DNA of 64,000 nucleotides from Chitinophaga pinensis (GCA_945861665.1 CAMAVS010000005.1:124001-188000); one strand, 5' to 3'; counted from the first letter of the stretch, positions 1 to 64,000 are shown. Made by a program: numbers and translations. Notes: generated from the sequence alone by a model not told the origin.

Positions 1-1623
1 TGCAATAATTTTATAATCGAGTTTCTTTGTTGAATTAATAAGTCCATCAAAAAACCAAGTCATCGGTTTTTCTGTTTCCTCCTCAATAATTTTTCTAAGG
101 TTATTGGGCTGGGGATGTTTAAACTTATAAGTATCAAAATAGCGATGCATTATTTTGTTCATCTTCTCTTCACCAATATATGCCATTAAGTAATCAAATA
201 CCAATGCAGTTTTTGAATACACAACACCACCATAGTTCAACTCCGTATATTGCGCAGCAGGCAGTTCTATTTTCTGGTCTAAATTTCTGCGGGCATTTAT
301 CAAATATGAAAGTTCATACTGTGCTTTTTGTTTATAATGACCAATATTAAAAAACCTTCCCGATAATCGAGGTGCAAATTCATCCAACAATCGTAGGCTC
401 GGATATTTTTTACGCATATACCGAAGTTCATTAAAAGAATTTAACCCTTCATCCATCCAAGGGTGTATCCTTTCATTCGAGCCTAATATTCCATAAAACC
501 AATTATGACCTACTTCGTGCATAATGGTTGTTTCTAAAATAAAATCTTTTCCGGAAGCACCGATTACGCTTACATTGGGATATTCCATCCCTCCTCCAGC
601 ACTTAAAGCACCATCAACAGCAGTGCATTGGTTATATGGATAATCACCGTTCCACAATGAATAATAATACAATGCATCATTAATATACGGAATACTTTTT
701 TTCCATAAATGAGCTTCCGCATTTGTAAACATCACCCAAGTACTCACCATCCTTTTACTTTGAGGAAGTTCAACCTCACTTGTTAAAACGTGATAACGTT
801 TATCTGCAAACCAAGCAAAATCGTGAACATTTGATTGCTTATATCTCAAAGTCTTTAAATTATCAGATGAAGCAGGAAATGAATTATCGCTTTTATTAAA
901 TTCACGAATTGATTCTGTAATTTTTGCTTTTTCAGTTAGCCAAGCAATTTCTTTTTCTCCATCCACCAAATCACCGGTTGCGCCTACCACATAATTCTCG
1001 GGCAAACTAATCGACACATCAAAAGAACCAAACTCTGAATAAAATTCACCTTGATTTAAATACGGCATAGCATTCCATCCATTTGCATCGTAAACAGCAG
1101 GCTTGGGATACCATTGTGTAATTTGATACTGCTGCCCCATATGACCTAATCGGGAAAAAATACCGATTGGAATTTTAACGTGAAACGGAGTTGTAATAAT
1201 TAATTTTTGGCCAGGAGCTAATGGACTATTCAAAGTTATTTTTCCCATATCAATATTGACTGAGTCGTATACAAATTTCACCGCTTCACCGTTTACTTTA
1301 AAATCAATTCCGGAGATAAAACCCCTGTCCTCCTCTTTTGAATAATAAAATTTGGTTTCTCCATTCTCAAGAAATTGTTTTGCTAAAGCTGTGGCATTAT
1401 TTTTATATGCATTTGGCCACATGTGCATATAAATTTCCGAAATAGAATTGGGCGAATTATTAATGTATTCTATTTTTTCATCGGCATTCAATTCGTGTGT
1501 AACATCATTCAATGCAACATTTATAGTGTAATTAACCTCTTGCTGAAAGTACGACTGTGCAAACAATTGGTGCGTGCAAACCGAAAAAAGCAGTAGCCCT
1601 ATTTTTATACCTTTCAATTTCAT
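1..1623 (-). CDS. M1 family zinc aminopeptidase, 3' end beyond window
   Basis: The reading frame starts at an ATG (1621-1623 on the complement) and stays open to the window edge, giving about 541 residues without a stop. It begins with a signal peptide ending near LFAQ. The M1 zinc motif HEVGH lies near residue 369 (bases 505-519), and the third ligand follows 18 residues later in WMDEG, the exact M1 spacing. The exopeptidase motif usually GxMEN reads GGMEY. The product is therefore an exported zinc metallopeptidase that probably trims N-terminal residues from peptides in the periplasm or outside the cell. The true C-terminus is not visible. Confidence 0.9.
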   Translation of the reverse strand, partial: MKLKGIKIGLLLFSVCTHQLFAQSYFQQEVNYTINVALNDVTHELNADEKIEYINNSPNSISEIYMHMWPNAYKNNATALAKQFLENGETKFYYSKEEDRGFISGIDFKVNGEAVKFVYDSVNIDMGKITLNSPLAPGQKLIITTPFHVKIPIGIFSRLGHMGQQYQITQWYPKPAVYDANGWNAMPYLNQGEFYSEFGSFDVSISLPENYVVGATGDLVDGEKEIAWLTEKAKITESIREFNKSDNSFPASSDNLKTLRYKQSNVHDFAWFADKRYHVLTSEVELPQSKRMVSTWVMFTNAEAHLWKKSIPYINDALYYYSLWNGDYPYNQCTAVDGALSAGGGMEYPNVSVIGASGKDFILETTIMHEVGHNWFYGILGSNERIHPWMDEGLNSFNELRYMRKKYPSLRLLDEFAPRLSGRFFNIGHYKQKAQYELSYLINARRNLDQKIELPAAQYTELNYGGVVYSKTALVFDYLMAYIGEEKMNKIMHRYFDTYKFKHPQPNNLRKIIEEETEKPMTWFFDGLINSTKKLDYKIIA

Positions 1624-2068
1624 TTTATAATTTTTACATAAAAATAAGTATTTATTCTGCTACTATTAAAACTTCTATACTTATTGTTACACATAACGCA
1701 ACATAAAATATTTTAGATTTCAAAAAATAAACCTTCAAAAATTATTTTTCACTCAAAAAAATTCGTTCAAGAAATAAAAATGAATTTATTTTTAATAAAT
1801 AATTCAATCAGTATTCATACTCTCTAATTTCTATTTTTACCAAAATAAAAAACAAGATGCCCTACATACTCTTTGTTTATAGCCATCACAAGAGATGTAT
1901 TTTTTTTGAATATTATTTGAAAGTTCTACTTTACTCTAAAATAATTTTAATTAACAATAACGAACAATTAAATGTTAATAATTATTTAAATGATATTAGG
2001 TTGTGTCATAAACATTTATTTTCTTTGTGTCACTATTAATTAAATGGATTAATTAAAAATTAAAAACA
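1624..2068. other. AT-rich intergenic region, no gene seen
   Basis: These 445 bases are extremely AT-rich and separate the divergent M1 peptidase and Lys/Ala-rich gene. A 60-codon open frame at 1857-2039 has no family resemblance and a composition of background type, so I do not call it. TTTTCTTTG near 2018-2026 is a one-mismatch version of the Bacteroidota -7 element and could drive the gene at 2069. Confidence 0.5.
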
Positions 2069-2209
2069 ATGGCAACAAAAAAAGCAACAAAAAAAGCAGC
2101 TCCTAAGAAAGCAGCTAAAAAAGCAGCTCCTAAAAAAGCAGCTAAAAAAGCAGCTCCTAAGAAAGCAGCTAAAAAAGCAGCTCCTAAGAAAGCAGCTAAG
2201 AAAAAGTAA
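2069..2209 (+). CDS. 46-aa Lys/Ala/Pro repeat protein, histone H1-tail-like
   Basis: A short ORF encodes 46 residues made only of Met, Ala, Thr, Lys and Pro. After the start MATKKATKK the unit KKAAPKKAA recurs about four times, mirrored by a 27-bp DNA repeat. The composition matches the basic C-terminal tails of histone H1, chlamydial Hc1 and AlgP-like proteins, which bind DNA by charge. There is no globular domain. A strong hairpin terminator begins about 20 bases after the stop, which makes this a complete single-gene transcript. Nucleoid or RNA binding is inferred from composition only. The downstream DUF3108 gene should not start before this terminator. Confidence 0.75.
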   Translation: MATKKATKKAAPKKAAKKAAPKKAAKKAAPKKAAKKAAPKKAAKKK

Positions 2210-2221
2210 TTTTTCTTCAAT

Positions 2222-2258
2222 GAAAAAAGTCTCTCCATCATTGGAGAGATTTTTTTTT
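2222..2258 (+). terminator. Rho-independent terminator after the Lys/Ala-rich gene
   Basis: The stem CTCTCCA (2231-2237) pairs with TGGAGAG (2242-2248) around a TCAT loop. An A tract lies upstream and a run of nine T follows, so a strong intrinsic terminator is expected. Confidence 0.85.
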
Positions 2259-2288
2259 GTAGTAACTTCATCTCGTAATACAACAAAA

Positions 2289-3113
2289 GTGAAGACTACT
2301 CTTTTTTTTATACTTTCATTCCTTACCTCAATTGCTTGTTATCCGCAAAAAACTAACTGCGTTTTAAACAACACAGCCTTTGCTCCCGGAGAGTCACTCA
2401 CCTATGAAATATATTATAACTGGGGCTTTATATGGATAAGCTCGGGTGAAGTTAGCTTTAAAGTAGAGCGAGATAATTACAGGGGAAATAATTGTTGGAA
2501 ATTTTCAGGAGTAGGAAAAACGTATCCTAAATACGATTGGTTTTATAAAGTAAGAGATACCTATGCAAGTTGGGTTGATAGCAGTTCACTTCTACCCCAC
2601 CGATACCTTCGAGATTCAAAGGAGGGACCGAACAACATTTACAACGACAACTATTTTAACTATTCCAAATCGCGTATAACAGCCTACACAACAGAAAATA
2701 GTAAGCCCATTAAAACAGACACCATCTCAATTAACCCTAACAATTGTGCATACGATGTTACAGCAATGATTTATTATGCTCGAACAATTGATTTCTCAAA
2801 AAGTAAGGTTGGCGATAAGGTTCCCATATACCTTTACCTCGATAATAAATTTTATAACCAATATATAAAGTACCTTGGCAAAGAAACCATTGAAACCAAT
2901 TTGGGGAAATTTAAATGTGTGAAATTTAGTCCACTTTTAATTGAAGGAACAATTTTTAAAGGTGGCGATAATATGGCAGTATGGGTTACAGACGATGAGA
3001 ATAAAATACCCATACGAATAGAAACTCCTATTGTTGTTGGAGGGATACAAGTAACTGTAAAAAAATATTCAGGGTTGAAAAACCCATTAAGTGCTAAACT
3101 ACCAAACAAATGA
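2289..3113 (+). CDS. DUF3108 domain-containing exported protein
   Basis: The mature part begins FAPGESLTYEIYYNWGF, the hallmark of DUF3108, a family of exported beta-rich proteins with no settled function. The open frame extends upstream to 2220, but that start lies inside the preceding terminator. I choose GTG at 2289, which gives 274 residues beginning MKTTLFFILSF, a normal signal peptide with a possible lipobox Cys at the end (TSIAC). The stop overlaps the ATG of the S4-domain gene (ATGA), so the two are translationally coupled. Localisation to the periplasm or outer membrane is inferred from the signal. Confidence 0.8.
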   Translation: MKTTLFFILSFLTSIACYPQKTNCVLNNTAFAPGESLTYEIYYNWGFIWISSGEVSFKVERDNYRGNNCWKFSGVGKTYPKYDWFYKVRDTYASWVDSSSLLPHRYLRDSKEGPNNIYNDNYFNYSKSRITAYTTENSKPIKTDTISINPNNCAYDVTAMIYYARTIDFSKSKVGDKVPIYLYLDNKFYNQYIKYLGKETIETNLGKFKCVKFSPLLIEGTIFKGGDNMAVWVTDDENKIPIRIETPIVVGGIQVTVKKYSGLKNPLSAKLPNK

Positions 3114-3319
3114 AAATAGAATTCACTATCACCGATGAGTACATTGAACTCATTAAATTACTGAAGGCAACTGGACTCTGCTCCATGGGATCAGAAGCAA
3201 AACAAGCTGTTGAAGGACAATTAGTAAAATTAAACGGTGAAACAGAACTTCGCAAAAGAGCAAAAATTAGAAAAGGAGATGTTGTTGAGTTTCAAAAAAA
3301 CGCCATCGTTATTATTTAA
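3110..3319 (+). CDS. S4-domain RNA-binding protein (YbcJ/YaaA type)
   Basis: This 69-residue protein is almost entirely an S4 RNA-binding fold. The central stretch GLCSMGSEAKQAVEGQLVKL and the following LNGE and KIRKGDVVEF are the S4 signature. Stand-alone S4 proteins of this size bind structured RNA, often ribosomal, but the target of this one cannot be read from sequence. It overlaps the DUF3108 gene by four bases and lies 25 bases before bioD, so it may share the biotin transcript. Confidence 0.85.
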   Translation: MKIEFTITDEYIELIKLLKATGLCSMGSEAKQAVEGQLVKLNGETELRKRAKIRKGDVVEFQKNAIVII

Positions 3320-3344
3320 AATCAGTATTACTTAAAAAAACAAA

Positions 3345-3965
3345 ATGACGAAACCTCTCTTTATAACCGGAATAGGAACCGATGTAGGCAAAACTGTAAT
3401 AGCAGCTATACTGGTGGAAGTTTTACAAGCCGACTATTGGAAACCTGTGCAGGCTGGAAATTTTTCTGGCACCGATTCCGAAACAGTCAGAAGTTTAATC
3501 AGCAATACAAAATCAGTTATTCATCCCGAAGCATACTCACTAAAACAATACTCTTCGCCACACGCTGCTGCCGAAGACGAAGGAATTTTAATTAATCCCA
3601 CAAACATAAAAATACCAACAACAAATAATAGACTCATCATTGAAGGTGCGGGAGGATTAATGGTTCCACTTACACATAACTTTTTTATCATCGACTTAAT
3701 TAAACAAATGGGTTGCGAAGTAATATTAGTAGGGCAAAATTACCTGGGGAGCATTAACCACACCTTACTTTCAATTGACGCCTTAAGAAAACACAATATC
3801 CCATTAAAAGGTTTTGTGATGAATGGAGCACCGCATAAAATGTCGGAAGACATAATCATTGAATATGCGGGAATGCAACCTCTAATGCACATTTCTAAAG
3901 AAAGAGAAATAAACCAAGAGGTAATTACAAAGTATGCTGATGCTTTAAAGAACATCCAACTATAA
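3345..3965 (+). CDS. bioD: Dethiobiotin synthetase
   Basis: BioD carries out ATP- and CO2-dependent ring closure of 7,8-diaminononanoate to dethiobiotin, the step before biotin synthase. The P-loop GIGTDVGKT is at residues 8-16. The substrate-binding WKPVQAG lies near residue 32, and the acidic IEGAGGLMVPL follows around residue 99. At 206 residues it has normal family length. Its stop (TAA) shares one base with the bioA start, so the two consecutive biotin enzymes are coupled. bioB and bioF are not in the window. Confidence 0.95.
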   Translation: MTKPLFITGIGTDVGKTVIAAILVEVLQADYWKPVQAGNFSGTDSETVRSLISNTKSVIHPEAYSLKQYSSPHAAAEDEGILINPTNIKIPTTNNRLIIEGAGGLMVPLTHNFFIIDLIKQMGCEVILVGQNYLGSINHTLLSIDALRKHNIPLKGFVMNGAPHKMSEDIIIEYAGMQPLMHISKEREINQEVITKYADALKNIQL

Positions 3966-5236
3966 TGACAACACTCTCCGTTCGCGACTCAAAAGTTGTT
4001 TGGCACCCATTTACTTTTTTGAAAAGCAAACAATTGCCAATTACCATCAGCAAAGCAAAAGGTATTTACTTTTACGATGACAAGGGAAATAAATACATCG
4101 ATGGCATTTCTTCTTGGTGGGTAAATGCTCACGGGCATTGTCATCCCTACATTATTAAAAAAGTTCACCAACAGTTGCAAAAAATGGAACACTCCATCTT
4201 TGCATCCTTTACACACGAACCGGCAATAGAACTTTCAGAAAGGCTGTTGAAGAAATTACCGGGTATGTCAAAAGTGTTTTTTTCCGATAATGGATCTACC
4301 TCGGTAGAAGTTGCCCTTAAAATGGCATTTCAATATTGGAGCAATAAAAGAGCGCCCCGCACCAAAGTAATTGCTTTTAAAAACGGATACCATGGTGACA
4401 CCTTTGGTGCAATGAGCATAAGCGCCAGAAATGTTTTTAACAATGCCTTTGAGCCACTATTATTTGATGTTATACATATTGATGTTCCAACCAAGGGGAA
4501 TGAAAAAAAAGCGATGCTACAATTGCAAAATGAAGTAAAGAAAAACGATGTTGCCTGTTTTATATTTGAACCACTGGTGCAAGGTGCCGGAGGAATGGTA
4601 ATGTATGAAAGCTATATCCTGAATGAAATGCTGGCGCTTTGTAAAAAACACAATTGCATCAGCATAGCCGATGAAGTAATGACAGGTTTTGGACGAACAG
4701 GGAAAATGTTTGCCATTGACTACCTTACAAACAAACCTGATATTATTTGCTTATCAAAAGCCCTTACCGCTGGATTTATGCCCTTGGGACTTAGTATTTG
4801 TAACTCTACTATTTATAAAGCTTATATTACAGATGACAAAACAAAAACCTTTTTTCACGGACATTCTTATACCGGAAATCCAACTGCCTGCAGCGCAGCA
4901 TTGGCCAACTTGGATATTTTTGATAAGCCTGTTACTTTTAAAAATATAACCCGCATAAACGAACAACACCTAAAATTTCAAGTAAAGGTAAAACAACATA
5001 AAAACATATTAGATGTACGCGTAATAGGCATTATCATAGCTTTTGAAATTCGTAGCAAGGAAAAAACACATTACCTCAACAGCATCTCCGAAACAATGCC
5101 TACCTTCTTTTTAAAAAGAGGCATTATCTTACGCCCCCTAGGAAATGTATTATATATTTTACCTCCTTATTGTATTGGCAATAAAGAACTAAAAACTATT
5201 TATAAAGCGGTAAATGAGTTTTTAGATTCTCTTTAA
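3965..5236 (+). CDS. bioA: Adenosylmethionine-8-amino-7-oxononanoate aminotransferase
   Basis: BioA transfers the amino group of S-adenosylmethionine to KAPA with PLP, producing DAPA for BioD. Typical features are WHPFT near residue 13, SSWWVNAHGHCHP near residue 50, ADEVMTGFGRTG near residue 236, the PLP lysine in LSKALTAG (about K265), and HGHSYTGNP near residue 298. The 423 residues match family length. The gene is coupled to bioD upstream. Its last four bases overlap the 3' end of the convergent TonB receptor gene. Confidence 0.95.
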   Translation: MTTLSVRDSKVVWHPFTFLKSKQLPITISKAKGIYFYDDKGNKYIDGISSWWVNAHGHCHPYIIKKVHQQLQKMEHSIFASFTHEPAIELSERLLKKLPGMSKVFFSDNGSTSVEVALKMAFQYWSNKRAPRTKVIAFKNGYHGDTFGAMSISARNVFNNAFEPLLFDVIHIDVPTKGNEKKAMLQLQNEVKKNDVACFIFEPLVQGAGGMVMYESYILNEMLALCKKHNCISIADEVMTGFGRTGKMFAIDYLTNKPDIICLSKALTAGFMPLGLSICNSTIYKAYITDDKTKTFFHGHSYTGNPTACSAALANLDIFDKPVTFKNITRINEQHLKFQVKVKQHKNILDVRVIGIIIAFEIRSKEKTHYLNSISETMPTFFLKRGIILRPLGNVLYILPPYCIGNKELKTIYKAVNEFLDSL

Positions 5237-7632
5237 AATTTTATTGTCACACCACCCAAGTAATACCTACCTGCCTGCGGGTAATAATAATTCTCAGTAG
5301 TGTTAAAGCCGCCATATTTATAGCTAAAGGTGTAGCCATTGGAAACATAGCTTTCAATAAAAAGATTATTTACCATTGCTGTAAATGCAATCTCTTTAAA
5401 TAATTTGCTTTTTATACTATACGATAATCGCATATCATTTACCAAGTATGCATCTATGGAACGAGATAAATTGGATGTATTATCCAAGTATTGCACACCA
5501 ACATATTTTGTAATAAATGCAATGGAGAAATTTTTCACCGGTACAAACACCAATTCACTTCCTGCAATTATAGAAGGTGAAAAGGCAATATCCTTGTTGT
5601 TGTGAACAGTAGCAATTTGTACCCCAATATCGTAATCGTCAATATACTCAGTAAATTCTTCTGTTTTGTTTTTGCTGTAAGTAACATTCGCATTCCACGT
5701 AAGCTGTTTTAGAATTCGTGTGGCAAACTCCACCTCAATTCCCGTCCTGTAACTTTTACTTACATTGGTTCTATTATATGCACCCACATCGTTAATCTCT
5801 CCTGTTAGTACCAACTGATCTTTATAATCCATATAATAAGCATTCACACCAAAAGCAATTTTTTTGTTTTTTTGTTTGTAGCACAATTCGTAGTCTATTA
5901 AATGTTCGGGGCGTGGACGAGTTGTAGGCGAGGATTGTACATAATCATCGCGTGAAGGTTCCTTATTGCCAACACCATAAGAAAAATACACTTTTTTGTT
6001 TGAAGCAATATCATAATTAATAGCCGCTTTGGGATTAACAAAATTCAAATTCGCTTTCTGCCGCGTAGACACTAAACTATCGTTAAACCCTTTAAATGAA
6101 TAATTCACCGAGCGGTACTGCAAGTCGCCATACACGGTTAATTTAGAAGTAAGTAAATAAGAAATTTTTAAAAAATTATTGATGTCGTTCTTCACTGCAT
6201 AATCTCTATAATACTCTTGTTCCTTTTCAATATTGGTTGAATACTGTGCCCAAATAATTTCTCCATAGTGCAAACCATAATATTGATTTGCTGCACCACC
6301 CAATGTAATTTCGGCTCTTTTGGTTGTATAATTGAAAGAGTAGGTAGCTCCATAAAAATCATTGTTCAACCATTTTCTTCTCACCAAATCAGTCGCTAAA
6401 ATTGTATCCAAACCAATTACAGGATTTGACAAACCATAATCGGAAAATGCTGCCCCCTGTTTGAATTCCTCATAGTACCCCTTTCCCTTGGTATAATGAA
6501 GTGCAGTATTAAAGTATAATTTATCATTCAAACGTTGTGAAAAATGAAGCTGATAATAATCTTGCTTATAATTATCGGTCTGGTTATCGTAGTATTTTAT
6601 ATTTCCTATAGCATCATAATACATTCCGGCCGGATTAAAAGTTCTGTTGTTTTTTAATGAATCTTGAAAAACCCCGTACCAGGCTTGGTATGTTTTTTCG
6701 GTACCACTAAAGGTTATTAATTTTACAATGGTCGATTTACCGTAATAGGCACCTGCTAAATAATAGGAATTCAAATTGGATGAAGCCCTTTGCATATAGC
6801 TATCAGAGCTTATTCTCGACAAGCGTGCATCAACTGTAAATTTTTCGTTCAACAATCCTGTTCCTAAATTGACAGTATTTTTTAAGGTATTAAAAGAGCC
6901 ATACGAATTCGCAAAAGTTGCATAGGGTTTTGCATTCAAGGTAGTAGTTTGAACATTCACACTACCACCAAAAGCACCTGCTCCATTGGTAGAAGTGCCT
7001 ACTCCACGCTGTATCTGTATATTGTCTACTGACGAAACAATATCGGGCATATCTACCCAATAGGTTACTTGCGATTCGGCATCATTAACCGGCACACCAT
7101 TAATGGTAACATTTACACGAGAAGCATCGCTTCCACGAATTCGAAAACCTGTATATCCTACACCTGCACCGGCATCGGAAGTCACAACCAAAGAGGGTGT
7201 TAAATTTAACAAATAAGGAAGATCCTGACCCAAGTTTTGTTTTTCCAAATCCTCCTTTGCTATTTTAGAATTAGCAATACCACTTTTGTCTCCTGCACGG
7301 GTAGCTTTTACCTGTACCTCATCCATCATATACAAAGAAGGAATCAACTGGATGTTCCTAACTACATCAGCATTTACTTGCACCGTGTCAATTTGTTTTT
7401 GATAGCCGAGCATTGTAACCGACAAGATATATGTTCCGGGTTTTAACTTATCAATTTTATACATTCCATCGCTGTTGCTTTGAACAGCAGTGTAAGAATT
7501 AGCAACTGCAATTACAGCACCATAAACAATACCTCCATCTTTTTGGGTAGTAATTTGTCCGCTAATTGAAAATTGCGCATTGGCAATAAAAGGCACACTC
7601 AAAAAGAGGATTGCTGATGTTAAAATTTTCAT
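5233..7632 (-). CDS. TonB-dependent receptor, probable thiamin importer
   Basis: This 799-residue outer-membrane receptor has a signal peptide (ending ANAQF), then a carboxypeptidase-regulatory-like beta domain (about 22-105), a plug (about 125-230, with the motifs FRIRGSDASRVNVTINGVP and IQRGVGTSTNGAGAFGG) and a 22-strand-type barrel ending in an aromatic-rich GVTIKF. The leader carries a TPP riboswitch, so the receptor is made when thiamin pyrophosphate is scarce. That points to thiamin or a thiamin precursor as substrate. TPP-regulated TonB receptors of Bacteroidota have been proposed as thiamin porters; the substrate here is inferred from regulation. No inner-membrane thiamin permease is adjacent. 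Confidence 0.9.
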   Translation of the reverse strand: MKILTSAILFLSVPFIANAQFSISGQITTQKDGGIVYGAVIAVANSYTAVQSNSDGMYKIDKLKPGTYILSVTMLGYQKQIDTVQVNADVVRNIQLIPSLYMMDEVQVKATRAGDKSGIANSKIAKEDLEKQNLGQDLPYLLNLTPSLVVTSDAGAGVGYTGFRIRGSDASRVNVTINGVPVNDAESQVTYWVDMPDIVSSVDNIQIQRGVGTSTNGAGAFGGSVNVQTTTLNAKPYATFANSYGSFNTLKNTVNLGTGLLNEKFTVDARLSRISSDSYMQRASSNLNSYYLAGAYYGKSTIVKLITFSGTEKTYQAWYGVFQDSLKNNRTFNPAGMYYDAIGNIKYYDNQTDNYKQDYYQLHFSQRLNDKLYFNTALHYTKGKGYYEEFKQGAAFSDYGLSNPVIGLDTILATDLVRRKWLNNDFYGATYSFNYTTKRAEITLGGAANQYYGLHYGEIIWAQYSTNIEKEQEYYRDYAVKNDINNFLKISYLLTSKLTVYGDLQYRSVNYSFKGFNDSLVSTRQKANLNFVNPKAAINYDIASNKKVYFSYGVGNKEPSRDDYVQSSPTTRPRPEHLIDYELCYKQKNKKIAFGVNAYYMDYKDQLVLTGEINDVGAYNRTNVSKSYRTGIEVEFATRILKQLTWNANVTYSKNKTEEFTEYIDDYDIGVQIATVHNNKDIAFSPSIIAGSELVFVPVKNFSIAFITKYVGVQYLDNTSNLSRSIDAYLVNDMRLSYSIKSKLFKEIAFTAMVNNLFIESYVSNGYTFSYKYGGFNTTENYYYPQAGRYYLGGVTIKF

Positions 7633-7696
7633 TCCATTTTTAATTTTTAGTTTAACATACAGTTACAGGGAGCGAGTAACTGTTATATTAAATTTA

Positions 7697-7815
7697 CCTT
7701 CCCTACGCAGGCATTACCCTGATCAGGTGTTTGGCTGAATGTTACGCAAAAAGCGGCAAACAACCAATGGGTATAATCTCAGCCGGTTTAGTAAAATACT
7801 TTTAGGCACCCCTTT
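7697..7815 (-). promoter_or_regulatory. TPP (THI-element) riboswitch
   Basis: Read on the minus strand, the leader contains the conserved TPP aptamer blocks in order: AGGGGTGCC (P1/P2), CGGCTGAGATTATACCC (the J2/4 CTGAGA core), then ACCTGATCAGGGTAATGCC and GCGTAGGGA. These are the pyrimidine- and pyrophosphate-binding halves of the thi box. Downstream, before the ATG at 7632, the inverted repeat ACAGTTAC / GTAACTGT (7659-7666 and 7676-7683) has a loop whose minus-strand sequence CTCCCT could pair with AGGGA at the aptamer 3' side. It is a candidate expression platform. Confidence 0.93.
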
Positions 7816-7822
7816 GATGAAA

Positions 7823-7830
7823 CAAATGTA
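7823..7830 (-). promoter_or_regulatory. -7 promoter element for the riboswitch transcript
   Basis: On the minus strand this reads TACATTTG, an exact TAnnTTTG Bacteroidota -7 element. Transcription would begin a few bases before the first aptamer stem, so the whole leader is accounted for. No clear -33 TTTG is seen. Confidence 0.65.
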
Positions 7831-7895
7831 TAAATAATTATTTAAAAGGAATAAATGAGAAAAAAATTAATCGTTGGATGTAAATGCTAAACCTT

Positions 7896-7950
7896 TCCGT
7901 CTCGCTTCTTGTGTCTTACATCTTGCTTCTTGACTTACGTCTTGACTCTT
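7896..7950. repeat. Degenerate heptamer repeat tract
   Basis: On the minus strand about seven near-heptameric units of the type (T/C)AAGANN follow one another (for example GTCAAGACGTAAGTCAAGA). The tract is not coding and lies between a decayed ORF and the riboswitch promoter. Short periodic intergenic tracts of this style are familiar in Bacteroidota genomes; no function is known to me. Confidence 0.5.
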
Positions 7951-7952
7951 AT

Positions 7953-8200
7953 CTAATTCCAACTAAAACAAGCTGTACGATTACTGTTTCTCATTCTTTT
8001 AGCAGGAAGCAATTTGCGAATCTTTCTTTTTAAATTAAAACTCTTAACGAATAGGCTTCTCTTTAATCCTACTTTTTGTTTTGAATCGGACGAAGAACTG
8101 TGTGAAAAATAAAACTCGGGAGCAGAAAGCTTAGGCAAATTGATTGCCAGTTGAATTGATTTCCTAAATTATTATCTTGTGCCGCTTCATTTACTTGAAC
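7953..8200 (-). pseudogene. Decayed 3' part of the secreted-protein gene at 8201
   Basis: Beyond the TAA at 8201-8203 the same frame stays readable for about 20 codons with the same Gln/Asn-rich style (VQVNEAAQDNNLGNQFNW). One frame over, the text then becomes protein-like: INLPKLSAPEF, a Ser run, a Lys/Arg-rich stretch and a tail ending NRTACFSWN, with a stop at 7953. Changing TAA to CAA and a single frameshift near 8140-8150 would rejoin it to the upstream ORF into a protein of about 185 residues. This is either a real double lesion or a consensus error. Confidence 0.5.
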
Positions 8201-8512
8201 TTATTCCTCAACAGCATTTACTAGCACAACTTGCTGTATATTCCTATTATCATAATTATTGTTATTGATGTTTTGAATTTGTGCTTGAGGAATTTCACTT
8301 CTTTTATTAAGGTTATTAGCAGGACGAGCAACACTTACATTACTCATTTGTGTGTTTTGTGTATTTTGTGAAGCAGGATTTAAACGTCCCATATTATTCA
8401 TAGAATAAAATACTTGTTGCGACTGGTTACCAAAACTAGAAGAATTCATCCTTTGTTGCGAAAAAGAAAGGGGGGAGGAAAAACACAATGAAAACAAAAC
8501 TACTTTTTGCAT
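8201..8512 (-). CDS. Small exported Asn/Gln-rich protein, possibly truncated
   Basis: The 103-residue product starts with a hydrophobic signal sequence ending near LSFSQ and continues as a low-complexity Asn/Gln/Ser-rich chain (QIQNINNNNYDNRNIQQ). No domain is recognised. The reading frame seems to be cut short: protein-like text continues beyond the stop and then in another frame down to 7953. Export to the periplasm or surface is inferred from the signal. If the gene is intact as written, it is a short secreted hypothetical protein. Confidence 0.55.
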   Translation of the reverse strand: MQKVVLFSLCFSSPLSFSQQRMNSSSFGNQSQQVFYSMNNMGRLNPASQNTQNTQMSNVSVARPANNLNKRSEIPQAQIQNINNNNYDNRNIQQVVLVNAVEE

Positions 8513-8583
8513 TGCAAATTATTTACACAACAATAATACGCAAGAATAAAATGGCTGTTACACGCTTAAGATTTTTTAACAGT

Positions 8584-8817
8584 TCATTTGGCTTCTTCCT
8601 TATATCCAATAATTTTTTGAACCCTACCCACTTGACGTGTTTCTAACATAACCTTAATCCCGAACGAGTGATAGCTTTTGTTGGTTAACATCCACCTAAC
8701 TATGCCTCTGGTTAATTTTCCAGTACGCTGATCTCTTTTCAAGACAATATCTACTTCCATCCCCAATTTAATATTCTTTAAATACTGTCCACTTAATTCA
8801 CCTATTTTTTCACTCAT
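8584..8817 (-). CDS. YwbE family protein
   Basis: The core IKLGMEVDIVLKRDQRTGKL followed by TRGIVRWMLTN and GIKVMLETRQVGRVQKII matches the small conserved YwbE family, a roughly 65-residue SH3-like beta protein of unknown biochemical role. The open frame extends upstream to 8922, but that part is not family-like. The ATG at 8815-8817 (MSEKIGELSGQ) gives 77 residues and is the better start. It stands alone between short intergenic regions. Confidence 0.88.
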   Translation of the reverse strand: MSEKIGELSGQYLKNIKLGMEVDIVLKRDQRTGKLTRGIVRWMLTNKSYHSFGIKVMLETRQVGRVQKIIGYKEEAK

Positions 8818-8943
8818 ACTGTTTTTAATTATCAAAATTTGATTCGTCTGTAGTCTTCCATCTACTTCAAATGTGGCAATGTAAAGTCCTATATAAATCC
8901 GCATTGCCAATGCTGAAAACAAAAAACTATGTTTTCCTTTTTA

Positions 8944-9036
8944 TTATATTGTATTTAACGAACTAGCTAACTTATTACCCAACACATCATATATATTTAA
9001 TCTCACTTTACTTTCGATTGAAATTCTTTTTAGCAT
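8944..9036 (-). pseudogene. Orphan T9SS C-terminal domain fragment
   Basis: Thirty codons on the minus strand end with KVRLNIYDVLGNKLASSLN. This is the middle beta-hairpin of a T9SS type A sorting domain (the usual xxLxIYDxLGxxV pattern). There is no YPNP segment before it and no GxYxxxL or K(L/I) tail after it, so it cannot work as a sorting signal by itself. It sits in the gap between the DUF1801 and YwbE genes and is best read as debris of a lost secreted-protein gene. Confidence 0.6.
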
Positions 9037-9041
9037 TTTAT

Positions 9042-9443
9042 TTACAAACCTTTTGTCGATTGTGTAATAATTTTCTCTAACACTTTTGTGTCAACATCAC
9101 TTAATTTATTTATGTATAAACAACCTTTTCCTGTTTTATGTTTTCCCAATTTTTTTAGCAGTGTTGCACGCGAATCAAGAGTCCCAGACAGGTAAAGCGT
9201 AATATTTTGTTTCCGTGGGGAGAAGCCAATTCTAAACCAATCAAGCTCTCTGCCACTCTCATATTTTAAATGAACATCGCAAAAACCAATAATGCTCGGC
9301 CCCCACATTTTGGGCTTGTCTTTGGTAGCCTTTTTCATCATTTCAAGAATTGCAAATGCATCTTTCCGCTTTTGTTCCTCTGCAATAGCATTTATAAAAT
9401 CTTCTACACTTAGTTTGGTGAGTTTTGTTTTTAGCTCTGCCAT
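9042..9443 (-). CDS. DUF1801 (YdhG-like) domain protein
   Basis: This 133-residue protein matches the DUF1801 fold. An N-terminal helical part (SVEDFINAI, RKDAFAILEMMKKAT) is followed by MWGPSIIGFCDVHLKY, the GFSPRKQNITLYL strand region and GKGCLYINKLSDVD. Members are small cytosolic proteins of unknown activity, with a frataxin-like fold reported for relatives. It lies upstream of the T9SS remnant and 26 bases downstream of the SDR-like gene on the same strand, so co-transcription is likely. Confidence 0.88.
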   Translation of the reverse strand: MAELKTKLTKLSVEDFINAIAEEQKRKDAFAILEMMKKATKDKPKMWGPSIIGFCDVHLKYESGRELDWFRIGFSPRKQNITLYLSGTLDSRATLLKKLGKHKTGKGCLYINKLSDVDTKVLEKIITQSTKGL

Positions 9444-9469
9444 AATTAATGTTCGTTAAGGTTAAACAA

Positions 9470-10129
9470 TCATAGGGTTTTCAATATTTTCAACAAATCT
9501 ACATTTTCCGATAGCTGATTTTCTGTTCCATTCTTTACAATATCGAGCATTACCAATGCTAACTCAACAGAAGTTATTACACTGAAAGGTGCAATTAATT
9601 TCATCAGAGGAAACAAAGGTGTCATTATTTTATTTGAGAAGGCAGTGTTTTTATTTTTATGAATAGGTTTTATACCTCCTGGCCTAACAATGTATAAATC
9701 TTTAAAGGGTAAACGTTTTAATTCATTTTCGGTTTTACCTTTTATGCGACCAAACAAGGTCATGCTTTTTTCATCGGAAGAGGCGCCCATGCCGCTAACA
9801 AATAAAAAAGTGATTTCAGGGTTTACTGCCAATAATGCTTTTGCTGCTGCTATGCTATAATCATAGGTAATTGCAATGTATTCTTCCTTACTAACTTGCG
9901 ACTGTGAAATTCCAAGACACCACAGCATCGCATCCGTATTTCTAAAAACAGTTTCTAATCCTGAATAATCCAAATAATTGGAATGAATAATTATTTTTAC
10001 TTTTGGGTGTTGAAAATCCAAAGGCTTTCTTACTAATGCTACAATCTCTTCAATTTCATTATCTTCTATGGCTTGCCTTACTGCTTCAGCACCAACTAAA
10101 CCTGTTGCACCTGTAATAATTATTCTCAT
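9470..10129 (-). CDS. NAD(P)-binding atypical short-chain dehydrogenase
   Basis: MRIIITGATGLVGAEAVRQA is a classic Rossmann nucleotide-binding start (GxxGxxG). Further family features are VALVRKP, the LGIS and FVSGMGA segments and YIVRPGGI. Overall it resembles HTATIP2/YwnB-type atypical SDRs that bind NAD(P)H. Substrate unknown. The open frame extends upstream to 10180, but the Rossmann strand begins at the ATG at 10127-10129, giving 219 residues, which I take as the start. Confidence 0.85.
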   Translation of the reverse strand: MRIIITGATGLVGAEAVRQAIEDNEIEEIVALVRKPLDFQHPKVKIIIHSNYLDYSGLETVFRNTDAMLWCLGISQSQVSKEEYIAITYDYSIAAAKALLAVNPEITFLFVSGMGASSDEKSMTLFGRIKGKTENELKRLPFKDLYIVRPGGIKPIHKNKNTAFSNKIMTPLFPLMKLIAPFSVITSVELALVMLDIVKNGTENQLSENVDLLKILKTL

Positions 10130-10242
10130 TGATTTATTTTGTATCAAAATTATAAAATAATAATAACAGTTCGAATACAATCTTCTTTGCCATCTACCTA
10201 ATTTTCAGTACATTTATCTTCCAATTTACATTATACATTCAA

Positions 10243-13200
10243 ATGAAAAAAATCATCACACTTTCAACTATAGCGCTATTGCTTTTTATAAGCAACAAAC
10301 AAACAATAGCACAAAACGGAGACACTGTTATAGTGCAAACATTTACTTTTGGTTCGCCCCAAGACGCTTGGTTTGTTTTTCCTTCGGATACCGTTCGTTT
10401 CGAAAAAATATATATGAAGTATACCTTAAAATGTAATCCGGCACAAAATCCGGCTTGCGGAGAATGGGATTATTTAACCAATACCTATGTTTATAAACAC
10501 ACTGGCTTACTCGACTCCTCTATAGTAAATCAACCCATTTATACTGTTAATGGTGCCACTCCCGATAGTATACGCTATATGAATACACCCTCATACAACT
10601 ATACTCCTTCTTGGCAATATTTTAGAGTAAACACCAATACCATTTCCCTAACTACGAATACCATTGGGATAGGGAATATGCAAACGACTTTGCCTTTTGG
10701 TGTTTCAAATCCTGTATCACGTAGTCAGTATTTATGGAAAGCAAGTGAAATGACAGCAGCCGGAATACTTGCCGGAAATATTACTGGGCTACAGCTTTTT
10801 CTTCAATCTCTTGGAGGCAGTATGCGAAATATGACCATAAACATAAAATCTACTGTACTTGATTCACTAACACAGGCAACATTTAACAATTCGGGATTTA
10901 CAAACGTATATTCTAAAAACACACAATTTAATTCCATAGGCTGGAACAGCTTACAACTTACAAACCCATTTAACTGGGATGGAATTTCAAACTTGTTGAT
11001 TGAAATAACGTACGACAATACTCAAACAAATTCAAACAATGTATTATTGGCTAGTAATACCAATTACAACTCAGGATTAACGAATGCGGGAAGCGATCGA
11101 ATTGCGGCATTTCATACCTATGGGAGTATTGATCTCCCATTAAACAACAAAATAGCTGGACTTGATTCATTTGTTACTGTCGCATTTTGGGCCTACGGAA
11201 CACAAGCTTATCAACCAATGGACGGCACTTGTTTTGAAGCAGTTGATTCATTGGGAAATCGTGTTTTGAATACACACCTTCCTTGGTCGGATAGCAACAT
11301 ATACTGGGATGCTGGTAATAATGCAGGATATGATAGAATAAATAAAGCCGGTGTCGCCAATGAAATTGAGGGGCAATGGAATTATTGGGCATTCACAAAA
11401 AATGCAGGTACAGGTATAATGAACATTTACCTAAACGGAAACTTATGGCATACCGGTACTGCAAAAATAAAACGCATGCAGAACATAAAAAAATTTCGAA
11501 TCGGAAAAGGAAACTCCGGTGGCTCGCAAACCTATGAAGGAAGTATGGATGATTTTGCAGTATTCAATGCTGAGCTGAGTCAAGCAACCATACAAAGTTA
11601 TATGAACAAAGCAATTGATGCACAACATCCAAACTACAACAACCTTGCTTTGTATTATCATTTTGACGATGGCAACTATCAAACAGCTGCCGATGTTGCT
11701 CCCGGGAATCACGCTCCCGGTATTTTATCTAGCGTTAACAATCCATTGAAAGCAGCAAGTGAAATCACAACAAATTTTGCGCAAAGCAAGCTTCGTCCGA
11801 ATATTGTTTTTGAACAAGGTATATATAACTCCTACATCGATTCGGTATTAGTAATAGATTCCACAATGAATGCTCCCATTCAAATAATTACATATATCGA
11901 TTCGTTGAATAATCCTGGTGTACCAACCGATACACTAAATGTATGGCCTTCCTACTATAATAATTACGCATATAATGCACAAGGTATTGCTTACGATTCA
12001 GCTTTCGTTAAACCTGACAGCACAATGTATATGGTGCATTACAAATACTACGTAAAATTTCCAAAAATTGACCGTTATGAATTGGCAAGATACATTACAC
12101 CTTATGGTAACGGTTTAAGCTTGGGTAACGGCTGGACTTGGACCTTTGACGTTAGTGATTACCGCACTTTACTGAAAGACAGTGTTCATCTTTCGGCAGG
12201 TAACTGGCAAGAATTATTGGATGTAAAATTTTTAATGATTAAAGGTATTCCTCCAAGAGATATACTTGACATACAAAATTTATGTACCGGAAATTTTGAA
12301 TATGGAAATGGCAACGATCCCATCGACAATCACTTGGTGTCAAAGAATGCTTTTATCCCGAATGCGGCAGTTACAAGCCGATTAAAATCGCGTATTACGG
12401 GACACGGAATGGACAGCCCTCAAAATTGTGCAGAATTCTGTCCTAAAAATCATTTCTTTTTAGTGAATGGAATTACACAATACACTCAATTGGTTTGGAG
12501 AGACAATTGTGATGTGAATCCACTTTATCCGCAAGGAGGAACGTGGGTATACGACCGTGCCAATTGGTGTCCGGGGGCTGAAGTTTGGACCTACGATATG
12601 GAACTTACACCCCATGTTATACCAGGAACAAGTGTAAGTCTAGACCATAACGTGGAAGCTTATGTGCACATCAGCGGTTGGGATTATTATCAAATTGAAG
12701 ATCAAGTTGTAACCTATAGTGCACCCAATTTCACATTGGATGCGGCCATTGAAGACATACTTTCACCAAGCACCGATCAAATGCATTTACGCTTAAACCC
12801 AGTTTGCACAAATCCAATTATACGAATTAAAAATACTGGATCAACAACATTAACTTCTTTAACCATTACTTATGGCTTAGATGGAGGTGCTGTGCCAACA
12901 ATATTTAATTGGACAGGTAATTTAGGCTTTATGGAAATAGCAACCGTAACCTTAGGTAATTTTAATTGGTCGCAAAGTGCTACTATATTTACCGTTACAC
13001 TTAGTAATCCAAATGGAGGAGCTGACCAATATGCCTTTAACAATACAAAAAAATCAAAATTTACCTATCCATCGGTTATGCCTTCGCAAATGGTAATTGA
13101 AATGAAAAGCAATAGTTACCCGGGTGAAAATTCCTATATATTAAAAAATAGTGCAGGTACAGTTCTCCTTTCCAGAAGCAATTTAACTTCCAATACTGTT

Positions 13201-13683
13201 TACAAGGACACAGTGTACTTGCCTTTTGATTGTTATGAATTTGAACTTACCGATACAGGTGAGGACGGATTATCCTTTTGGGCAAATGCAAACCAAGGCA
13301 GCGGGTATTTAAAGTTCAAAAGGATGAATAATTCAGTAGTGAAAAATTTTGGTGCCGATTTTGGAGGAAAAATATACCAGCAATTTACGGTAGGACTTAC
13401 CAACGATATTAATGAATCTGCATATACCGATAAAACTATTTTGAATCTATATCCTAACCCAACTAACGGTCATATATTTATTGATATTGATTTTAGTTCA
13501 AAAAAGTCTGGAACAATAGAAATTACTGATGTATTGGGCAAAATAGTATACACCCATTCATTTACTGCTCTCACAGCAACAACTATGGAAGCTGACTTAT
13601 CGAATTTTAATAATGGATTGTATTTTGTAACATTAAAAACAGACAGTGAAGTATTGAATAAGAAATTATTGTTGGGGAGATAA
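10243..13683 (+). CDS. T9SS-exported PNGase F-like protein with LamG insert
   Basis: A very large (1146 aa) exported protein. After the signal peptide (ending TIAQN), residues about 30-105 resemble the N-terminal peptide-N-glycosidase F domain (CNPAQNPACGEWDYLTNTYV). A LamG/concanavalin-like domain occupies about 300-460 (VTVAFWAYG, WNYWAFTKN, YEGSMDDFAVFN). The PNGase C-terminal domain lies at about 600-830 (LVWRDNCD, GTWVYDRANWCPGAE, HISGWDYYQIEDQ). The final 80 residues are a T9SS type A sorting domain (LYPNPTNGHI to KKLLLGR). A role in removing N-glycans or binding sugars at the cell surface is inferred; I could not map the catalytic acids. Confidence 0.85.
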   Translation: MKKIITLSTIALLLFISNKQTIAQNGDTVIVQTFTFGSPQDAWFVFPSDTVRFEKIYMKYTLKCNPAQNPACGEWDYLTNTYVYKHTGLLDSSIVNQPIYTVNGATPDSIRYMNTPSYNYTPSWQYFRVNTNTISLTTNTIGIGNMQTTLPFGVSNPVSRSQYLWKASEMTAAGILAGNITGLQLFLQSLGGSMRNMTINIKSTVLDSLTQATFNNSGFTNVYSKNTQFNSIGWNSLQLTNPFNWDGISNLLIEITYDNTQTNSNNVLLASNTNYNSGLTNAGSDRIAAFHTYGSIDLPLNNKIAGLDSFVTVAFWAYGTQAYQPMDGTCFEAVDSLGNRVLNTHLPWSDSNIYWDAGNNAGYDRINKAGVANEIEGQWNYWAFTKNAGTGIMNIYLNGNLWHTGTAKIKRMQNIKKFRIGKGNSGGSQTYEGSMDDFAVFNAELSQATIQSYMNKAIDAQHPNYNNLALYYHFDDGNYQTAADVAPGNHAPGILSSVNNPLKAASEITTNFAQSKLRPNIVFEQGIYNSYIDSVLVIDSTMNAPIQIITYIDSLNNPGVPTDTLNVWPSYYNNYAYNAQGIAYDSAFVKPDSTMYMVHYKYYVKFPKIDRYELARYITPYGNGLSLGNGWTWTFDVSDYRTLLKDSVHLSAGNWQELLDVKFLMIKGIPPRDILDIQNLCTGNFEYGNGNDPIDNHLVSKNAFIPNAAVTSRLKSRITGHGMDSPQNCAEFCPKNHFFLVNGITQYTQLVWRDNCDVNPLYPQGGTWVYDRANWCPGAEVWTYDMELTPHVIPGTSVSLDHNVEAYVHISGWDYYQIEDQVVTYSAPNFTLDAAIEDILSPSTDQMHLRLNPVCTNPIIRIKNTGSTTLTSLTITYGLDGGAVPTIFNWTGNLGFMEIATVTLGNFNWSQSATIFTVTLSNPNGGADQYAFNNTKKSKFTYPSVMPSQMVIEMKSNSYPGENSYILKNSAGTVLLSRSNLTSNTVYKDTVYLPFDCYEFELTDTGEDGLSFWANANQGSGYLKFKRMNNSVVKNFGADFGGKIYQQFTVGLTNDINESAYTDKTILNLYPNPTNGHIFIDIDFSSKKSGTIEITDVLGKIVYTHSFTALTATTMEADLSNFNNGLYFVTLKTDSEVLNKKLLLGR

Positions 13684-13697
13684 CTATGATTGTTTAA

Positions 13698-13841
13698 ATT
13701 ATACTATTTATTCATCAAGAGGTAAAGGATGGTATTGCAAATAGTAAAATAAATATTGGCAGCCTTCCAAATGGAGTTTATACATTAAAAATTCAAGGAG
13801 AACACGACTACATATGTAAGCGGCTATTAATCAGCCGATAA
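13698..13841 (+). pseudogene. Orphan T9SS sorting-domain tail
   Basis: A 47-codon open stretch with no start codon encodes KINIGSLPNGVYTLKIQGEH, then a KRLLISR-type end and a stop. This is the second half of a T9SS type A C-terminal domain (LxxGxYxxxI...KxL(I/L)). It follows 14 bases after the intact T9SS gene that ends at 13683, so it is a second tail without a body. It probably remains from a deleted neighbour or from replacement of this gene's 3' end. Confidence 0.7.
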
Positions 13842-13966
13842 CAGCTAATGCTTAAAATTGGCTAGCGGTAGTATATAACTTAAATGTGTTTCTTACTAAG
13901 AATGTCACAACTATTAAAATATTGGGGAATTCCGAAAAAGAAAAAATTGTATTACCAAAAAATAAA

Positions 13967-15934
13967 TTAATACTCATAGCCATCCGGCACATCCAACTGC
14001 TTTTCCTCTTTTAAAAGTGTTGTATCTTTTTTAATAATATAATTGCGTGCTATTCCTGCAAGTTCTATTTCGGGCAATAAAACAGCCCTTTCATCTTCTG
14101 TGATAAGTCCCCTTTTCACAAAATGTCCCGCAATAACATTATAGAAATCTGCTGTGCTAGGTTTTAATTTTCCCTGCTCGTCAAAATTATATTTAAACCA
14201 CTTCGGACGAGGAACTATCATTGCTATAAAAATACTTTCTTCCAAGGTAAGTTGCGATGCTTGTTTGTTAAAATAAAAACGGGCTGCCTCACCTACTCCA
14301 TAAACATTGGGTCCCAGCTCAATAATATTCAAATACACTTCATACATCCTACTCTTGCTCACCAACCTGTTGCTTTCAATAAGCCACACTATAAGTGCCT
14401 CTTCCACCTTTCTGGCAATTGTTTTATTTCTGAGTAAAAACACATTTTTAACCAACTGCATTGAAATGGTACTACCTCCCCTAACAAACCTTTTTTGCTT
14501 ATAATTTTCAGCAATTGATTTTCGGAACATATTTTCATTGAAACCACTGTGTCCATAAAAATTACCATCCTCTGAAGTCATAATCGCATTTTTCAAAAAA
14601 TTGCTGATATTATCTAAAGGTGCATAATTGGGATTGGAAGCACCAACCGAAAATGCACGAACTGCCTTTTCTTTTTCATAAGCAGTATACAAAAAGTCTC
14701 CATTTATTTTACGCAAGTCAGTATTGCCATAATCTAGTACTTTAAAATCTTTTTTGCTTAAGACAGAAGAAAATTTTAAACTATCAGGCAAATCGCTATC
14801 AATAGAAAAATAAAGTTGGTAGGCCAAGTTTCCTTGCGTTTTTATTCCTTCTAAATTTGCAAATAATCCGGTAGGCAACGATTCAAAAAAATCTTGTGCA
14901 TTGCTTTCGGGTATTCTAACTTTTAAGCTTAACTGTTGGGATGGACTCAAAATATAGTTAACAAAAGGATAAATATCTATGCTATTCAATCGCACACTGG
15001 TAGCACTGTCTATTTGAAAATAATTGCTTCCTATAGATACACTATAATTTACTGCACATTCCTTTATTACAACATTTTTAGGTGATATACGCCAATGATT
15101 TGCCTGTAAATTATTTAATCGAGCATTTCCGGTTAATGTTAACACTCCATTGCTGAAATCGGATGCCGCAAGACTCAAAAAAGTCGTATCGCAACTCATA
15201 CTTAGTTTGTATTTGTTTTTTAATAACGGAAACATCACATCATTGTCCTTACTAAACAATTTTAGTTGAGCTGTATTATTATCCTTATTGATTATTCCTT
15301 GAGCCTGCCAAGTATTTTTTAAACTATCTTCCTCACTCGTAAACTGTGCTTGAAAATTATCTTCATCGATTATAAGTTCAGGAGTATGCAATCGTACTGA
15401 AAGGCTATCGGTATTTAATTGTACGGATATGTTTTTGAATTGAACACTGGAGGGAATAACATCAAACACTGTGTTTATAATAGAATTGGCCAAAGAAGCA
15501 TAGTCGCAGGTATTGGAAACAAAAAGTGTGTCTTGCTTCTCTTTCGCTTTATTTTTCATCAAAAAAGAAAAATTATTATTTTCACTCTTCTTAATGATAT
15601 GCAATGAGGCATTCTCTATTTCTAAATTGGTAAAGCGCATAAGGCCTTTTAATAATCCCCACAAACTAACACTGGCTTTTATATCGCTAATATAAAGCAG
15701 GCTATCCGTTTGACTTGGAGAAATGCAAATTCCACTCACTGCAATGGTTTTAAAACCAACAAACTCACATTGCTTTACTTGAATGGCTGTTTTATACAGC
15801 GATGAGTAGGCGGACACATATTTATCGGTATAATGCCTTAGTAGCGCATTCCTAAAAACCAAAAAGCAAATGGCGACAACAACCAATAATAGTATTACAA
15901 CTTTTGCTGTTTTCCCCCAATTAAACCACATCAA
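13967..15934 (-). CDS. GT51 peptidoglycan transglycosylase with AsmA-like N-terminus
   Basis: An N-terminal membrane anchor (about residues 10-28) leads into roughly 380 residues of beta-rich AsmA/DUF748-like sequence, then a GT51 domain. The GT51 motifs are TSEDGNFYGHSGF (with the catalytic Glu), RGGSTISMQLVKN, RKVEEALIVWLIE and KSRMYEVYLNIIELG. There is no transpeptidase domain, so it would polymerise glycan strands from lipid II without crosslinking, like MtgA but much longer. The start overlaps the stop of the upstream IPExxxVDY gene by four bases. Confidence 0.9.
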   Translation of the reverse strand: MMWFNWGKTAKVVILLLVVVAICFLVFRNALLRHYTDKYVSAYSSLYKTAIQVKQCEFVGFKTIAVSGICISPSQTDSLLYISDIKASVSLWGLLKGLMRFTNLEIENASLHIIKKSENNNFSFLMKNKAKEKQDTLFVSNTCDYASLANSIINTVFDVIPSSVQFKNISVQLNTDSLSVRLHTPELIIDEDNFQAQFTSEEDSLKNTWQAQGIINKDNNTAQLKLFSKDNDVMFPLLKNKYKLSMSCDTTFLSLAASDFSNGVLTLTGNARLNNLQANHWRISPKNVVIKECAVNYSVSIGSNYFQIDSATSVRLNSIDIYPFVNYILSPSQQLSLKVRIPESNAQDFFESLPTGLFANLEGIKTQGNLAYQLYFSIDSDLPDSLKFSSVLSKKDFKVLDYGNTDLRKINGDFLYTAYEKEKAVRAFSVGASNPNYAPLDNISNFLKNAIMTSEDGNFYGHSGFNENMFRKSIAENYKQKRFVRGGSTISMQLVKNVFLLRNKTIARKVEEALIVWLIESNRLVSKSRMYEVYLNIIELGPNVYGVGEAARFYFNKQASQLTLEESIFIAMIVPRPKWFKYNFDEQGKLKPSTADFYNVIAGHFVKRGLITEDERAVLLPEIELAGIARNYIIKKDTTLLKEEKQLDVPDGYEY

Positions 15935-16395
15935 TAAGTATTAAAAATATCCATCAAATTTTTCTTTGAATTAATCTCAGTTACTTCAATTTCATAGGCA
16001 GATGCAACCAAGGAAAGAGCGTTTAAGGTTTCAAGCATTTCCCTTTTTTCGGTTTTAGTAATTGGACCTTTAATCAAAAATAGGTAGTTTACCTTTTTGT
16101 GTTCGGGAACCAATGTAACACCCGTACCTATATTCGAGAGTAAGTGATAGGAGCAAAAAGTGTCTTGATCTTCCTGCATATAATGTGAAAAAGAGGACTG
16201 GTGATTTTTCTCAAATAAATCTGGAATAGAAATTTTTTTTTGTTTATCAAGCAATGCGTAATTCTCCACTTTTACTAATTGTAACAACAAGGCATTATTG
16301 ATAGCCCAACATATTCTATAATCAGGCATATTACTTGAAATACCTATTAGTATAAAATCATAATCATTATCAGGAAGGAGTTTTAAAGTTGCCAT
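15931..16395 (-). CDS. IPExxxVDY family protein
   Basis: The 154-residue protein contains VPEHKKVNYLFLIKGP, a variant of the motif that names the IPExxxVDY family of Bacteroidota proteins. These typically sit beside rnc-fabF-acpP, as here. Function unknown; the protein is soluble with no signal peptide. It is 69 bases downstream of rnc and overlaps the transglycosylase gene by four bases. Confidence 0.85.
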   Translation of the reverse strand: MATLKLLPDNDYDFILIGISSNMPDYRICWAINNALLLQLVKVENYALLDKQKKISIPDLFEKNHQSSFSHYMQEDQDTFCSYHLLSNIGTGVTLVPEHKKVNYLFLIKGPITKTEKREMLETLNALSLVASAYEIEVTEINSKKNLMDIFNTY

Positions 16396-16430
16396 TTATA
16401 TAGCAAAGGTTACAATTTAAATCAGATATA

Positions 16431-16443
16431 CCGTATTATACGG
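16431..16443. repeat. 13-bp perfect palindrome
   Basis: CCGTATTATACGG is a perfect palindrome around a central T in the 69-base gap between rnc and the IPExxxVDY gene. It could be a protein-binding site or a minimal RNA hairpin at a processing point within the operon. Confidence 0.4.
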
Positions 16444-16464
16444 CAGAAAAAACTAAAACAAAAC

Positions 16465-17193
16465 TTAGACTAGTGCTAATTTTTCGCACCCAATTTCTGC
16501 GGCTTGTTGCTCCGCTACTTTCTTAGAATAACTTTTTCCAACACATATTATTTCTCCTTCTATAGCTAGCTGTATGGTATACACTTTTTCATGTGGCTCT
16601 ACTATTACTTCAGCAATTTCAAATTGCACTTTTTGTTTATTCTTTTGTCCCCACTCAATTATTTTACTTTTATAATCTGTATCTATATTTTCAATTTCAT
16701 CTAAATCGATATGAATTTTAAGTACGCGATTTACAATAAAATCTGCCGTTGTGTTATAGCCCTTGTCTATATATACTGCCCCTATCAATGCCTCCATAGC
16801 ATCACCGTTTATTGAACCGCCTCGCTGTTTATTACTAATATTATAGTTCAAATAATTATCTATTCCCAACTTCAATGAAAGTTTGTTCATTTGCTTTCTA
16901 TTTACAATGCGAGAACGCATTTTAGTTAAAAAACCCTCGTCCTTAAATGGAAATTTCTTAAAAAGGTACTCGGCAACAACAGCACCCAATACCGCATCAC
17001 CCAAATACTCTAATCGTTCATTGCTACTCGACATTCCATTTTTCGCAGATACTGACACTGACCTATGGCTAAAGGCTAGTTTATACAAAGAAATATTGGA
17101 AGGATAAAACCCCAACAAATTCTTTAAGGAGTTCTGTAAATCCTTGTTCTTTGATGAAAATGCAAGTAAATAATGTATGGTAGAAGAAAGCAA
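16465..17193 (-). CDS. rnc: Ribonuclease III
   Basis: RNase III cleaves double-stranded RNA during rRNA and mRNA maturation. The signature ERLEYLGDAVLGAVVAEYLF carries the catalytic acids, and a second acidic site lies in GDAMEALIGAVYIDKG. The C-terminal dsRNA-binding domain starts near residue 168 (DYKSKIIEWGQKN) and ends KKVAEQQAAEIGCEKL. No ATG is available in this frame near the N-terminus. The TTG at 17193, 8 bases after the fabF stop, is the most likely start. Confidence 0.93.
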   Translation of the reverse strand: MLSSTIHYLLAFSSKNKDLQNSLKNLLGFYPSNISLYKLAFSHRSVSVSAKNGMSSSNERLEYLGDAVLGAVVAEYLFKKFPFKDEGFLTKMRSRIVNRKQMNKLSLKLGIDNYLNYNISNKQRGGSINGDAMEALIGAVYIDKGYNTTADFIVNRVLKIHIDLDEIENIDTDYKSKIIEWGQKNKQKVQFEIAEVIVEPHEKVYTIQLAIEGEIICVGKSYSKKVAEQQAAEIGCEKLALV

Positions 17194-17201
17194 AAGAAAT
17201 G

Positions 17202-18455
17202 CTACATTTTATATTTTTTCATAATCACCGAAGCATTGTGTCCGCCAAAACCAAAGGTATTGCTTAATGCAGCGTTAACTGTACGTTTTTGAGCAGTGTT
17301 AAAAGTAAAGTTTAACTTACTGTCAAAAGCAGGGTCATCGGTAAAATGATTTATGGTAGGAGGAATAATATCGTTTTTAACTGCCAATATAGAAGCAATT
17401 GCTTCAATAGCACCTGCAGCACCTAATAAGTGTCCGGTCATTGACTTCGTTGAGCTTATGTTCAGCTTGTATGCATGCTCACCAAAAACACCTTGTATTG
17501 CTTTCGACTCACTAATATCGCCCAAAGGAGTTGATGTTCCGTGAACATTTACATAATCAATTTCTTCGGGTTTCATTTCTGCATCCTCTAATGCATTTCT
17601 CATTACATTCAACGCCCCTAAACCCTCAGGATGTGGTGCTGTCATATGATATGCATCAGCACTCATACCTCCCCCAACAATTTCGGCATATATTTTTGCA
17701 CCCCTTCTTTTAGCGTGCTCGTACTCTTCTAATATTAAAGCTCCCGATCCTTCACCCAATACAAAGCCGTCTCTTTCCAAATCAAAAGGCCGAGAAGCCG
17801 TTTTAGGTGAATCGTTGCGCGTTGAAAGTGCTTGTAGCGCATTAAAACCACCTACTCCTGCTTCGTTAACCGTTGCTTCCGAGCCTCCTGAAATAATTAT
17901 ATCCGCTTTATTCAAACGGATATAATTAAAAGCATCAATTAAAGCATTTGTAGATGATGCGCAAGCAGAAACTGTTGTGAAATTAGGTCCTCTAAAATTA
18001 TAACGAATTGAAATATGACCAGATGCAATATCGGCAATCATTTTTGGAATAAAGAAAGGGTTAAAACGCGGTGTGCCATCGCCCTTTGCAAATTCTATAC
18101 ATTCGTGTAAGAATGTATCCAAACCTCCAATTCCTGAACCCCAAATAACACCGGCTCTATCCAAATTAACGGAAGCAGTATCAATACCGGAATCCTTCAT
18201 AGCTTCATCAACCGCAGCAATGGCATAATGAGAAAAAGTGTCTAGTTTACGCGATTCTTTTCGATCAAAATAATTAAGCGCATCAAAACCCTTTATTTCG
18301 CAAGCAAACTTTGTTTTAAACTTTGTGGCATCAAAGCGTGTTATAATATCAGCACCGCTTACACCATTAACTAAGCCCTCCCAAAATTGAGAAACACTAT
18401 TTCCTAATGGTGTTATGGCTCCTAAGCCGGTTACTACAACTCGTTTTAATTGCAT
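17202..18455 (-). CDS. fabF: Beta-ketoacyl-ACP synthase II
   Basis: FabF elongates fatty acyl chains by condensing malonyl-ACP with acyl-ACP. The nucleophilic Cys lies in TVSACASSTNAL, the two catalytic His in NVHGTSTPLGD and TFGFGGHNAS, and the conserved Lys in STKSMTGHLLGAAG. Its 417 residues are typical. It lies 15 bases downstream of acpP, whose product is its carrier substrate, in the conserved acpP-fabF-rnc operon. Confidence 0.97.
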   Translation of the reverse strand: MQLKRVVVTGLGAITPLGNSVSQFWEGLVNGVSGADIITRFDATKFKTKFACEIKGFDALNYFDRKESRKLDTFSHYAIAAVDEAMKDSGIDTASVNLDRAGVIWGSGIGGLDTFLHECIEFAKGDGTPRFNPFFIPKMIADIASGHISIRYNFRGPNFTTVSACASSTNALIDAFNYIRLNKADIIISGGSEATVNEAGVGGFNALQALSTRNDSPKTASRPFDLERDGFVLGEGSGALILEEYEHAKRRGAKIYAEIVGGGMSADAYHMTAPHPEGLGALNVMRNALEDAEMKPEEIDYVNVHGTSTPLGDISESKAIQGVFGEHAYKLNISSTKSMTGHLLGAAGAIEAIASILAVKNDIIPPTINHFTDDPAFDSKLNFTFNTAQKRTVNAALSNTFGFGGHNASVIMKKYKM

Positions 18456-18470
18456 AACAAATACGTTAAA

Positions 18471-18707
18471 TTACTTTGCGTTGCTTTCGATATAAGCTAT
18501 CGCCTGACCTACTGTACTGATGTTTTCAGCTTGATCATCTGGAATTGCAATGTTGAATTCTTTTTCGAATTCCATAATTAACTCAACTGTGTCTAGCGAA
18601 TCTGCTCCTAGATCGTTCGTGAAACTAGCTTCTGGCGTAACTTCTTTCTCGTCAACACCTAGTTTATCAACTATTATAGCTTTTACTCTTGATGTAATGT
18701 CTGACAT
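18471..18707 (-). CDS. acpP: Acyl carrier protein
   Basis: This 78-residue acidic helical protein has the phosphopantetheine site in [20 protein letters not shown], with Ser as the attachment residue. It carries growing acyl chains in fatty acid synthesis. As the first gene of the operon it follows a well-formed Bacteroidota promoter. Confidence 0.97.
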
Positions 18708-18741
18708 TTTGTAACTGTTTTAAGTTTATAAAAATTTTGTG

Positions 18742-18771
18742 CAAATATACATTTATTGATTCAAAATCAAA
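18742..18771 (-). promoter_or_regulatory. Promoter of the acpP-fabF-rnc operon
   Basis: On the minus strand, TTTG (18768-18771) and TATATTTG (18742-18749) are spaced 18 bases apart, an exact -33/-7 Bacteroidota promoter. Transcription would start about 30 bases before the acpP ATG. A second TAAATTTG on the same strand at about 18834-18841 may be an additional promoter. Confidence 0.8.
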
Positions 18772-18861
18772 TTTTTTAGTCGTAAAGAAACAGTATTTTA
18801 TTCGATTTTTTTCGCGACAAATTAGGAAACAACCAAATTTACTAGTGAATTCCCATAATGA

Positions 18862-18978
18862 ATGAGTAAAAAAGGGCGCTCATTTTCAGACCTTTTTAAT
18901 AATTTACTTAAAAAATTCATCGGACCTGGCAATCAAATACTTCAGCCTTATAAGGAGCTATTTTATAAGTATTCATAA
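18862..18978 (+). CDS. Possible 38-aa small protein
   Basis: In the 317-base gap between acpP and the LysE gene, the plus strand holds an ATG-started frame of 38 residues. It begins MSKKGRSFSDLFNNLLKKFI and ends PYKELFYKYS. The balanced composition (basic start, amphipathic helix, aromatic tail) is unlike the AT-driven shadows around it. No promoter of the TAnnTTTG type and no clear family are seen. It could be a microprotein or a remnant of a longer gene. Confidence 0.4.
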   Translation: MSKKGRSFSDLFNNLLKKFIGPGNQILQPYKELFYKYS

Positions 18979-19024
18979 CAAATAATCGTTTTTATGTAAA
19001 ATGTTATATTAATGGTAGTAACTT

Positions 19025-19642
19025 TTAGCTAAAAAACTTACTCCCTATCAAATATACCCCAAAACCAATAATGATAATTCCCGCTATTTTATTTACAGTA
19101 TCAAATATTTTTGGAGTAAGAACTGCTTTTATTTTAATGGCTAAATATGCTTTTAAAATGTCAATTCCCAAAAGTGTTACAAGTGTCCCACAGAAGTATG
19201 TAAATATGTCCCCTTTTTGTGAATTAAATTGAGAGATGGCAACTCCCACTGATCCAATCCAAAATAATATAACAGAAGGATTGCTGATGTTGAAGAAAAA
19301 TCCTTTCAGAATCAATCGAGGTATCTTAATTTTAATCTCTTCCGGATTCGCATTCTCCATTTTTTTGTGACTAAAAATAGTTGCAATTCCAAACGCAATA
19401 AGGATACTTCCGCCAATAATGGCTATTGCTTTTTCGTATTCAGGGTTTTGAACTATGTCGGCAAGCCCCATATAGCACAACCAAACACAAAATGCATCGC
19501 TTGCAAAAATTCCTAATTCCAAAAACATTGCCGCTCTGAAACCTTTTTTAATACTTGTTTGTATCAGCAAAAAAAATACGGGGCCAATGAGCGCACTTAA
19601 TACGCACCCTAAAAAAATTCCTTGAAATAAGGCTGCTATCAT
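19025..19642 (-). CDS. LysE family exporter
   Basis: This 205-residue membrane protein with about six hydrophobic segments opens with FQGIFLGCVLSALIGPVFFL, the LysE/RhtB signature with its conserved Gly-Pro. SNPSVILFWIGSVGVAIS is the second family motif. LysE-type carriers export amino acids or similar small solutes by proton exchange; the substrate cannot be assigned. It lies 17 bases downstream of the GH3-like gene and is probably co-transcribed with it. Confidence 0.88.
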   Translation of the reverse strand: MIAALFQGIFLGCVLSALIGPVFFLLIQTSIKKGFRAAMFLELGIFASDAFCVWLCYMGLADIVQNPEYEKAIAIIGGSILIAFGIATIFSHKKMENANPEEIKIKIPRLILKGFFFNISNPSVILFWIGSVGVAISQFNSQKGDIFTYFCGTLVTLLGIDILKAYLAIKIKAVLTPKIFDTVNKIAGIIIIGFGVYLIGSKFFS

Positions 19643-19659
19643 AAAAAAATTAATGGGAA

Positions 19660-21192
19660 TTAGGCATTTTGAATAAACACTTCCCAGTCCTCTTGCTTCT
19701 CCTTTTTTAATACCCTTGGGAACTTATTTTGCCCGCCCTCTTTCCCATTTTTACGCATCCAAGCATAAAAAACACCCAATGGGAGCACTACTAAACTTAT
19801 TTCTTTCAACACCTCCTTACGTTCCACAGCATAATCATCATTCAGCTCACACAATAACTCATCTATCCTTTTCAATAGTTTATCCCCATCTATTTTAGAA
19901 TTCGTTCCCACATACCACTTATGGCTAAAAACCCCTTCTTTGGCAGGAGCACCCGTAAGTGTAAATTCCGTAATAAAAATATTTAATTCATTGGCAGCCG
20001 CAGTAACCGCCTTATTCAAATTGTCAACAGATAAATGCTCACCACATAAACTCATAAAATGCTTAGTACGTCCGGTAATAATAATCTCTGACCTTTCCTT
20101 TGATGTAAATTTGATGGTATCACCAATCAAATAGCGCCAAGTACCAGCATTGGTGCTAATGAGTAAAGCGTATTCCTTACCCTCCTCCACTTCATTTATC
20201 AATAAAGTTTTGGGGTTCTCCAGCATACTTCCATCCTCATCAAAATTATCGGAAGTAAAAGGTATAAATTCAAAAAATATCCCATTGTTCAATATCAACT
20301 GCATAGATGTTGTATTGGGGCGTGCTTGAAATGCAATAAATCCTTCGGAAGCAAGATATGTATCCAAATAAATAAGGGGCCTAGCAAATAGCTTTTCAAA
20401 GCTACTTTTGTAAGGTTCGAAGGAAACTCCACCGCTCACATACACAGACAAATTAGGCCAAATGTCGTGTATGTTATTTACCTTGTAACGGGTGATAATT
20501 TTTTGAAGTACTATTTGTATCCAAGCAGGAACACCGCAAATAATAGCAATATCCCATTGTTTGGCATTCTCAACTATTTTTTCAATTTTAACATTCCAAT
20601 CCTTTTCCATGGATATTTCCTTACCCGGTTTATAAAACTCCTGAAACCAAAAAGGTATATTACCCGTTGTTATTCCCGAAAGGTCGCCCTCAAAATAACT
20701 CCCCCTACTCCTCAATTCGGTACTACCTCCAATCATTAAAAACCCTTTTTCTAAAAAAGTAACCGGAATATCGTAATCCGCTAAAGTAAGAACGTGTAAA
20801 GCACTTGCTCTTTTTATTGAACGCAACATTTGCGATGTAACTGGAATGTACTTGCTGGAAGCTCCTGAAGTGCCTGAACTCAAAGCGAAATATTTTACTT
20901 TACCAGGCCAACAAACATTTTCTTCATTATTTAATAAGCGAAACCACCAGGTATCATATATTTTTTGATAATCAAAAACAGGTACTTTTTTTTGAAATTC
21001 AAGCATTGGTTTTTTTGAAAAAACGATACTGTCAAAATCATATTCCTTGCCAAAGGATGTGTTTCGTGCTTTGCGCAACAATTTCAATAAGGCCGACTGC
21101 TGAATTTTTAATAAATCCTTCTTACGCCCAACTTTTGGAATTGTTTTTTTTAATTCGACAGCACGGGTAAGTATTTTAGTAAATAAAGTCAT
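19660..21192 (-). CDS. GH3-family acyl-adenylate-forming enzyme
   Basis: The 510-residue protein matches GH3 auxin-responsive promoter family proteins, which adenylate a carboxylic acid and join it to an amine, usually an amino acid. Visible motifs are YFALSSGTSGASSKYIPVT (ATP-binding P-loop-like segment), the central LDTYLASEGFIAFQ, and TNAGTWRYLIGDTIKFT before the C-terminal cap. Bacterial members have unknown substrates. Pairing with a LysE exporter suggests the amide product might be exported. A TATATTTG -7 element lies upstream on the minus strand (21210-21217). Confidence 0.88.
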   Translation of the reverse strand: MTLFTKILTRAVELKKTIPKVGRKKDLLKIQQSALLKLLRKARNTSFGKEYDFDSIVFSKKPMLEFQKKVPVFDYQKIYDTWWFRLLNNEENVCWPGKVKYFALSSGTSGASSKYIPVTSQMLRSIKRASALHVLTLADYDIPVTFLEKGFLMIGGSTELRSRGSYFEGDLSGITTGNIPFWFQEFYKPGKEISMEKDWNVKIEKIVENAKQWDIAIICGVPAWIQIVLQKIITRYKVNNIHDIWPNLSVYVSGGVSFEPYKSSFEKLFARPLIYLDTYLASEGFIAFQARPNTTSMQLILNNGIFFEFIPFTSDNFDEDGSMLENPKTLLINEVEEGKEYALLISTNAGTWRYLIGDTIKFTSKERSEIIITGRTKHFMSLCGEHLSVDNLNKAVTAAANELNIFITEFTLTGAPAKEGVFSHKWYVGTNSKIDGDKLLKRIDELLCELNDDYAVERKEVLKEISLVVLPLGVFYAWMRKNGKEGGQNKFPRVLKKEKQEDWEVFIQNA

Positions 21193-21346
21193 TTATACAT
21201 TGAAAAAAACAAATATATCAATCAATTTTTACATTTGTACATTTCATTTTCACTATACTGCTATATGGGAGCAATTAATATTATTTAACATATGCCACAC
21301 GAAGGGTATACTAAAATGCACATATTATTCGTTATTATTGCCTACG

Positions 21347-22165
21347 ATGAACATTAAGAACTGTTTATTTCTTTTTTACAGTCTCGCTTGCTGCCACTTT
21401 TCACTTGCTCAAAAAAACGAATTGGGCTTATTTTTAGGTGGCTCCTATTACATTGGTGATTTAAACCCAATAAAACAGTTTCACAAAATACAGCCTTCTG
21501 TTGGCTTAGTATACAGAGGAAATATCAATTACCGACAAACCATAAAATGCGGCATTAATTATGGAAAACTTACTGCGAGTGATGCGCAATCGAACGATAT
21601 AACTCAACGCAATCGCAATCTAAATTTCACCTCTACCTTATGGGAAGCCACAGCACAGTACGAATTTAATTTTTTTCCATACGAAACCGGCAACTGGCAA
21701 ATCCCTTCTAGTCCATTTGTTTTTATAGGGATATCTGCCTTTCGATTTAATCCTCAAGCTGATGTAAATGGAAACTATGTGGATTTACGGAATTTGAGTA
21801 CCGAAGGGCAAGGAACAACGTATTACAACCGAAAAAAATATAGTACAATTCAACCTTCCATTCCTTTTGGAATAGGATTTAAAGCTACCGTATCCAAACA
21901 CTTAAGCATTGCTGCTGAATGGGGTATGCGCAAAACATTTACCGATTATATTGACGATGTGAGTAAGACCTATGTTGATCCCGCCATATTGGAAGCCGAG
22001 AAGGGGGCATTGGCTGCCGAACTTTCCAACCGAAGCAATTTGGCTTACGTAACTGGTACCGACAGGCAAAGAGGCAATTCAAAAAACAAAGATTGGTACT
22101 CCTTTGCAGGAATAACAGTAGCCTATAAGTTCACCGACCAACGCGACCGTTGCCCTGCCTATTAA
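21347..22165 (+). CDS. porG: PorG-like outer-membrane protein (DUF6089)
   Basis: The mature protein starts QKNELGLFLGGSYYIGDLNP and continues as an eight-strand-type barrel, with TVAYKFTDQRDRCPAY at the end. Length, N-terminal glycine pattern and the position immediately before uppS-bamA match PorG/DUF6089, an outer-membrane component of the type IX secretion system in Bacteroidota. I start at ATG 21347, which gives a clean signal peptide (MNIKNCLFLFY...SLAQ) and 272 residues; the frame extends upstream to 21200 without signal character. Four T9SS cargo genes in the window fit this assignment. Confidence 0.82.
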   Translation: MNIKNCLFLFYSLACCHFSLAQKNELGLFLGGSYYIGDLNPIKQFHKIQPSVGLVYRGNINYRQTIKCGINYGKLTASDAQSNDITQRNRNLNFTSTLWEATAQYEFNFFPYETGNWQIPSSPFVFIGISAFRFNPQADVNGNYVDLRNLSTEGQGTTYYNRKKYSTIQPSIPFGIGFKATVSKHLSIAAEWGMRKTFTDYIDDVSKTYVDPAILEAEKGALAAELSNRSNLAYVTGTDRQRGNSKNKDWYSFAGITVAYKFTDQRDRCPAY

Positions 22166-22179
22166 TTTAATAATTATTG

Positions 22180-22205
22180 TAACTTTGATGGCGTTTTTTA
22201 ACGCC
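22180..22205 (+). promoter_or_regulatory. Promoter and leader hairpin before uppS
   Basis: TAACTTTG (22180-22187) is an exact -7 element. It is followed directly by GGCGTT-TTTT-AACGCC (22190-22205), a perfect six-pair hairpin that would form at the very 5' end of the uppS mRNA, possibly stabilising it. Confidence 0.6.
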
Positions 22206-22215
22206 CTAGAAAAAC

Positions 22216-22959
22216 ATGGTTGATATAAGTAAAGTAGATCTAAATAAATTGCCCAAGCACATTGCTATTATAATGGATGGCAATGGTCGTTGGGCTAAAA
22301 CACAAGGTGAGGATAGAATATATGGTCATTTAAATGCCATCACTGCCGTAACTGAAACGGTGGAAATGGCGGCCGAAATTGGTGTGAAATACCTTACACT
22401 CTATGCCTTTTCAACCGAAAACTGGAACCGCCCAAAACAGGAAGTAGATGCGCTGATGGGCTTGTTGGTTAGAACACTCAAAAATGAAGTGAAAAGGCTA
22501 AATGGCAATCAAATAAAATTAGCAACCATTGGTGACGCCAAAAGTTTGCCAAAAGAAACCTACGATGAGTTAATGCACACCATTGAATCAACTTCCCAAA
22601 ACACCAAAATGACAGTTGTTATTGCATTAAGTTACAGCTCGAAATGGGAAATTATTGAAGCAATAAAACAAATAGCCAAAGAAGTAAAAAGCAATACTAT
22701 TTCCATCAACGACATCAACGACAAACTTATTTCCTCTCATTTAAACACAGATGGAATACCTGACCCGGATATACTCATACGTACAAGCGGTGAAAAACGC
22801 ATCAGTAATTTTTTGTTGTGGCAAATTGCTTATTCCGAACTGTATTTTACTGACAAACTTTGGCCCGACTTTAGAAAACAAGATTTGGTAGATGCCATAT
22901 TGGATTATCAACAACGTGAACGTAGGTTCGGACTAACCAGCGAACAATTAAGCAAATAG
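22216..22959 (+). CDS. uppS: Isoprenyl transferase (undecaprenyl diphosphate synthase)
   Basis: UppS adds isopentenyl units in cis to farnesyl diphosphate, forming the C55 carrier for cell-wall sugars. The signature HIAIIMDGNGRWAK holds the catalytic Asp near residue 22. TLYAFSTENWNRP and the C-terminal LIRTSGEKRISNFLLWQIAY complete the family pattern. The 247 residues are typical. bamA follows four bases after the stop. Confidence 0.96.
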   Translation: MVDISKVDLNKLPKHIAIIMDGNGRWAKTQGEDRIYGHLNAITAVTETVEMAAEIGVKYLTLYAFSTENWNRPKQEVDALMGLLVRTLKNEVKRLNGNQIKLATIGDAKSLPKETYDELMHTIESTSQNTKMTVVIALSYSSKWEIIEAIKQIAKEVKSNTISINDINDKLISSHLNTDGIPDPDILIRTSGEKRISNFLLWQIAYSELYFTDKLWPDFRKQDLVDAILDYQQRERRFGLTSEQLSK

Positions 22960-22962
22960 AAA

Positions 22963-25491
22963 ATGAAAAGAATACAAAACTACGTGACACTTGTTTTTTG
23001 CTTATTTATGTTGGCTTCAAAAGCCCAAGTTGCCATTGGCACTGATTTAGAAACCATTGATTATAATTCTCCTCGTGAATATGAAATTGGGGGAATGACC
23101 ATTAGCGGAACCGATTACCTGGACAAAAATGTATTGATAACCATTTCGGGTTTAACCATTGGCGATAAAATTATGATTCCGGGCGAAAAAATAACACGCG
23201 CCATTCAAAACTTATGGGAACAAAACCTATTTGCCAACATTGATATTAAAGCTACAAAGGTTCAAAACAATGTCGTTTTCCTTAACATACACGTAGAGGA
23301 GCGTCCGCGACTTTCCAGGTTTTCTTTTACAGGAATTAAAAAAGGTGAAGCAGATGATTTACGTGAAAAAATAAGACTTATAAAAGGTAAAATAGTTACC
23401 GATAATCTTGTGGTATCATCACAAAATATTATTAAAGAACACTTTGTTGACAAAGGGTTTTATGATATGGTTGTGAATGTAGCACAAAAAAAAGACACCA
23501 CTTTATTGAACAGCGTAATTGTATACTTTAACATAAAGAAAAATAAAAAAATAAAGATTAAAGAAATATACTTTACCGGAAACACCCAAATCAAGGAAGG
23601 TAAACTTCACAGGTTGATGAAAGAGACGAAAGAAAAACACTGGTACAATGTGTTTAAAGGATCGAAATATTTGGAAGAAAATTACGAAGCCGATAAAATT
23701 AGCATTATTGACAAGTACAATGAAAAAGGATTTAGGGATGCTAAAATTAAAAGCGATACTATTGGGAGAGACTTAGAAGGTTTGCTAAACATAAAAATAA
23801 ATATTGAAGAGGGGAAAAAATATTATTTCCGCCATATAATTTGGGTAGGAAATTCAAAGTATACAACGGGCAGATTAGATACTCTTTTAGGTATTAAAAA
23901 AGGTGATATATTTAATCAAGCAACACTCGAATCTCGTTTATTTATGAGTGCCGATGGACGAGACGTTAGCTCTTTGTATATGGATGAAGGATATTTGTTT
24001 TTCAACGTTACCCCAGTTGAAATAGTAGTAGATAATGACTCCATCGATTTTGAAATGCGCATTTATGAAGGGAAACAAGCACGTGTTAATAAAATTACTG
24101 TTGTAGGAAATACAAAAACAAACGACAAGGTCATTATGCGTGAAATACGCACCAAACCGGGACAATTATTTAGTCGTGCCGACATCATCCGATCGCAACG
24201 AGAATTATCGCAATTACGCTATTTTAATGCGCAGAAAATGGGTGTGAACCCTAAACCAAATCCGGCCGATGGAACCGTTGATATTGAATACGTAGTGGAA
24301 GAAAACCCTTCCGATCAAATTGAGCTTTCGGGCGGTTACGGTAACAAAAACTTATTAATCACTGCAGGTATTTCTTTCAATAATTTCTCGGCAAATAATT
24401 TTTTTAAAAAAGGTGCTTGGCAACCGCTTCCTGCAGGTGACGGACAATCCTTAAGCTTGCGTGCGCAAACAAGCGGTTTATATTATCAATCCTACAGCGC
24501 CTCTTTTGTTGAGCCTTGGCTAGGAGGTAAAAAACAAAACTCATTTAGTGTATCCATTTACCACAACGTACAAAATCGTTATGGTTCTAAAAAAGATGAC
24601 CCTGCGCGGCAAGTAATAAAAATAACAGGTGTTTCGGTAGGACTTGGAAAAAGATTAAAAATTCCAGATGATTATTTCACCTTGTACAACGATTTTAGCG
24701 CCCAAAAATACAAGTTGGAAAATTATGATTTAGGATTTAAAACTGGTGAGTTTTTCAAAAGCGGATTCTCCTATAACTTGCCCTTCAAGTCTGTATTATC
24801 CCGCAGCTCCATTGATGCACCTATCTATACACAATCGGGAGGGACAATATCTTTAACAGCACAAGCAACATTACCTTATTCCTTATTCAACGGGAAAGAT
24901 TATGTAGATGTTACACCCGAAGAAAAATACAAGTTTATTGAATATTATAAGCTAAAATTCAGCACCAGCTGGTTTACAAAATTGGTTGATAAATTGGTAC
25001 TCAATACACGTGTTGGAGTTGGTTACTTAGGTAATTATAATAAAACTATAGGCACTTCGCCTTTTGAGCGTTTTTATTTAGGTGGTAGCGGCTTATCGGG
25101 GTACAATTTAGATGGCAGAGAAATAATTGCATTACGTGGTTATACTGACGGTGATTTATCACCCAGTACGGGAGCTTCTGCTATTGTAAAATATACAATG
25201 GAATTACGTTACCCTTTTTCCTTAAATCCACAAGCAACAATTTTTGGCTTAGCTTTTGCAGAAGCAGGTAATTCATGGAGCAGTTTCAAAGAGTTTAACC
25301 CCTTTGTTGTAAAGCGATCAGCAGGAGCAGGAGTAAGAATATTTTTACCAATGTTTGGAATGTTGGGATTTGATTACGGCTGGGGATTTGATTATTCAAC
25401 GCAAGGACGTTCCGGCAGAAATGTTGCAACTGGGTTGGTTAAGAAAGGTGAATTTGCTTTCACAATAGGAGCTACCATTGGTGATTTATAA
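22963..25491 (+). CDS. bamA: Outer-membrane protein assembly factor BamA
   Basis: This 842-residue Omp85 protein has a signal peptide (ending SKAQ), about five POTRA repeats (roughly residues 40-450; see FSFTGIKKGEADDL, IYFTGNTQIKEG, ITVVGNTKTNDKV) and a C-terminal barrel with the loop-6 motif LRGYTDGDL. It is the core of the machine that folds beta-barrels into the outer membrane. The downstream Skp-like chaperones deliver substrates to it, which explains the gene order. Confidence 0.95.
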   Translation: MKRIQNYVTLVFCLFMLASKAQVAIGTDLETIDYNSPREYEIGGMTISGTDYLDKNVLITISGLTIGDKIMIPGEKITRAIQNLWEQNLFANIDIKATKVQNNVVFLNIHVEERPRLSRFSFTGIKKGEADDLREKIRLIKGKIVTDNLVVSSQNIIKEHFVDKGFYDMVVNVAQKKDTTLLNSVIVYFNIKKNKKIKIKEIYFTGNTQIKEGKLHRLMKETKEKHWYNVFKGSKYLEENYEADKISIIDKYNEKGFRDAKIKSDTIGRDLEGLLNIKINIEEGKKYYFRHIIWVGNSKYTTGRLDTLLGIKKGDIFNQATLESRLFMSADGRDVSSLYMDEGYLFFNVTPVEIVVDNDSIDFEMRIYEGKQARVNKITVVGNTKTNDKVIMREIRTKPGQLFSRADIIRSQRELSQLRYFNAQKMGVNPKPNPADGTVDIEYVVEENPSDQIELSGGYGNKNLLITAGISFNNFSANNFFKKGAWQPLPAGDGQSLSLRAQTSGLYYQSYSASFVEPWLGGKKQNSFSVSIYHNVQNRYGSKKDDPARQVIKITGVSVGLGKRLKIPDDYFTLYNDFSAQKYKLENYDLGFKTGEFFKSGFSYNLPFKSVLSRSSIDAPIYTQSGGTISLTAQATLPYSLFNGKDYVDVTPEEKYKFIEYYKLKFSTSWFTKLVDKLVLNTRVGVGYLGNYNKTIGTSPFERFYLGGSGLSGYNLDGREIIALRGYTDGDLSPSTGASAIVKYTMELRYPFSLNPQATIFGLAFAEAGNSWSSFKEFNPFVVKRSAGAGVRIFLPMFGMLGFDYGWGFDYSTQGRSGRNVATGLVKKGEFAFTIGATIGDL

Positions 25492-25499
25492 AATAATAG

Positions 25500-25507
25500 T
25501 AACTTTG
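25500..25507 (+). promoter_or_regulatory. -7 promoter element before the first skp gene
   Basis: TAACTTTG is an exact TAnnTTTG match, 29 bases before the ATG at 25537. It could give the two chaperone genes a supply independent of bamA. Confidence 0.6.
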
Positions 25508-25536
25508 CCTCGTCAGAAGCACAAAAAATAAAAAAG

Positions 25537-26151
25537 ATGAAAAAACTTGTTTTAGCAATTGGCTTTACCATTTTTAATTTAGGAATTGCATCGGCACAAA
25601 AGTACGGATACGTTGATTCACAATATATTTTGAACAACATTCCGGAATATAAAACATCGCAATTACAGCTCGACAATATGTCGGTGACCTGGCAAAAAGA
25701 AATTGAAGCCAAGTACTCCGAAATTGACAAAATGTACAAAGCGTTTCAAGCAGAACAAATTTTGCTTACCGAAGAAATGAAGAAGAAGCGTGAGGACGAA
25801 ATAATTGCCAAGGAACGCGATGCCAAAGAACTTCAAAAACAACGTTTTGGTGTTGACGGTGATTTATTTAAAAAACGTCAAGAAATGATTAAACCTGTTC
25901 AGGACAAAATATACAACGCCATAAAAACCTATGCTGAAAAAGGAGCTTACTCTGTAATATTCGACAAATCGAGCGATTTAACAATGTTGTACGCTACCCC
26001 TAAATTGGATAAAAGCGATGATATATTGTTACTGATGGGTTACAAAAAAGGTTCAGCTGCAGGAGCAGGCGGAGGTGCAAAAGAAGGAACAGGCGCTGCA
26101 GGTGGAACAGGTGGAGGAGCTGCAGGTACAGGTTCAACAAAAAGTAAATAA
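25537..26151 (+). CDS. OmpH/Skp family periplasmic chaperone with Gly-rich tail
   Basis: After a signal peptide ending ASAQ, the protein starts KYGYVDSQYILNNIPEY, typical of OmpH/Skp, and continues with a long charged coiled coil (about 45-125). Skp-like trimers hold unfolded outer-membrane proteins on the way to BamA. The last 33 residues are an unusual Gly/Ala tail (GAGGGAKEGTGAAGGTGGG) not needed by the fold. It is the first of two tandem paralogues after bamA. Confidence 0.9.
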   Translation: MKKLVLAIGFTIFNLGIASAQKYGYVDSQYILNNIPEYKTSQLQLDNMSVTWQKEIEAKYSEIDKMYKAFQAEQILLTEEMKKKREDEIIAKERDAKELQKQRFGVDGDLFKKRQEMIKPVQDKIYNAIKTYAEKGAYSVIFDKSSDLTMLYATPKLDKSDDILLLMGYKKGSAAGAGGGAKEGTGAAGGTGGGAAGTGSTKSK

Positions 26152-26174
26152 TTAATAAATAAACCAATAATAGT

Positions 26175-26717
26175 ATGAAAAAAGTAGTAAGTTTTATTGC
26201 AGTCGCTTTAATAGCATTCAGCACATCGGTTAGCGCACAAAAAGTAGCACATATAAGTTTAAACGATTTATTGTTGTTGATGCCTGAAAGAAAAAAAGCA
26301 GAAGCCGATATTCAAGAATATGCTAAGCAACTCGATAATCAATTAAAATCAATGAGTGCTGAGTACGAAGCAAAAGTAGGCGATTATCAAGCAAAAGAAG
26401 CAATGATGACCGAACCCATTAAAATGGATAAGCAAAAAGAAATAGCTGGTTTGGAAGACAGAATAAAAGAGTTTCAACAAACAGCGCAAGAGTCGTTGCA
26501 AAAAAAACAAAACGAGCTATTAGAGCCAATGGTTAACAAGGCAAAAAAAGCAGTAGAAGATATTGCAAAAGAATTGGGATATAAAAATGTAATTGACAGC
26601 AGCGTAGGTGTATTGTTATACTCCGATCCGGCTGACGATATTATGGCACAAGTGAAAAAGAAAATGGGCATTACCGATGTTCCTAGTCCTTCACCAAGTC
26701 CGGCACCAAAAAAATAA
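26175..26717 (+). CDS. OmpH/Skp family periplasmic chaperone, second copy
   Basis: A signal peptide ending SVSAQ precedes KVAHISLNDLLLLMPERKKA, the family N-terminus. A long Lys/Glu/Gln coiled coil (about 35-125) follows, then YKNVIDSSVGVLLYSDPADD. At 180 residues it is closer to normal Skp length than its upstream paralogue and ends in a short Pro/Ser tail. It probably shares the substrate-holding role; the division of labour between the two copies is unknown. A terminator follows immediately. Confidence 0.9.
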   Translation: MKKVVSFIAVALIAFSTSVSAQKVAHISLNDLLLLMPERKKAEADIQEYAKQLDNQLKSMSAEYEAKVGDYQAKEAMMTEPIKMDKQKEIAGLEDRIKEFQQTAQESLQKKQNELLEPMVNKAKKAVEDIAKELGYKNVIDSSVGVLLYSDPADDIMAQVKKKMGITDVPSPSPSPAPKK

Positions 26718-26720
26718 AAA

Positions 26721-26748
26721 AAAGAGTCCCTTCATCGGGACTTTTTTT
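26721..26748 (+). terminator. Rho-independent terminator after the skp pair
   Basis: AGTCCC (26725-26730) pairs with GGGACT (26737-26742) around TTCATC, extended by A/T pairs and followed by a T run. It closes the porG-uppS-bamA-skp-skp block only about 12 bases before the murI start. Confidence 0.85.
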
Positions 26749-26759
26749 ATGCTTCAAAA

Positions 26760-27581
26760 GTGAACAAAAATCCAATAGGCATATTTGATTCGGGTTATGG
26801 TGGACTTACTGTTTTAAAAGAAATAGTAAAACAACTTCCTCAATACGACTATATTTATTTAGGCGATAATGCTCGTTCACCTTATGGTACACGATCCTTT
26901 GAAACCATTTATGAATATACCTTGGAATGTGTAAAGCAATTATTTGACAAGGGTTGCCCCTTGGTAATTTTAGCCTGCAATACCGCATCGGCAAAAGCAT
27001 TGCGCAACATTCAACAAAAAGACTTGATTAAAATTGCACCCAACAAAAGGGTGCTAGGTGTTATACGACCCACAACCGAATTGGTTGGGAAGCTAACAAA
27101 AACAGGACATATTGGTGTATTGGGAACCAGCGGAACCGTGAGCTCCAACTCCTACCCCATTGAAATTGCTAAATTTTTTCCCGATGTAAAAGTATTTCAA
27201 GAAGCTTGTCCTATGTGGGTTCCCTTGGTGGAGAACAATGAATTTAACAGTATTGGTGCCGACTATTTTATCAAACAAAACATCGACCATCTGTTTTCAC
27301 AAAGCAATAAAATTGATACCATTATTTTAGGCTGCACACACTACCCCTTGCTGATTGAAAAAATAAAAAAACACCTACCTCCCAATATTAACCTTATTTC
27401 GCAAGGAGAAATTGTTTCGGGTAAACTATCAGAATACTTAACACGCCATCCCGAAATTGAACAACAATGCAGCAAAGGAAATAACATTGAATTTTTCACA
27501 ACCGACTCTGCCGAAAACTTTGATGCTGCTGCCAGTATATTTTATGGAGAAGCTGTGCATTCGAAGCATTTGAGTTTGTGA
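26760..27581 (+). CDS. murI: Glutamate racemase
   Basis: MurI makes D-glutamate for peptidoglycan. The two catalytic cysteines lie in VILACNTASAKALR and ILGCTHYPLL, and the N-terminus IGIFDSGYGGLTVLKE holds the conserved Asp-Ser. The 273 residues are of family length. The start is a GTG right after the terminator of the skp unit, so murI probably depends on read-through or a promoter within the preceding gene. Confidence 0.96.
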   Translation: MNKNPIGIFDSGYGGLTVLKEIVKQLPQYDYIYLGDNARSPYGTRSFETIYEYTLECVKQLFDKGCPLVILACNTASAKALRNIQQKDLIKIAPNKRVLGVIRPTTELVGKLTKTGHIGVLGTSGTVSSNSYPIEIAKFFPDVKVFQEACPMWVPLVENNEFNSIGADYFIKQNIDHLFSQSNKIDTIILGCTHYPLLIEKIKKHLPPNINLISQGEIVSGKLSEYLTRHPEIEQQCSKGNNIEFFTTDSAENFDAAASIFYGEAVHSKHLSL

Positions 27582-27635
27582 AAAAGAGGAGAAAAATAGC
27601 TCCAATCAAATACCTTCAAAATAGCACTTTTTTAC

Positions 27636-27643
27636 TACCTTTG
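27636..27643 (+). promoter_or_regulatory. -7 promoter element of ruvB
   Basis: TACCTTTG matches TAnnTTTG and lies 20 bases before the ruvB ATG. No exact -33 TTTG is seen. Confidence 0.6.
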
Positions 27644-27663
27644 AACATCAATTAAAAAACAAA

Positions 27664-28698
27664 ATGAATCCCAATCTTGACCCATCGGACGAAAATTTTT
27701 CGGCTACCGATAAAGACATCGAAAAAGTACTCCGCCCTTCGGAGTTCGATGATTTTATGGGGCAGGACAAGGTAGTGGAAAATTTAAAAATATTTGTTGA
27801 GGCTGCAAAGCTGCGCAAAGAAGCCTTGGATCACGTATTGCTTCACGGTCCTCCAGGATTAGGAAAAACAACCCTTGCCAATATCATTGCCAACGACCTT
27901 GGCGTAAACATAAAAATTACATCAGGTCCTGTACTGGATAAACCCGGTGACTTAGCAGGTTTATTAACCAATTTAGAACCCTACGATGTATTGTTTATTG
28001 ATGAGATACATCGTTTAAGTCCCATTGTAGAAGAGTATTTATACTCGGCTATGGAAGATTACCGCATCGATATTATGATTGATTCGGGACCCAATGCACG
28101 CAGTGTACAAATTACCTTAAACCCTTTTACATTGGTGGGCGCAACCACCCGGTCGGGATTACTTACTTCTCCTTTACGTGCACGATTTGGAATCAATGCA
28201 CGTTTGGAATACTACGATTCAAAACTATTAACAAGCATTGTGTCGCGCTCTTCCGAGATTTTAAAAATTGACATTGAAGAAACTGCCGCTTATGAAATAG
28301 CACGCAGAAGCAGAGGAACGCCCCGTATTGCAAATGCCTTGTTACGCAGAACCCGCGACTTTGCTCAAATAAAAGGAACAGGTTCCATTGATATGGATAT
28401 CGCGCAAATTGCATTGAGTGCTTTGAATGTGGACAAAAATGGTTTGGACGATATGGACATACGCATACTTACTACCATCATCGATAAATTCAAAGGAGGA
28501 CCTGTTGGTCTTACTACCATATCAACCGCAGTAGGCGAAGAAGCCGATACCATTGAAGAAGTATACGAACCTTTTTTGATTCAGGAAGGCTATATTGCCC
28601 GTACACCGCGTGGAAGAGAAGTTACAGAACTTGCTTACAAACATTTGGGAAGAAGTTTTAATGCCAACAGAGGTCGTTTATTTGATTCCAATATTTAA
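27664..28698 (+). CDS. ruvB: Holliday junction branch migration helicase RuvB
   Basis: RuvB is the hexameric AAA+ motor that drives Holliday-junction branch migration with RuvA. Walker [13 protein letters not shown] is near residue 64, Walker B FIDEIHRL near residue 116, sensor 1 VGATTRSG near residue 158, and the C-terminal winged helix ends [17 protein letters not shown]. The 344 residues are typical. It heads a plus-strand run with dxr four bases downstream. Confidence 0.97.
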
Positions 28699-28702
28699 TT
28701 AA

Positions 28703-29878
28703 ATGACTGTTCCTAATCCTGAAACTGAAAAAGTACACATTGCTATATTGGGCTCCACAGGCTCCATTGGAACACAGGCATTGGAAGTTATAAAAGCACA
28801 AGAAAGTAACTTTGTTGTAGAAGTTTTAACCGCAGGTTCAAATGCCGATTTATTGATTAAACAAGCATTGGAATTTAATCCGAATGCCGTTGTTATTGGC
28901 GACAAACAGCACTACACAAAAGTAAAAGAAGCACTTTCTTCTACCGATATAAAAGTATTTGCAGGTTCTGAATCCATTGCTCAAATTGTAGAGATGGATA
29001 CCATCGATACGGTATTGGCTGCCATCGTTGGCTATGCCGGATTGGAATCGACACTCAGCGCCATTAAAGCAGGAAAACAAATTGCCTTAGCCAACAAAGA
29101 AACCTTGGTAGTGGCAGGCGAAATAGTAACCCAATTGGCAAAAGAAAAAGGTGTGAATATTTATCCGGTCGATTCTGAACATTCAGCCATTTTTCAATGT
29201 TTGGCAGGCGAATTTTACAATCCCATTGAGAAAATTTACCTCACCGCTTCGGGCGGTCCCTTTAGAGGAAAAGACAAAGCATTTTTAGCGCAAGTAAAAA
29301 AAGAACAAGCATTAAAACACCCGAATTGGGAGATGGGGGCAAAAATCACCATCGACTCGGCAAGTCTTATGAACAAAGGACTTGAAGTGATTGAAGCAAA
29401 ATGGTTATTCAATTTAAAACACGAACAAATTGATGTGATTGTGCACCCTCAATCCATCGTGCATTCCATTGTTCAGTTTACCGATGGGTCGATGAAAGCG
29501 CAAATGGGATTGCCTGATATGAAGCTGCCTATACAGTACGCTTTGGGCTATCCAAAAAGACTTAAATCGGATTTTCCGCGTTTCGATTTTATGAAATATC
29601 CACAACTTAGTTTCGAACAAGCCGATACAAAAACTTTTCGTAATCTTGCATTGGCATTTTCGGCAATGGAAAAAGGAGGTAACAGTGCTTGTGTGCTGAA
29701 TGCCGCCAACGAAATTGCCGTGAGTGCTTTTTTAAACGACAAAATAGGCTTTCTGAATATGAGTGATATCATTGAAGAATGCTTACAAAAAATTACTTTT
29801 ATTAAAAAACCGAGCTATGACGATTATGTGCAAACCGACAGTGAAACGCGCCAATTAGCAAGCTTACTTATTAAATAA
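28703..29878 (+). CDS. dxr: 1-deoxy-D-xylulose-5-phosphate reductoisomerase
   Basis: Dxr catalyses the committed NADPH-dependent step of the MEP isoprenoid pathway, whose products feed UppS encoded nearby. The NADPH site is LGSTGSIGTQALEV, the metal-binding acids lie in PVDSEHSAIFQCL and NKGLEVIEAKWLF, and the flexible loop is ASGGPFRG. At 391 residues it is complete. rseP starts six bases later. Confidence 0.97.
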   Translation: MTVPNPETEKVHIAILGSTGSIGTQALEVIKAQESNFVVEVLTAGSNADLLIKQALEFNPNAVVIGDKQHYTKVKEALSSTDIKVFAGSESIAQIVEMDTIDTVLAAIVGYAGLESTLSAIKAGKQIALANKETLVVAGEIVTQLAKEKGVNIYPVDSEHSAIFQCLAGEFYNPIEKIYLTASGGPFRGKDKAFLAQVKKEQALKHPNWEMGAKITIDSASLMNKGLEVIEAKWLFNLKHEQIDVIVHPQSIVHSIVQFTDGSMKAQMGLPDMKLPIQYALGYPKRLKSDFPRFDFMKYPQLSFEQADTKTFRNLALAFSAMEKGGNSACVLNAANEIAVSAFLNDKIGFLNMSDIIEECLQKITFIKKPSYDDYVQTDSETRQLASLLIK

Positions 29879-29883
29879 CAACA

Positions 29884-31203
29884 ATGGAAATACTCATAAA
29901 AGCTGCTCAGCTTATTTTAAGTTTATCAATTTTAGTAGTCTTACACGAGCTTGGACATTTTATTCCTGCCAAGTTATTTAAAACCCGTGTAGAAAAATTT
30001 TATTTATTTTTTGATCCTTGGTTCTCACTTTTTAAAATAAAAAGAGGAGGAACAGAATACGGAATAGGTTGGTTGCCACTGGGAGGATATGTAAAAATAT
30101 CGGGAATGATAGATGAATCGATGGATAAGGAACAAATGAAATTGCCTCCGCAAGATTGGGAATTTCGTTCGAAGCCGTCTTGGCAACGCTTGATTATTAT
30201 GATGGGTGGTGTTACAGTAAATGTTATTTTGGGAATTGTTATTTATGCAGGAGTTTTATTTTGCTGGGGTGAAGAATTTTTGCCAAATAAAAATGTAAGC
30301 AATGGTATTGCTTGTGATTCTACAGCGCTAAAATTAGGCTTTCAGAATGGCGATAAAATTATTTCGGTAGACAATAAAGTAATTGAAGACTTTAGCAAAA
30401 TAGTTCCCGAAATTTTGTTTGAACAAGCACATTCGGTGCAAGTAGATAGAAGCGGAAGTAACGTAAATATTCCGTTGGATGAAAATTCAATGGCAACCAT
30501 TATTCAAGGACAAGGACGAATGTTTTTTCCTCGCCAGCCTTTTGAAATCGAAGTTGTAAAAGGAAAATCAATTGCTGAAAAAGCAGGATTGTTAAAAGGC
30601 GATAAAGTAACAGGGATGGACTCTGCGACCATCAATTATTATGATGAGTTTCAAACACAAGTAAAACTAAACAAGGGAAAAAAAGTATCGTTGGGAATAC
30701 TGCGCAACGGTGTCCCGAAAAATATTGAGCTGACTATTCCAACTGAAGGAATTATTGGACTTGCTCCAAAAGGACTGGATGCTTATTATGCATTCCAAAA
30801 GCGTGAATATTCCTTTTTTCAAGCTATTCCGGGAGGATTTACAAAAGCTTGGAACACCATCGATAATTACATCAAACAATTCAAGCTTATTTTTTCACCA
30901 AAAACAAAGGCCTATGAGTCGGTTGGTGGATTTATAACCTTGGGCAAAATATTTTCTCCTTATTGGGATTGGGAACATTTCTGGTTAACAACAGCATTTC
31001 TTTCTATGGTATTGGCATTTATGAATTTATTGCCGATACCCGCATTGGATGGAGGGCACGTAATGTTTTTATTATATGAAGTAATAACCTGCAGAAAACC
31101 GAACGAAAAAGTTATGGAATATGCTCAATATATTGGTATGATTATACTCTTAGGCTTATTATTGTTCGCAAACGGAAACGATATTTTCAGGTTATTTAAA
31201 TAA
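29884..31203 (+). CDS. rseP: RIP zinc metalloprotease RseP
   Basis: This site-2 protease cleaves substrates inside the membrane. The zinc motif HELGHF is near residue 21 in the first membrane helix, and the third ligand lies in NLLPIPALDGGHVMF near the C-terminus. Two PDZ-like regions occupy roughly residues 140-310 (LKLGFQNGDKIISVDNK, AGLLKGDKVTGMDS). In other bacteria it releases envelope-stress sigma factors or clears signal peptides; the substrates here are unknown. It is coupled to dxr, as in many bacteria. Confidence 0.95.
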   Translation: MEILIKAAQLILSLSILVVLHELGHFIPAKLFKTRVEKFYLFFDPWFSLFKIKRGGTEYGIGWLPLGGYVKISGMIDESMDKEQMKLPPQDWEFRSKPSWQRLIIMMGGVTVNVILGIVIYAGVLFCWGEEFLPNKNVSNGIACDSTALKLGFQNGDKIISVDNKVIEDFSKIVPEILFEQAHSVQVDRSGSNVNIPLDENSMATIIQGQGRMFFPRQPFEIEVVKGKSIAEKAGLLKGDKVTGMDSATINYYDEFQTQVKLNKGKKVSLGILRNGVPKNIELTIPTEGIIGLAPKGLDAYYAFQKREYSFFQAIPGGFTKAWNTIDNYIKQFKLIFSPKTKAYESVGGFITLGKIFSPYWDWEHFWLTTAFLSMVLAFMNLLPIPALDGGHVMFLLYEVITCRKPNEKVMEYAQYIGMIILLGLLLFANGNDIFRLFK

Positions 31204-31373
31204 AATTGATTTTTTTATTTATTCCTGTAACTTTTACTAAACACGGCTGCGTCTTAGTATTAAATGAAGCACAAAAATGTTCAATGGCCATAATCGAATT
31301 CAATAGCTGCGTTGACAGGGATTACTATAGCGAAGTTTTGATGATAACCTTTCCTAACATCCGCCTTTTTAGT

Positions 31374-31381
31374 TAAATTTG
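31374..31381 (+). promoter_or_regulatory. -7 promoter element just before dnaG
   Basis: TAAATTTG matches the -7 consensus and ends only four bases before the dnaG GTG, so a transcript from here would be leaderless or nearly so. Confidence 0.5.
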
Positions 31382-31385
31382 TGTA

Positions 31386-33359
31386 GTGATATCCAAGGAA
31401 ACCATAGACCTTATTATTGATACTGCTCGCATTGAGGAGGTGGTAGGCGATTATGTTACACTGAAGAAAAAAACAGGGGCTTATATACTTGGTTTATGTC
31501 CTTTTCACAATGAAAAATCTCCTTCCTTTACGGTAACTCCTTCACGTGGAATTTACAAATGTTTTGGTTGCGGCAAAGCGGGTAACTCTATCGATTTTAT
31601 GATGGAGCTGGAAAAATATTCCTACCCTGAAACATTGCGTTACCTGGCAAAAAAATACAATATTGAAATTACCGAAGAAGTACAAAGCGATGAGCAAATA
31701 GCCGAAAAAAATGAACGCGAAAGCATTTTTGCAGTCACAGCCTTTGCACAAAAATATTTTACCGAAAATTTATTGCAGCACGAGGAAGGAAAAGCTATAG
31801 GCTTAAGCTACTTTAAGGAAAGAGGATTTCGCGATGATATAGTTGAGAAATTTCAGTTGGGTTATAGCTTAGAAAAAAGGAATGCTTTTACAGAAGCCGC
31901 CTTGGAGGCCGGTTTTAAATTAGAGTTTTTAGTTAAAGCAGGATTGAGCATATTACCTGAAAAAGAACAAGGCAATGAACATATAGAAAATAAAGCCTTC
32001 GACCGCTTTTCGGGAAGAGTACTGTTTCCAATACATAACACATCAGGAAGGGTAATTGCTTTTGGTGGACGCACCTTGCGCAGCGATAAAAAAGTTGCTA
32101 AATACATTAACTCCCCCGAAACAGAAATATACCATAAGAGCAATGTATTGTACGGTGCCTTTTTTGCAAAAAGAAGCATAGTTGAAAAAGATACCTGTTA
32201 TTTGGTGGAAGGCTATACCGATGTTACATCGATGGTGCAAGCGGGCATCGACAATGTGGTGGCTTCTTCGGGAACATCCCTTACCATTGAGCAAATAAGG
32301 CTCATTCGCAGGTATACAAAAAACATTACCATTTTATACGATGGCGACAATGCAGGAATAAAAGCCAGTTTCAGAGGAATCGATTTGGTGCTGGAAGAAG
32401 GGATGAACGTAAAAGTATTGTTGTTCCCTGACGGTGACGACCCGGATTCCTATTCCAAAAAAGTAAGCAGCGAAGAGCTAAAGAGTTTTCTTGCAACAAA
32501 AGCCGTTGATTTTATAACCTTCAAAACAGGATTGTTGGTAAATGAAACCCAAAATAACCCTATTAAAAAAGCAGAGCTGATTCGAAATATTGTTGAAACC
32601 ATTGCGCTTATTCCCGACCCTATTTACCGTTCGGTATATGTAAAGGAATGCAGCACCATAATGGCAATGAACGAGCAGGTGTTGTTGAGCGAATTAAATA
32701 AAATACGCAGACAGAATTCCAAAAAAGAAACAGGAACTGAACAAAATTTTCAAACAGAGGAACTGCTTGTTGAGCAATTCGAAAAAATTGAAATCAGCGA
32801 TGATTCTGAATTTCAAGAGCGCGACATTATTCGTTTGCTGATACAGTATGGTAACGATGTTTTTACACTGAGCTATTTAGATGACAATAAGAAAACAGTC
32901 AGCAACGAAGTAAAAGTAGCCGAATACATTTGCCACGAACTTACAGATGATAAGATTGAATTGGAAAATGCAGTGTACAATATTATTTTAAACGAATTTG
33001 TTAGCGGTGTTGAAAAAGAGGACATCCCTTACATACCACACTTTACAAAACACTCCAATGCCGAAGTGCAAAAAGTAGTAATTGATATTATTGCACTACC
33101 CTATTCGCTTGCAAAATGGGAAGAAAAGAAAAAGATAGTAGTCCCAAAAGAAATTAGCTCCATTGCTGACGATGTTAAAAAGAGTGTGCTATCCTTGAAG
33201 TTAAAGCGCATACACAAAATGAGTTCCGAGAATCAAAAAAAATTACAAGACGTAAATGACGACCAACAACTGATTGAATTACTGGAACATGAAATGAAGT
33301 TGCAAAAAATAAAAATGGAATTTGCTGCTAAGTATGGTACAGCTGCTATAATTAAGTAA
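31386..33359 (+). CDS. dnaG: DNA primase
   Basis: DnaG makes RNA primers at the replication fork. The CHC2 zinc finger is CPFHNEKSPSF with CFGCGKAGN (about residues 38-65). The TOPRIM catalytic core contains YLVEGYTDV and ILYDGDNAGIKAS. The C-terminal DnaB-interacting region is poorly conserved, as usual. The 657 residues are complete from a GTG start; the 182-base upstream region holds no gene. Confidence 0.96.
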   Translation: MISKETIDLIIDTARIEEVVGDYVTLKKKTGAYILGLCPFHNEKSPSFTVTPSRGIYKCFGCGKAGNSIDFMMELEKYSYPETLRYLAKKYNIEITEEVQSDEQIAEKNERESIFAVTAFAQKYFTENLLQHEEGKAIGLSYFKERGFRDDIVEKFQLGYSLEKRNAFTEAALEAGFKLEFLVKAGLSILPEKEQGNEHIENKAFDRFSGRVLFPIHNTSGRVIAFGGRTLRSDKKVAKYINSPETEIYHKSNVLYGAFFAKRSIVEKDTCYLVEGYTDVTSMVQAGIDNVVASSGTSLTIEQIRLIRRYTKNITILYDGDNAGIKASFRGIDLVLEEGMNVKVLLFPDGDDPDSYSKKVSSEELKSFLATKAVDFITFKTGLLVNETQNNPIKKAELIRNIVETIALIPDPIYRSVYVKECSTIMAMNEQVLLSELNKIRRQNSKKETGTEQNFQTEELLVEQFEKIEISDDSEFQERDIIRLLIQYGNDVFTLSYLDDNKKTVSNEVKVAEYICHELTDDKIELENAVYNIILNEFVSGVEKEDIPYIPHFTKHSNAEVQKVVIDIIALPYSLAKWEEKKKIVVPKEISSIADDVKKSVLSLKLKRIHKMSSENQKKLQDVNDDQQLIELLEHEMKLQKIKMEFAAKYGTAAIIK

Positions 33360-33403
33360 TATGTGTAAATTAATTTTACTTTCTTAAATTTTTATGCAAA
33401 AAC

Positions 33404-33417
33404 ATGATCTATATCAT
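33404..33417. promoter_or_regulatory. Crp/Fnr-type palindrome upstream of paaA
   Basis: ATGAT-CTAT-ATCAT is a perfect palindrome matching the nTGAT-N4-ATCAn architecture of Crp/Fnr-family boxes. Its centre lies about 72 bases upstream of the start site expected from the TATATTTG -7 element, a class I activator position. Confidence 0.5.
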
Positions 33418-33443
33418 TTTAACAATGACAATAAAAATAAAAC

Positions 33444-33478
33444 TTTGTGATGACAATTTTGTTTAAATAGTATATTTG
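33444..33478 (+). promoter_or_regulatory. paa operon promoter
   Basis: TATATTTG (33471-33478) is an exact -7 element. TTTG at 33444-33447 is a possible -33 with a rather long 23-base spacer. The paaA ATG follows 33 bases later. Confidence 0.65.
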
Positions 33479-33511
33479 TAACAGCTAAGAAAATTTAAAT
33501 AAGACTACAAA

Positions 33512-34453
33512 ATGGAAAACGCACTGAACGAAAAATCCTTTCAAGATAAAATAGATGAGGGAATATCTATTGAACCGAAGGATTGGATGCCCGAAACATA
33601 CAGAAAACACGTTTTAAGACAGATATCACAACACGCACATTCTGAAATAATCGGAATGCAACCGGAGGGTAATTGGATAACCCGCGCACCAAGTTTAAGG
33701 AGAAAAATGGTACTATTGGCAAAAGTACAGGATGAAGCCGGTCACGGATTATATTTGTACAGTGCTGCTGAATCAATGGGCGTTACACGGGATGAACTCC
33801 TAGACCAATTGCATACTGGAAAAGCAAAATATTCGAGTATATTTAATTACCCTACCTTAACTTGGGCAGATATTGGAGCTGTGGGCTGGTTGGTAGACGG
33901 AGCAGCAATTATGAACCAAGTTATGTTGCAACGCACATCTTATGGACCTTATGCTAGAGCAATGGTGCGTATCTGTAAGGAAGAAAGTTTTCATCAACGC
34001 CAAGGGTTTGAAATTATGACTGTATTGTCGGAAGGTTCGTCCGAACAAAAAGAAATGGCACAAGACGCACTAAACCGTTGGTGGTGGCCATCACTGATGA
34101 TGTTTGGTCCGCCCGATGAAGAATCGCCCAATTCGGCAAATGCACTAAAATGGAAAATCAAACGCGAAGGGAACGATGAGTTGCGTCAGCGCTTTGTAAA
34201 CCAAACAGTACCTCAAGCTGCAATACTTGGACTAAAAGTTCCCGATACCGATTTGAAATGGAACGAAGCAAAAAAAGGATACGATTTTGGAACACCTAAT
34301 TGGGCCGAGTTTAAAAATGTAATTAGTGGAAATGGTCCTTGTAATAAAGAACGAATAGCAAATAAGATACATTCACACAAAGAAGGTGCTTGGGTAAGAG
34401 AGGCTGCTGAAGCTTACGCTGCTAAAAAAAACAAAGCATCTATTGCCGCATAA
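33512..34453 (+). CDS. paaA: Phenylacetyl-CoA 1,2-epoxidase subunit PaaA
   Basis: PaaA is the di-iron catalytic subunit of the complex that epoxidises the aromatic ring of phenylacetyl-CoA. The ferritin-like iron ligands are visible in [13 protein letters not shown] (ExxH) and [14 protein letters not shown] (ExxH), and [20 protein letters not shown] is typical near the N-terminus. The 313 residues match the family. It begins the paaABC(D) unit. Confidence 0.96.
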
Positions 34454-34485
34454 TAATTAATAACATATAAAAATTCAGTATACGT

Positions 34486-34773
34486 ATGTCAGATAATCAA
34501 GGAATACTTTGGGAGGTATTTGTACAAACAAAACCAGGTTTGCCACACAAGCATTGTGGAAGCATTCACGGCCACGATAAAGAAATGGCACTGCAAAATG
34601 CGCGCGATTTATATACCCGAAGAAATGAAGGAACCAATATTTGGATAATCCCCGCATCGGAAATTGTAGCATCGTCTCCTGAAGATACAGGTTCGTTTTT
34701 TGAACCTGCAAACGATAAAGTATACAGGCATCCTACTTTTTATAAAATTGCTGATGGCATAACCCATATGTAA
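34486..34773 (+). CDS. paaB: Phenylacetyl-CoA 1,2-epoxidase subunit PaaB
   Basis: This 95-residue structural subunit bridges the PaaA-PaaC dimers. WEVFVQTKPGLPHKHCGSIH and ALQNARDLYTRRNEG, then IWIIPASEIVAS, are characteristic. It sits 32 bases after paaA and three bases before paaC. Confidence 0.95.
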   Translation: MSDNQGILWEVFVQTKPGLPHKHCGSIHGHDKEMALQNARDLYTRRNEGTNIWIIPASEIVASSPEDTGSFFEPANDKVYRHPTFYKIADGITHM

Positions 34774-34776
34774 ATT

Positions 34777-35535
34777 ATGACTACTCAAGAAGCTTTGTTT
34801 AATTACTGTTTACGTTTAGCAGATAATCATTTAATATTAGGACATCGTTTGTCGGAATTATGCAGCAAAGGTCCTGTATTGGAAGAAGATATCGCCTGTA
34901 CTAACATCTCACTCGATTTAATAGGTCAAGCAAATGCCTTGTTGCAGTATGCTGCTAGCATTGAAAACAATGGGAGAAATGAAGATGACCTTGCCTTTTT
35001 GCGACACGAAAGGCATTTTTATAATTCATTGTTATCCGAACAGCCTAACCGCGATTTTGCATTTACTATGGTAAAACAATTTCTAATTGACGCATTCAAC
35101 TACTATTTATTTGATGAATTAAAAAAGAGTAAGGACTTAACCATTTCTGCACTTACAACAAAAGGACACAAAGAAATAACTTATCATTTACGCCATTCTT
35201 CTACTTGGATTGACCGATTAGGATTAGGAACGGATGAAAGTAACCTGCGAACTCAAAATGCCATAAACGAACTTTGGCGATTTACAGATGACATGTTTGT
35301 AATGGACGAAGTAGACAAAATGCTAATTACTGATGGCATTGCCACTGATTTGAATATAATTAAAACCAAGTGGCAAAATACAGTAAACGGTGCTTTTGAA
35401 AAGGCTAACCTAAAAATACCTGAAAAAGTATGGATGCAATATGGAAGTAAGCAGGGAAAACACACTGAACACCTTGGTTTTTTACTTGCCGAAATGCAAC
35501 ACTTACACCGTGCCTACCCTGGTGTGAAATGGTAA
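34777..35535 (+). CDS. paaC: Phenylacetyl-CoA 1,2-epoxidase subunit PaaC
   Basis: PaaC is the ferritin-like partner of PaaA that lacks a working di-iron site and stabilises the catalytic subunit. RLADNHLILGHRLSELCSKG, the LDLIGQANALLQYA helix and WIDRLGLGTDES are family features. The 252 residues are normal. A 36-codon membrane microprotein gene follows five bases after the stop. Confidence 0.94.
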   Translation: MTTQEALFNYCLRLADNHLILGHRLSELCSKGPVLEEDIACTNISLDLIGQANALLQYAASIENNGRNEDDLAFLRHERHFYNSLLSEQPNRDFAFTMVKQFLIDAFNYYLFDELKKSKDLTISALTTKGHKEITYHLRHSSTWIDRLGLGTDESNLRTQNAINELWRFTDDMFVMDEVDKMLITDGIATDLNIIKTKWQNTVNGAFEKANLKIPEKVWMQYGSKQGKHTEHLGFLLAEMQHLHRAYPGVKW

Positions 35536-35539
35536 CGTG

Positions 35540-35650
35540 ATGAATCAGCTGAAAGAACTGTACAAAAAATACGCATCTTATTTTGTAGATATTTGGCAGT
35601 ATCTCATCATCATTGTTATATTCATAGTGGCAGCACTATTTATCCTCTAA
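35540..35650 (+). CDS. 36-aa single-pass membrane microprotein inside the paa operon
   Basis: Between paaC and paaD lies an ATG-started frame of exactly 36 codons plus stop. A basic, helical N-terminus (MNQLKELYKKYASYF) leads into a continuous hydrophobic helix of about 17 residues (YLIIIVIFIVAALFIL), a textbook small membrane protein. It is five bases from paaC and ends three bases before paaD, so it is translated in series with the epoxidase genes. I know of no paa component of this type. It may anchor the complex to the membrane or modulate it; both ideas are inference. Confidence 0.7.
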   Translation: MNQLKELYKKYASYFVDIWQYLIIIVIFIVAALFIL

Positions 35651-35653
35651 AAC

Positions 35654-36151
35654 ATGAATTCAATTAGCCTGAGTATAGACGAAATACGAAACTTGTTGAG
35701 CCAAATTCCAGACCCTGAAATTCCCGTTATTACCATTGCTGATTTGGGAATACTACGCGAAATTTCTATACAAGACAATACCTGTATCATATCTATAACC
35801 CCTACTTATTCTGGGTGCCCTGCGATGAAAATGATTGAAGATGAAATCATAAAAAAATTCCGAGAAAATGGCGTTGAAAATGTTAAAATAAATATGGTTT
35901 ATCATCCTGCTTGGACTACCGACTGGATTAACGATGAAGCAAAAGAAAAATTACGTATTTATGGAATTGCTCCACCAGAAAAAAGCACAGTAAATAAAAG
36001 TAGTTTAATGAGCGAAACAAAAGAAATTGCCTGCCCACAATGCCGCTCAAAAAACACCGAAATGATAAGTCAATTTGGTTCAACAGCTTGCAAAGCACTA
36101 TACCGTTGCAAGGATTGCAAGGAGGCCTTTGATTACTTTAAGTGCATTTAG
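35654..36151 (+). CDS. paaD: PaaD, Fe-S maturation factor of the phenylacetyl-CoA epoxidase
   Basis: The N-terminal MIP18/DUF59 domain (IPDPEIPVITIADLGILREI, TYSGCPAMKMIEDEI) is joined to a zinc-finger-like tail with two CxxC pairs (CPQCRSKN and CKDCKEAFDYFKC), the PaaD architecture. PaaD is thought to help build the Fe-S centre of the reductase PaaE. No paaE gene lies beside it. The 165 residues are complete. Confidence 0.92.
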   Translation: MNSISLSIDEIRNLLSQIPDPEIPVITIADLGILREISIQDNTCIISITPTYSGCPAMKMIEDEIIKKFRENGVENVKINMVYHPAWTTDWINDEAKEKLRIYGIAPPEKSTVNKSSLMSETKEIACPQCRSKNTEMISQFGSTACKALYRCKDCKEAFDYFKCI

Positions 36152-36251
36152 CTCCTTATTTACTTACTATATTCACAATCCATAGTTCTAAACTTTATTA
36201 AACAATATACTATCCTATACATCTGCGCGTTATTTTTGTAGCAATAAACTT

Positions 36252-38966
36252 ATGCAGATAAAAAAGTATTTTAAAGTATTTTTCATATCAACACTATCCT
36301 TGTTACTTTTATTAGTAACAATAGCTATCGTCATTACTTCATTTTACGAAACAGAGGTTATTCAATATATAAAAACACAGCTAAACAAACAACTGCAAAG
36401 TGAAATAAGTATTAAAGAGGTAAACTTATCTCTGTTTAAAAAATTCCCATACGCTACATTGGAATTTACGGATGTGAGTGCAAAATCTGTTGCAATTAAA
36501 GGCAATGAAAAAACACCAAAAGAGTGGAAAAAACCACTAATAAAAGCACACAAAGTGTATTTACAGTTCAACATTTTAAACATTATCAATAAAAAATACA
36601 TTATTAAAAAAATTGGTATTGAACAAGGCGAAAGCAATTTTGTAATTTCCGAATTAGGTAGTAAAAATTTTCACTTTTGGAGAAATAACAAAGGAGGAAA
36701 CAGTGATGATTTTAAAATTCAATTGACGAATATTTCACTAAACAATATGCAAATTGTATATAGCGACCTTTCTTCCGATATCAAAGTAGATGTGATGGCA
36801 CAACGATTAATAGCGGCTGGAAACTTTTCGGATAAAGAATATGAGCTCGCCTTGAATGGAGATCTGTATATTACAAATATCAATAATGGTAAAACCTCCT
36901 ATGTAAAGGAGAAGAAAATAAACAGTGATGTATTGCTGCAGGTAACGAATAATAAAAAATTCAAATTTTTGAAAAGCAATGTTCAGGTTGCGGATTTAAA
37001 TATTGCATTAACCGGTACCATTGAAAATATAGACTCAACTTCAACATCACTTGATATCGCAATAAAAGGAGATGATATGAACATCCAATCAGTACTATCA
37101 TTACTCCCAAATGAATACAAAAAGTATAGCGAAAGTTATAAGAGTGCAGGTAATTTCACAGCTGAAGCAAAGATAAAAGGAAATGTAAATAAAACAGAAT
37201 TCCCTACAATGAATGCTATTTTTCAAATTCAAAACGGAAAAGTAACGGAAAAAGAATCGGGGATTTCTTTAAACGAAGTAAACTTAAATGGAATATTTGA
37301 TAATGGTGACAGTCACTCTTTAAAATCGAGTAGTATAAAATTGAAAACATTTTCGGCAAATTTAAAAGGAGGTAAATTAAACGGAAATCTGTTTGTTCGA
37401 AATTTTATTAATCCCACCATCGAGTTGGAAATTAAAACGAATTTTGCACTTGCCGAATTAAAATATTTTGTAAAAATTGACACCTTGCAAAATCTTAAAG
37501 GAAGCGCAGAAGCAACAATTAATTTTAGGGGAAATTTTAATGCAAACAACGGTTTTACAAGCGAAGATTATAGAAAAGCCCAAACCAGCGGAGCCGTTAT
37601 TCTTCACGATGTGAACTTTGTCTTTAAAAATTCCCCGCACGAATTCAAAAACGTTAATGGCAGTTTATTAATTAACAACAACGATATAGCCATCAATAAT
37701 TTACAAGGTAAAATTCTTGACAGCGATTTTGAACTAAATGGGTTTTTAAGGAATGTTCTCTCCTACTTATTGGTTGATGGAGAAAGACTCTCAATTGACG
37801 CTACCTTAAAATCTAAAAAAATTAACCTTACACAACTGCTTGCTAGCAATGGGAAATCAAATGACACTTCATTTGTATTTAAACTTTCAGAAAAAGTAGA
37901 TTTTAACCTTAACAGCAACATTGAACAGCTAGAATTTAAAAAATTTGAAGCCACTAATATTACTGGAATAATGATTTTAAAAAATCAAAAACTGGCATTT
38001 AATCCAATTCACTTTTCAACAATGAATGGAGATGTTGATGCAAAAGGGATAATAGATGCTACAAAAGAACGAACATTTGATGTTATTTGTGATGCTACTT
38101 TAAGGCATATAAATATTACCCAATTATTTTATCAATTTGAAAATTTCGGACAACACACCCTGACTGATAAAAATGTAAAAGGCTATTTAACGTCTTCAAT
38201 ACAATTTAGTTCGCAATGGAAGAACACTTTACAAGTTGATGAAAGTAAAACAAAGGCAAAAGCCGATATTAGTGTCGACAATGGAGAATTAAAGGATTTT
38301 GAACCAATGCTAAACCTATCGCGGTATATAGCTGTGGAAGAGCTGAAAAGCATTGGGTTTTCAACCCTAAAAAATCAAATTGAGATAAAAAACAGGGTCA
38401 TTACTATTCCTAAAATGGAAATTAAATCGAGTGCTCTTGACGTATATTGTTTTGGCAATCATACATTCGACAACGTTGTGGACTATCATTTTAAATTATC
38501 TCTAAACGATTTACTGGCAAAAAAAGTCAAGCAATCAAAAAAAGAAAATGAAGAATTTGGTATAATAGAAGAAGATGGACTTGGCCGTATCAACCTATTT
38601 ATAAGAATGAAGGGGGCAATGGAAGACCCTACTATCATTTATGACAAGGCCGGTTTAAAGCAAAATATCAAAGAAAACGTAATCGAAGAAAAACAAAATA
38701 TCAAATCGATTTTACACGATGAATTCGGTTGGTTTAAAAAGGATACGGCACTTGTACGTAAAAAGAAGAAAGAAAATGGTAAATTTGAAATAGAATTGGA
38801 AAATGACAGTCCAAAACAGAACAAAGAAGATAAGACGAAAGAAAAAGAATTACCGAAAGTAAAAGCAAAAGATAAAGAGCTGGATGACAGTAAAAAGATT
38901 CCGCTATTAAAAAAAGGGAAAGAAAAGAAGAAAGAAAAAGAAGAAACAACTGACGATTTTAATTGA
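36252..38966 (+). CDS. AsmA-family membrane-anchored protein
   Basis: This 904-residue protein has one N-terminal membrane helix (about 9-32) followed by long beta-rich AsmA-like sequence (KQLQSEISIKEVNLSLFKKF, FPYATLEFTDVSA; C-terminal AsmA region about 480-770). The last 100 residues are highly charged Lys/Glu tail. AsmA-like proteins span the periplasm and are implicated in lipid transport and outer-membrane homeostasis. The following kinase gene begins 11 bases later. Confidence 0.85.
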   Translation: MQIKKYFKVFFISTLSLLLLLVTIAIVITSFYETEVIQYIKTQLNKQLQSEISIKEVNLSLFKKFPYATLEFTDVSAKSVAIKGNEKTPKEWKKPLIKAHKVYLQFNILNIINKKYIIKKIGIEQGESNFVISELGSKNFHFWRNNKGGNSDDFKIQLTNISLNNMQIVYSDLSSDIKVDVMAQRLIAAGNFSDKEYELALNGDLYITNINNGKTSYVKEKKINSDVLLQVTNNKKFKFLKSNVQVADLNIALTGTIENIDSTSTSLDIAIKGDDMNIQSVLSLLPNEYKKYSESYKSAGNFTAEAKIKGNVNKTEFPTMNAIFQIQNGKVTEKESGISLNEVNLNGIFDNGDSHSLKSSSIKLKTFSANLKGGKLNGNLFVRNFINPTIELEIKTNFALAELKYFVKIDTLQNLKGSAEATINFRGNFNANNGFTSEDYRKAQTSGAVILHDVNFVFKNSPHEFKNVNGSLLINNNDIAINNLQGKILDSDFELNGFLRNVLSYLLVDGERLSIDATLKSKKINLTQLLASNGKSNDTSFVFKLSEKVDFNLNSNIEQLEFKKFEATNITGIMILKNQKLAFNPIHFSTMNGDVDAKGIIDATKERTFDVICDATLRHINITQLFYQFENFGQHTLTDKNVKGYLTSSIQFSSQWKNTLQVDESKTKAKADISVDNGELKDFEPMLNLSRYIAVEELKSIGFSTLKNQIEIKNRVITIPKMEIKSSALDVYCFGNHTFDNVVDYHFKLSLNDLLAKKVKQSKKENEEFGIIEEDGLGRINLFIRMKGAMEDPTIIYDKAGLKQNIKENVIEEKQNIKSILHDEFGWFKKDTALVRKKKKENGKFEIELENDSPKQNKEDKTKEKELPKVKAKDKELDDSKKIPLLKKGKEKKKEKEETTDDFN

Positions 38967-38976
38967 ACGAGAATAG

Positions 38977-40500
38977 GTGAGCATATACGCTAAAAAACAG
39001 AGCTGGAAAATAGTCCTTTTTATTGCTGCTATATTCATAGTAGGTGTGTCGCTATGGTATACCAACTTATTGGTCAAAAAAATTGCCCGTGAGGAAAGAA
39101 ACAAAGTAAAACTTTGGGCAGATGCCATACAAAAAAAGGCAAATCTTGTAACCTATACCAATGAACTGTTTAACAAAATAAAAGCAGAAGAAAGAAAACG
39201 CATTGAGATATGGGCAAATGCCACCAAAATGCTATCTGTAACAGAAACAAATGCAGACTTAAATTTTTATTTGGATGTAGTAAAAAGCAATAACACTATC
39301 CCCGTTATATTGTTAGACGATAGGGGAGAAATTACAAGCTGGCTTAACTTTGATTCCGTTAAAACGAGTCGAAAAGACTCCCTAACTGAATATGAAAAAG
39401 AATATTTGCAACAACAGTTATCAACTATGCAGTTCCATCAAAATGTTATAGAGATTGATGTATTGGTAACTAAGAAAAATTATTTATACTATACCGATTC
39501 CAAATTATTTAGTCAGATTAAAAATGTGTTAGACGATTTAATTCGCTCATTTATTTCGGAAGTAGTAATTAATTCTGCTGCTGCACCAGTTATATTTACA
39601 AACAGTAAAAAAGACAGCATACTTGCATCCGGAAGTATTGACACTAACCTGCTAAAAACAGAAAAAAGTGTTACTTCATTGATTAGTGAAATGAGTATCC
39701 AAAATACGCCCATAGAAGTTGAACTTGCGAAAGGAGATAAGCATTTTATTTTTTATAAGGATTCCTATTTGCTAACACAATTAACGTATTATCCTTTTAT
39801 ACAATTTGGCATTATAGGGGTTTTTTTACTGATTGCATATACCTTATTCAGCACTGCACGAAAAGCAGAACAAAATCAAGTTTGGGTTGGCATGGCAAAA
39901 GAAACGGCACATCAGCTAGGCACCCCACTTTCATCACTTTTAGCCTGGCTCGAATTGTATAAAGAAAGAGGCAAAGGAAACGAAATTGCTGAAATTGAAA
40001 AGGACATCATGCGATTGGAAACAATTACTGAACGTTTTTCAAAAATTGGTTCACAGCCTATATTAATAAAAGATAATATCAACGCTGTTCTTTTCGATAG
40101 TGTCAATTATATGCGCTCACGAACATCCAGCAAAGTGGAATTCACTATTAATTCTAAAAGCGATATAATGGTACCACTAAATGTACCCTTATTTGAGTGG
40201 GCAATAGAAAATTTAGTTCGAAATGCCGTGGATGCAATGACAGGAGTTGGAGCTATTACAATTGATGTAAGCGACCAAACACAATTTGTTTATATTGATA
40301 TAAACGATACCGGAAAAGGCATTAGCAAATCGAGATTTAAAACAATTTTTGAACCCGGCTTTACTACTAAAAAACGCGGTTGGGGATTAGGACTTTCGCT
40401 CACAAAACGTATCATTGAAAACTACCATTCGGGAAAAATATTTGTTAAGAATTCTGAGATTGATAAAGGGGCAACATTTAGAATTGTGCTAAATAAATAA
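38977..40500 (+). CDS. Sensor histidine kinase, orphan
   Basis: Two membrane helices (about residues 8-30 and 268-292) enclose a periplasmic sensor region. The H box is AKETAHQLGTPLSSLLAW, then the N box ENLVRNAVDAM, G1 DTGKGISKS and G2 GWGLGLSLTKRII form the ATPase. No response regulator is adjacent. It starts at GTG 11 bases after the AsmA-like gene and its stop overlaps the hemW ATG by one base, so the three are likely co-transcribed. The signal sensed is unknown. Confidence 0.92.
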   Translation: MSIYAKKQSWKIVLFIAAIFIVGVSLWYTNLLVKKIAREERNKVKLWADAIQKKANLVTYTNELFNKIKAEERKRIEIWANATKMLSVTETNADLNFYLDVVKSNNTIPVILLDDRGEITSWLNFDSVKTSRKDSLTEYEKEYLQQQLSTMQFHQNVIEIDVLVTKKNYLYYTDSKLFSQIKNVLDDLIRSFISEVVINSAAAPVIFTNSKKDSILASGSIDTNLLKTEKSVTSLISEMSIQNTPIEVELAKGDKHFIFYKDSYLLTQLTYYPFIQFGIIGVFLLIAYTLFSTARKAEQNQVWVGMAKETAHQLGTPLSSLLAWLELYKERGKGNEIAEIEKDIMRLETITERFSKIGSQPILIKDNINAVLFDSVNYMRSRTSSKVEFTINSKSDIMVPLNVPLFEWAIENLVRNAVDAMTGVGAITIDVSDQTQFVYIDINDTGKGISKSRFKTIFEPGFTTKKRGWGLGLSLTKRIIENYHSGKIFVKNSEIDKGATFRIVLNK

Positions 40501-41636
40501 TGCCCGGCATATACATTCATATTCCCTTCTGTAAAAAAGCCTGCCATTATTGCGATTTTCATTTTTCAACTTCACTGCAAAATAAAAAGACCTTTTTAAG
40601 TGCACTAGGGAAAGAAATAGAAATTCAAAAAAAATTCTTTGAAAAAGAAACAGCAACTGTAATCAATACTGTTTACTTTGGGGGAGGAACCCCTTCCCTG
40701 TTAAGCTATGATGAATTAGCTGTCATTTTTGAAAAACTTAATGCGCATTTTACCATTAGCCCTAATGCAGAAATAACATTGGAAGCAAATCCGGATGACT
40801 TAAATTCGGCTAAGCTAAAAGAACTTACTGCTAGCCCAATAAATAGACTAAGCATTGGCATACAAAGTTTTTACGAAGATGATTTAAAATGGATGAACAG
40901 GGCGCATAATGCTGAACAAGCAATTTCATCTGTTAAAGGGGCTCAGGACAAAGGATTAGAAAATATTACCATCGACCTTATTTATGGTATACCAACGCTT
41001 GATAATACCAAATGGAAAAACAATTTACAAAAAGCATTTGAGCTTTCTGTTCCACACATTTCAGCATATTGCTTAACTGTAGAACCGCGAACAGCTTTAG
41101 CAGATATGATAAAAAAGAAAAAAGTGCTAAATATAAATGAACAACAAAGTATTGAGCACTTTACTATTCTAGTAGAAGAAATGAAGCAACACAATTTTGT
41201 ACAGTATGAAATTTCCAATTTTTGCAAAAATAAACGGTATTCAAAACACAACAGCAATTACTGGAAAGGGGAATCTTACTTGGGGTTAGGTCCATCAGCC
41301 CACTCTTTCGATGGAAAAAACAGACAATGGAATGTTTCCAACAATGCACTCTATATTAATTCTCTCACAAACAACAAAATTAATTTTGAGCGCGAAGAGC
41401 TGAGTGAAAAAAAACGCTATAATGAATACATTTTAACTACCCTGCGTACAATGTGGGGAACCTCCTTGAATCACATAAAACAAGTATTTGGCGAAGAATA
41501 TTTACAACATTGCATAAAGGAAGCGCAAATCTATTTCAGCAATTTAGATTTGATGGAACAGGAAAAAAAATTACTTTTAACAGACAAAGGAAAATTGATT
41601 GCTGATAAAATTGCTTCCGATTTATTTGTCATTTAA
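40500..41636 (+). CDS. hemW: Heme chaperone HemW (radical SAM family)
   Basis: The radical SAM motif CKKACHYCDFHFS (CxxxCxxC) is followed by the extra Cys/Phe pattern seen in this family. HNSNYWKGESYLGLGPSAHS near residue 262 is the HemW signature that separates it from true HemN. The protein binds heme and passes it to target enzymes; it is not a coproporphyrinogen oxidase. The 378 residues are complete. Confidence 0.93.
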   Translation: MPGIYIHIPFCKKACHYCDFHFSTSLQNKKTFLSALGKEIEIQKKFFEKETATVINTVYFGGGTPSLLSYDELAVIFEKLNAHFTISPNAEITLEANPDDLNSAKLKELTASPINRLSIGIQSFYEDDLKWMNRAHNAEQAISSVKGAQDKGLENITIDLIYGIPTLDNTKWKNNLQKAFELSVPHISAYCLTVEPRTALADMIKKKKVLNINEQQSIEHFTILVEEMKQHNFVQYEISNFCKNKRYSKHNSNYWKGESYLGLGPSAHSFDGKNRQWNVSNNALYINSLTNNKINFEREELSEKKRYNEYILTTLRTMWGTSLNHIKQVFGEEYLQHCIKEAQIYFSNLDLMEQEKKLLLTDKGKLIADKIASDLFVI

Positions 41637-41645
41637 TATATAAAA

Positions 41646-42398
41646 ATGTTTACAGCCATTAACCATAAAGGGGAAACGTACAAAACCGATTTAGGTAAAC
41701 CAATTGATATTTCCATACCATTGCGTGCTAAGCCCGATAATGTAAATGCTTGGTATGTGCCATCACCCACTATTGAGCCTGTACGTATGAGTGATTGGGT
41801 AGGAGATGTAAATCAAGGCGGTGCTGTAAACTTTAGGAATATTTTTTTTAATCCACATGGAAATGGAACGCATACAGAATGTGTGGGACATATATCAAAA
41901 GAGGATTACAGCATTAATAAATGTTTGAATACATTTATGTTTATAGCAGAACTTCTTACAATACTGCCCGATGAATTAGAAAATGGTGATCGAATAATTA
42001 CAAAAAAGCACATTGAAAATGTATTGGGTGAAAAACGACCAGAAGCCATTGTAATAAGAACATTGAACAACAGTACTGCAAAATTGAGCATGCAATATTC
42101 AAACACCAATCCTCCCTACTTACACCATGAAGCTGCCGCCTATATTGTATCGGTGGGAATAAAACATTTGCTCATTGATTTACCCTCAGTCGACAAAGAA
42201 AAAGACGATGGGAAATTACTTGCACACCGTGCTTTTTGGGAATATCCTACGAATACACAATCCGATAGAACAATTACCGAACTAATATATGTACCGAATA
42301 CTATTTATGATGGAGCGTATTTATTAAATTTACAAATAGCAAGTTTTGAAAACGATGCTAGTCCGAGTAAGCCGGTTTTGTATCAATTAGTTAGTTAG
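41646..42398 (+). CDS. Cyclase-family metal-dependent hydrolase
   Basis: This 250-residue protein is of the cyclase/kynurenine formamidase-like family. The metal-binding motif is HGNGTHTECVGH, with the following HHEAAAYI and IDLPSVDKE segments. Such enzymes hydrolyse N-formylkynurenine or related amides and lactones; the substrate here is not assignable. Its 3' end overlaps the convergent DUF2480 gene by 12 bases. Confidence 0.85.
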   Translation: MFTAINHKGETYKTDLGKPIDISIPLRAKPDNVNAWYVPSPTIEPVRMSDWVGDVNQGGAVNFRNIFFNPHGNGTHTECVGHISKEDYSINKCLNTFMFIAELLTILPDELENGDRIITKKHIENVLGEKRPEAIVIRTLNNSTAKLSMQYSNTNPPYLHHEAAAYIVSVGIKHLLIDLPSVDKEKDDGKLLAHRAFWEYPTNTQSDRTITELIYVPNTIYDGAYLLNLQIASFENDASPSKPVLYQLVS

Positions 42399-42896
42399 TT
42401 TTTGCTTATAAATTGGCACCGTAGAGCAAGGCTCCCCATACATAATACTTTTTGCCACTGGACGCAACAAGCGAGTAATTTCAACGTATGCACTTTCCGG
42501 AACTGGTAAATTGCTGCAGCCTTTTATAACGATTCGTTGATCGCGAAATTTTTCAATGTCAATTTTTGATAAGGATTCATTGAATAAAACTGTTTCCAAC
42601 ACCTCCAAATTTCCAAACACTATTCTTTTTGCAGAAGGCTCAATTGCTGTTGCCAATAACATATATGCCCAGGTTGGAACAATGGCATCGGCAGTACAAA
42701 CCAATGCTACTATTTTATCTTTATAACTGCCCCAATTTTCGTTTTTAACAAATTCTCTAAATTCTTTTTCACGCAAAATCAATCCCTGAAACAATTGTTC
42801 CTTTATGTCAAATACAACCCTATCTCCTTTTATATAGAGGTCCTCGAGGTTAAACTCTACTAGTCCGCTTTGTGCTACTTTATTTACTATATCCAT
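42387..42896 (-). CDS. DUF2480 family protein
   Basis: MDIVNKVAQSGLVEFNLEDL and VFDIKEQLFQGLILREKEFR match DUF2480, a Bacteroidota-restricted family often found with suf genes; its function is unknown. An upstream ATG (42911) is possible, but family proteins begin at this M(D/E)I, so I start at 42896 (169 aa). It is the last gene of the suf operon. Confidence 0.85.
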   Translation of the reverse strand: MDIVNKVAQSGLVEFNLEDLYIKGDRVVFDIKEQLFQGLILREKEFREFVKNENWGSYKDKIVALVCTADAIVPTWAYMLLATAIEPSAKRIVFGNLEVLETVLFNESLSKIDIEKFRDQRIVIKGCSNLPVPESAYVEITRLLRPVAKSIMYGEPCSTVPIYKQKLTN

Positions 42897-42901
42897 ATTA
42901 A

Positions 42902-42935
42902 AAATACTCAATCCTAATATCTCAATACTCTATAC
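42902..42935. repeat. Degenerate heptamer repeat (ACTCAAT-like)
   Basis: Units of the type AATACTC/AATATCTC recur about four times in the gap between the DUF59 and DUF2480 genes. This is another member of the class of short periodic intergenic tracts seen at 7896-7950. Confidence 0.4.
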
Positions 42936-42939
42936 TTCC

Positions 42940-43269
42940 TTACATAAATCCCAACTCTAACTGTGCCACCTCGCTCATCATTTCCTTTTCCCAGGGTGGT
43001 TCAAATGTGAGGTCGATTTTGGCAGATTTAATTCCTTCAATTTCGCCCAATTTTTCTTCTACTTCAGGAGGCAATGTTTCGGCAACCGGACAAGAAGGCG
43101 AAGTGAGTGTCATTTTTACATTCAAGTTATTCTCCTCATCCAAGTTAATCTCATAGATTAGCCCTAACTCCCATATATCAACAGGTATTTCAGGGTCATA
43201 GCATGTTTTTATCATATCTATGACTTTCTGCGTCAACTCCGTATTTTTTGTAATGATTATCGCAGACAT
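42940..43269 (-). CDS. DUF59/MIP18-family Fe-S assembly protein (SufT-like)
   Basis: The 109-residue protein carries CYDPEIPVDIWELGLIYEI and LTSPSCPVAETLP, the core of the MIP18/DUF59 family with its conserved Cys. Members such as SufT act in late Fe-S cluster maturation. It begins two bases after sufE, inside the suf operon. Confidence 0.92.
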   Translation of the reverse strand: MSAIIITKNTELTQKVIDMIKTCYDPEIPVDIWELGLIYEINLDEENNLNVKMTLTSPSCPVAETLPPEVEEKLGEIEGIKSAKIDLTFEPPWEKEMMSEVAQLELGFM

Positions 43270-43271
43270 AT

Positions 43272-43694
43272 TTATGTTTTTGCTTTGTAAGCCAATGAAT
43301 CCATTTTCATTTGTTTTATCATATTCACCAAACCATTTGCACGTGTTGGTGATAAGTGTTCTTTCAATCCTACTTTATCAATAAAATCCAATTGAGCATT
43401 AATAATTTCATCGGGTGTATGATTTGATAACACTCGAATCATCAATGCTACAATTCCTTTGGTAATAATAGCGTCACTGTCACCCGTAAAAATAATTTTT
43501 CCATCTTGTATTTCTGAATGCAACCATACTTTACTCTGACAACCTCTTATTAATTTATCATCCGTTTTATATTTATTATCAATCAAAGGCAAAGACCTTC
43601 CCAAATCAATCAAATGTTCGTATTTCCCTTCCCATTCGTTACCAAACAACTCAAACTCTTCGGTAATTTCTTTTTCCGTTTCTTCTATTGTCAT
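43272..43694 (-). CDS. sufE: SufE-like sulfur acceptor
   Basis: SufE takes persulfide sulfur from SufS and passes it to SufB. The acceptor cysteine is in KLIRGCQSKVWLHS. The 140 residues are typical. The start overlaps the sufS stop by four bases (ATGA), matching its direct partnership with SufS. Confidence 0.94.
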   Translation of the reverse strand: MTIEETEKEITEEFELFGNEWEGKYEHLIDLGRSLPLIDNKYKTDDKLIRGCQSKVWLHSEIQDGKIIFTGDSDAIITKGIVALMIRVLSNHTPDEIINAQLDFIDKVGLKEHLSPTRANGLVNMIKQMKMDSLAYKAKT

Positions 43695-44941
43695 TTCAAC
43701 ATTTTTATTGCTTTTTCAATTCCGGCAATTAGCAAATCAATCTCTTCTTTTGTATTGTAAAATGCAAAGGAAGCACGCACTGTTCCGGGAATACAATAAA
43801 ACTCCATTAGCGGTTGCGTACAATGATGTCCTGTTCGAACTGCAATACCCAACTTGTCTAATATTGTACCTATATCCAATGGATGTATGCCCTCAATAAC
43901 AAATGAAATTACACTTGCTTTTTCTTTGGCATTACCAATTATTTTCAATCCACTTATAGCACTTAATTTTCCTGTGGCATAATGCAACAATTCCTTTTCG
44001 TACTCTTGAATATTTTCTAAGCCAATTGAATTAACATAATCAATTGCAGCAGCAAGTCCAATTCCTCCTGCAATATGTGGAGTACCCGCCTCAAACTTCA
44101 AGGGTAAATCAGCATAAACCGTTTTTTCGAAAGTAACCATTTTAATGGTTCCACCACCTACTTTATAAGGTGGTAATTCGTTCAACCATTTTTCCTTTCC
44201 GTATAAAATACCAACTCCGGTTGGTCCAAATAATTTATGCCCACTGAAACAATAAAAATCAGCATCCAATACTTGCACATCCACCTTTTGGTGAGGAACA
44301 GCTTGTGCTCCATCAATTAAAACAGGAATCCCCTTTTCGTGCGCCAATTCAACAATTTGCTTCACAGGATTTAGTGTACCAAGGGTATTTGAAATATGCG
44401 TAATGGCAACCATTTTTGTTTTGCTGCTCAACAATTTTTTATATTCATCCAGCAGTAATTCTCCTTTTTCACTGATGGGAATAACTTTCAGCACAGCACC
44501 TTTTTCTTCACATACTACTTGCCAAGGTAAAATATTACTGTGGTGCTCCATAGCAGAAATAATAATTTCATCTCCAGCTTGTAGAAATTTTTTACCAAAA
44601 GAAGCAGCAAGCAGGTTAATACTTTCCGTTGTTCCACTTGTAAAAATAATTTCATGAGGGTACTTGGCGTTCAAGTGATTTTGAATAGTTGCACGTGCAT
44701 TCTCGTAAATCACTGTTATTTCTTGACTCAAGGTATGCACTCCGCGATGAATGTTGGCATTTTGATTTCTGTAGTAATTATCTACAGCGTCAATCACCGT
44801 TTGAGGTTTTTGTGCAGTAGCGCCACTATCCAAATAAACTAAGGTTTTGCCATTTACCTTTTTTGAAAGTATAGGGAAGCTTTCTCTTACCGAAACAACA
44901 TCAAACACCCTATCTTTTATGGTCGAATTCATTTTACTCAA
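43691..44941 (-). CDS. sufS: Cysteine desulfurase SufS
   Basis: SufS is a PLP enzyme that releases sulfur from cysteine as a persulfide. The motifs are MEHHSNILPWQ, the PLP lysine in CFSGHKLFGPTGVGILYG, and the catalytic Cys in RTGHHCTQPLM. The 416 residues are normal. It overlaps sufD by eight bases. Confidence 0.96.
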   Translation of the reverse strand: MSKMNSTIKDRVFDVVSVRESFPILSKKVNGKTLVYLDSGATAQKPQTVIDAVDNYYRNQNANIHRGVHTLSQEITVIYENARATIQNHLNAKYPHEIIFTSGTTESINLLAASFGKKFLQAGDEIIISAMEHHSNILPWQVVCEEKGAVLKVIPISEKGELLLDEYKKLLSSKTKMVAITHISNTLGTLNPVKQIVELAHEKGIPVLIDGAQAVPHQKVDVQVLDADFYCFSGHKLFGPTGVGILYGKEKWLNELPPYKVGGGTIKMVTFEKTVYADLPLKFEAGTPHIAGGIGLAAAIDYVNSIGLENIQEYEKELLHYATGKLSAISGLKIIGNAKEKASVISFVIEGIHPLDIGTILDKLGIAVRTGHHCTQPLMEFYCIPGTVRASFAFYNTKEEIDLLIAGIEKAIKMLK

Positions 44942-46232
44942 ATCGTTTTGATATTCTTTCTTCTAAATAATTATGCAAATCTTCCATTCCTTTAATACTA
45001 TCGAGCACTTCAGAAGCAAAAGCATGCATCAATAATTTTTTAGCACTCGCCTCACTCAATCCGCGTGCACGCAAATAAAATATTTTATCGACATCGAGCT
45101 TACCCGTAGATGTTCCGTGCGAACACTTCACATCATCAGCATATATTTCTAATTGCGGCTTTGTGTTGATGGTGCCATCATCGCTCAATAAAATATTTTT
45201 GTTCGACTGAAAAGCATTTGTTTTTTGTGCATCCTTTCTTACATATATTTTACCATTGAAAGTTGCCGATGATTTATCTTCTATTATTCCTTTGTAAAGT
45301 TCATTGCTATTACAATTTGGTTTGCGATGATCTACCAAAGTGTGGTTATCTACTACTTGATTACCATTAGTTAAATACAATCCGTTTAAGTGTGATTCAA
45401 TGTGCTCACCATCCAATACTATATTCAGATTATTTCTTACAAGTGAACCGCTTAAAGTAAAGGTGTGATTAGAAAAAACACTTTTGCCTTTTTGAACTAC
45501 TTGGGTTGTACTAATTAAGCTTCCTAATTCACATTCATTTTGAATTTTAAAATGACTCACAATAGCATTCGCCTCTACTACAATTTCGGTTAGAGTATTT
45601 GTAAAAGATTTTGCAGATAAATCAACTGTTTCATAGGATTCAACAAATTGAACTTGAGCATTTTCTTCCACAACAATTAAATTACGTGTATTTAAAATGG
45701 TGTTTTCTGAAACAGAGGAAATATGAATAATATGAATAGGCGTTTCAATCACAGCGCTTTTTGCCAAATGAATAAAAACTCCACCAGAAGCAAATGCTGT
45801 ATTCAATGCAATAAATACATCTGAATTTATGTCAGCATATTTCGTATAATGCTTCGTGTACGATTCATCAGAAACAGCTTCGGAAATAGTTAGAATTTGT
45901 AAGCCCTTAGGTAATGAATTTACTTTTGAGGACTCGGAATTAAATTTTCCATTTTCAATAACAACAATAATTGCATCTTTTAAAAACTGAGTACTTTCAA
46001 TTTGTTTTGCAGACAATTTTTTCGAGCTAGAAAAGGCAAAATCCCCTTTCATGGACAATTCTATATTTACATATTTATACTCTTCACTCTTACGATTAGG
46101 AATACCTTGTTTTGAAAAAGCTTCTAATGCTTGCTCACGTAGTTGAATATTATCGAACAATGAATTCTTTGAAGATTCAAATTCGGCAATCAACTTATCC
46201 TTTGTTGTCATTGTTTTTAACTCTGCTTCCAT
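44934..46232 (-). CDS. sufD: Fe-S assembly scaffold subunit SufD
   Basis: SufD forms the SufBC2D scaffold with SufB and SufC. The beta-helix core is followed by DDVKCSHGTSTGKLD, the conserved His/Cys segment, and YLRARGLSEASAKKLLMHAF at the C-terminus. The 432 residues are in range. It begins exactly at the last base of sufC. Confidence 0.94.
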   Translation of the reverse strand: MEAELKTMTTKDKLIAEFESSKNSLFDNIQLREQALEAFSKQGIPNRKSEEYKYVNIELSMKGDFAFSSSKKLSAKQIESTQFLKDAIIVVIENGKFNSESSKVNSLPKGLQILTISEAVSDESYTKHYTKYADINSDVFIALNTAFASGGVFIHLAKSAVIETPIHIIHISSVSENTILNTRNLIVVEENAQVQFVESYETVDLSAKSFTNTLTEIVVEANAIVSHFKIQNECELGSLISTTQVVQKGKSVFSNHTFTLSGSLVRNNLNIVLDGEHIESHLNGLYLTNGNQVVDNHTLVDHRKPNCNSNELYKGIIEDKSSATFNGKIYVRKDAQKTNAFQSNKNILLSDDGTINTKPQLEIYADDVKCSHGTSTGKLDVDKIFYLRARGLSEASAKKLLMHAFASEVLDSIKGMEDLHNYLEERISKRFE

Positions 46233-46984
46233 TAAGCCCCTACTTGCTCTTTAATAAAATCGTATCCCTTTTCTTCCAACTCCAACGCTAATTCTTTCGG
46301 TCCCGATTTTACAATTTTTCCATTGTAAAGAATATGAACCACATCTGGAACTATATAATCCAATAAACGTTGGTAATGCGTAATTACTATGATTGCATTG
46401 TCTTTTGATTTTAGCTTATTTACACCGCCTGCAACAATTCTCAAAGCATCGATATCTAATCCACTATCGGTTTCATCTAAAATTGATAATTTAGGTTCCA
46501 ACATTGCCATTTGAAAAATTTCATTACGCTTTTTTTCACCTCCACTAAACCCTTCATTTACAGAACGACTTGCCAGCTTACCATCCAATTCTACCAACTT
46601 TTGCTTTTCCTTTAACCGTACTAAAAAGTCTTTTGCCTCCATTGGTTCTAAACCTTTGTATGCTCGAATTTCATTTAATGCAATTTTCAAAAAGTTAACA
46701 TTACTAACTCCAGGAATTTCTACGGGGTATTGAAAAGCAAGAAAAACACCTTCTCTGGCTCTATCTTCGGGTAAAAGCTCCAATAAGTCTTTTTCATTGA
46801 ATGTTACAGAACCCTCCGTAACTTCATAATCTTCTCTGCCTGCAAGCACAGCCGATAAGGTACTTTTACCTGAACCGTTTGGACCCATTATAGCGTGAAT
46901 TTCTCCAGCCTTTACTTCCAAATTAACCCCTTTCAGAATTTCTTTTCCGTCAATTGACGCATGTAGATTTTTTATACTTAACAT
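46232..46984 (-). CDS. sufC: Fe-S assembly ATPase SufC
   Basis: SufC is the ABC-type ATPase that drives conformational change in the scaffold. Walker [12 protein letters not shown] is near residue 34, the signature is [14 protein letters not shown], and Walker B is [12 protein letters not shown]. It lies 92 bases downstream of sufB; that gap holds a 10-bp inverted repeat. Confidence 0.96.
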
Positions 46985-46997
46985 AATTTTTATTTTA

Positions 46998-47042
46998 ACA
47001 CAGAGACCGCTAAGTTATTGGAGTTTCACAGAGTCTCTGTGT
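46998..47042. repeat. CTCTGTG-type inverted repeat between sufB and sufC
   Basis: ACACAGAGAC (46998-47007) and GTCTCTGTGT (47033-47042) are perfect 10-bp inverted arms around 25 bases. Short CTCTGTG-rich intergenic repeats are common in environmental bacterial genomes. In the suf mRNA this could fold into a hairpin between the two cistrons. Confidence 0.6.
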
Positions 47043-47076
47043 ATCCCTTTTCCTTTGTTAATCAGTGTTTAATTTT

Positions 47077-48528
47077 TTACCCAACACTACCCTCCAAAGA
47101 AACAGCCAACAACTTCTGCGCTTCAACTGCAAATTCCATTGGCAATTTATTTAATACTTCTTTGCAATATCCATTTACAATTAAACCAATTGCTTTTTCA
47201 TTGTCGATTCCACGCGATTTACAATAAAACAACTGGTCTTCGCCAATTTTGGAAGTCGTTGCTTCGTGTTCAACAACAGCAGTCTTATCCTTAATTTCGA
47301 TGTATGGAAAAGTATGTGCTCCACATTTATCGCCCATCAATAAACTATCGCATTGCGAAAAATTTCGTGCATTGGTAGCCCCTTTTGAAATCCTAACCAA
47401 ACCTCTGTAACTATTATTGCTAAACCCTGCCGAAATCCCTTTTGATATAATTGTGCTTCTTGTATTTTTTCCAAGATGCATCATTTTTGTACCTGTATCT
47501 GCCTGCTGATAATTATTTGTAACAGCTACAGAATAAAATTCGCCAACTGAGTTATCGCCTTTTAAAATTACGGACGGGTATTTCCAAGTAACAGCAGAAC
47601 CGGTTTCTACTTGTGTCCATGAAATCTTAGAATTATCTTCCAAACAAATTCCGCGCTTGGTTACAAAATTGAAAATCCCTCCTTTGCCATTCTTATCTCC
47701 CGGGTACCAATTTTGTACAGTACTATATTTTACTTCTGCATTTTTGTGCGTTACAATTTCCACTACTGCTGCGTGTAATTGATTCTCATCGCGCATTGGA
47801 GCGGTACAACCTTCGAGGTAACTAACGTATGACCCTTCGTCTGCAATAATTAAAGTGCGTTCAAACTGTCCGGTACCGGATGAGTTTATACGAAAATAGG
47901 TAGACAACTCCATAGGGCAACGAACCCCTTTTGGAATGTAACAGAAAGAGCCGTCAGTGAAAACAGCTGAATTTAATGCTGCATAAAAATTATCGGTATA
48001 AGGCACCACCGAACTCATATATTTTTTAATCAACTCGGGGTGTTCCTGAACAGCCTCGCCAAAAGAGCAAAAAATAATTCCCTTTTCCAATAAGGTTTCC
48101 TTGAAAGTTGTTTTTACTGAAATGCTATCCATTACTATATCTACTGCAATTCTGCTTTCAACTCCACTTAATCGTTTTTGCTCCTCGATTGAGATTCCTA
48201 ATTTTTCGAATGTTTTTAATAATTCCGGATCAACTTCATCCAAACTATTTAATTGCACTTTTGGTTTGGGGGCAGAATAATAAATAATGTCTTGAAAATT
48301 TGGTTGGGGGTATGAAACATGTGCCCAGTGAGGCTCATCCAGTGTTAACCAATAGCGAAATGCTTTTAATCGGTATTCTAACATCCAGTTAGGCTCATTC
48401 TTCTTTTTTGAAATAAAGCGAATAATATCTTCATTCAAACCCTTTGGCGCATTGTCAGCTTCAATATCGGTAACAAAACCGTATTTGTAATCACTGTTAA
48501 TTTGCTCTTCTAAAACTTCATTGCTCAT
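47077..48528 (-). CDS. sufB: Fe-S assembly scaffold subunit SufB
   Basis: SufB carries the nascent cluster in the SufBCD complex. Characteristic parts are WRAL-like [34 protein letters not shown] with the conserved Cys, and [20 protein letters not shown]. At 483 residues it is of typical size. It is the second gene of the operon after the HesB-like protein. Confidence 0.96.
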
Positions 48529-48538
48529 TGTATTTTTA

Positions 48539-48572
48539 TCACTAAGATCACTAAGTATAACACTTAGTGGTT
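48539..48572. repeat. CTTAGTG-type inverted repeat between hesB-like gene and sufB
   Basis: CACTAAGT (48549-48556) and ACTTAGTG (48562-48569) form an 8-bp inverted pair, preceded by another CACTAAG. It is related in style to the CTCTGTG repeat at 46998, so both gaps around sufB carry one. Confidence 0.5.
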
Positions 48573-48577
48573 AATTT

Positions 48578-48904
48578 TTAAACACTAAAACTTTCTCCGC
48601 AACCGCAAGTTCTGCTTGCATTCGGATTATTAAACATAAATCCTTTACCATTCAAACCACCTGAATAATCAAGCTCCGTTCCTATCAAGTATAAAAAACT
48701 TTTCTTATCTACAACCACTGTTATTCCTTTGTCCTCAAATTTTTGGTCCCCATCTTTAGGAATCGTATCGAACTCCAGTTTATAGGATAGGCCAGAGCAC
48801 CCCCCCCCTTCAACTCCTACTCGAATAAAGGATCCTTCTGGCTTGTTATCTTCCTTCATCAATTGAAGGACGTGCTCCTTGGCATTATTTGATACTGTTA
48901 TCAT
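48578..48904 (-). CDS. HesB/IscA/SufA-type A-type Fe-S carrier
   Basis: The 108-residue A-type carrier shows the three cluster-binding cysteines: one in GGGCSGLSY and two in RTCGCGESFSV. It accepts clusters from SufBCD and hands them to apoproteins. It leads the suf operon, directly downstream of the promoter and palindrome. Confidence 0.94.
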   Translation of the reverse strand: MITVSNNAKEHVLQLMKEDNKPEGSFIRVGVEGGGCSGLSYKLEFDTIPKDGDQKFEDKGITVVVDKKSFLYLIGTELDYSGGLNGKGFMFNNPNASRTCGCGESFSV

Positions 48905-48924
48905 AGCATTTGTTTTACTGTTTT

Positions 48925-48945
48925 TATTTAGACCAAATCTAAATA
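48925..48945. promoter_or_regulatory. 21-bp palindromic operator of the suf operon
   Basis: TATTTAGA-CCAAA-TCTAAATA is a perfect 8-bp inverted repeat with a 5-base centre. It sits between the -7 element (48951-48958, minus strand) and the first gene, over the expected start site, where a bound repressor would block transcription. The half-site resembles DtxR/MntR-family boxes, but the regulator is not in the window. Confidence 0.65.
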
Positions 48946-48950
48946 CGGTA

Positions 48951-48958
48951 CAAAAATA
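48951..48958 (-). promoter_or_regulatory. -7 promoter element of the suf operon
   Basis: The minus strand reads TATTTTTG, matching TAnnTTTG, directly upstream of the palindrome and 47 bases before the first ATG. Confidence 0.6.
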
Positions 48959-49041
48959 CCTAAAAAAAGGTATTGTAACAAGAGTAAATTGCTGTTTTTA
49001 GACGAATGACACAATTATGACAACTAACAATAATTTGTTTT

Positions 49042-49049
49042 TACTTTTG
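49042..49049 (+). promoter_or_regulatory. -7 promoter element of hemE
   Basis: TACTTTTG matches the -7 consensus and ends four bases before the hemE ATG, so the transcript would have little or no leader. Confidence 0.55.
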
Positions 49050-49053
49050 TGGG

Positions 49054-50094
49054 ATGACATTAAAAAATGATTTAATTATACGAGCTGCCCTTGGAGAGAA
49101 AGTTGAGCGCACTCCCGTTTGGTTGATGCGTCAAGCAGGCAGGATTCTACCTGAATACAGGGCCATCAGGTCAAAAATGGGAGGATTTATTGAACTTGTA
49201 AAATCACCCGAATTTGCTTGTGAAGTAAGTATTCAACCTGTAGATATTTTAGGTGTAGATGCAGCGATTATATTCTCAGATATATTGGTTATTCCGGAAG
49301 CAATGGGCTTATCATATAAAATGGTTGAAAGCAAAGGTCCTTGGTTTGAAAAAACAATACACAACTTAAGCGATATAGAAGCACTAGGAATAGCTTCGGA
49401 AGAAAATTATTCGTATGTTTTAGATGCCATAAAGCTTACGAAAAAAGAGTTGAACAACAGAGTTCCATTGATTGGTTTTGCTGGTGCACCTTGGACTATT
49501 TTTGCTTATATGGTTGAAGGAAGTGGATCAAAAACCTTTTCACAAGCAAAAAAATTCTTATACACACAGCCTGAGTTATCGCATCGTTTGTTACAAAAAA
49601 TTACAGATAGTACCATTAACTACTTGCGTTCACAAATAAATACTGGCACCGATATGATACAGTTATTCGATAGCTGGGCGGGGATATTAAGTTCTGCTCA
49701 ATACACCGAATTTGCTCTAGCTTATATTAGTAAAATTTGCGATGCTCTGAAAAAATCGCACCCAAATACACCCATAACTGTCTTCGCAAAAGGAGCCTTT
49801 TTTGCACTGAAAGAAATGTCAGATTTAAATTGTGACACAATTGGACTCGACTGGAATATGTCAATAAAACATAGCAGAGTAGATGTTGGAAATAACAAAA
49901 CCTTGCAAGGAAATATGGACCCTTGCTTACTCTATTCAGACAATGCTACCATAAAAAAAGAAACCGAAAAAATGCTGTTTGAATTTGGACCAAATAGATA
50001 CATCGCCAATTTAGGTCACGGACTTTACCCCGATATAGAAAAAGAAAAAGTGATTTATTTTGTTGAAACGATAAAAAATTACAAACACTCGTAA
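49054..50094 (+). CDS. hemE: Uroporphyrinogen decarboxylase
   Basis: HemE removes four carboxyl groups from uroporphyrinogen III in heme synthesis. The N-terminal [20 protein letters not shown] is the active-site signature, and [16 protein letters not shown] and GNMDPCLLY are also family-specific. The 346 residues are complete. It is divergent from the suf operon; both encode iron-consuming pathways. Confidence 0.97.
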
Positions 50095-50128
50095 AAAACA
50101 ACCACTTTTATAAATGGCGTTCATTAAT

Positions 50129-50158
50129 TTTGAAATAAAGACAATAGTGTTACTTTTG
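50129..50158 (+). promoter_or_regulatory. Promoter of the lipoprotein-VTC-DUF4956 gene set
   Basis: TTTG (50129-50132) and TACTTTTG (50151-50158) are separated by 18 bases, an exact -33/-7 pair, 52 bases before the first ATG. Confidence 0.75.
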
Positions 50159-50209
50159 TCTATAGTAAAACCTTAATATTTAATTAACACAAAAAATAAA
50201 TAAATTTAT

Positions 50210-50959
50210 ATGAAAATGCAATTTAAATATATCGTTGCACTTGGAGTAATTACTGTTGGCTTTAATGCTTGTAAAAAAGGTGAGGGTGAAGGTGGCGGAG
50301 CAATTATAAAAGGAGTATTAACTGCAAGTAATGTGCACTCTGTTAGTTCTGGCTCTGAGCCTGAAGCAAACACCACTATTTTTATCAGCTACGGTGCCGA
50401 TAGAATGATAGCTGACAAATCTGTTAAAACTGGCACAGATGGTTCATTTGAGATTCCCTATTTACGAAAAGGCACCTATAAAATATTTGCTTATTCATTG
50501 GATCCTGCACTTGCAAACCCCTCTACCAATGTTGCGAACAATCCTATTTTAACACCTGTAGAAAAAACAATAGAAGTAACTGATAAGACTGGCTCATATG
50601 ATGTTACCGATTTTGTAATCAACAAAGACGCTGACGATGGAGGCTCTGCATCTATTAAAGGAAGAGTTTTTGCACATTACCACGACAGCAAATTTCAGGT
50701 AGTAACAGGTTCTGATTACCATGCGGATGAGGATGTATACATTAATTTCGGTGAAAATGTCAACTACGGCACAAAAGTAGAGACTTCTCCTGACGGTTCA
50801 TTTATATTTAATTATATGCGAAAAGGTAAATACTCAGTATATGTTTATTCAAGAGATACTTTGCCAAATCCCGACCATAAAACAGCTGTGAAAATGACAT
50901 TCGAGATTACCGATAAAGCTCAGGTGAAAGATTTAGGGACATTTATCATAAGGAAATAA
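50210..50959 (+). CDS. Lipoprotein with two tandem beta-sandwich repeats
   Basis: A lipobox GFNAC at residues 18-22 predicts lipidation and membrane anchoring, followed by a Gly/Glu linker. Two homologous repeats follow (about 30-140 and 145-249). Each has IKG near the start, a (T/S)xDGSF turn, then YLRKGTYKIFAYS or YMRKGKYSVYVYS, a pattern like carboxypeptidase-regulatory/Cna-B prealbumin-like folds. No catalytic site is seen. It heads a set of five close or overlapping genes. Confidence 0.75.
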   Translation: MKMQFKYIVALGVITVGFNACKKGEGEGGGAIIKGVLTASNVHSVSSGSEPEANTTIFISYGADRMIADKSVKTGTDGSFEIPYLRKGTYKIFAYSLDPALANPSTNVANNPILTPVEKTIEVTDKTGSYDVTDFVINKDADDGGSASIKGRVFAHYHDSKFQVVTGSDYHADEDVYINFGENVNYGTKVETSPDGSFIFNYMRKGKYSVYVYSRDTLPNPDHKTAVKMTFEITDKAQVKDLGTFIIRK

Positions 50960-50960
50960 T

Positions 50961-51539
50961 ATGAGAATTAGGCTTTTATTATCAAGCATCACACTTTTAT
51001 GTTTCTTTTCGTTTTATTCTGTTGCTCAAAGCAAAAAGAATATCAAAAAAAATAAAGTAAAATCAACTTCTGTTACTACTACTGAAGATATTAAAGGTGC
51101 TCAGCAAACATTCAAAGATACTTATGAAGAGTATGATTCAGAGGGCAATACCATAGTAGATATTGAATACAATCCGGATGGTACATTCAAAAAAAAGGAA
51201 ACATATAAGTTCAATAAGAATGGAGATGTTTTAGAACACGTAGTGTACGGAACTAAAGGAGAAATTAAAAAATCTACCACGATGAAATATAGCGCATTGT
51301 TTGATAAGATTGAAGAATTACGCTATGAAGGAGTAGCTAATAAATTAGTTGAGAGGGAGGCATATACCTACAATGCTCAAGGGCAAAGAACCTCTGAGGT
51401 AACCTTGGACGGGAATGGTGTATTGATTAAAAAAGCAATTTATACTTACGATAAAAAAGGATTGAAACTGGAAAAGAAAACCGTAGACGGGAAGGATAAA
51501 TTATTATCGGATAAAAAATATAACTACGGGTATAAATAA
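50961..51539 (+). CDS. Exported protein with YD/RHS-like repeats
   Basis: A signal peptide ending SVAQ is followed by a Lys-rich stretch. From about residue 50 there are five or six short units with aromatic and Gly/Asp turns (EYDSEGNT, YNPDGTFKKK, FNKNGDVLE, YNAQGQRTSE, YDKKGLKLEK), similar to YD or antitoxin-like beta repeats. Function unknown. It starts one base after the lipoprotein stop and ends directly before the VTC gene. Confidence 0.65.
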   Translation: MRIRLLLSSITLLCFFSFYSVAQSKKNIKKNKVKSTSVTTTEDIKGAQQTFKDTYEEYDSEGNTIVDIEYNPDGTFKKKETYKFNKNGDVLEHVVYGTKGEIKKSTTMKYSALFDKIEELRYEGVANKLVEREAYTYNAQGQRTSEVTLDGNGVLIKKAIYTYDKKGLKLEKKTVDGKDKLLSDKKYNYGYK

Positions 51540-52310
51540 ATGGTAGATACAATAAGAAACATTATTTCAGATTTCAGGCCAATCACTTTAACAGAGATGG
51601 ATGGTGTTAAACTGTTAGACAGAACAGATACAAAATTTATTTTTCCTATTAGCAAATTACCGAGTGTGCTGAATTTTGTTGCAGAACATTATAGGGTGTT
51701 AGAAGTTGAAAATAGTAGGATAACGGATTACGAAACATTATATTTTGACACACCTGATTGGCAGCTTTACACAAAGCATCATAATCAAATATTAAACAGG
51801 TATAAAATTAGAACAAGAAAATACGTGAACTCCAATTTGCATTTTTTTGAAATAAAATATAAAAATAATAAAGGGCGTACTATCAAGAGTAGGGTTAAAC
51901 AAAAATCAATTGAAAACCAAATAACTGATATAGCTAAAATGTTGCTGGAGGAAAACACAAGTCTTCTTTCAAGTCAATTAGTTCCTGCTTTATGGGTTAA
52001 CTACTCACGCATTACTTTTGTGAACAACAACCTGGAAGAAAGGGTTACAATCGACTTAAACCTTACTTTTAAGAAAGAGAATAAAGAGAAAAAATACGAA
52101 ACACTTGTTATTGCAGAATTAAAACAAGACAAAGCTCGTTCACGCTCCCTATTTTTGAAGGCCATGAACCAGTACCGTATCAAACGAAATTCAATCAGCA
52201 AATATTGCTTAGGAGTAACCCAATTGATTTCTGAAGTAAAAAAGAATAATTTTAAACCGAAAATTTTAACCCTTAATAAAATATTATATGCTTTACCACA
52301 TTCTGCTTGA
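51540..52310 (+). CDS. VTC-domain polyphosphate-polymerase-like protein
   Basis: The 256-residue protein has the VTC/CYTH tunnel fold. LLDRTDTKFIFP at the start, RYKIRTRKY, FFEIKYKNNKGRTIKSR, ERVTIDLNL and VIAELKQDK supply the basic and acidic residues lining the tunnel. Eukaryotic Vtc4 uses this domain to polymerise ATP phosphate into polyphosphate. Bacterial homologues beside DUF4956 are uncharacterised as far as I know, so polyphosphate synthesis or triphosphate binding is inferred. No membrane helix. Confidence 0.85.
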   Translation: MVDTIRNIISDFRPITLTEMDGVKLLDRTDTKFIFPISKLPSVLNFVAEHYRVLEVENSRITDYETLYFDTPDWQLYTKHHNQILNRYKIRTRKYVNSNLHFFEIKYKNNKGRTIKSRVKQKSIENQITDIAKMLLEENTSLLSSQLVPALWVNYSRITFVNNNLEERVTIDLNLTFKKENKEKKYETLVIAELKQDKARSRSLFLKAMNQYRIKRNSISKYCLGVTQLISEVKKNNFKPKILTLNKILYALPHSA

Positions 52311-52932
52311 TGCAGCAAACGAGGCTTTAGATCCAGCAGTAACATCCATGTTTTTTGACAAATTGAATGAAAAATTCTTTGTGCGTTTATTAATTGACTT
52401 AGTGGCTGTTTTCTGCCTCATTCGTTTAATATACTACCCACTTTACAAAAATAAAGAATTCTTTTTTACCTTTTTTATGTTCAATATCATCATCTACTTA
52501 CTTACGTATGTGTTGAACAAAGTGGATATGTCGACTGGAGCGGCTTTTGGTTTGTTTGCTGTTTTTTCACTGCTTCGCTATAGAACGGAAGATATTACTC
52601 CAAAAGATATGACCTATCTTTTTACTGTGATCGCAATGGGACTTATTGGTTCAGTAATGAAAGGCACCTATTTTGAGATGGCCTTGGTTGAATGCATTAT
52701 AATTGGTGCTGTATATGCATTGGATAGCAATTTGTTCCTTAGAAAGGAAATTATTAAAAATATACAATACGAAAATATTGATATGATTAAACCTGAACAT
52801 CACGCTGACTTACTGGAAGATTTAAAAAAAAGAACAGGCTTGAGTATTCATAAAATCACAATAGGAAAGGTTGACTTTTTGCGCGACACTGCGATTATTA
52901 AAATATACTATTATGAGGACCTTCAAAAATAA
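52288..52932 (+). CDS. DUF4956 membrane protein
   Basis: About four membrane helices in the first 150 residues, with the conserved cytosolic loop FGLFAVFSLLRYRTEDITPK between helices, mark DUF4956. The C-terminal 60 residues form a small soluble domain. The ATG at 52288 lies 23 bases inside the VTC gene; a second start at 52351 is possible. VTC-DUF4956 adjacency is common in bacteria and argues for a joint function, perhaps a membrane channel or anchor for a VTC product. Confidence 0.87.
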   Translation: MLYHILLDAANEALDPAVTSMFFDKLNEKFFVRLLIDLVAVFCLIRLIYYPLYKNKEFFFTFFMFNIIIYLLTYVLNKVDMSTGAAFGLFAVFSLLRYRTEDITPKDMTYLFTVIAMGLIGSVMKGTYFEMALVECIIIGAVYALDSNLFLRKEIIKNIQYENIDMIKPEHHADLLEDLKKRTGLSIHKITIGKVDFLRDTAIIKIYYYEDLQK

Positions 52933-53641
52933 AATAGCTTTATATGCAGCTTTAACATTTTGCTTTTTATCCTTTTCTAACATTTTTTTGTATGCTCAAG
53001 TAGATGATGATAATGGTAGAGTTAATAAGGATGCGATGTTATGGTCAACTATAAGTTTAGAGAAAAAGATAACCCAACGTTTATCCATTAACATTGATGA
53101 AGAATTAAGGCTTCTTAATAACTTTAATCAGATAAATTTAAATTATATGAATTTTGGTAGCTATTTTGCTATCGATAAGCACTTTAAGGTAGGAGTTGTA
53201 TATCGCTGGATTGAAAAAAATAATTTTGATGGCAGCTATAGTCACAGAAATCGTTTCTACGTAGATGCAACTTATAAAACAAAAATTAAATCTGTAACAT
53301 TTGCCTATAGAACTCGTCTTCAAACACAAGTAAGGGATTACTATTCCAGTTTTGATGGTCGTATTCCCGAAAGCTATTGGAGAAATAAATTTGATTTAAA
53401 ATTCGATATCAATAAGCCAATTACACCCTATATTGGTGCCGAATTCAGGTATCAGTTTCCGAATATGCGTTTAAAGGAAGCAAATAACGAATTTAACAGA
53501 GGAAGGTATTATGCAGGATTTAATTATAAAATAAGCGACAAATACAGTTGCGGTGCGTACTATTTATATCAAAGAGAATTTAATATAAATAATCCCGAAA
53601 GAGACCACGTTTACGGGCTTGAGTTCGGAATTACATTATAG
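52913..53641 (+). CDS. DUF2490 outer-membrane barrel
   Basis: A signal peptide (MRTFKNKIALYAALTF... ending LYAQ) precedes a repetitive amphipathic strand pattern typical of DUF2490 barrels: LWSTISLEKKITQRLSINID, FKVGVVYRWIEKN, GLEFGITL at the end. The frame runs upstream to 52871, but the ATG at 52913 gives the natural signal sequence and 242 residues, overlapping the DUF4956 end by 20 bases. Probable role in the outer membrane of the same system. Confidence 0.82.
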   Translation: MRTFKNKIALYAALTFCFLSFSNIFLYAQVDDDNGRVNKDAMLWSTISLEKKITQRLSINIDEELRLLNNFNQINLNYMNFGSYFAIDKHFKVGVVYRWIEKNNFDGSYSHRNRFYVDATYKTKIKSVTFAYRTRLQTQVRDYYSSFDGRIPESYWRNKFDLKFDINKPITPYIGAEFRYQFPNMRLKEANNEFNRGRYYAGFNYKISDKYSCGAYYLYQREFNINNPERDHVYGLEFGITL

Positions 53642-53670
53642 CCAAAACCTGCGAATATTTTCTTTCAAAT

Positions 53671-54897
53671 TTACATTAATTGCTTTAATGCAATTTCAAG
53701 AGCTGTTTTTGCAATGTGCGTCTTCTCAGGAGAATGTCCGTGAGCGTTTTTAATTGCTTGCAATATTGTATTGGACGTATCTGAAAATATTGCCTCATCA
53801 GTAACTTCTACCTTACTCTGCATTAAATAAGCAAAAGTTCTTGCCATACCGCAATTCGCAACAAAATCAGGAATCAAACTAATTTTCCCATCAACGTACT
53901 CCGCTATAGGTCCAAAAAATATTTCGGTATCCGCAAAAGGAACATTTGCACCACAGGCAATTACCTCCAATTTTTTATTTATAAGCGACTCCACTTGATC
54001 CTTTGTTACTAAACGAGAAGATGCCGCGGGAATAAATATTTCGGCATCGGTATTCCATATATTCTTACTTAGCTCTTCGAAAGAAATTAAATTAGGGGAA
54101 ACCAATGTGTTTTTTTTTCTATCTAAAAAAAGTTGTTTTATTTCCTCAAAACTAAATCCATCATTGTTTATTAACCCACCTACTCTATCTATTATTCCAA
54201 CAATTTTTACACCACTTTGTGCTAAATAAAATGCTGCTGCTGCTGCAACATTGCCCCAGCCTTGAACAATAGCTCTCTTGCCTTTTATTTCACCACCATA
54301 AACGCTGTAAAAATGTCTCACCGATGCCGAAACTCCATAGCCCGTAATCATATCAGCTATTACATACGTATTTTTTATTTCTGGTGAATAAAGTTTGTTC
54401 TCAATTACTTTAGAAACACCCGTACGCAGTTGATGAATTTTTCTCTCTCGTTCAATTTTATCCGATTTAAAATGCCCGTTTACTACCCCTTCCTGTGGAT
54501 GTTGCAAACCATATTTTTCAGTAATAGGAATCACTTCGTGAATTTCGTCTACATTTAAATCCCCACCTGTACCATAATAATTTTTTAACAAGGGGACTAC
54601 TGCCTTATACCACCTATCAAGCACTTCAACTTTTCGAGGATCGTTAGGGTCAAAATTAATTCCGGATTTTGCACCGCCAATAGCAGGACCTGAAACCGTA
54701 AATTTCACTTCCATCGTTTTGGCAAGCGATTCGACTTCTCTTTTATCTAAACCCTTTCTCATTCGAGTTCCACCTCCAGCTGCACCACCACGCAATGAAT
54801 TAATAACTATCCATCCTTCTGCTTCTGTTTCAGAATCCTTCCACTCAAAAACTATTTCGGGCTGCTTTTCTTCGTATTTTTTTAATAATTCCTTCAT
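53671..54897 (-). CDS. Glu/Leu/Phe/Val dehydrogenase family protein
   Basis: This amino-acid dehydrogenase oxidatively deaminates (or forms) amino acids with NAD(P). The glycine-rich catalytic segment is GPAIGGAKSGINFDPNDPRK with the catalytic Lys, and VQGWGNVAAAAAFYL is the nucleotide-binding start. The 408 residues match. The exact substrate (Glu or Leu/Val) cannot be fixed by eye. Confidence 0.9.
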   Translation of the reverse strand: MKELLKKYEEKQPEIVFEWKDSETEAEGWIVINSLRGGAAGGGTRMRKGLDKREVESLAKTMEVKFTVSGPAIGGAKSGINFDPNDPRKVEVLDRWYKAVVPLLKNYYGTGGDLNVDEIHEVIPITEKYGLQHPQEGVVNGHFKSDKIERERKIHQLRTGVSKVIENKLYSPEIKNTYVIADMITGYGVSASVRHFYSVYGGEIKGKRAIVQGWGNVAAAAAFYLAQSGVKIVGIIDRVGGLINNDGFSFEEIKQLFLDRKKNTLVSPNLISFEELSKNIWNTDAEIFIPAASSRLVTKDQVESLINKKLEVIACGANVPFADTEIFFGPIAEYVDGKISLIPDFVANCGMARTFAYLMQSKVEVTDEAIFSDTSNTILQAIKNAHGHSPEKTHIAKTALEIALKQLM

Positions 54898-54999
54898 CGT
54901 TATATCCTACTTATTTATTTCACAAACAAAGTAGTGAAAAAAAAATGAGCTAGCCAACAAAATAATCTCCATTTGCTCTAAACATTTAAATGCCAATTT

Positions 55000-56055
55000 T
55001 TATAAATAGATTGCACCGCTAATACTGTCCCGTGTTGCTCCTGTAACGGATGAAAGACAATTTGTTTCTTCCCTATACCTAAGAACCCCTAAAAAAGCAA
55101 AGACAAGAGCCTCTTTAAAATTTATAATTTTTTCAGCCGGTATAATTAATCGATGATTTGTCAGTTGCTGAATTCGTTCTATCAAAAATGAATTATGGGC
55201 TCCGCCACCGGTAATAAAAATGTTTTTGTTTTGAACATGCTGTGTGCTTTTTCTTAGTTGGATAGCTATGTGCTCGTAAAATGTACGCAATCTATCTTGT
55301 AGGGATAAACCTGTATTATAAAACAATGGTCGGATATTCATTTCTATCCATTCTTTCCCTAAAGACTTTGGGAAAGGCATCGCATAGTAAGTCAAGGAAT
55401 TCAATTTATTCAACAATTCTTGATGTATTTTACCTGTTTTGGCAATGTCGCCATTTAGGTCAAAGTCCTTGCCTATTTCTTTGCATAATTCATTCATTAC
55501 TATGTTAACCGGACAAATATCAAAGGAAGCTCTGCTGTTTTTGTTTTCAAAAGAAATGTTCGCAAAACCTCCCAAATTGAGACAAAAATCATACTCTCCA
55601 AACAAGATTTGGTCCCCAATCGGGACCAATGGTGCACCTTGCCCACCCAATGCAACATCGCTGCTTCTAAAATCACATATAGTAGCTAAATTTGTTATTG
55701 CGGCTATTTCAGCACCGCTACCAATTTGAAGTGTTAATCCATTCTGCGGTTGATGAAAAACAGTATGCCCGTGTGAAGCAATAAAATCAGGCTTAATGGT
55801 GTTCTCCTCGCAAAATAATTTCACATGTTGACCCGAAAACTTACCGAACTCTTTACTCAATTTTGTTAAATCAAGTCCATTAAGTACGGATGCATTTCCC
55901 AGATTTTTTTTCATCTCCACAGTATACTTAACAGTACGAGCATCCTTTATACTATATTTCCAAACTCCTTCCATTTCCGAAAACTCACAACAGGCAATAT
56001 CTAATCCATCTAAGGAAGTCCCTGACATTAGTCCAATAACAGTATAGCTAGACAT
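55000..56055 (-). CDS. anmK: Anhydro-N-acetylmuramic acid kinase
   Basis: AnmK phosphorylates and opens 1,6-anhydro-MurNAc in cell-wall recycling. GLMSGTSLDGLDIACCEF at the N-terminus is the diagnostic motif, and SHGHTVFHQP, CDFRSSDVALGGQGAPLVP and ITGGGAHNSFL follow. The 351 residues are complete. Confidence 0.95.
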   Translation of the reverse strand: MSSYTVIGLMSGTSLDGLDIACCEFSEMEGVWKYSIKDARTVKYTVEMKKNLGNASVLNGLDLTKLSKEFGKFSGQHVKLFCEENTIKPDFIASHGHTVFHQPQNGLTLQIGSGAEIAAITNLATICDFRSSDVALGGQGAPLVPIGDQILFGEYDFCLNLGGFANISFENKNSRASFDICPVNIVMNELCKEIGKDFDLNGDIAKTGKIHQELLNKLNSLTYYAMPFPKSLGKEWIEMNIRPLFYNTGLSLQDRLRTFYEHIAIQLRKSTQHVQNKNIFITGGGAHNSFLIERIQQLTNHRLIIPAEKIINFKEALVFAFLGVLRYREETNCLSSVTGATRDSISGAIYL

Positions 56056-56112
56056 AAACTTTTTTGCTTAAATTTTGTTTTATACAAGGATAGCAAATTC
56101 AATTTAAAAAAT

Positions 56113-56120
56113 TAAATTTG
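56113..56120 (+). promoter_or_regulatory. -7 promoter element of the acyl-CoA dehydrogenase gene
   Basis: TAAATTTG matches the -7 consensus, 38 bases before the ATG. Confidence 0.55.
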
Positions 56121-56158
56121 CCATCCACTCATTAATAACAATTTAATAAACAGATACT

Positions 56159-57298
56159 ATGCAGTTTGATTTAAGCGAAGAGCATTTGATGATACAAAAA
56201 GCAGCTAGGGATTTTGCGAAAGAGCATTTATTACCAGGTGTAATTGAACGCGATGAACATCAAAGATTTCCTGCTGAGCAAATAAAAATGATGGGGGAGT
56301 TAGGTTTCCTTGGAATGATGGTAGATCCTAAATACGGAGGTGGGGGAATGGATTCTGTTTCCTATGTATTAGCAATGGAAGAGATTTCAAAAGTGGACTC
56401 ATCTTGCTCTGTAATAATGTCTGTAAACAATTCGTTAGTTTGTTGGGGAATTGAACATTTTGGTTCGGAAGAACAAAAAGGAAAATACCTTAGGAGATTA
56501 GCAACAGGAGAAATAATTGGTGCATTTTGCCTTTCAGAACCCGAAGCCGGTTCCGATGCCACATCTCAAAAAACTACTGCGATAGACAAAGGGGACCATT
56601 ATTTATTGAACGGAATAAAAAACTGGATAACCAATGGTAGTAGTGCTTCTGTTTATTTAGTGATCGCCCAAACAGACATTGAAAAAGGGCATAAGGGAAT
56701 TAACTGCCTCATTGTGGAGAAAGGTATGGAAGGATTTGTTATAGGTGCTAAAGAAAATAAATTGGGCATTAGAGGGTCGGACACACACTCATTACTATTC
56801 ACCGATGTGAAAGTTCCCAAAGCTAACAGGATTGGAGAAGATGGTTTTGGGTTTAAATTCGCAATGAAAACATTGTCGGGTGGACGTATCGGTATAGCAT
56901 CACAAGCACTTGGAATTGCAAGCGGTGCATATGAGCTGGCACTTGCATACTCAAAAGAAAGAAAAGCTTTCGGAAAAACTATTTCTCAACACCAAGCTAT
57001 TCAATTTAAGTTAGCCGATATGGCTACCGAAATTGAAGCTGCACGATTGCTTTGTTTAAGGGCTGCCTGGTTAAAAGATCGTCATTTGAATTATGATACA
57101 GAAGGGGCTATGGCAAAAATTTTTGCTTCTAAAGTTGCTATGTGGGTTACTATAGAAGCTGTACAAGTGCATGGAGGCTATGGTTTTGTGAAGGAGTATC
57201 ACGTTGAACGTTTGATGCGTGATGCAAAAATCACACAAATTTATGAAGGAACAACTGAGGTACAAAAAATAGTAATATCAAGAAGTTTGTTAGCATAA
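56159..57298 (+). CDS. Short-chain acyl-CoA dehydrogenase
   Basis: This FAD enzyme introduces the first double bond in beta-oxidation of acyl-CoA. SEPEAGSDATSQKT and WITNG are FAD/substrate motifs, YSKERKAFGKTISQHQAIQF is the second family signature, and the catalytic Glu lies in QIYEGTTEVQKIVI. The 379 residues match butyryl-CoA dehydrogenase size. A perfect terminator follows, so it is monocistronic. Confidence 0.95.
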   Translation: MQFDLSEEHLMIQKAARDFAKEHLLPGVIERDEHQRFPAEQIKMMGELGFLGMMVDPKYGGGGMDSVSYVLAMEEISKVDSSCSVIMSVNNSLVCWGIEHFGSEEQKGKYLRRLATGEIIGAFCLSEPEAGSDATSQKTTAIDKGDHYLLNGIKNWITNGSSASVYLVIAQTDIEKGHKGINCLIVEKGMEGFVIGAKENKLGIRGSDTHSLLFTDVKVPKANRIGEDGFGFKFAMKTLSGGRIGIASQALGIASGAYELALAYSKERKAFGKTISQHQAIQFKLADMATEIEAARLLCLRAAWLKDRHLNYDTEGAMAKIFASKVAMWVTIEAVQVHGGYGFVKEYHVERLMRDAKITQIYEGTTEVQKIVISRSLLA

Positions 57299-57322
57299 CA
57301 AGTATGCAACTTTAACAAATAG

Positions 57323-57353
57323 AAAGCCATTCTTAAACAAGAATGGCTTTTTT
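57323..57353 (+). terminator. Strong Rho-independent terminator
   Basis: AAAGCCATTCTT (57323-57334) pairs perfectly over 12 bases with AAGAATGGCTTT (57339-57350) around an AAAC loop, followed by T residues. It ends the acyl-CoA dehydrogenase transcript and overlaps the upstream extension of the next frame. Confidence 0.92.
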
Positions 57354-57381
57354 ATGTTTTTTAAAAACCTATCTTTATTGT

Positions 57382-59250
57382 ATGAAAAAAACAAATATCC
57401 TTCTTCAAACAATAATTAGCCTTACGCTAATAACTTCAACAATTGCACAAACTACTTTTAGTAAACACTCCATTAGCATTGTAAAATCAGCTACCATAAA
57501 TCTGAGTGATATAAAAGAAGAATGGAACCCTGTGTTGCAAAACATTGAAATGCCACACCCCGGAATAAATGATACATACTACAAAATACAACGCATAAAA
57601 GACAGCTTACAGAATTTTTATTCGCAAAAACAAAATCAAACCCAAGCCAATAATAATAAGGTCCAAGCCATCACTGCCCCTTATGTTGGTTTAAATTTTC
57701 TTGGCAACCCATACAATAATTCAACTCCCTGCGATAATGATGTAGCAATCTCTAATGGGGGTAAATTAATATCGGTAATAAATTCATCGGTTTGGATGAA
57801 AGATGTTGTTGCCGATACACTGATAAACTATATGTCCCTGAATTCGTTTTTCCTTCCTTTAGGAAACCTACAAGGAAAGTTCGACCCAAAAGTACTCTAT
57901 GACCCAAACAGTGATAAATTTATATTGATATGTTTAGCAGGCTTTACGGATAGCACCTCCAGTATTCTGGTTGGCTTTTCGCAAACAAATAATCCCGGAG
58001 GCATTTGGAATGTATATGAATTACCAGGTAACCCATTAAACAATACACTTTGGACCGACTACCCAATGATTTCAGTTTCCAACAACGAACTTTTTATCAC
58101 TGTAAATTTATTGTATAACAATATGCCTTGGCAAACAGGATTCAATGAAACTGTTATTTGGCAAGTGAATAAAAACAGTGGCTACAATGGCTACCAAACG
58201 CTTGTTGGAGGATTCTACAACAACATTAAATTTGCCGGAAGAAACATACGAAACTTATGCCCGGTAAAAGGTGGAAGTGTACCTTATGGTCCGAACCAGT
58301 ATTTTGTATCGAACCGAAATTTAGATCCTCAAAACGATTCCATTTTTTTGGTGAACCTTACCGATACTTTTAACTCGCCCAATGCAATGATTGTTGCCAA
58401 TGCCTATAAATCAAGCTTAACGTATACGCTGCCACCTACAGCAAGACAATCGAATAATTATAAATTTGAGACCAACGACCAACGAATATTGGGAGCATTT
58501 TTCGAAAATAACAAAATACAGTTTGTACAAAATTCTTTGAATACAGGTAACGGTTTTGCCGCTATCTACCACGGTATTATAAGCAACGTTACAGGTGCGC
58601 CAACTGTTAGTGCTTCCGTACTTTCCGACCCTTTGCTCGATTTAGGATACGCCAACATTTCATACGCTGGAAATGCTGCAAACGATAACACATCTATTAT
58701 TACTTTCGACCATTCTTCACCGACTGTTTTTGCAGGCACATCAGCAGCCATATCAGATGGTGCCGGGATGTTCTCACCGATATCAACCATAGCAAACGGA
58801 CTCAATTATGTAATTGTAATCAATGGATTAAATCAACGTTGGGGCGATTATTCTGGCTCGCAGCGTAAATACGACCAACCGGGTGTTGTTTGGATGAGTG
58901 GTGAATATGGAACCAATATAAAAAAAAATGCGGCTTGGGTTGCACAGGTTTCGGTACAAGAACTTGTGTCAAACAAAATTGATACCCGCAAAGAAGCAGA
59001 GGTAAACTTTTACCCCAACCCAACAACTGATATTATAAACGTAAATTTTACCCTAAACGAACAAGATGCTCTTAAATTTGAAGTGTATGATATGCAAGGA
59101 AAATTAATCTCTATTTTACTGTATACTCACGTAAAAAAAGGAGAGAATATGTTCAGCTTTTCTACTCAACCTCTTAGCAGTGGAAGCTATTTCCTGAAAA
59201 TTTCATCTTCAAATTCTGTTGTAGTGAGCAAGAAATTTATAAAGGAATAA
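57382..59250 (+). CDS. T9SS-exported protein of unknown function
   Basis: ATG 57382 opens a signal peptide (ending STIAQ); the longer frame from 57343 would start inside the terminator. A roughly 480-residue body, probably a beta-propeller or adhesin-like fold, contains GLNFLGNPYNN, FDPKVLYDPNSDKFIL, the segment LWTDYPMISVSNNELFITV and GLNQRWGDYSGSQRK. A T9SS type A domain closes it (VNFYPNPTTDIINVNF to KKFIKE). Export to the cell surface is expected; no catalytic motif is seen. Confidence 0.82.
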   Translation: MKKTNILLQTIISLTLITSTIAQTTFSKHSISIVKSATINLSDIKEEWNPVLQNIEMPHPGINDTYYKIQRIKDSLQNFYSQKQNQTQANNNKVQAITAPYVGLNFLGNPYNNSTPCDNDVAISNGGKLISVINSSVWMKDVVADTLINYMSLNSFFLPLGNLQGKFDPKVLYDPNSDKFILICLAGFTDSTSSILVGFSQTNNPGGIWNVYELPGNPLNNTLWTDYPMISVSNNELFITVNLLYNNMPWQTGFNETVIWQVNKNSGYNGYQTLVGGFYNNIKFAGRNIRNLCPVKGGSVPYGPNQYFVSNRNLDPQNDSIFLVNLTDTFNSPNAMIVANAYKSSLTYTLPPTARQSNNYKFETNDQRILGAFFENNKIQFVQNSLNTGNGFAAIYHGIISNVTGAPTVSASVLSDPLLDLGYANISYAGNAANDNTSIITFDHSSPTVFAGTSAAISDGAGMFSPISTIANGLNYVIVINGLNQRWGDYSGSQRKYDQPGVVWMSGEYGTNIKKNAAWVAQVSVQELVSNKIDTRKEAEVNFYPNPTTDIINVNFTLNEQDALKFEVYDMQGKLISILLYTHVKKGENMFSFSTQPLSSGSYFLKISSSNSVVVSKKFIKE

Positions 59251-59356
59251 TCTTTTCTAAAAATTGAAAATAAAAATCCATTTTTAGAATTAAACTGCAA
59301 AAGAACACACGCGGGACGCTTGCGGCAGCAGATGATTATCTTATAAATGGATTTAT

Positions 59357-59364
59357 TATCTTTG
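59357..59364 (+). promoter_or_regulatory. -7 promoter element of the Kelch-like gene
   Basis: TATCTTTG matches the -7 consensus, 43 bases before the ATG. An inverted pair AAATCCATTT (59274-59283) / AAATGGATTT (59345-59354) ends directly before it. Confidence 0.55.
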
Positions 59365-59407
59365 ATAGCGAGTATAAACTATTATATAAACTCATAAATT
59401 TCAACAA

Positions 59408-60637
59408 ATGAAAAAAAAATTGTCTTACTTCTCAACCATACTTTTCTTCTTTTCTTCAATGGCCAATGGACAAAATATTTGGACTCAAAAAGCCAATTTT
59501 GGAGGGGCAGCTAGAGAAGGGGCAACCAGCTTTTCAATTGGCACAAAAGGTTATATTACAACAGGAAATAATGTTGGAGGAGTTGGTTTAACAAATGATC
59601 TTTGGGAATGGGATGGAAACAATAATACATGGTCACAAAAAGCCAATTTCGGGGGAACACCAAGACAATTTTCTGCAGCTTTTTCAATTGGGCTTAAGGG
59701 GTATGTTGGATGTGGAAAAGATGCCTCTTCCGACCAAAATGACTTTTGGGAATACAGTCAATTAACCAACATTTGGACGCAAAAGGCAAATTTTGGAGGA
59801 ACAGTTAGAAATCAAGCTGTAGCCTTTTCAATTGGAGGGAAAGGTTATATTGGCACAGGATACGATGCTAATGCCGGTGTTTATAAAAATGATTTTTGGG
59901 AATATGATACTTTAACAGATGTTTGGACTCAAAAAGCGCCCATGCCAGTTGCAGGAGGCAGAGCTGTTGCAATAGGATTCTCCATTGGAAATTCAGGATA
60001 TATTGGAATGGGGGATGATAATAATACTTTATACTATAAAGATTTTTGGAAATGGAATCAAGGAACAAATACGTGGACTCAAAAAGGTGATTTCGGTGGA
60101 ACTGGGAGAGAGTACTCTACAGGGTTTTCCATTGGAGCAAAAGGCTATGTTGGTTGTGGGAATGATATCAATCCCGGCTTCTTAAGTGATTTCTGGGAGT
60201 ATGATACCATTTCAGACCTTTGGACACAAAAAACAAATTTCGGAGGCACAACAAGGTATGTTTGTACTAGTTTTCCAATTGGATCTAAAGGGTACATTGG
60301 TACTGGGTATGATGGAGTGGACAGAAACGATTTCTGGGAGTATTCAACTACTTCTGACAGTACGAATTCGATTAATTCTTCAAACATAGTAAATACTTTC
60401 TTCATTTATCCTAATCCATTTACACTTCAGACAAAAATAAAATTTGGTTACAATGTTAAAAATACAACTTTAATAATTTACAATTCATCTGGTCAAATAG
60501 TAAGGCAGTTAAAAAACATTTCAGAACAGGAAGTTATATTGCAAAAAGGCAATCTTCAAAATGGAGTTTATTTCATTCAAATAAATGAAGATGGCAATAT
60601 AAAATCTAACTTAACTAAATTAATAATTTTGGATTGA
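59408..60637 (+). CDS. T9SS-exported Kelch-like six-repeat beta-propeller
   Basis: After a signal peptide (ending ANGQN) the protein is six repeats of about 48 residues. Each is marked by (D/N)xWxQK(A/G/T)xFGG, a FSIGxKGY(I/V)GxG strand and a (N/K)DFWE(Y/W) end, the Kelch/galactose-oxidase-like propeller pattern; the fourth repeat varies (WTQKAPMPVAGG). Residues about 330-409 are a T9SS type A domain (IYPNPFTLQTKI). It is probably a surface binding protein. The stop overlaps the next gene. Confidence 0.88.
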   Translation: MKKKLSYFSTILFFFSSMANGQNIWTQKANFGGAAREGATSFSIGTKGYITTGNNVGGVGLTNDLWEWDGNNNTWSQKANFGGTPRQFSAAFSIGLKGYVGCGKDASSDQNDFWEYSQLTNIWTQKANFGGTVRNQAVAFSIGGKGYIGTGYDANAGVYKNDFWEYDTLTDVWTQKAPMPVAGGRAVAIGFSIGNSGYIGMGDDNNTLYYKDFWKWNQGTNTWTQKGDFGGTGREYSTGFSIGAKGYVGCGNDINPGFLSDFWEYDTISDLWTQKTNFGGTTRYVCTSFPIGSKGYIGTGYDGVDRNDFWEYSTTSDSTNSINSSNIVNTFFIYPNPFTLQTKIKFGYNVKNTTLIIYNSSGQIVRQLKNISEQEVILQKGNLQNGVYFIQINEDGNIKSNLTKLIILD

Positions 60638-61056
60638 TTGCAAAAACAAATAACTTGATAACATTAGAGAAATATACAACAGAATTGAACAATCTATCCG
60701 AAAAATATTTCGAATTTGAAGATAAAATAATTGAACTTGTTAATACTTTAAATGAATTGAAAGAAAAAGAAAAGCAATTCTATATTGAAAATAAGGAACC
60801 TATTACTATTGAAAAATCATTTGAATTTAAATCAATACAAATAGCAAAATTTGAAATTAGCGGAAAAAAAGATGATTTATATTTACAGAAAACGGTTTTT
60901 GAACAAGCAATTTCAGAAGCCTTACCTGAGAATATAGCAGTACAATTTAAATTAATTTCTGGAGAAGAATATTCTATTAAAAAGATTTTAAGTAATTCAA
61001 ATAATGGTTGGGAATTAAAAATTGAAAATTTAAATAGAATGGGTCTTAATGCTTAA
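60634..61056 (+). CDS. Small charged hypothetical protein overlapping the Kelch gene
   Basis: This 140-residue frame begins at TTG, overlapping the stop of the Kelch-like gene (TTGA). The N-terminal 55 residues are a Glu/Lys/Leu coiled coil (ELNNLSEKYFEFEDKIIELV), followed by a beta-rich half (KSIQIAKFEISGKKDDLYL, VQFKLISGEEYSI). No ATG is available. Composition is normal for the organism, and the tight overlap suggests it is translated with the gene before. No family recognised. Confidence 0.6.
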   Translation: MIAKTNNLITLEKYTTELNNLSEKYFEFEDKIIELVNTLNELKEKEKQFYIENKEPITIEKSFEFKSIQIAKFEISGKKDDLYLQKTVFEQAISEALPENIAVQFKLISGEEYSIKKILSNSNNGWELKIENLNRMGLNA

Positions 61057-61185
61057 TTCCTCACACTTGCGCACACTTGTAGTGCTTGCAACAATACCAC
61101 CCTACACCAATTGACAAAAGAATCCTGCAATCAAAAAAAACTTTACTTAAACCTAAGTGACTATCGGAGACTTTGCACCAAGATA

Positions 61186-61214
61186 CAAAAAAGGGGGCAT
61201 TTCAGCCCCTTTTC
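61186..61214 (-). terminator. Terminator of the 48-aa gene
   Basis: On the minus strand, GGGGC (61205-61209) pairs with GCCCC (61194-61198) around TGAAAT, extended by A/T pairs and followed by TTTTTT. It lies five bases after the stop codon of the small gene. Confidence 0.8.
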
Positions 61215-61218
61215 ACTT

Positions 61219-61365
61219 TTAGGCGACTACTTTAGGATAAATAGAGACAGAGGCCAATGGTGTTTTTAATACCACTAAGTGACCTTGCTTTACTTGGTAG
61301 GCACCAACAGCAACAATTACCAAAGTAATGGCAACAGTTGCTAATAATAGATGTTGTGGTTTCAT
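61219..61365 (-). CDS. 48-aa small membrane or exported protein
   Basis: A 48-codon frame on the minus strand starts MKPQHLLLATVAITLVIVAV, a basic start with a membrane helix or uncleaved signal, and ends SVSIYPKVVA. It is flanked by an exact -7 element (TACCTTTG, 61393-61400) and a terminator right after the stop, so it is a self-contained transcription unit. No family recognised; probably an inner-membrane microprotein. Confidence 0.72.
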   Translation of the reverse strand: MKPQHLLLATVAITLVIVAVGAYQVKQGHLVVLKTPLASVSIYPKVVA

Positions 61366-61392
61366 TTTATTAATTGTTTTAAGTTATAAGAA

Positions 61393-61400
61393 CAAAGGTA
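61393..61400 (-). promoter_or_regulatory. -7 promoter element of the 48-aa gene
   Basis: The minus strand reads TACCTTTG, an exact TAnnTTTG, 27 bases before the ATG at 61365. No clear -33 element is seen. The rest of the interval to 61621 is AT-rich and holds no gene I can support. Confidence 0.6.
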
Positions 61401-61621
61401 AAGTCGAAAGAGCTACTGACCTACAACTTTAAGTTAAACAAAATTACCTACTTAATAGTTATCTTTATTTTTCTCCAAAGGCTTATTAATATTGGATACT
61501 TTAGATTTTGAGAGTCCGAAACTTAAATAAAGTTACCTATTAATTGTTTGACTTATTACGATTTGTTAGTAATTATTTACTCATACTTGAGCGTAATCTA
61601 GTGCGTGACAAATCAACAACC

Positions 61622-63661
61622 CTACTCCTTCACCACCTTATTCGTATACACCTTTTTATCGGTCTTCACAACAATGGAATAAATACCTGAGCTTAGTTGT
61701 TGAAAATCGGAAATACGCTCGTTATAATCGCCACCAATTTTATTTCCGCAATCAATGCTTTTTATTACTCTGCCTAAAACATCTACCAATTGTATTTGAA
61801 CAGTAGTTTCTTCGTTGAGAAAATAATTTACATCCAGGTAGTTGTTAAACGGATTTGGAAATACTTGTACCAAAGCACCTAAAGCTGCTTCATCTTCAAC
61901 ACTTAGGTTGTAGCATTTGCCTGGCATATTTGCATCCAACCAACCTATGCGGTCAACCAACCATTTTTGCAAATCATTCATCGCTCCTTTAAAAGTGGCA
62001 TCGTATATTCTTGGACTACCTACCACACCTAATCCCAATAAATTCCATCGTTGAAAATGCCTTGCCTGTGCCTCACTTAAATAACCTTCCATTGAATCGA
62101 GGTAGTTCTGCAAATAAGTCATTTCAAGTGTTTTGGTACGCAACCAAGTCCATCTGCATTTTACATTGTTATGAAAAACAGTATCGGTCATTAGTCTGTT
62201 AAACCAACGTACTTTTTGATCGCAGGAGTATGTTTCAAATTCCCACTTGGAAATAGTTTGCGATTCGCAACCTGTGTAATTACCGTAACCGTAATTTATA
62301 TCCCAATGAGGACCTGCTTTAATTTTACCTCCATCGGTAATTTTTTCTTTGTTGAAATAAGTACTTGCTCGGTAGCCATCGGGGTTTTTACTCACCTCTT
62401 GCAAAAACATGTAATCAATAAAAGAAGTAACGTTGATGTATTTTTTATATCCTACAATAGGGTCGGTATAATTAACTCCAAACAGTGCAGTCTCAAAACT
62501 ATCTACGAAGGATTTCAAATATGCCCCTTGCTGCAAAGTCGGATATTTAGGATAATGGTATTGAATAAAAATATTATTATAAGCCGACCACCAACCGTTG
62601 TTTCCATTACCTGCCCACCAGTCTACTTTAAAAATATAACCACCTGTTAAACTATCACCGGCATTGTCATCGCTATCCATTTTTTTTACACTAACCCGAT
62701 TATCATCACGCTTAATTTTTTCCATCAAAGCATACACACCTCGGTACTCGCCATTTATTACCAATTCACAAAATTGCGAACGCGAGGAAAAATTTCCCAT
62801 TTCTCTGCTTAGCTTATAAGTAAGCACATTGCGCATCATACTCATATCGTTATAAGGTGCGTATAAAATCCACTCGTGCTCTTTGGGCATTCCCAACAAA
62901 GAAGCATCCCAAACAGAATCTTGCGCATCAAGGGTTTCAAAACCATAGGATTGTTGAGGGTAGGTTTGCGAATAATTTCCGTGTAACTCAATCGCAATTT
63001 TATTGTTATAGCCCTCAAAAGTGTCTTTTAGGAAATTTCGTTGCCCTGCACCTTTATTAATAATACCCATCTGCGCTATTATTTTTGGCTCATCTACAAT
63101 GTTTTGTAAATTGGTATTGATGGATATGATTGGCAAATTAGACGATTTAAAATTAACCCATTTTGCTGGCTGATTACTAAAAGTGATGCTAAAATCAATT
63201 ACATTTCCAACATCATTGAGGTTATTGTCCATCACGTATAAAATCCAGTTTCCATTAGGATTTTGCAAGTTATTCAACAAACTTAAATAGCTCGTTGGCG
63301 CAAATGTTCCTGTAAATGGAGCAGATGCAGCATTGATTGAATTTACAACATTGTTACTAAAGGTAGTATTGGTATAATTATCATTGGCGCCTCCTAAATA
63401 ATTAGCCAAGGGTATGTAATTTCCATCGGGAGCCCCTAAGTAAATACTTAAATCGCCATCGTAGGTATGAGCAATATTTATGGTAACTTTTTCAATACCA
63501 AAATTGGTATCAATTACAGCAGGTAAGCCACTCACATTACAATTGAACGCATCGTGGGACCAATTCCCATCTGTTATGGGTCCACCAACACCGTTAAATG
63601 TTTGTGCCGAAACGGAAAAGAAAGTAGCTAATGTGATGAATGCGCTGTATAGGTATTTCAT
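61622..63661 (-). CDS. T9SS-exported CotH-kinase family protein with P domain
   Basis: The signal peptide (ending SVSAQ) is followed by a proprotein-convertase P domain (about 25-165: KVTINIAHTYDGDLSIYLGA, NPNGNWILYVMDN). A CotH kinase-like domain (about 190-560) has YAPYNDMSMMRNVLTYKLS, VINGEYRGVYALMEKIKRD and the metal-binding-type AGPHWDINYGYGN. A T9SS type A sorting domain closes it (VFPNPFNNYLDVNYF to KVVKE). CotH proteins are atypical kinases that phosphorylate spore-coat or other exported proteins. CotH, VTC and DUF4956 genes are often neighbours, and a VTC-DUF4956 pair lies about 8 kb away. Confidence 0.87.
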   Translation of the reverse strand: MKYLYSAFITLATFFSVSAQTFNGVGGPITDGNWSHDAFNCNVSGLPAVIDTNFGIEKVTINIAHTYDGDLSIYLGAPDGNYIPLANYLGGANDNYTNTTFSNNVVNSINAASAPFTGTFAPTSYLSLLNNLQNPNGNWILYVMDNNLNDVGNVIDFSITFSNQPAKWVNFKSSNLPIISINTNLQNIVDEPKIIAQMGIINKGAGQRNFLKDTFEGYNNKIAIELHGNYSQTYPQQSYGFETLDAQDSVWDASLLGMPKEHEWILYAPYNDMSMMRNVLTYKLSREMGNFSSRSQFCELVINGEYRGVYALMEKIKRDDNRVSVKKMDSDDNAGDSLTGGYIFKVDWWAGNGNNGWWSAYNNIFIQYHYPKYPTLQQGAYLKSFVDSFETALFGVNYTDPIVGYKKYINVTSFIDYMFLQEVSKNPDGYRASTYFNKEKITDGGKIKAGPHWDINYGYGNYTGCESQTISKWEFETYSCDQKVRWFNRLMTDTVFHNNVKCRWTWLRTKTLEMTYLQNYLDSMEGYLSEAQARHFQRWNLLGLGVVGSPRIYDATFKGAMNDLQKWLVDRIGWLDANMPGKCYNLSVEDEAALGALVQVFPNPFNNYLDVNYFLNEETTVQIQLVDVLGRVIKSIDCGNKIGGDYNERISDFQQLSSGIYSIVVKTDKKVYTNKVVKE

Positions 63662-63678
63662 ATAAATAGTATTTATTA

Positions 63679-63712
63679 CAAATTTAATTCTTTAAATACT
63701 AAAAATACCAAA
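63679..63712 (-). promoter_or_regulatory. Promoter of the CotH gene
   Basis: On the minus strand, TTTG (63709-63712) and TAAATTTG (63679-63686) are 22 bases apart, slightly long for a -33/-7 pair. Confidence 0.55.
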
Positions 63713-63762
63713 AATGTTGAAAAAAGATGTTTCTTTTCCTAGAAAACCGTCCTATTTCTTCC

Positions 63763-63770
63763 TACTTTTG
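63763..63770 (+). promoter_or_regulatory. -7 promoter element of the flavin-reductase-like gene
   Basis: TACTTTTG matches the -7 consensus, 19 bases before the ATG at 63790. Confidence 0.55.
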
Positions 63771-63789
63771 CAGTACAAACAACAAGTCG

Positions 63790-64000
63790 ATGCTTACCAT
63801 AAATCCTAAAGAAATAACTACAGCAAAACTTCATTCCTATTTACTGGGAGCAGTTGCTCCACGACCGATTGCATTTGCCAGCACCATCGATAAAGAGGGG
63901 AATATGAATTTAAGTCCATTTAGTTTCTTTAACGTATTTAGCGCACATCCACCCATTGCTATTTTTTCACCGGCACGCAGAGGAAGAGACAATACAACCA
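63790..64000 (+). CDS. Flavin-reductase-like FMN-binding protein, 3' end beyond window
   Basis: The visible 70 residues include LHSYLLGAVAPRPIAFASTI, NLSPFSFFNVFSAHPPIAIF and SPARRGRDN. This is the start of the flavin reductase-like (DIM6/NTAB) split-barrel that binds FMN. Members reduce flavins or act as partners of monooxygenases. The rest lies outside the window. Confidence 0.9.
   Translation, partial: MLTINPKEITTAKLHSYLLGAVAPRPIAFASTIDKEGNMNLSPFSFFNVFSAHPPIAIFSPARRGRDNTT

Follow-up and report, generated by a model that had tools for sequence, protein, structure and literature searches.

Five co-directional genes at positions 50210-53641 on the plus strand of the window (the whole 64-kb stretch of DNA analysed here, from a 2.49 Mb genome of the class Bacteroidia) make up a genuine operon that is widely conserved in Bacteroidota. 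They encode a lipoprotein (LIP), a secreted YD-like repeat protein, a VTC-family triphosphate-tunnel protein, the membrane protein DUF4956 and a predicted DUF2490 outer-membrane beta-barrel, and their commonest upstream partner, a secreted CotH kinase, is the strongest clue to their function. The best explanation we can offer, which we hold tentatively, is that polyphosphate synthesis in the cytosol is coupled to export by DUF4956 and serves secreted CotH kinases.

Organization of the operon

ORF calling across the 64-kb window recovered all five genes, and the tight packing that had been predicted for them was borne out. One base separates LIP from the YD-like gene (50959/50961) and none separates the latter from the VTC gene (51539/51540), while the VTC and DUF4956 genes overlap by 23 bases (52288-52310) and the DUF4956 and DUF2490 genes by 20 bases (52913-52932), taking the ATG at 52913 as the DUF2490 start. 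An alternative DUF2490 start, a TTG at 52871, would lengthen its overlap with DUF4956 to 62 bases. The operon is preceded by a hemE-like gene of the same orientation and followed by a convergent dehydrogenase-like gene, the end of which is 29 bases off. By inspection, the flanks (47-57 kb) carry sufB-like, hemE-like and Glu/Leu-type dehydrogenase-like genes, among others.

A pattern scan placed a candidate promoter, matching the Bacteroidota-type consensus TTTG-N18-TACTTTTG, at 50129..50158 on the plus strand, inside the 115-base gap between the hemE-like gene and the operon. The original prediction called this one good promoter; the match in the upstream gap stands, but the pattern is not enriched in the window (4 seen, 5.2 expected from shuffles), so the case for the promoter is entirely one of location in that gap.

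Conservation of the gene set

For a census of conservation, ORFs were called in 80 regions taken from other Bacteroidia genomes and in 80 named loci, picked for VTC or DUF4956 matches, and were searched with profiles derived from proteins of the window. At 101 loci the flank was sufficient and VTC and DUF4956 shared a single same-strand run; of these, 75 also carried DUF2490, 52 LIP and 49 YD, counts that refer to loci and not to independent events, some genomes possibly being in both sets. The commonest gene order, at 20 of the 101 loci, was CotH-LIP-YD-VTC-DUF4956-DUF2490. Co-conservation of the LIP, YD-like and DUF2490 genes with VTC-DUF4956, the point on which the idea of an envelope-spanning gene set had been staked beforehand, held, and the five genes are conserved together across Bacteroidota. 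Chance clustering of the five was rejected by the 101-locus census and the genome-wide tests.

Roughly half of the sampled Bacteroidia genomes have VTC and DUF4956. Among 295 such genomes, DUF4956 is present in 142 of the 144 that have VTC, and 19 genomes have DUF4956 without VTC. At three loci of family f28, each from a different genome (L138, L139 and L147), LIP-YD-DUF4956-DUF2490 is kept and any VTC is absent.

Association with CotH kinases

In many families a gene for a CotH kinase that carries a type IX secretion tail lies upstream of the gene set, and the prediction of five genes, correct as far as it went, missed this usual sixth one, which was present at 49 of the 101 census loci as counted with a profile of the kinase domain alone, T9SS tails excluded. 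In the 295 Bacteroidia genomes, CotH was found in 139 of the 144 with VTC and in 31 of the 151 without it, an association that persists within families (22 informative families, CMH p=6e-13). A second sample, drawn from the whole phylum and overlapping the first in some genomes, had CotH in 23/23 VTC genomes and 24/95 others. VTC nearly requires CotH, and CotH has no need of VTC: the dependence is one-sided. The VTC genomes without a recognizable CotH are G006, G078, G241, G278 and G285, as well as a control, Bacteroides ihuae. The window operon has no adjacent CotH; the nearest, at 61622..63661 on the minus strand, lies about 8 kb off, outside the operon, and encodes a kinase with a P-domain and a T9SS sorting tail, which we propose as a customer of the system. 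The host genome encodes 12 CotH genes, and in a relative of the same family (G007, locus L079) CotH is two genes upstream of LIP. Two Asp residues are 99-100% conserved in 69 CotH domains and are likely catalytic-site residues.

A neighbourhood of CotH, a polyphosphate polymerase and DUF4956 has been described beside Gram-positive Pel clusters (PMC7112168, PMC12345266). In artificial sputum medium, Streptococcus intermedius loses more than half of its aggregation when DUF4956 or CotH is deleted, and no aggregation defect was reported for the VTC deletion (PMC12345266). The VTC-DUF4956 pairing had been noted as lacking a worked-out function in bacteria; the pairing is real, but that statement overlooked these Streptococcus genetics (PMC12345266).

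One alternative, which we consider unlikely, is that the proteins act in exopolysaccharide maturation, with CotH, VTC and DUF4956 phosphorylating or tuning a surface glycan or its exporter and no polyphosphate being exported. It draws on the trio's fixed place next to the Pel clusters of Streptococcus, Clostridium and Bifidobacterium (PMC7112168), on the altered Pel levels of the deletion strains (PMC12345266), and on two Bacteroidia loci (L092 and L100) where DUF4956-VTC-CotH is clustered with an O-antigen-ligase-family gene. Most Bacteroidia copies, however, including that in the window, have no recognized polysaccharide synthesis genes among the neighbours scanned.

DUF4956 and CotH might instead be the core of the system and VTC an optional supplier, with DUF4956 moving another donor or sensing phosphate through its ACT-like domain. 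The loss of VTC from loci where LIP-YD-DUF4956-DUF2490 remains, the presence of CotH in 13 of the 19 DUF4956-only genomes, and the silence of the streptococcal VTC deletion when those of DUF4956 and CotH are not silent are all in keeping with such an arrangement. We nonetheless give it a low probability, as VTC without DUF4956 occurs in only 2/144 genomes and the VTC tunnel residues are under full constraint.

The VTC protein

The VTC gene (51540..52310, plus strand) encodes a predicted polyphosphate polymerase that matches PF09359 at 102.3 bits (cut-off 23). Searched against the PDB, the single sequence gave no useful match, but a profile of 34 VTC proteins aligned with solved yeast Vtc4, so that residues K200, R264, R266, K281, K294, R361 and R373 of 8i6v_E correspond to K32, R91, R93, K106, K116, R157 and R168 of the window protein; by the order of the E-x-K and S-K motifs, Vtc4 E426, K428, S457 and K458 correspond to E193, K195, S220 and K221. 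Across about 150 relatives, each of these tunnel and catalytic residues is 96-100% conserved. The basic tunnel residues of Vtc4 had been singled out in advance as the place to look, and all those checked are kept in the window protein. When the AlphaFold model (pLDDT 94.4) was searched with Foldseek, the top 13 PDB matches were yeast Vtc subunits, ahead of all hydrolases, with moderate TM-scores to Vtc4 of about 0.6. The conserved Vtc4 residues and the ranking of yeast Vtc subunits as top structural matches make it likely, as judged from alignment and model, that VTC is a polyphosphate polymerase.

The tunnel fold is also common to hydrolases, and the protein could in principle be a tripolyphosphatase or have some other tunnel-enzyme activity. 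Tripolyphosphatases have a second metal site, built from four Glu, that is absent from Vtc4 (PMC4641920). Of this acidic patch (AtTTM3/ygiF type), VTC keeps one acid at the three positions mapped, which are those other than E90: AtTTM3 E2 is replaced by R28, basic as in Vtc4, and E171 by K195, where Vtc4 likewise has Lys. The third, E4, is acidic D30 in the window and Asp or Glu in 150/150 relatives, as a hydrolase would have it, whereas Vtc4 has Thr. With basic residues in place of two patch acids, the catalytic Ser-Lys pair of Vtc4 (S457/K458) kept and solved Vtc structures ranking first, either activity appears improbable.

The DUF4956 membrane protein

Polyphosphate export for CotH, the reading we favour, assigns the transport step to DUF4956 (52288..52932, plus strand; PF16316, 175.7 bits, cut-off 30.6). 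In its model (pLDDT 86.8) the membrane part consists of five helices, at residues 28-53, 57-78, 83-99, 105-123 and 128-146, and is followed by a C-terminal ACT-like alpha/beta domain. An earlier description as a four-helix protein was thus approximate; the published view is of an ACT domain and four helices (PMC12345266). PDB searches returned nothing useful by single sequence and nothing by profile, and in Foldseek the membrane part had no match among solved structures and the C-terminal part weakly matched ACT/ferredoxin-like domains; in the profile search and Foldseek, no solved protein supported a channel role.

The amino end of DUF4956 is extended in 22 relatives, and 21 of these long proteins open with what looks like a signal peptide, followed ahead of TM1 by a charged tract. 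Its composition is 17% Lys, 22% Asp plus Glu, 9% Ser and <1% Arg, and clusters of Lys occur immediately before the first helix. Because of the signal-peptide-like starts, the amino end is predicted to be outside, and the five helices would then place the C-terminal domain inside. PASK-type lysine tracts bind polyphosphate in yeast, and we take the tract of the long DUF4956 proteins to resemble them. In the membrane part, R33 is nearly invariant and R97 and R99 are invariant; translocation by yeast VTC depends on basic residues in the first membrane helices (PMC9911596).

Envelope proteins and the adaptor variant

The lipoprotein gene (50210..50959, plus strand) encodes a lipobox, the Cys21 of which is invariant in 32/32 aligned sequences, and two tandem TTR/CarboxypepD_reg-like domains, whereas its relatives mostly have one; in Pfam, fn3_3 was above its cut-off. 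The second gene (50961..51539, plus strand) encodes a secreted protein that had been described as a YD-repeat protein. It exceeds the cut-off for NCBIfam YD_repeat_2x (23 bits, cut-off 15.8) and falls under that for Pfam RHS_repeat (16.2 bits, cut-off 22), so "YD-like" is a fair label for this sequence, and nothing stronger. The last gene (52913..53641 from the ATG start, plus strand) matches DUF2490 (PF10677) at 88 bits and is predicted to encode an outer-membrane beta-barrel.

LIP was found in 124 of the 295 Bacteroidia genomes, 116 of which also have VTC. Genome-wide, 91 of 131 LIP places are within 6 kb of DUF4956, and at least 8 of 20 fetched from among those far from DUF4956 show DUF2490 beside or near LIP, some with YD or CotH as well. 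Since LIP and DUF2490 form clusters away from DUF4956, the envelope genes are a sub-module separable from VTC-DUF4956. Strong YD matches were within 6 kb of DUF4956 at 40 of 48 places in the genomes searched; at scores under about 95 bits the YD profile extends to other repeat proteins.

A 355-residue relative of EmrA, MacA and AcrA, which are periplasmic adaptors of export pumps, precedes VTC-DUF4956 in genus g2 of the family to which the window belongs and also outside Bacteroidia. There are 13 clear adaptor loci (L074-L076, L081, L082, L276, L277, L279-L283 and L289), and they never coincide with LIP, YD or DUF2490. A possible 14th, L209, is a weak 32-bit match. The replacement of three envelope genes by an HlyD/AcrA-like adaptor gives VTC-DUF4956 two different envelope-spanning partners, which favours an export function. 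The layered route across the envelope suggested by the original prediction gains plausibility from this variant, while polyphosphate as the product and its passage through the outer membrane are steps that we infer.

A plain intracellular phosphate store or regulator, with envelope genes that share only its promoter, would suit the frequent role of polyphosphate as a store and do without an export step that is our own deduction, but it is very improbable given that many families keep LIP, YD and DUF2490 together with VTC-DUF4956, that LIP and DUF2490 cluster separately as well, in some cases next to CotH, and that the adaptor variant points outward.

Proposed mechanism and significance

In the mechanism we tentatively prefer, polyphosphate export in the service of CotH, VTC would polymerize phosphate from ATP in the cytosol, like yeast Vtc4, and DUF4956, beside it in the inner membrane, would pass the polymer, or some related energy-rich phosphate, on into the periplasm, filling the role of the basic TM1 pore in the yeast VTC complex. 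The YD-like protein, LIP and the DUF2490 barrel would carry on from there, in the periplasm and outer membrane, and the usual customer would be a secreted CotH kinase, acting where the cell has no ATP. The more specific proposal that polyphosphate, exported via DUF4956 and the envelope proteins, is itself the phosphoryl donor for CotH outside the cell is doubtful. The f28 loci without VTC and the silent S. intermedius VTC deletion indicate that VTC is dispensable in places and fit the preferred mechanism poorly; the 19 genomes with DUF4956 and no VTC, the VTC genomes without CotH, the lack of an adjacent CotH in the window, the moderate TM-scores, and the failure of the structure searches to turn up a solved protein in support of a DUF4956 channel also weigh against it.

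We know of no obvious phosphate donor for secreted kinases outside the cell, and export of polyphosphate by VTC-DUF4956 for CotH would answer that question. Bacteroidota would then have a polyphosphate-driven extracellular phosphorylation system, and the coupling of polyphosphate synthesis to translocation, known from yeast, would exist in bacteria too. The locus was found in cultured Runella, Emticicia, Flectobacillus and Larkinella, which opens the idea to gene deletion.

Comparison with known systems

The yeast VTC complex (Vtc4/Vtc3/Vtc1; PMC9911596) has the same tunnel residues and likewise sets a polymerase beside a membrane protein with conserved basic residues. DUF4956, in contrast, matches the Vtc membrane domain in neither sequence nor fold, an SPX sensor domain is lacking here, and transport, established for yeast VTC, is a proposal for the window operon. 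An adaptor of the type found in HlyD/MFP-type exporters (EmrA, MacA, AcrA) adjoins VTC-DUF4956 in some relatives and is absent from the window operon; we recognized no matching ABC, RND or MFS pump in the pair. In Bacteroides thetaiotaomicron, BT3498-BT3499 is an annotated DUF4956-DUF2490 neighbour pair listed in an expression table (PMC10434189), and it corresponds to the last two genes of the window operon.

Our literature search found no account of a LIP-YD-VTC-DUF4956-DUF2490 operon or of the one-sided dependence between VTC and CotH. The Gram-positive Pel accessory genes SIR_1594, SIR_1593 and SIR_1592 belong to the same three families, as neighbours, as the Bacteroidota set, and VTC and DUF4956 are adjacent both in that module and in the window operon, where CotH is not adjacent. 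With the trio known from Pel clusters and the five-gene operon absent from the literature found, the Bacteroidota envelope version of VTC-DUF4956-CotH appears to be new: the Gram-positive set lies beside pel genes in cells without an outer membrane and has no LIP, YD or DUF2490, whereas that of Bacteroidota appears to be a stand-alone envelope operon.

Genomic context of the operon and of CotH

By whole-genome count, the 2.5 Mb genome that holds the window (G000) encodes 12 CotH secreted kinases, while seven relatives of the same family carry from 0 to 6. A CotH kinase gene at 61622-63661 of the window encodes a protein with a P-domain and a type IX secretion (T9SS) sorting tail. In relatives, the stretch upstream of CotH encodes an arylsulfotransferase-like protein at loci L083, L103, L108 and L132, frequently accompanied by a CBM-like one, and both proteins carry a T9SS tail where scanned.

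At or near the usual CotH place, L077, L078, L091 and L115 encode a protein some 550 residues long that carries a T9SS tail and in which no clear domain was found; G006, one of the genomes represented by these loci, has VTC, the predicted polyphosphate polymerase, and lacks a recognisable CotH. Also without CotH is the VTC genome G078, where VTC-DUF4956-DUF2490 is followed by a Cthe_2159 carbohydrate-binding protein (L080).

The VTC gene is itself missing from three operons of family f28 that retain LIP-YD-DUF4956-DUF2490 (L138, L139 and L147), and no VTC was found elsewhere in their genomes (G034, G075 and G109). In family f15 (L136 and L142), DUF4956 without VTC adjoins a calcineurin-like phosphoesterase, whose purple-acid-phosphatase N-terminal match is weak.

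Bacteroidota-like copies also appeared in records titled Methanoperedens (L179, 59% identity) and Alphaproteobacteria (L201, 54%), which are probably misbinned contigs.
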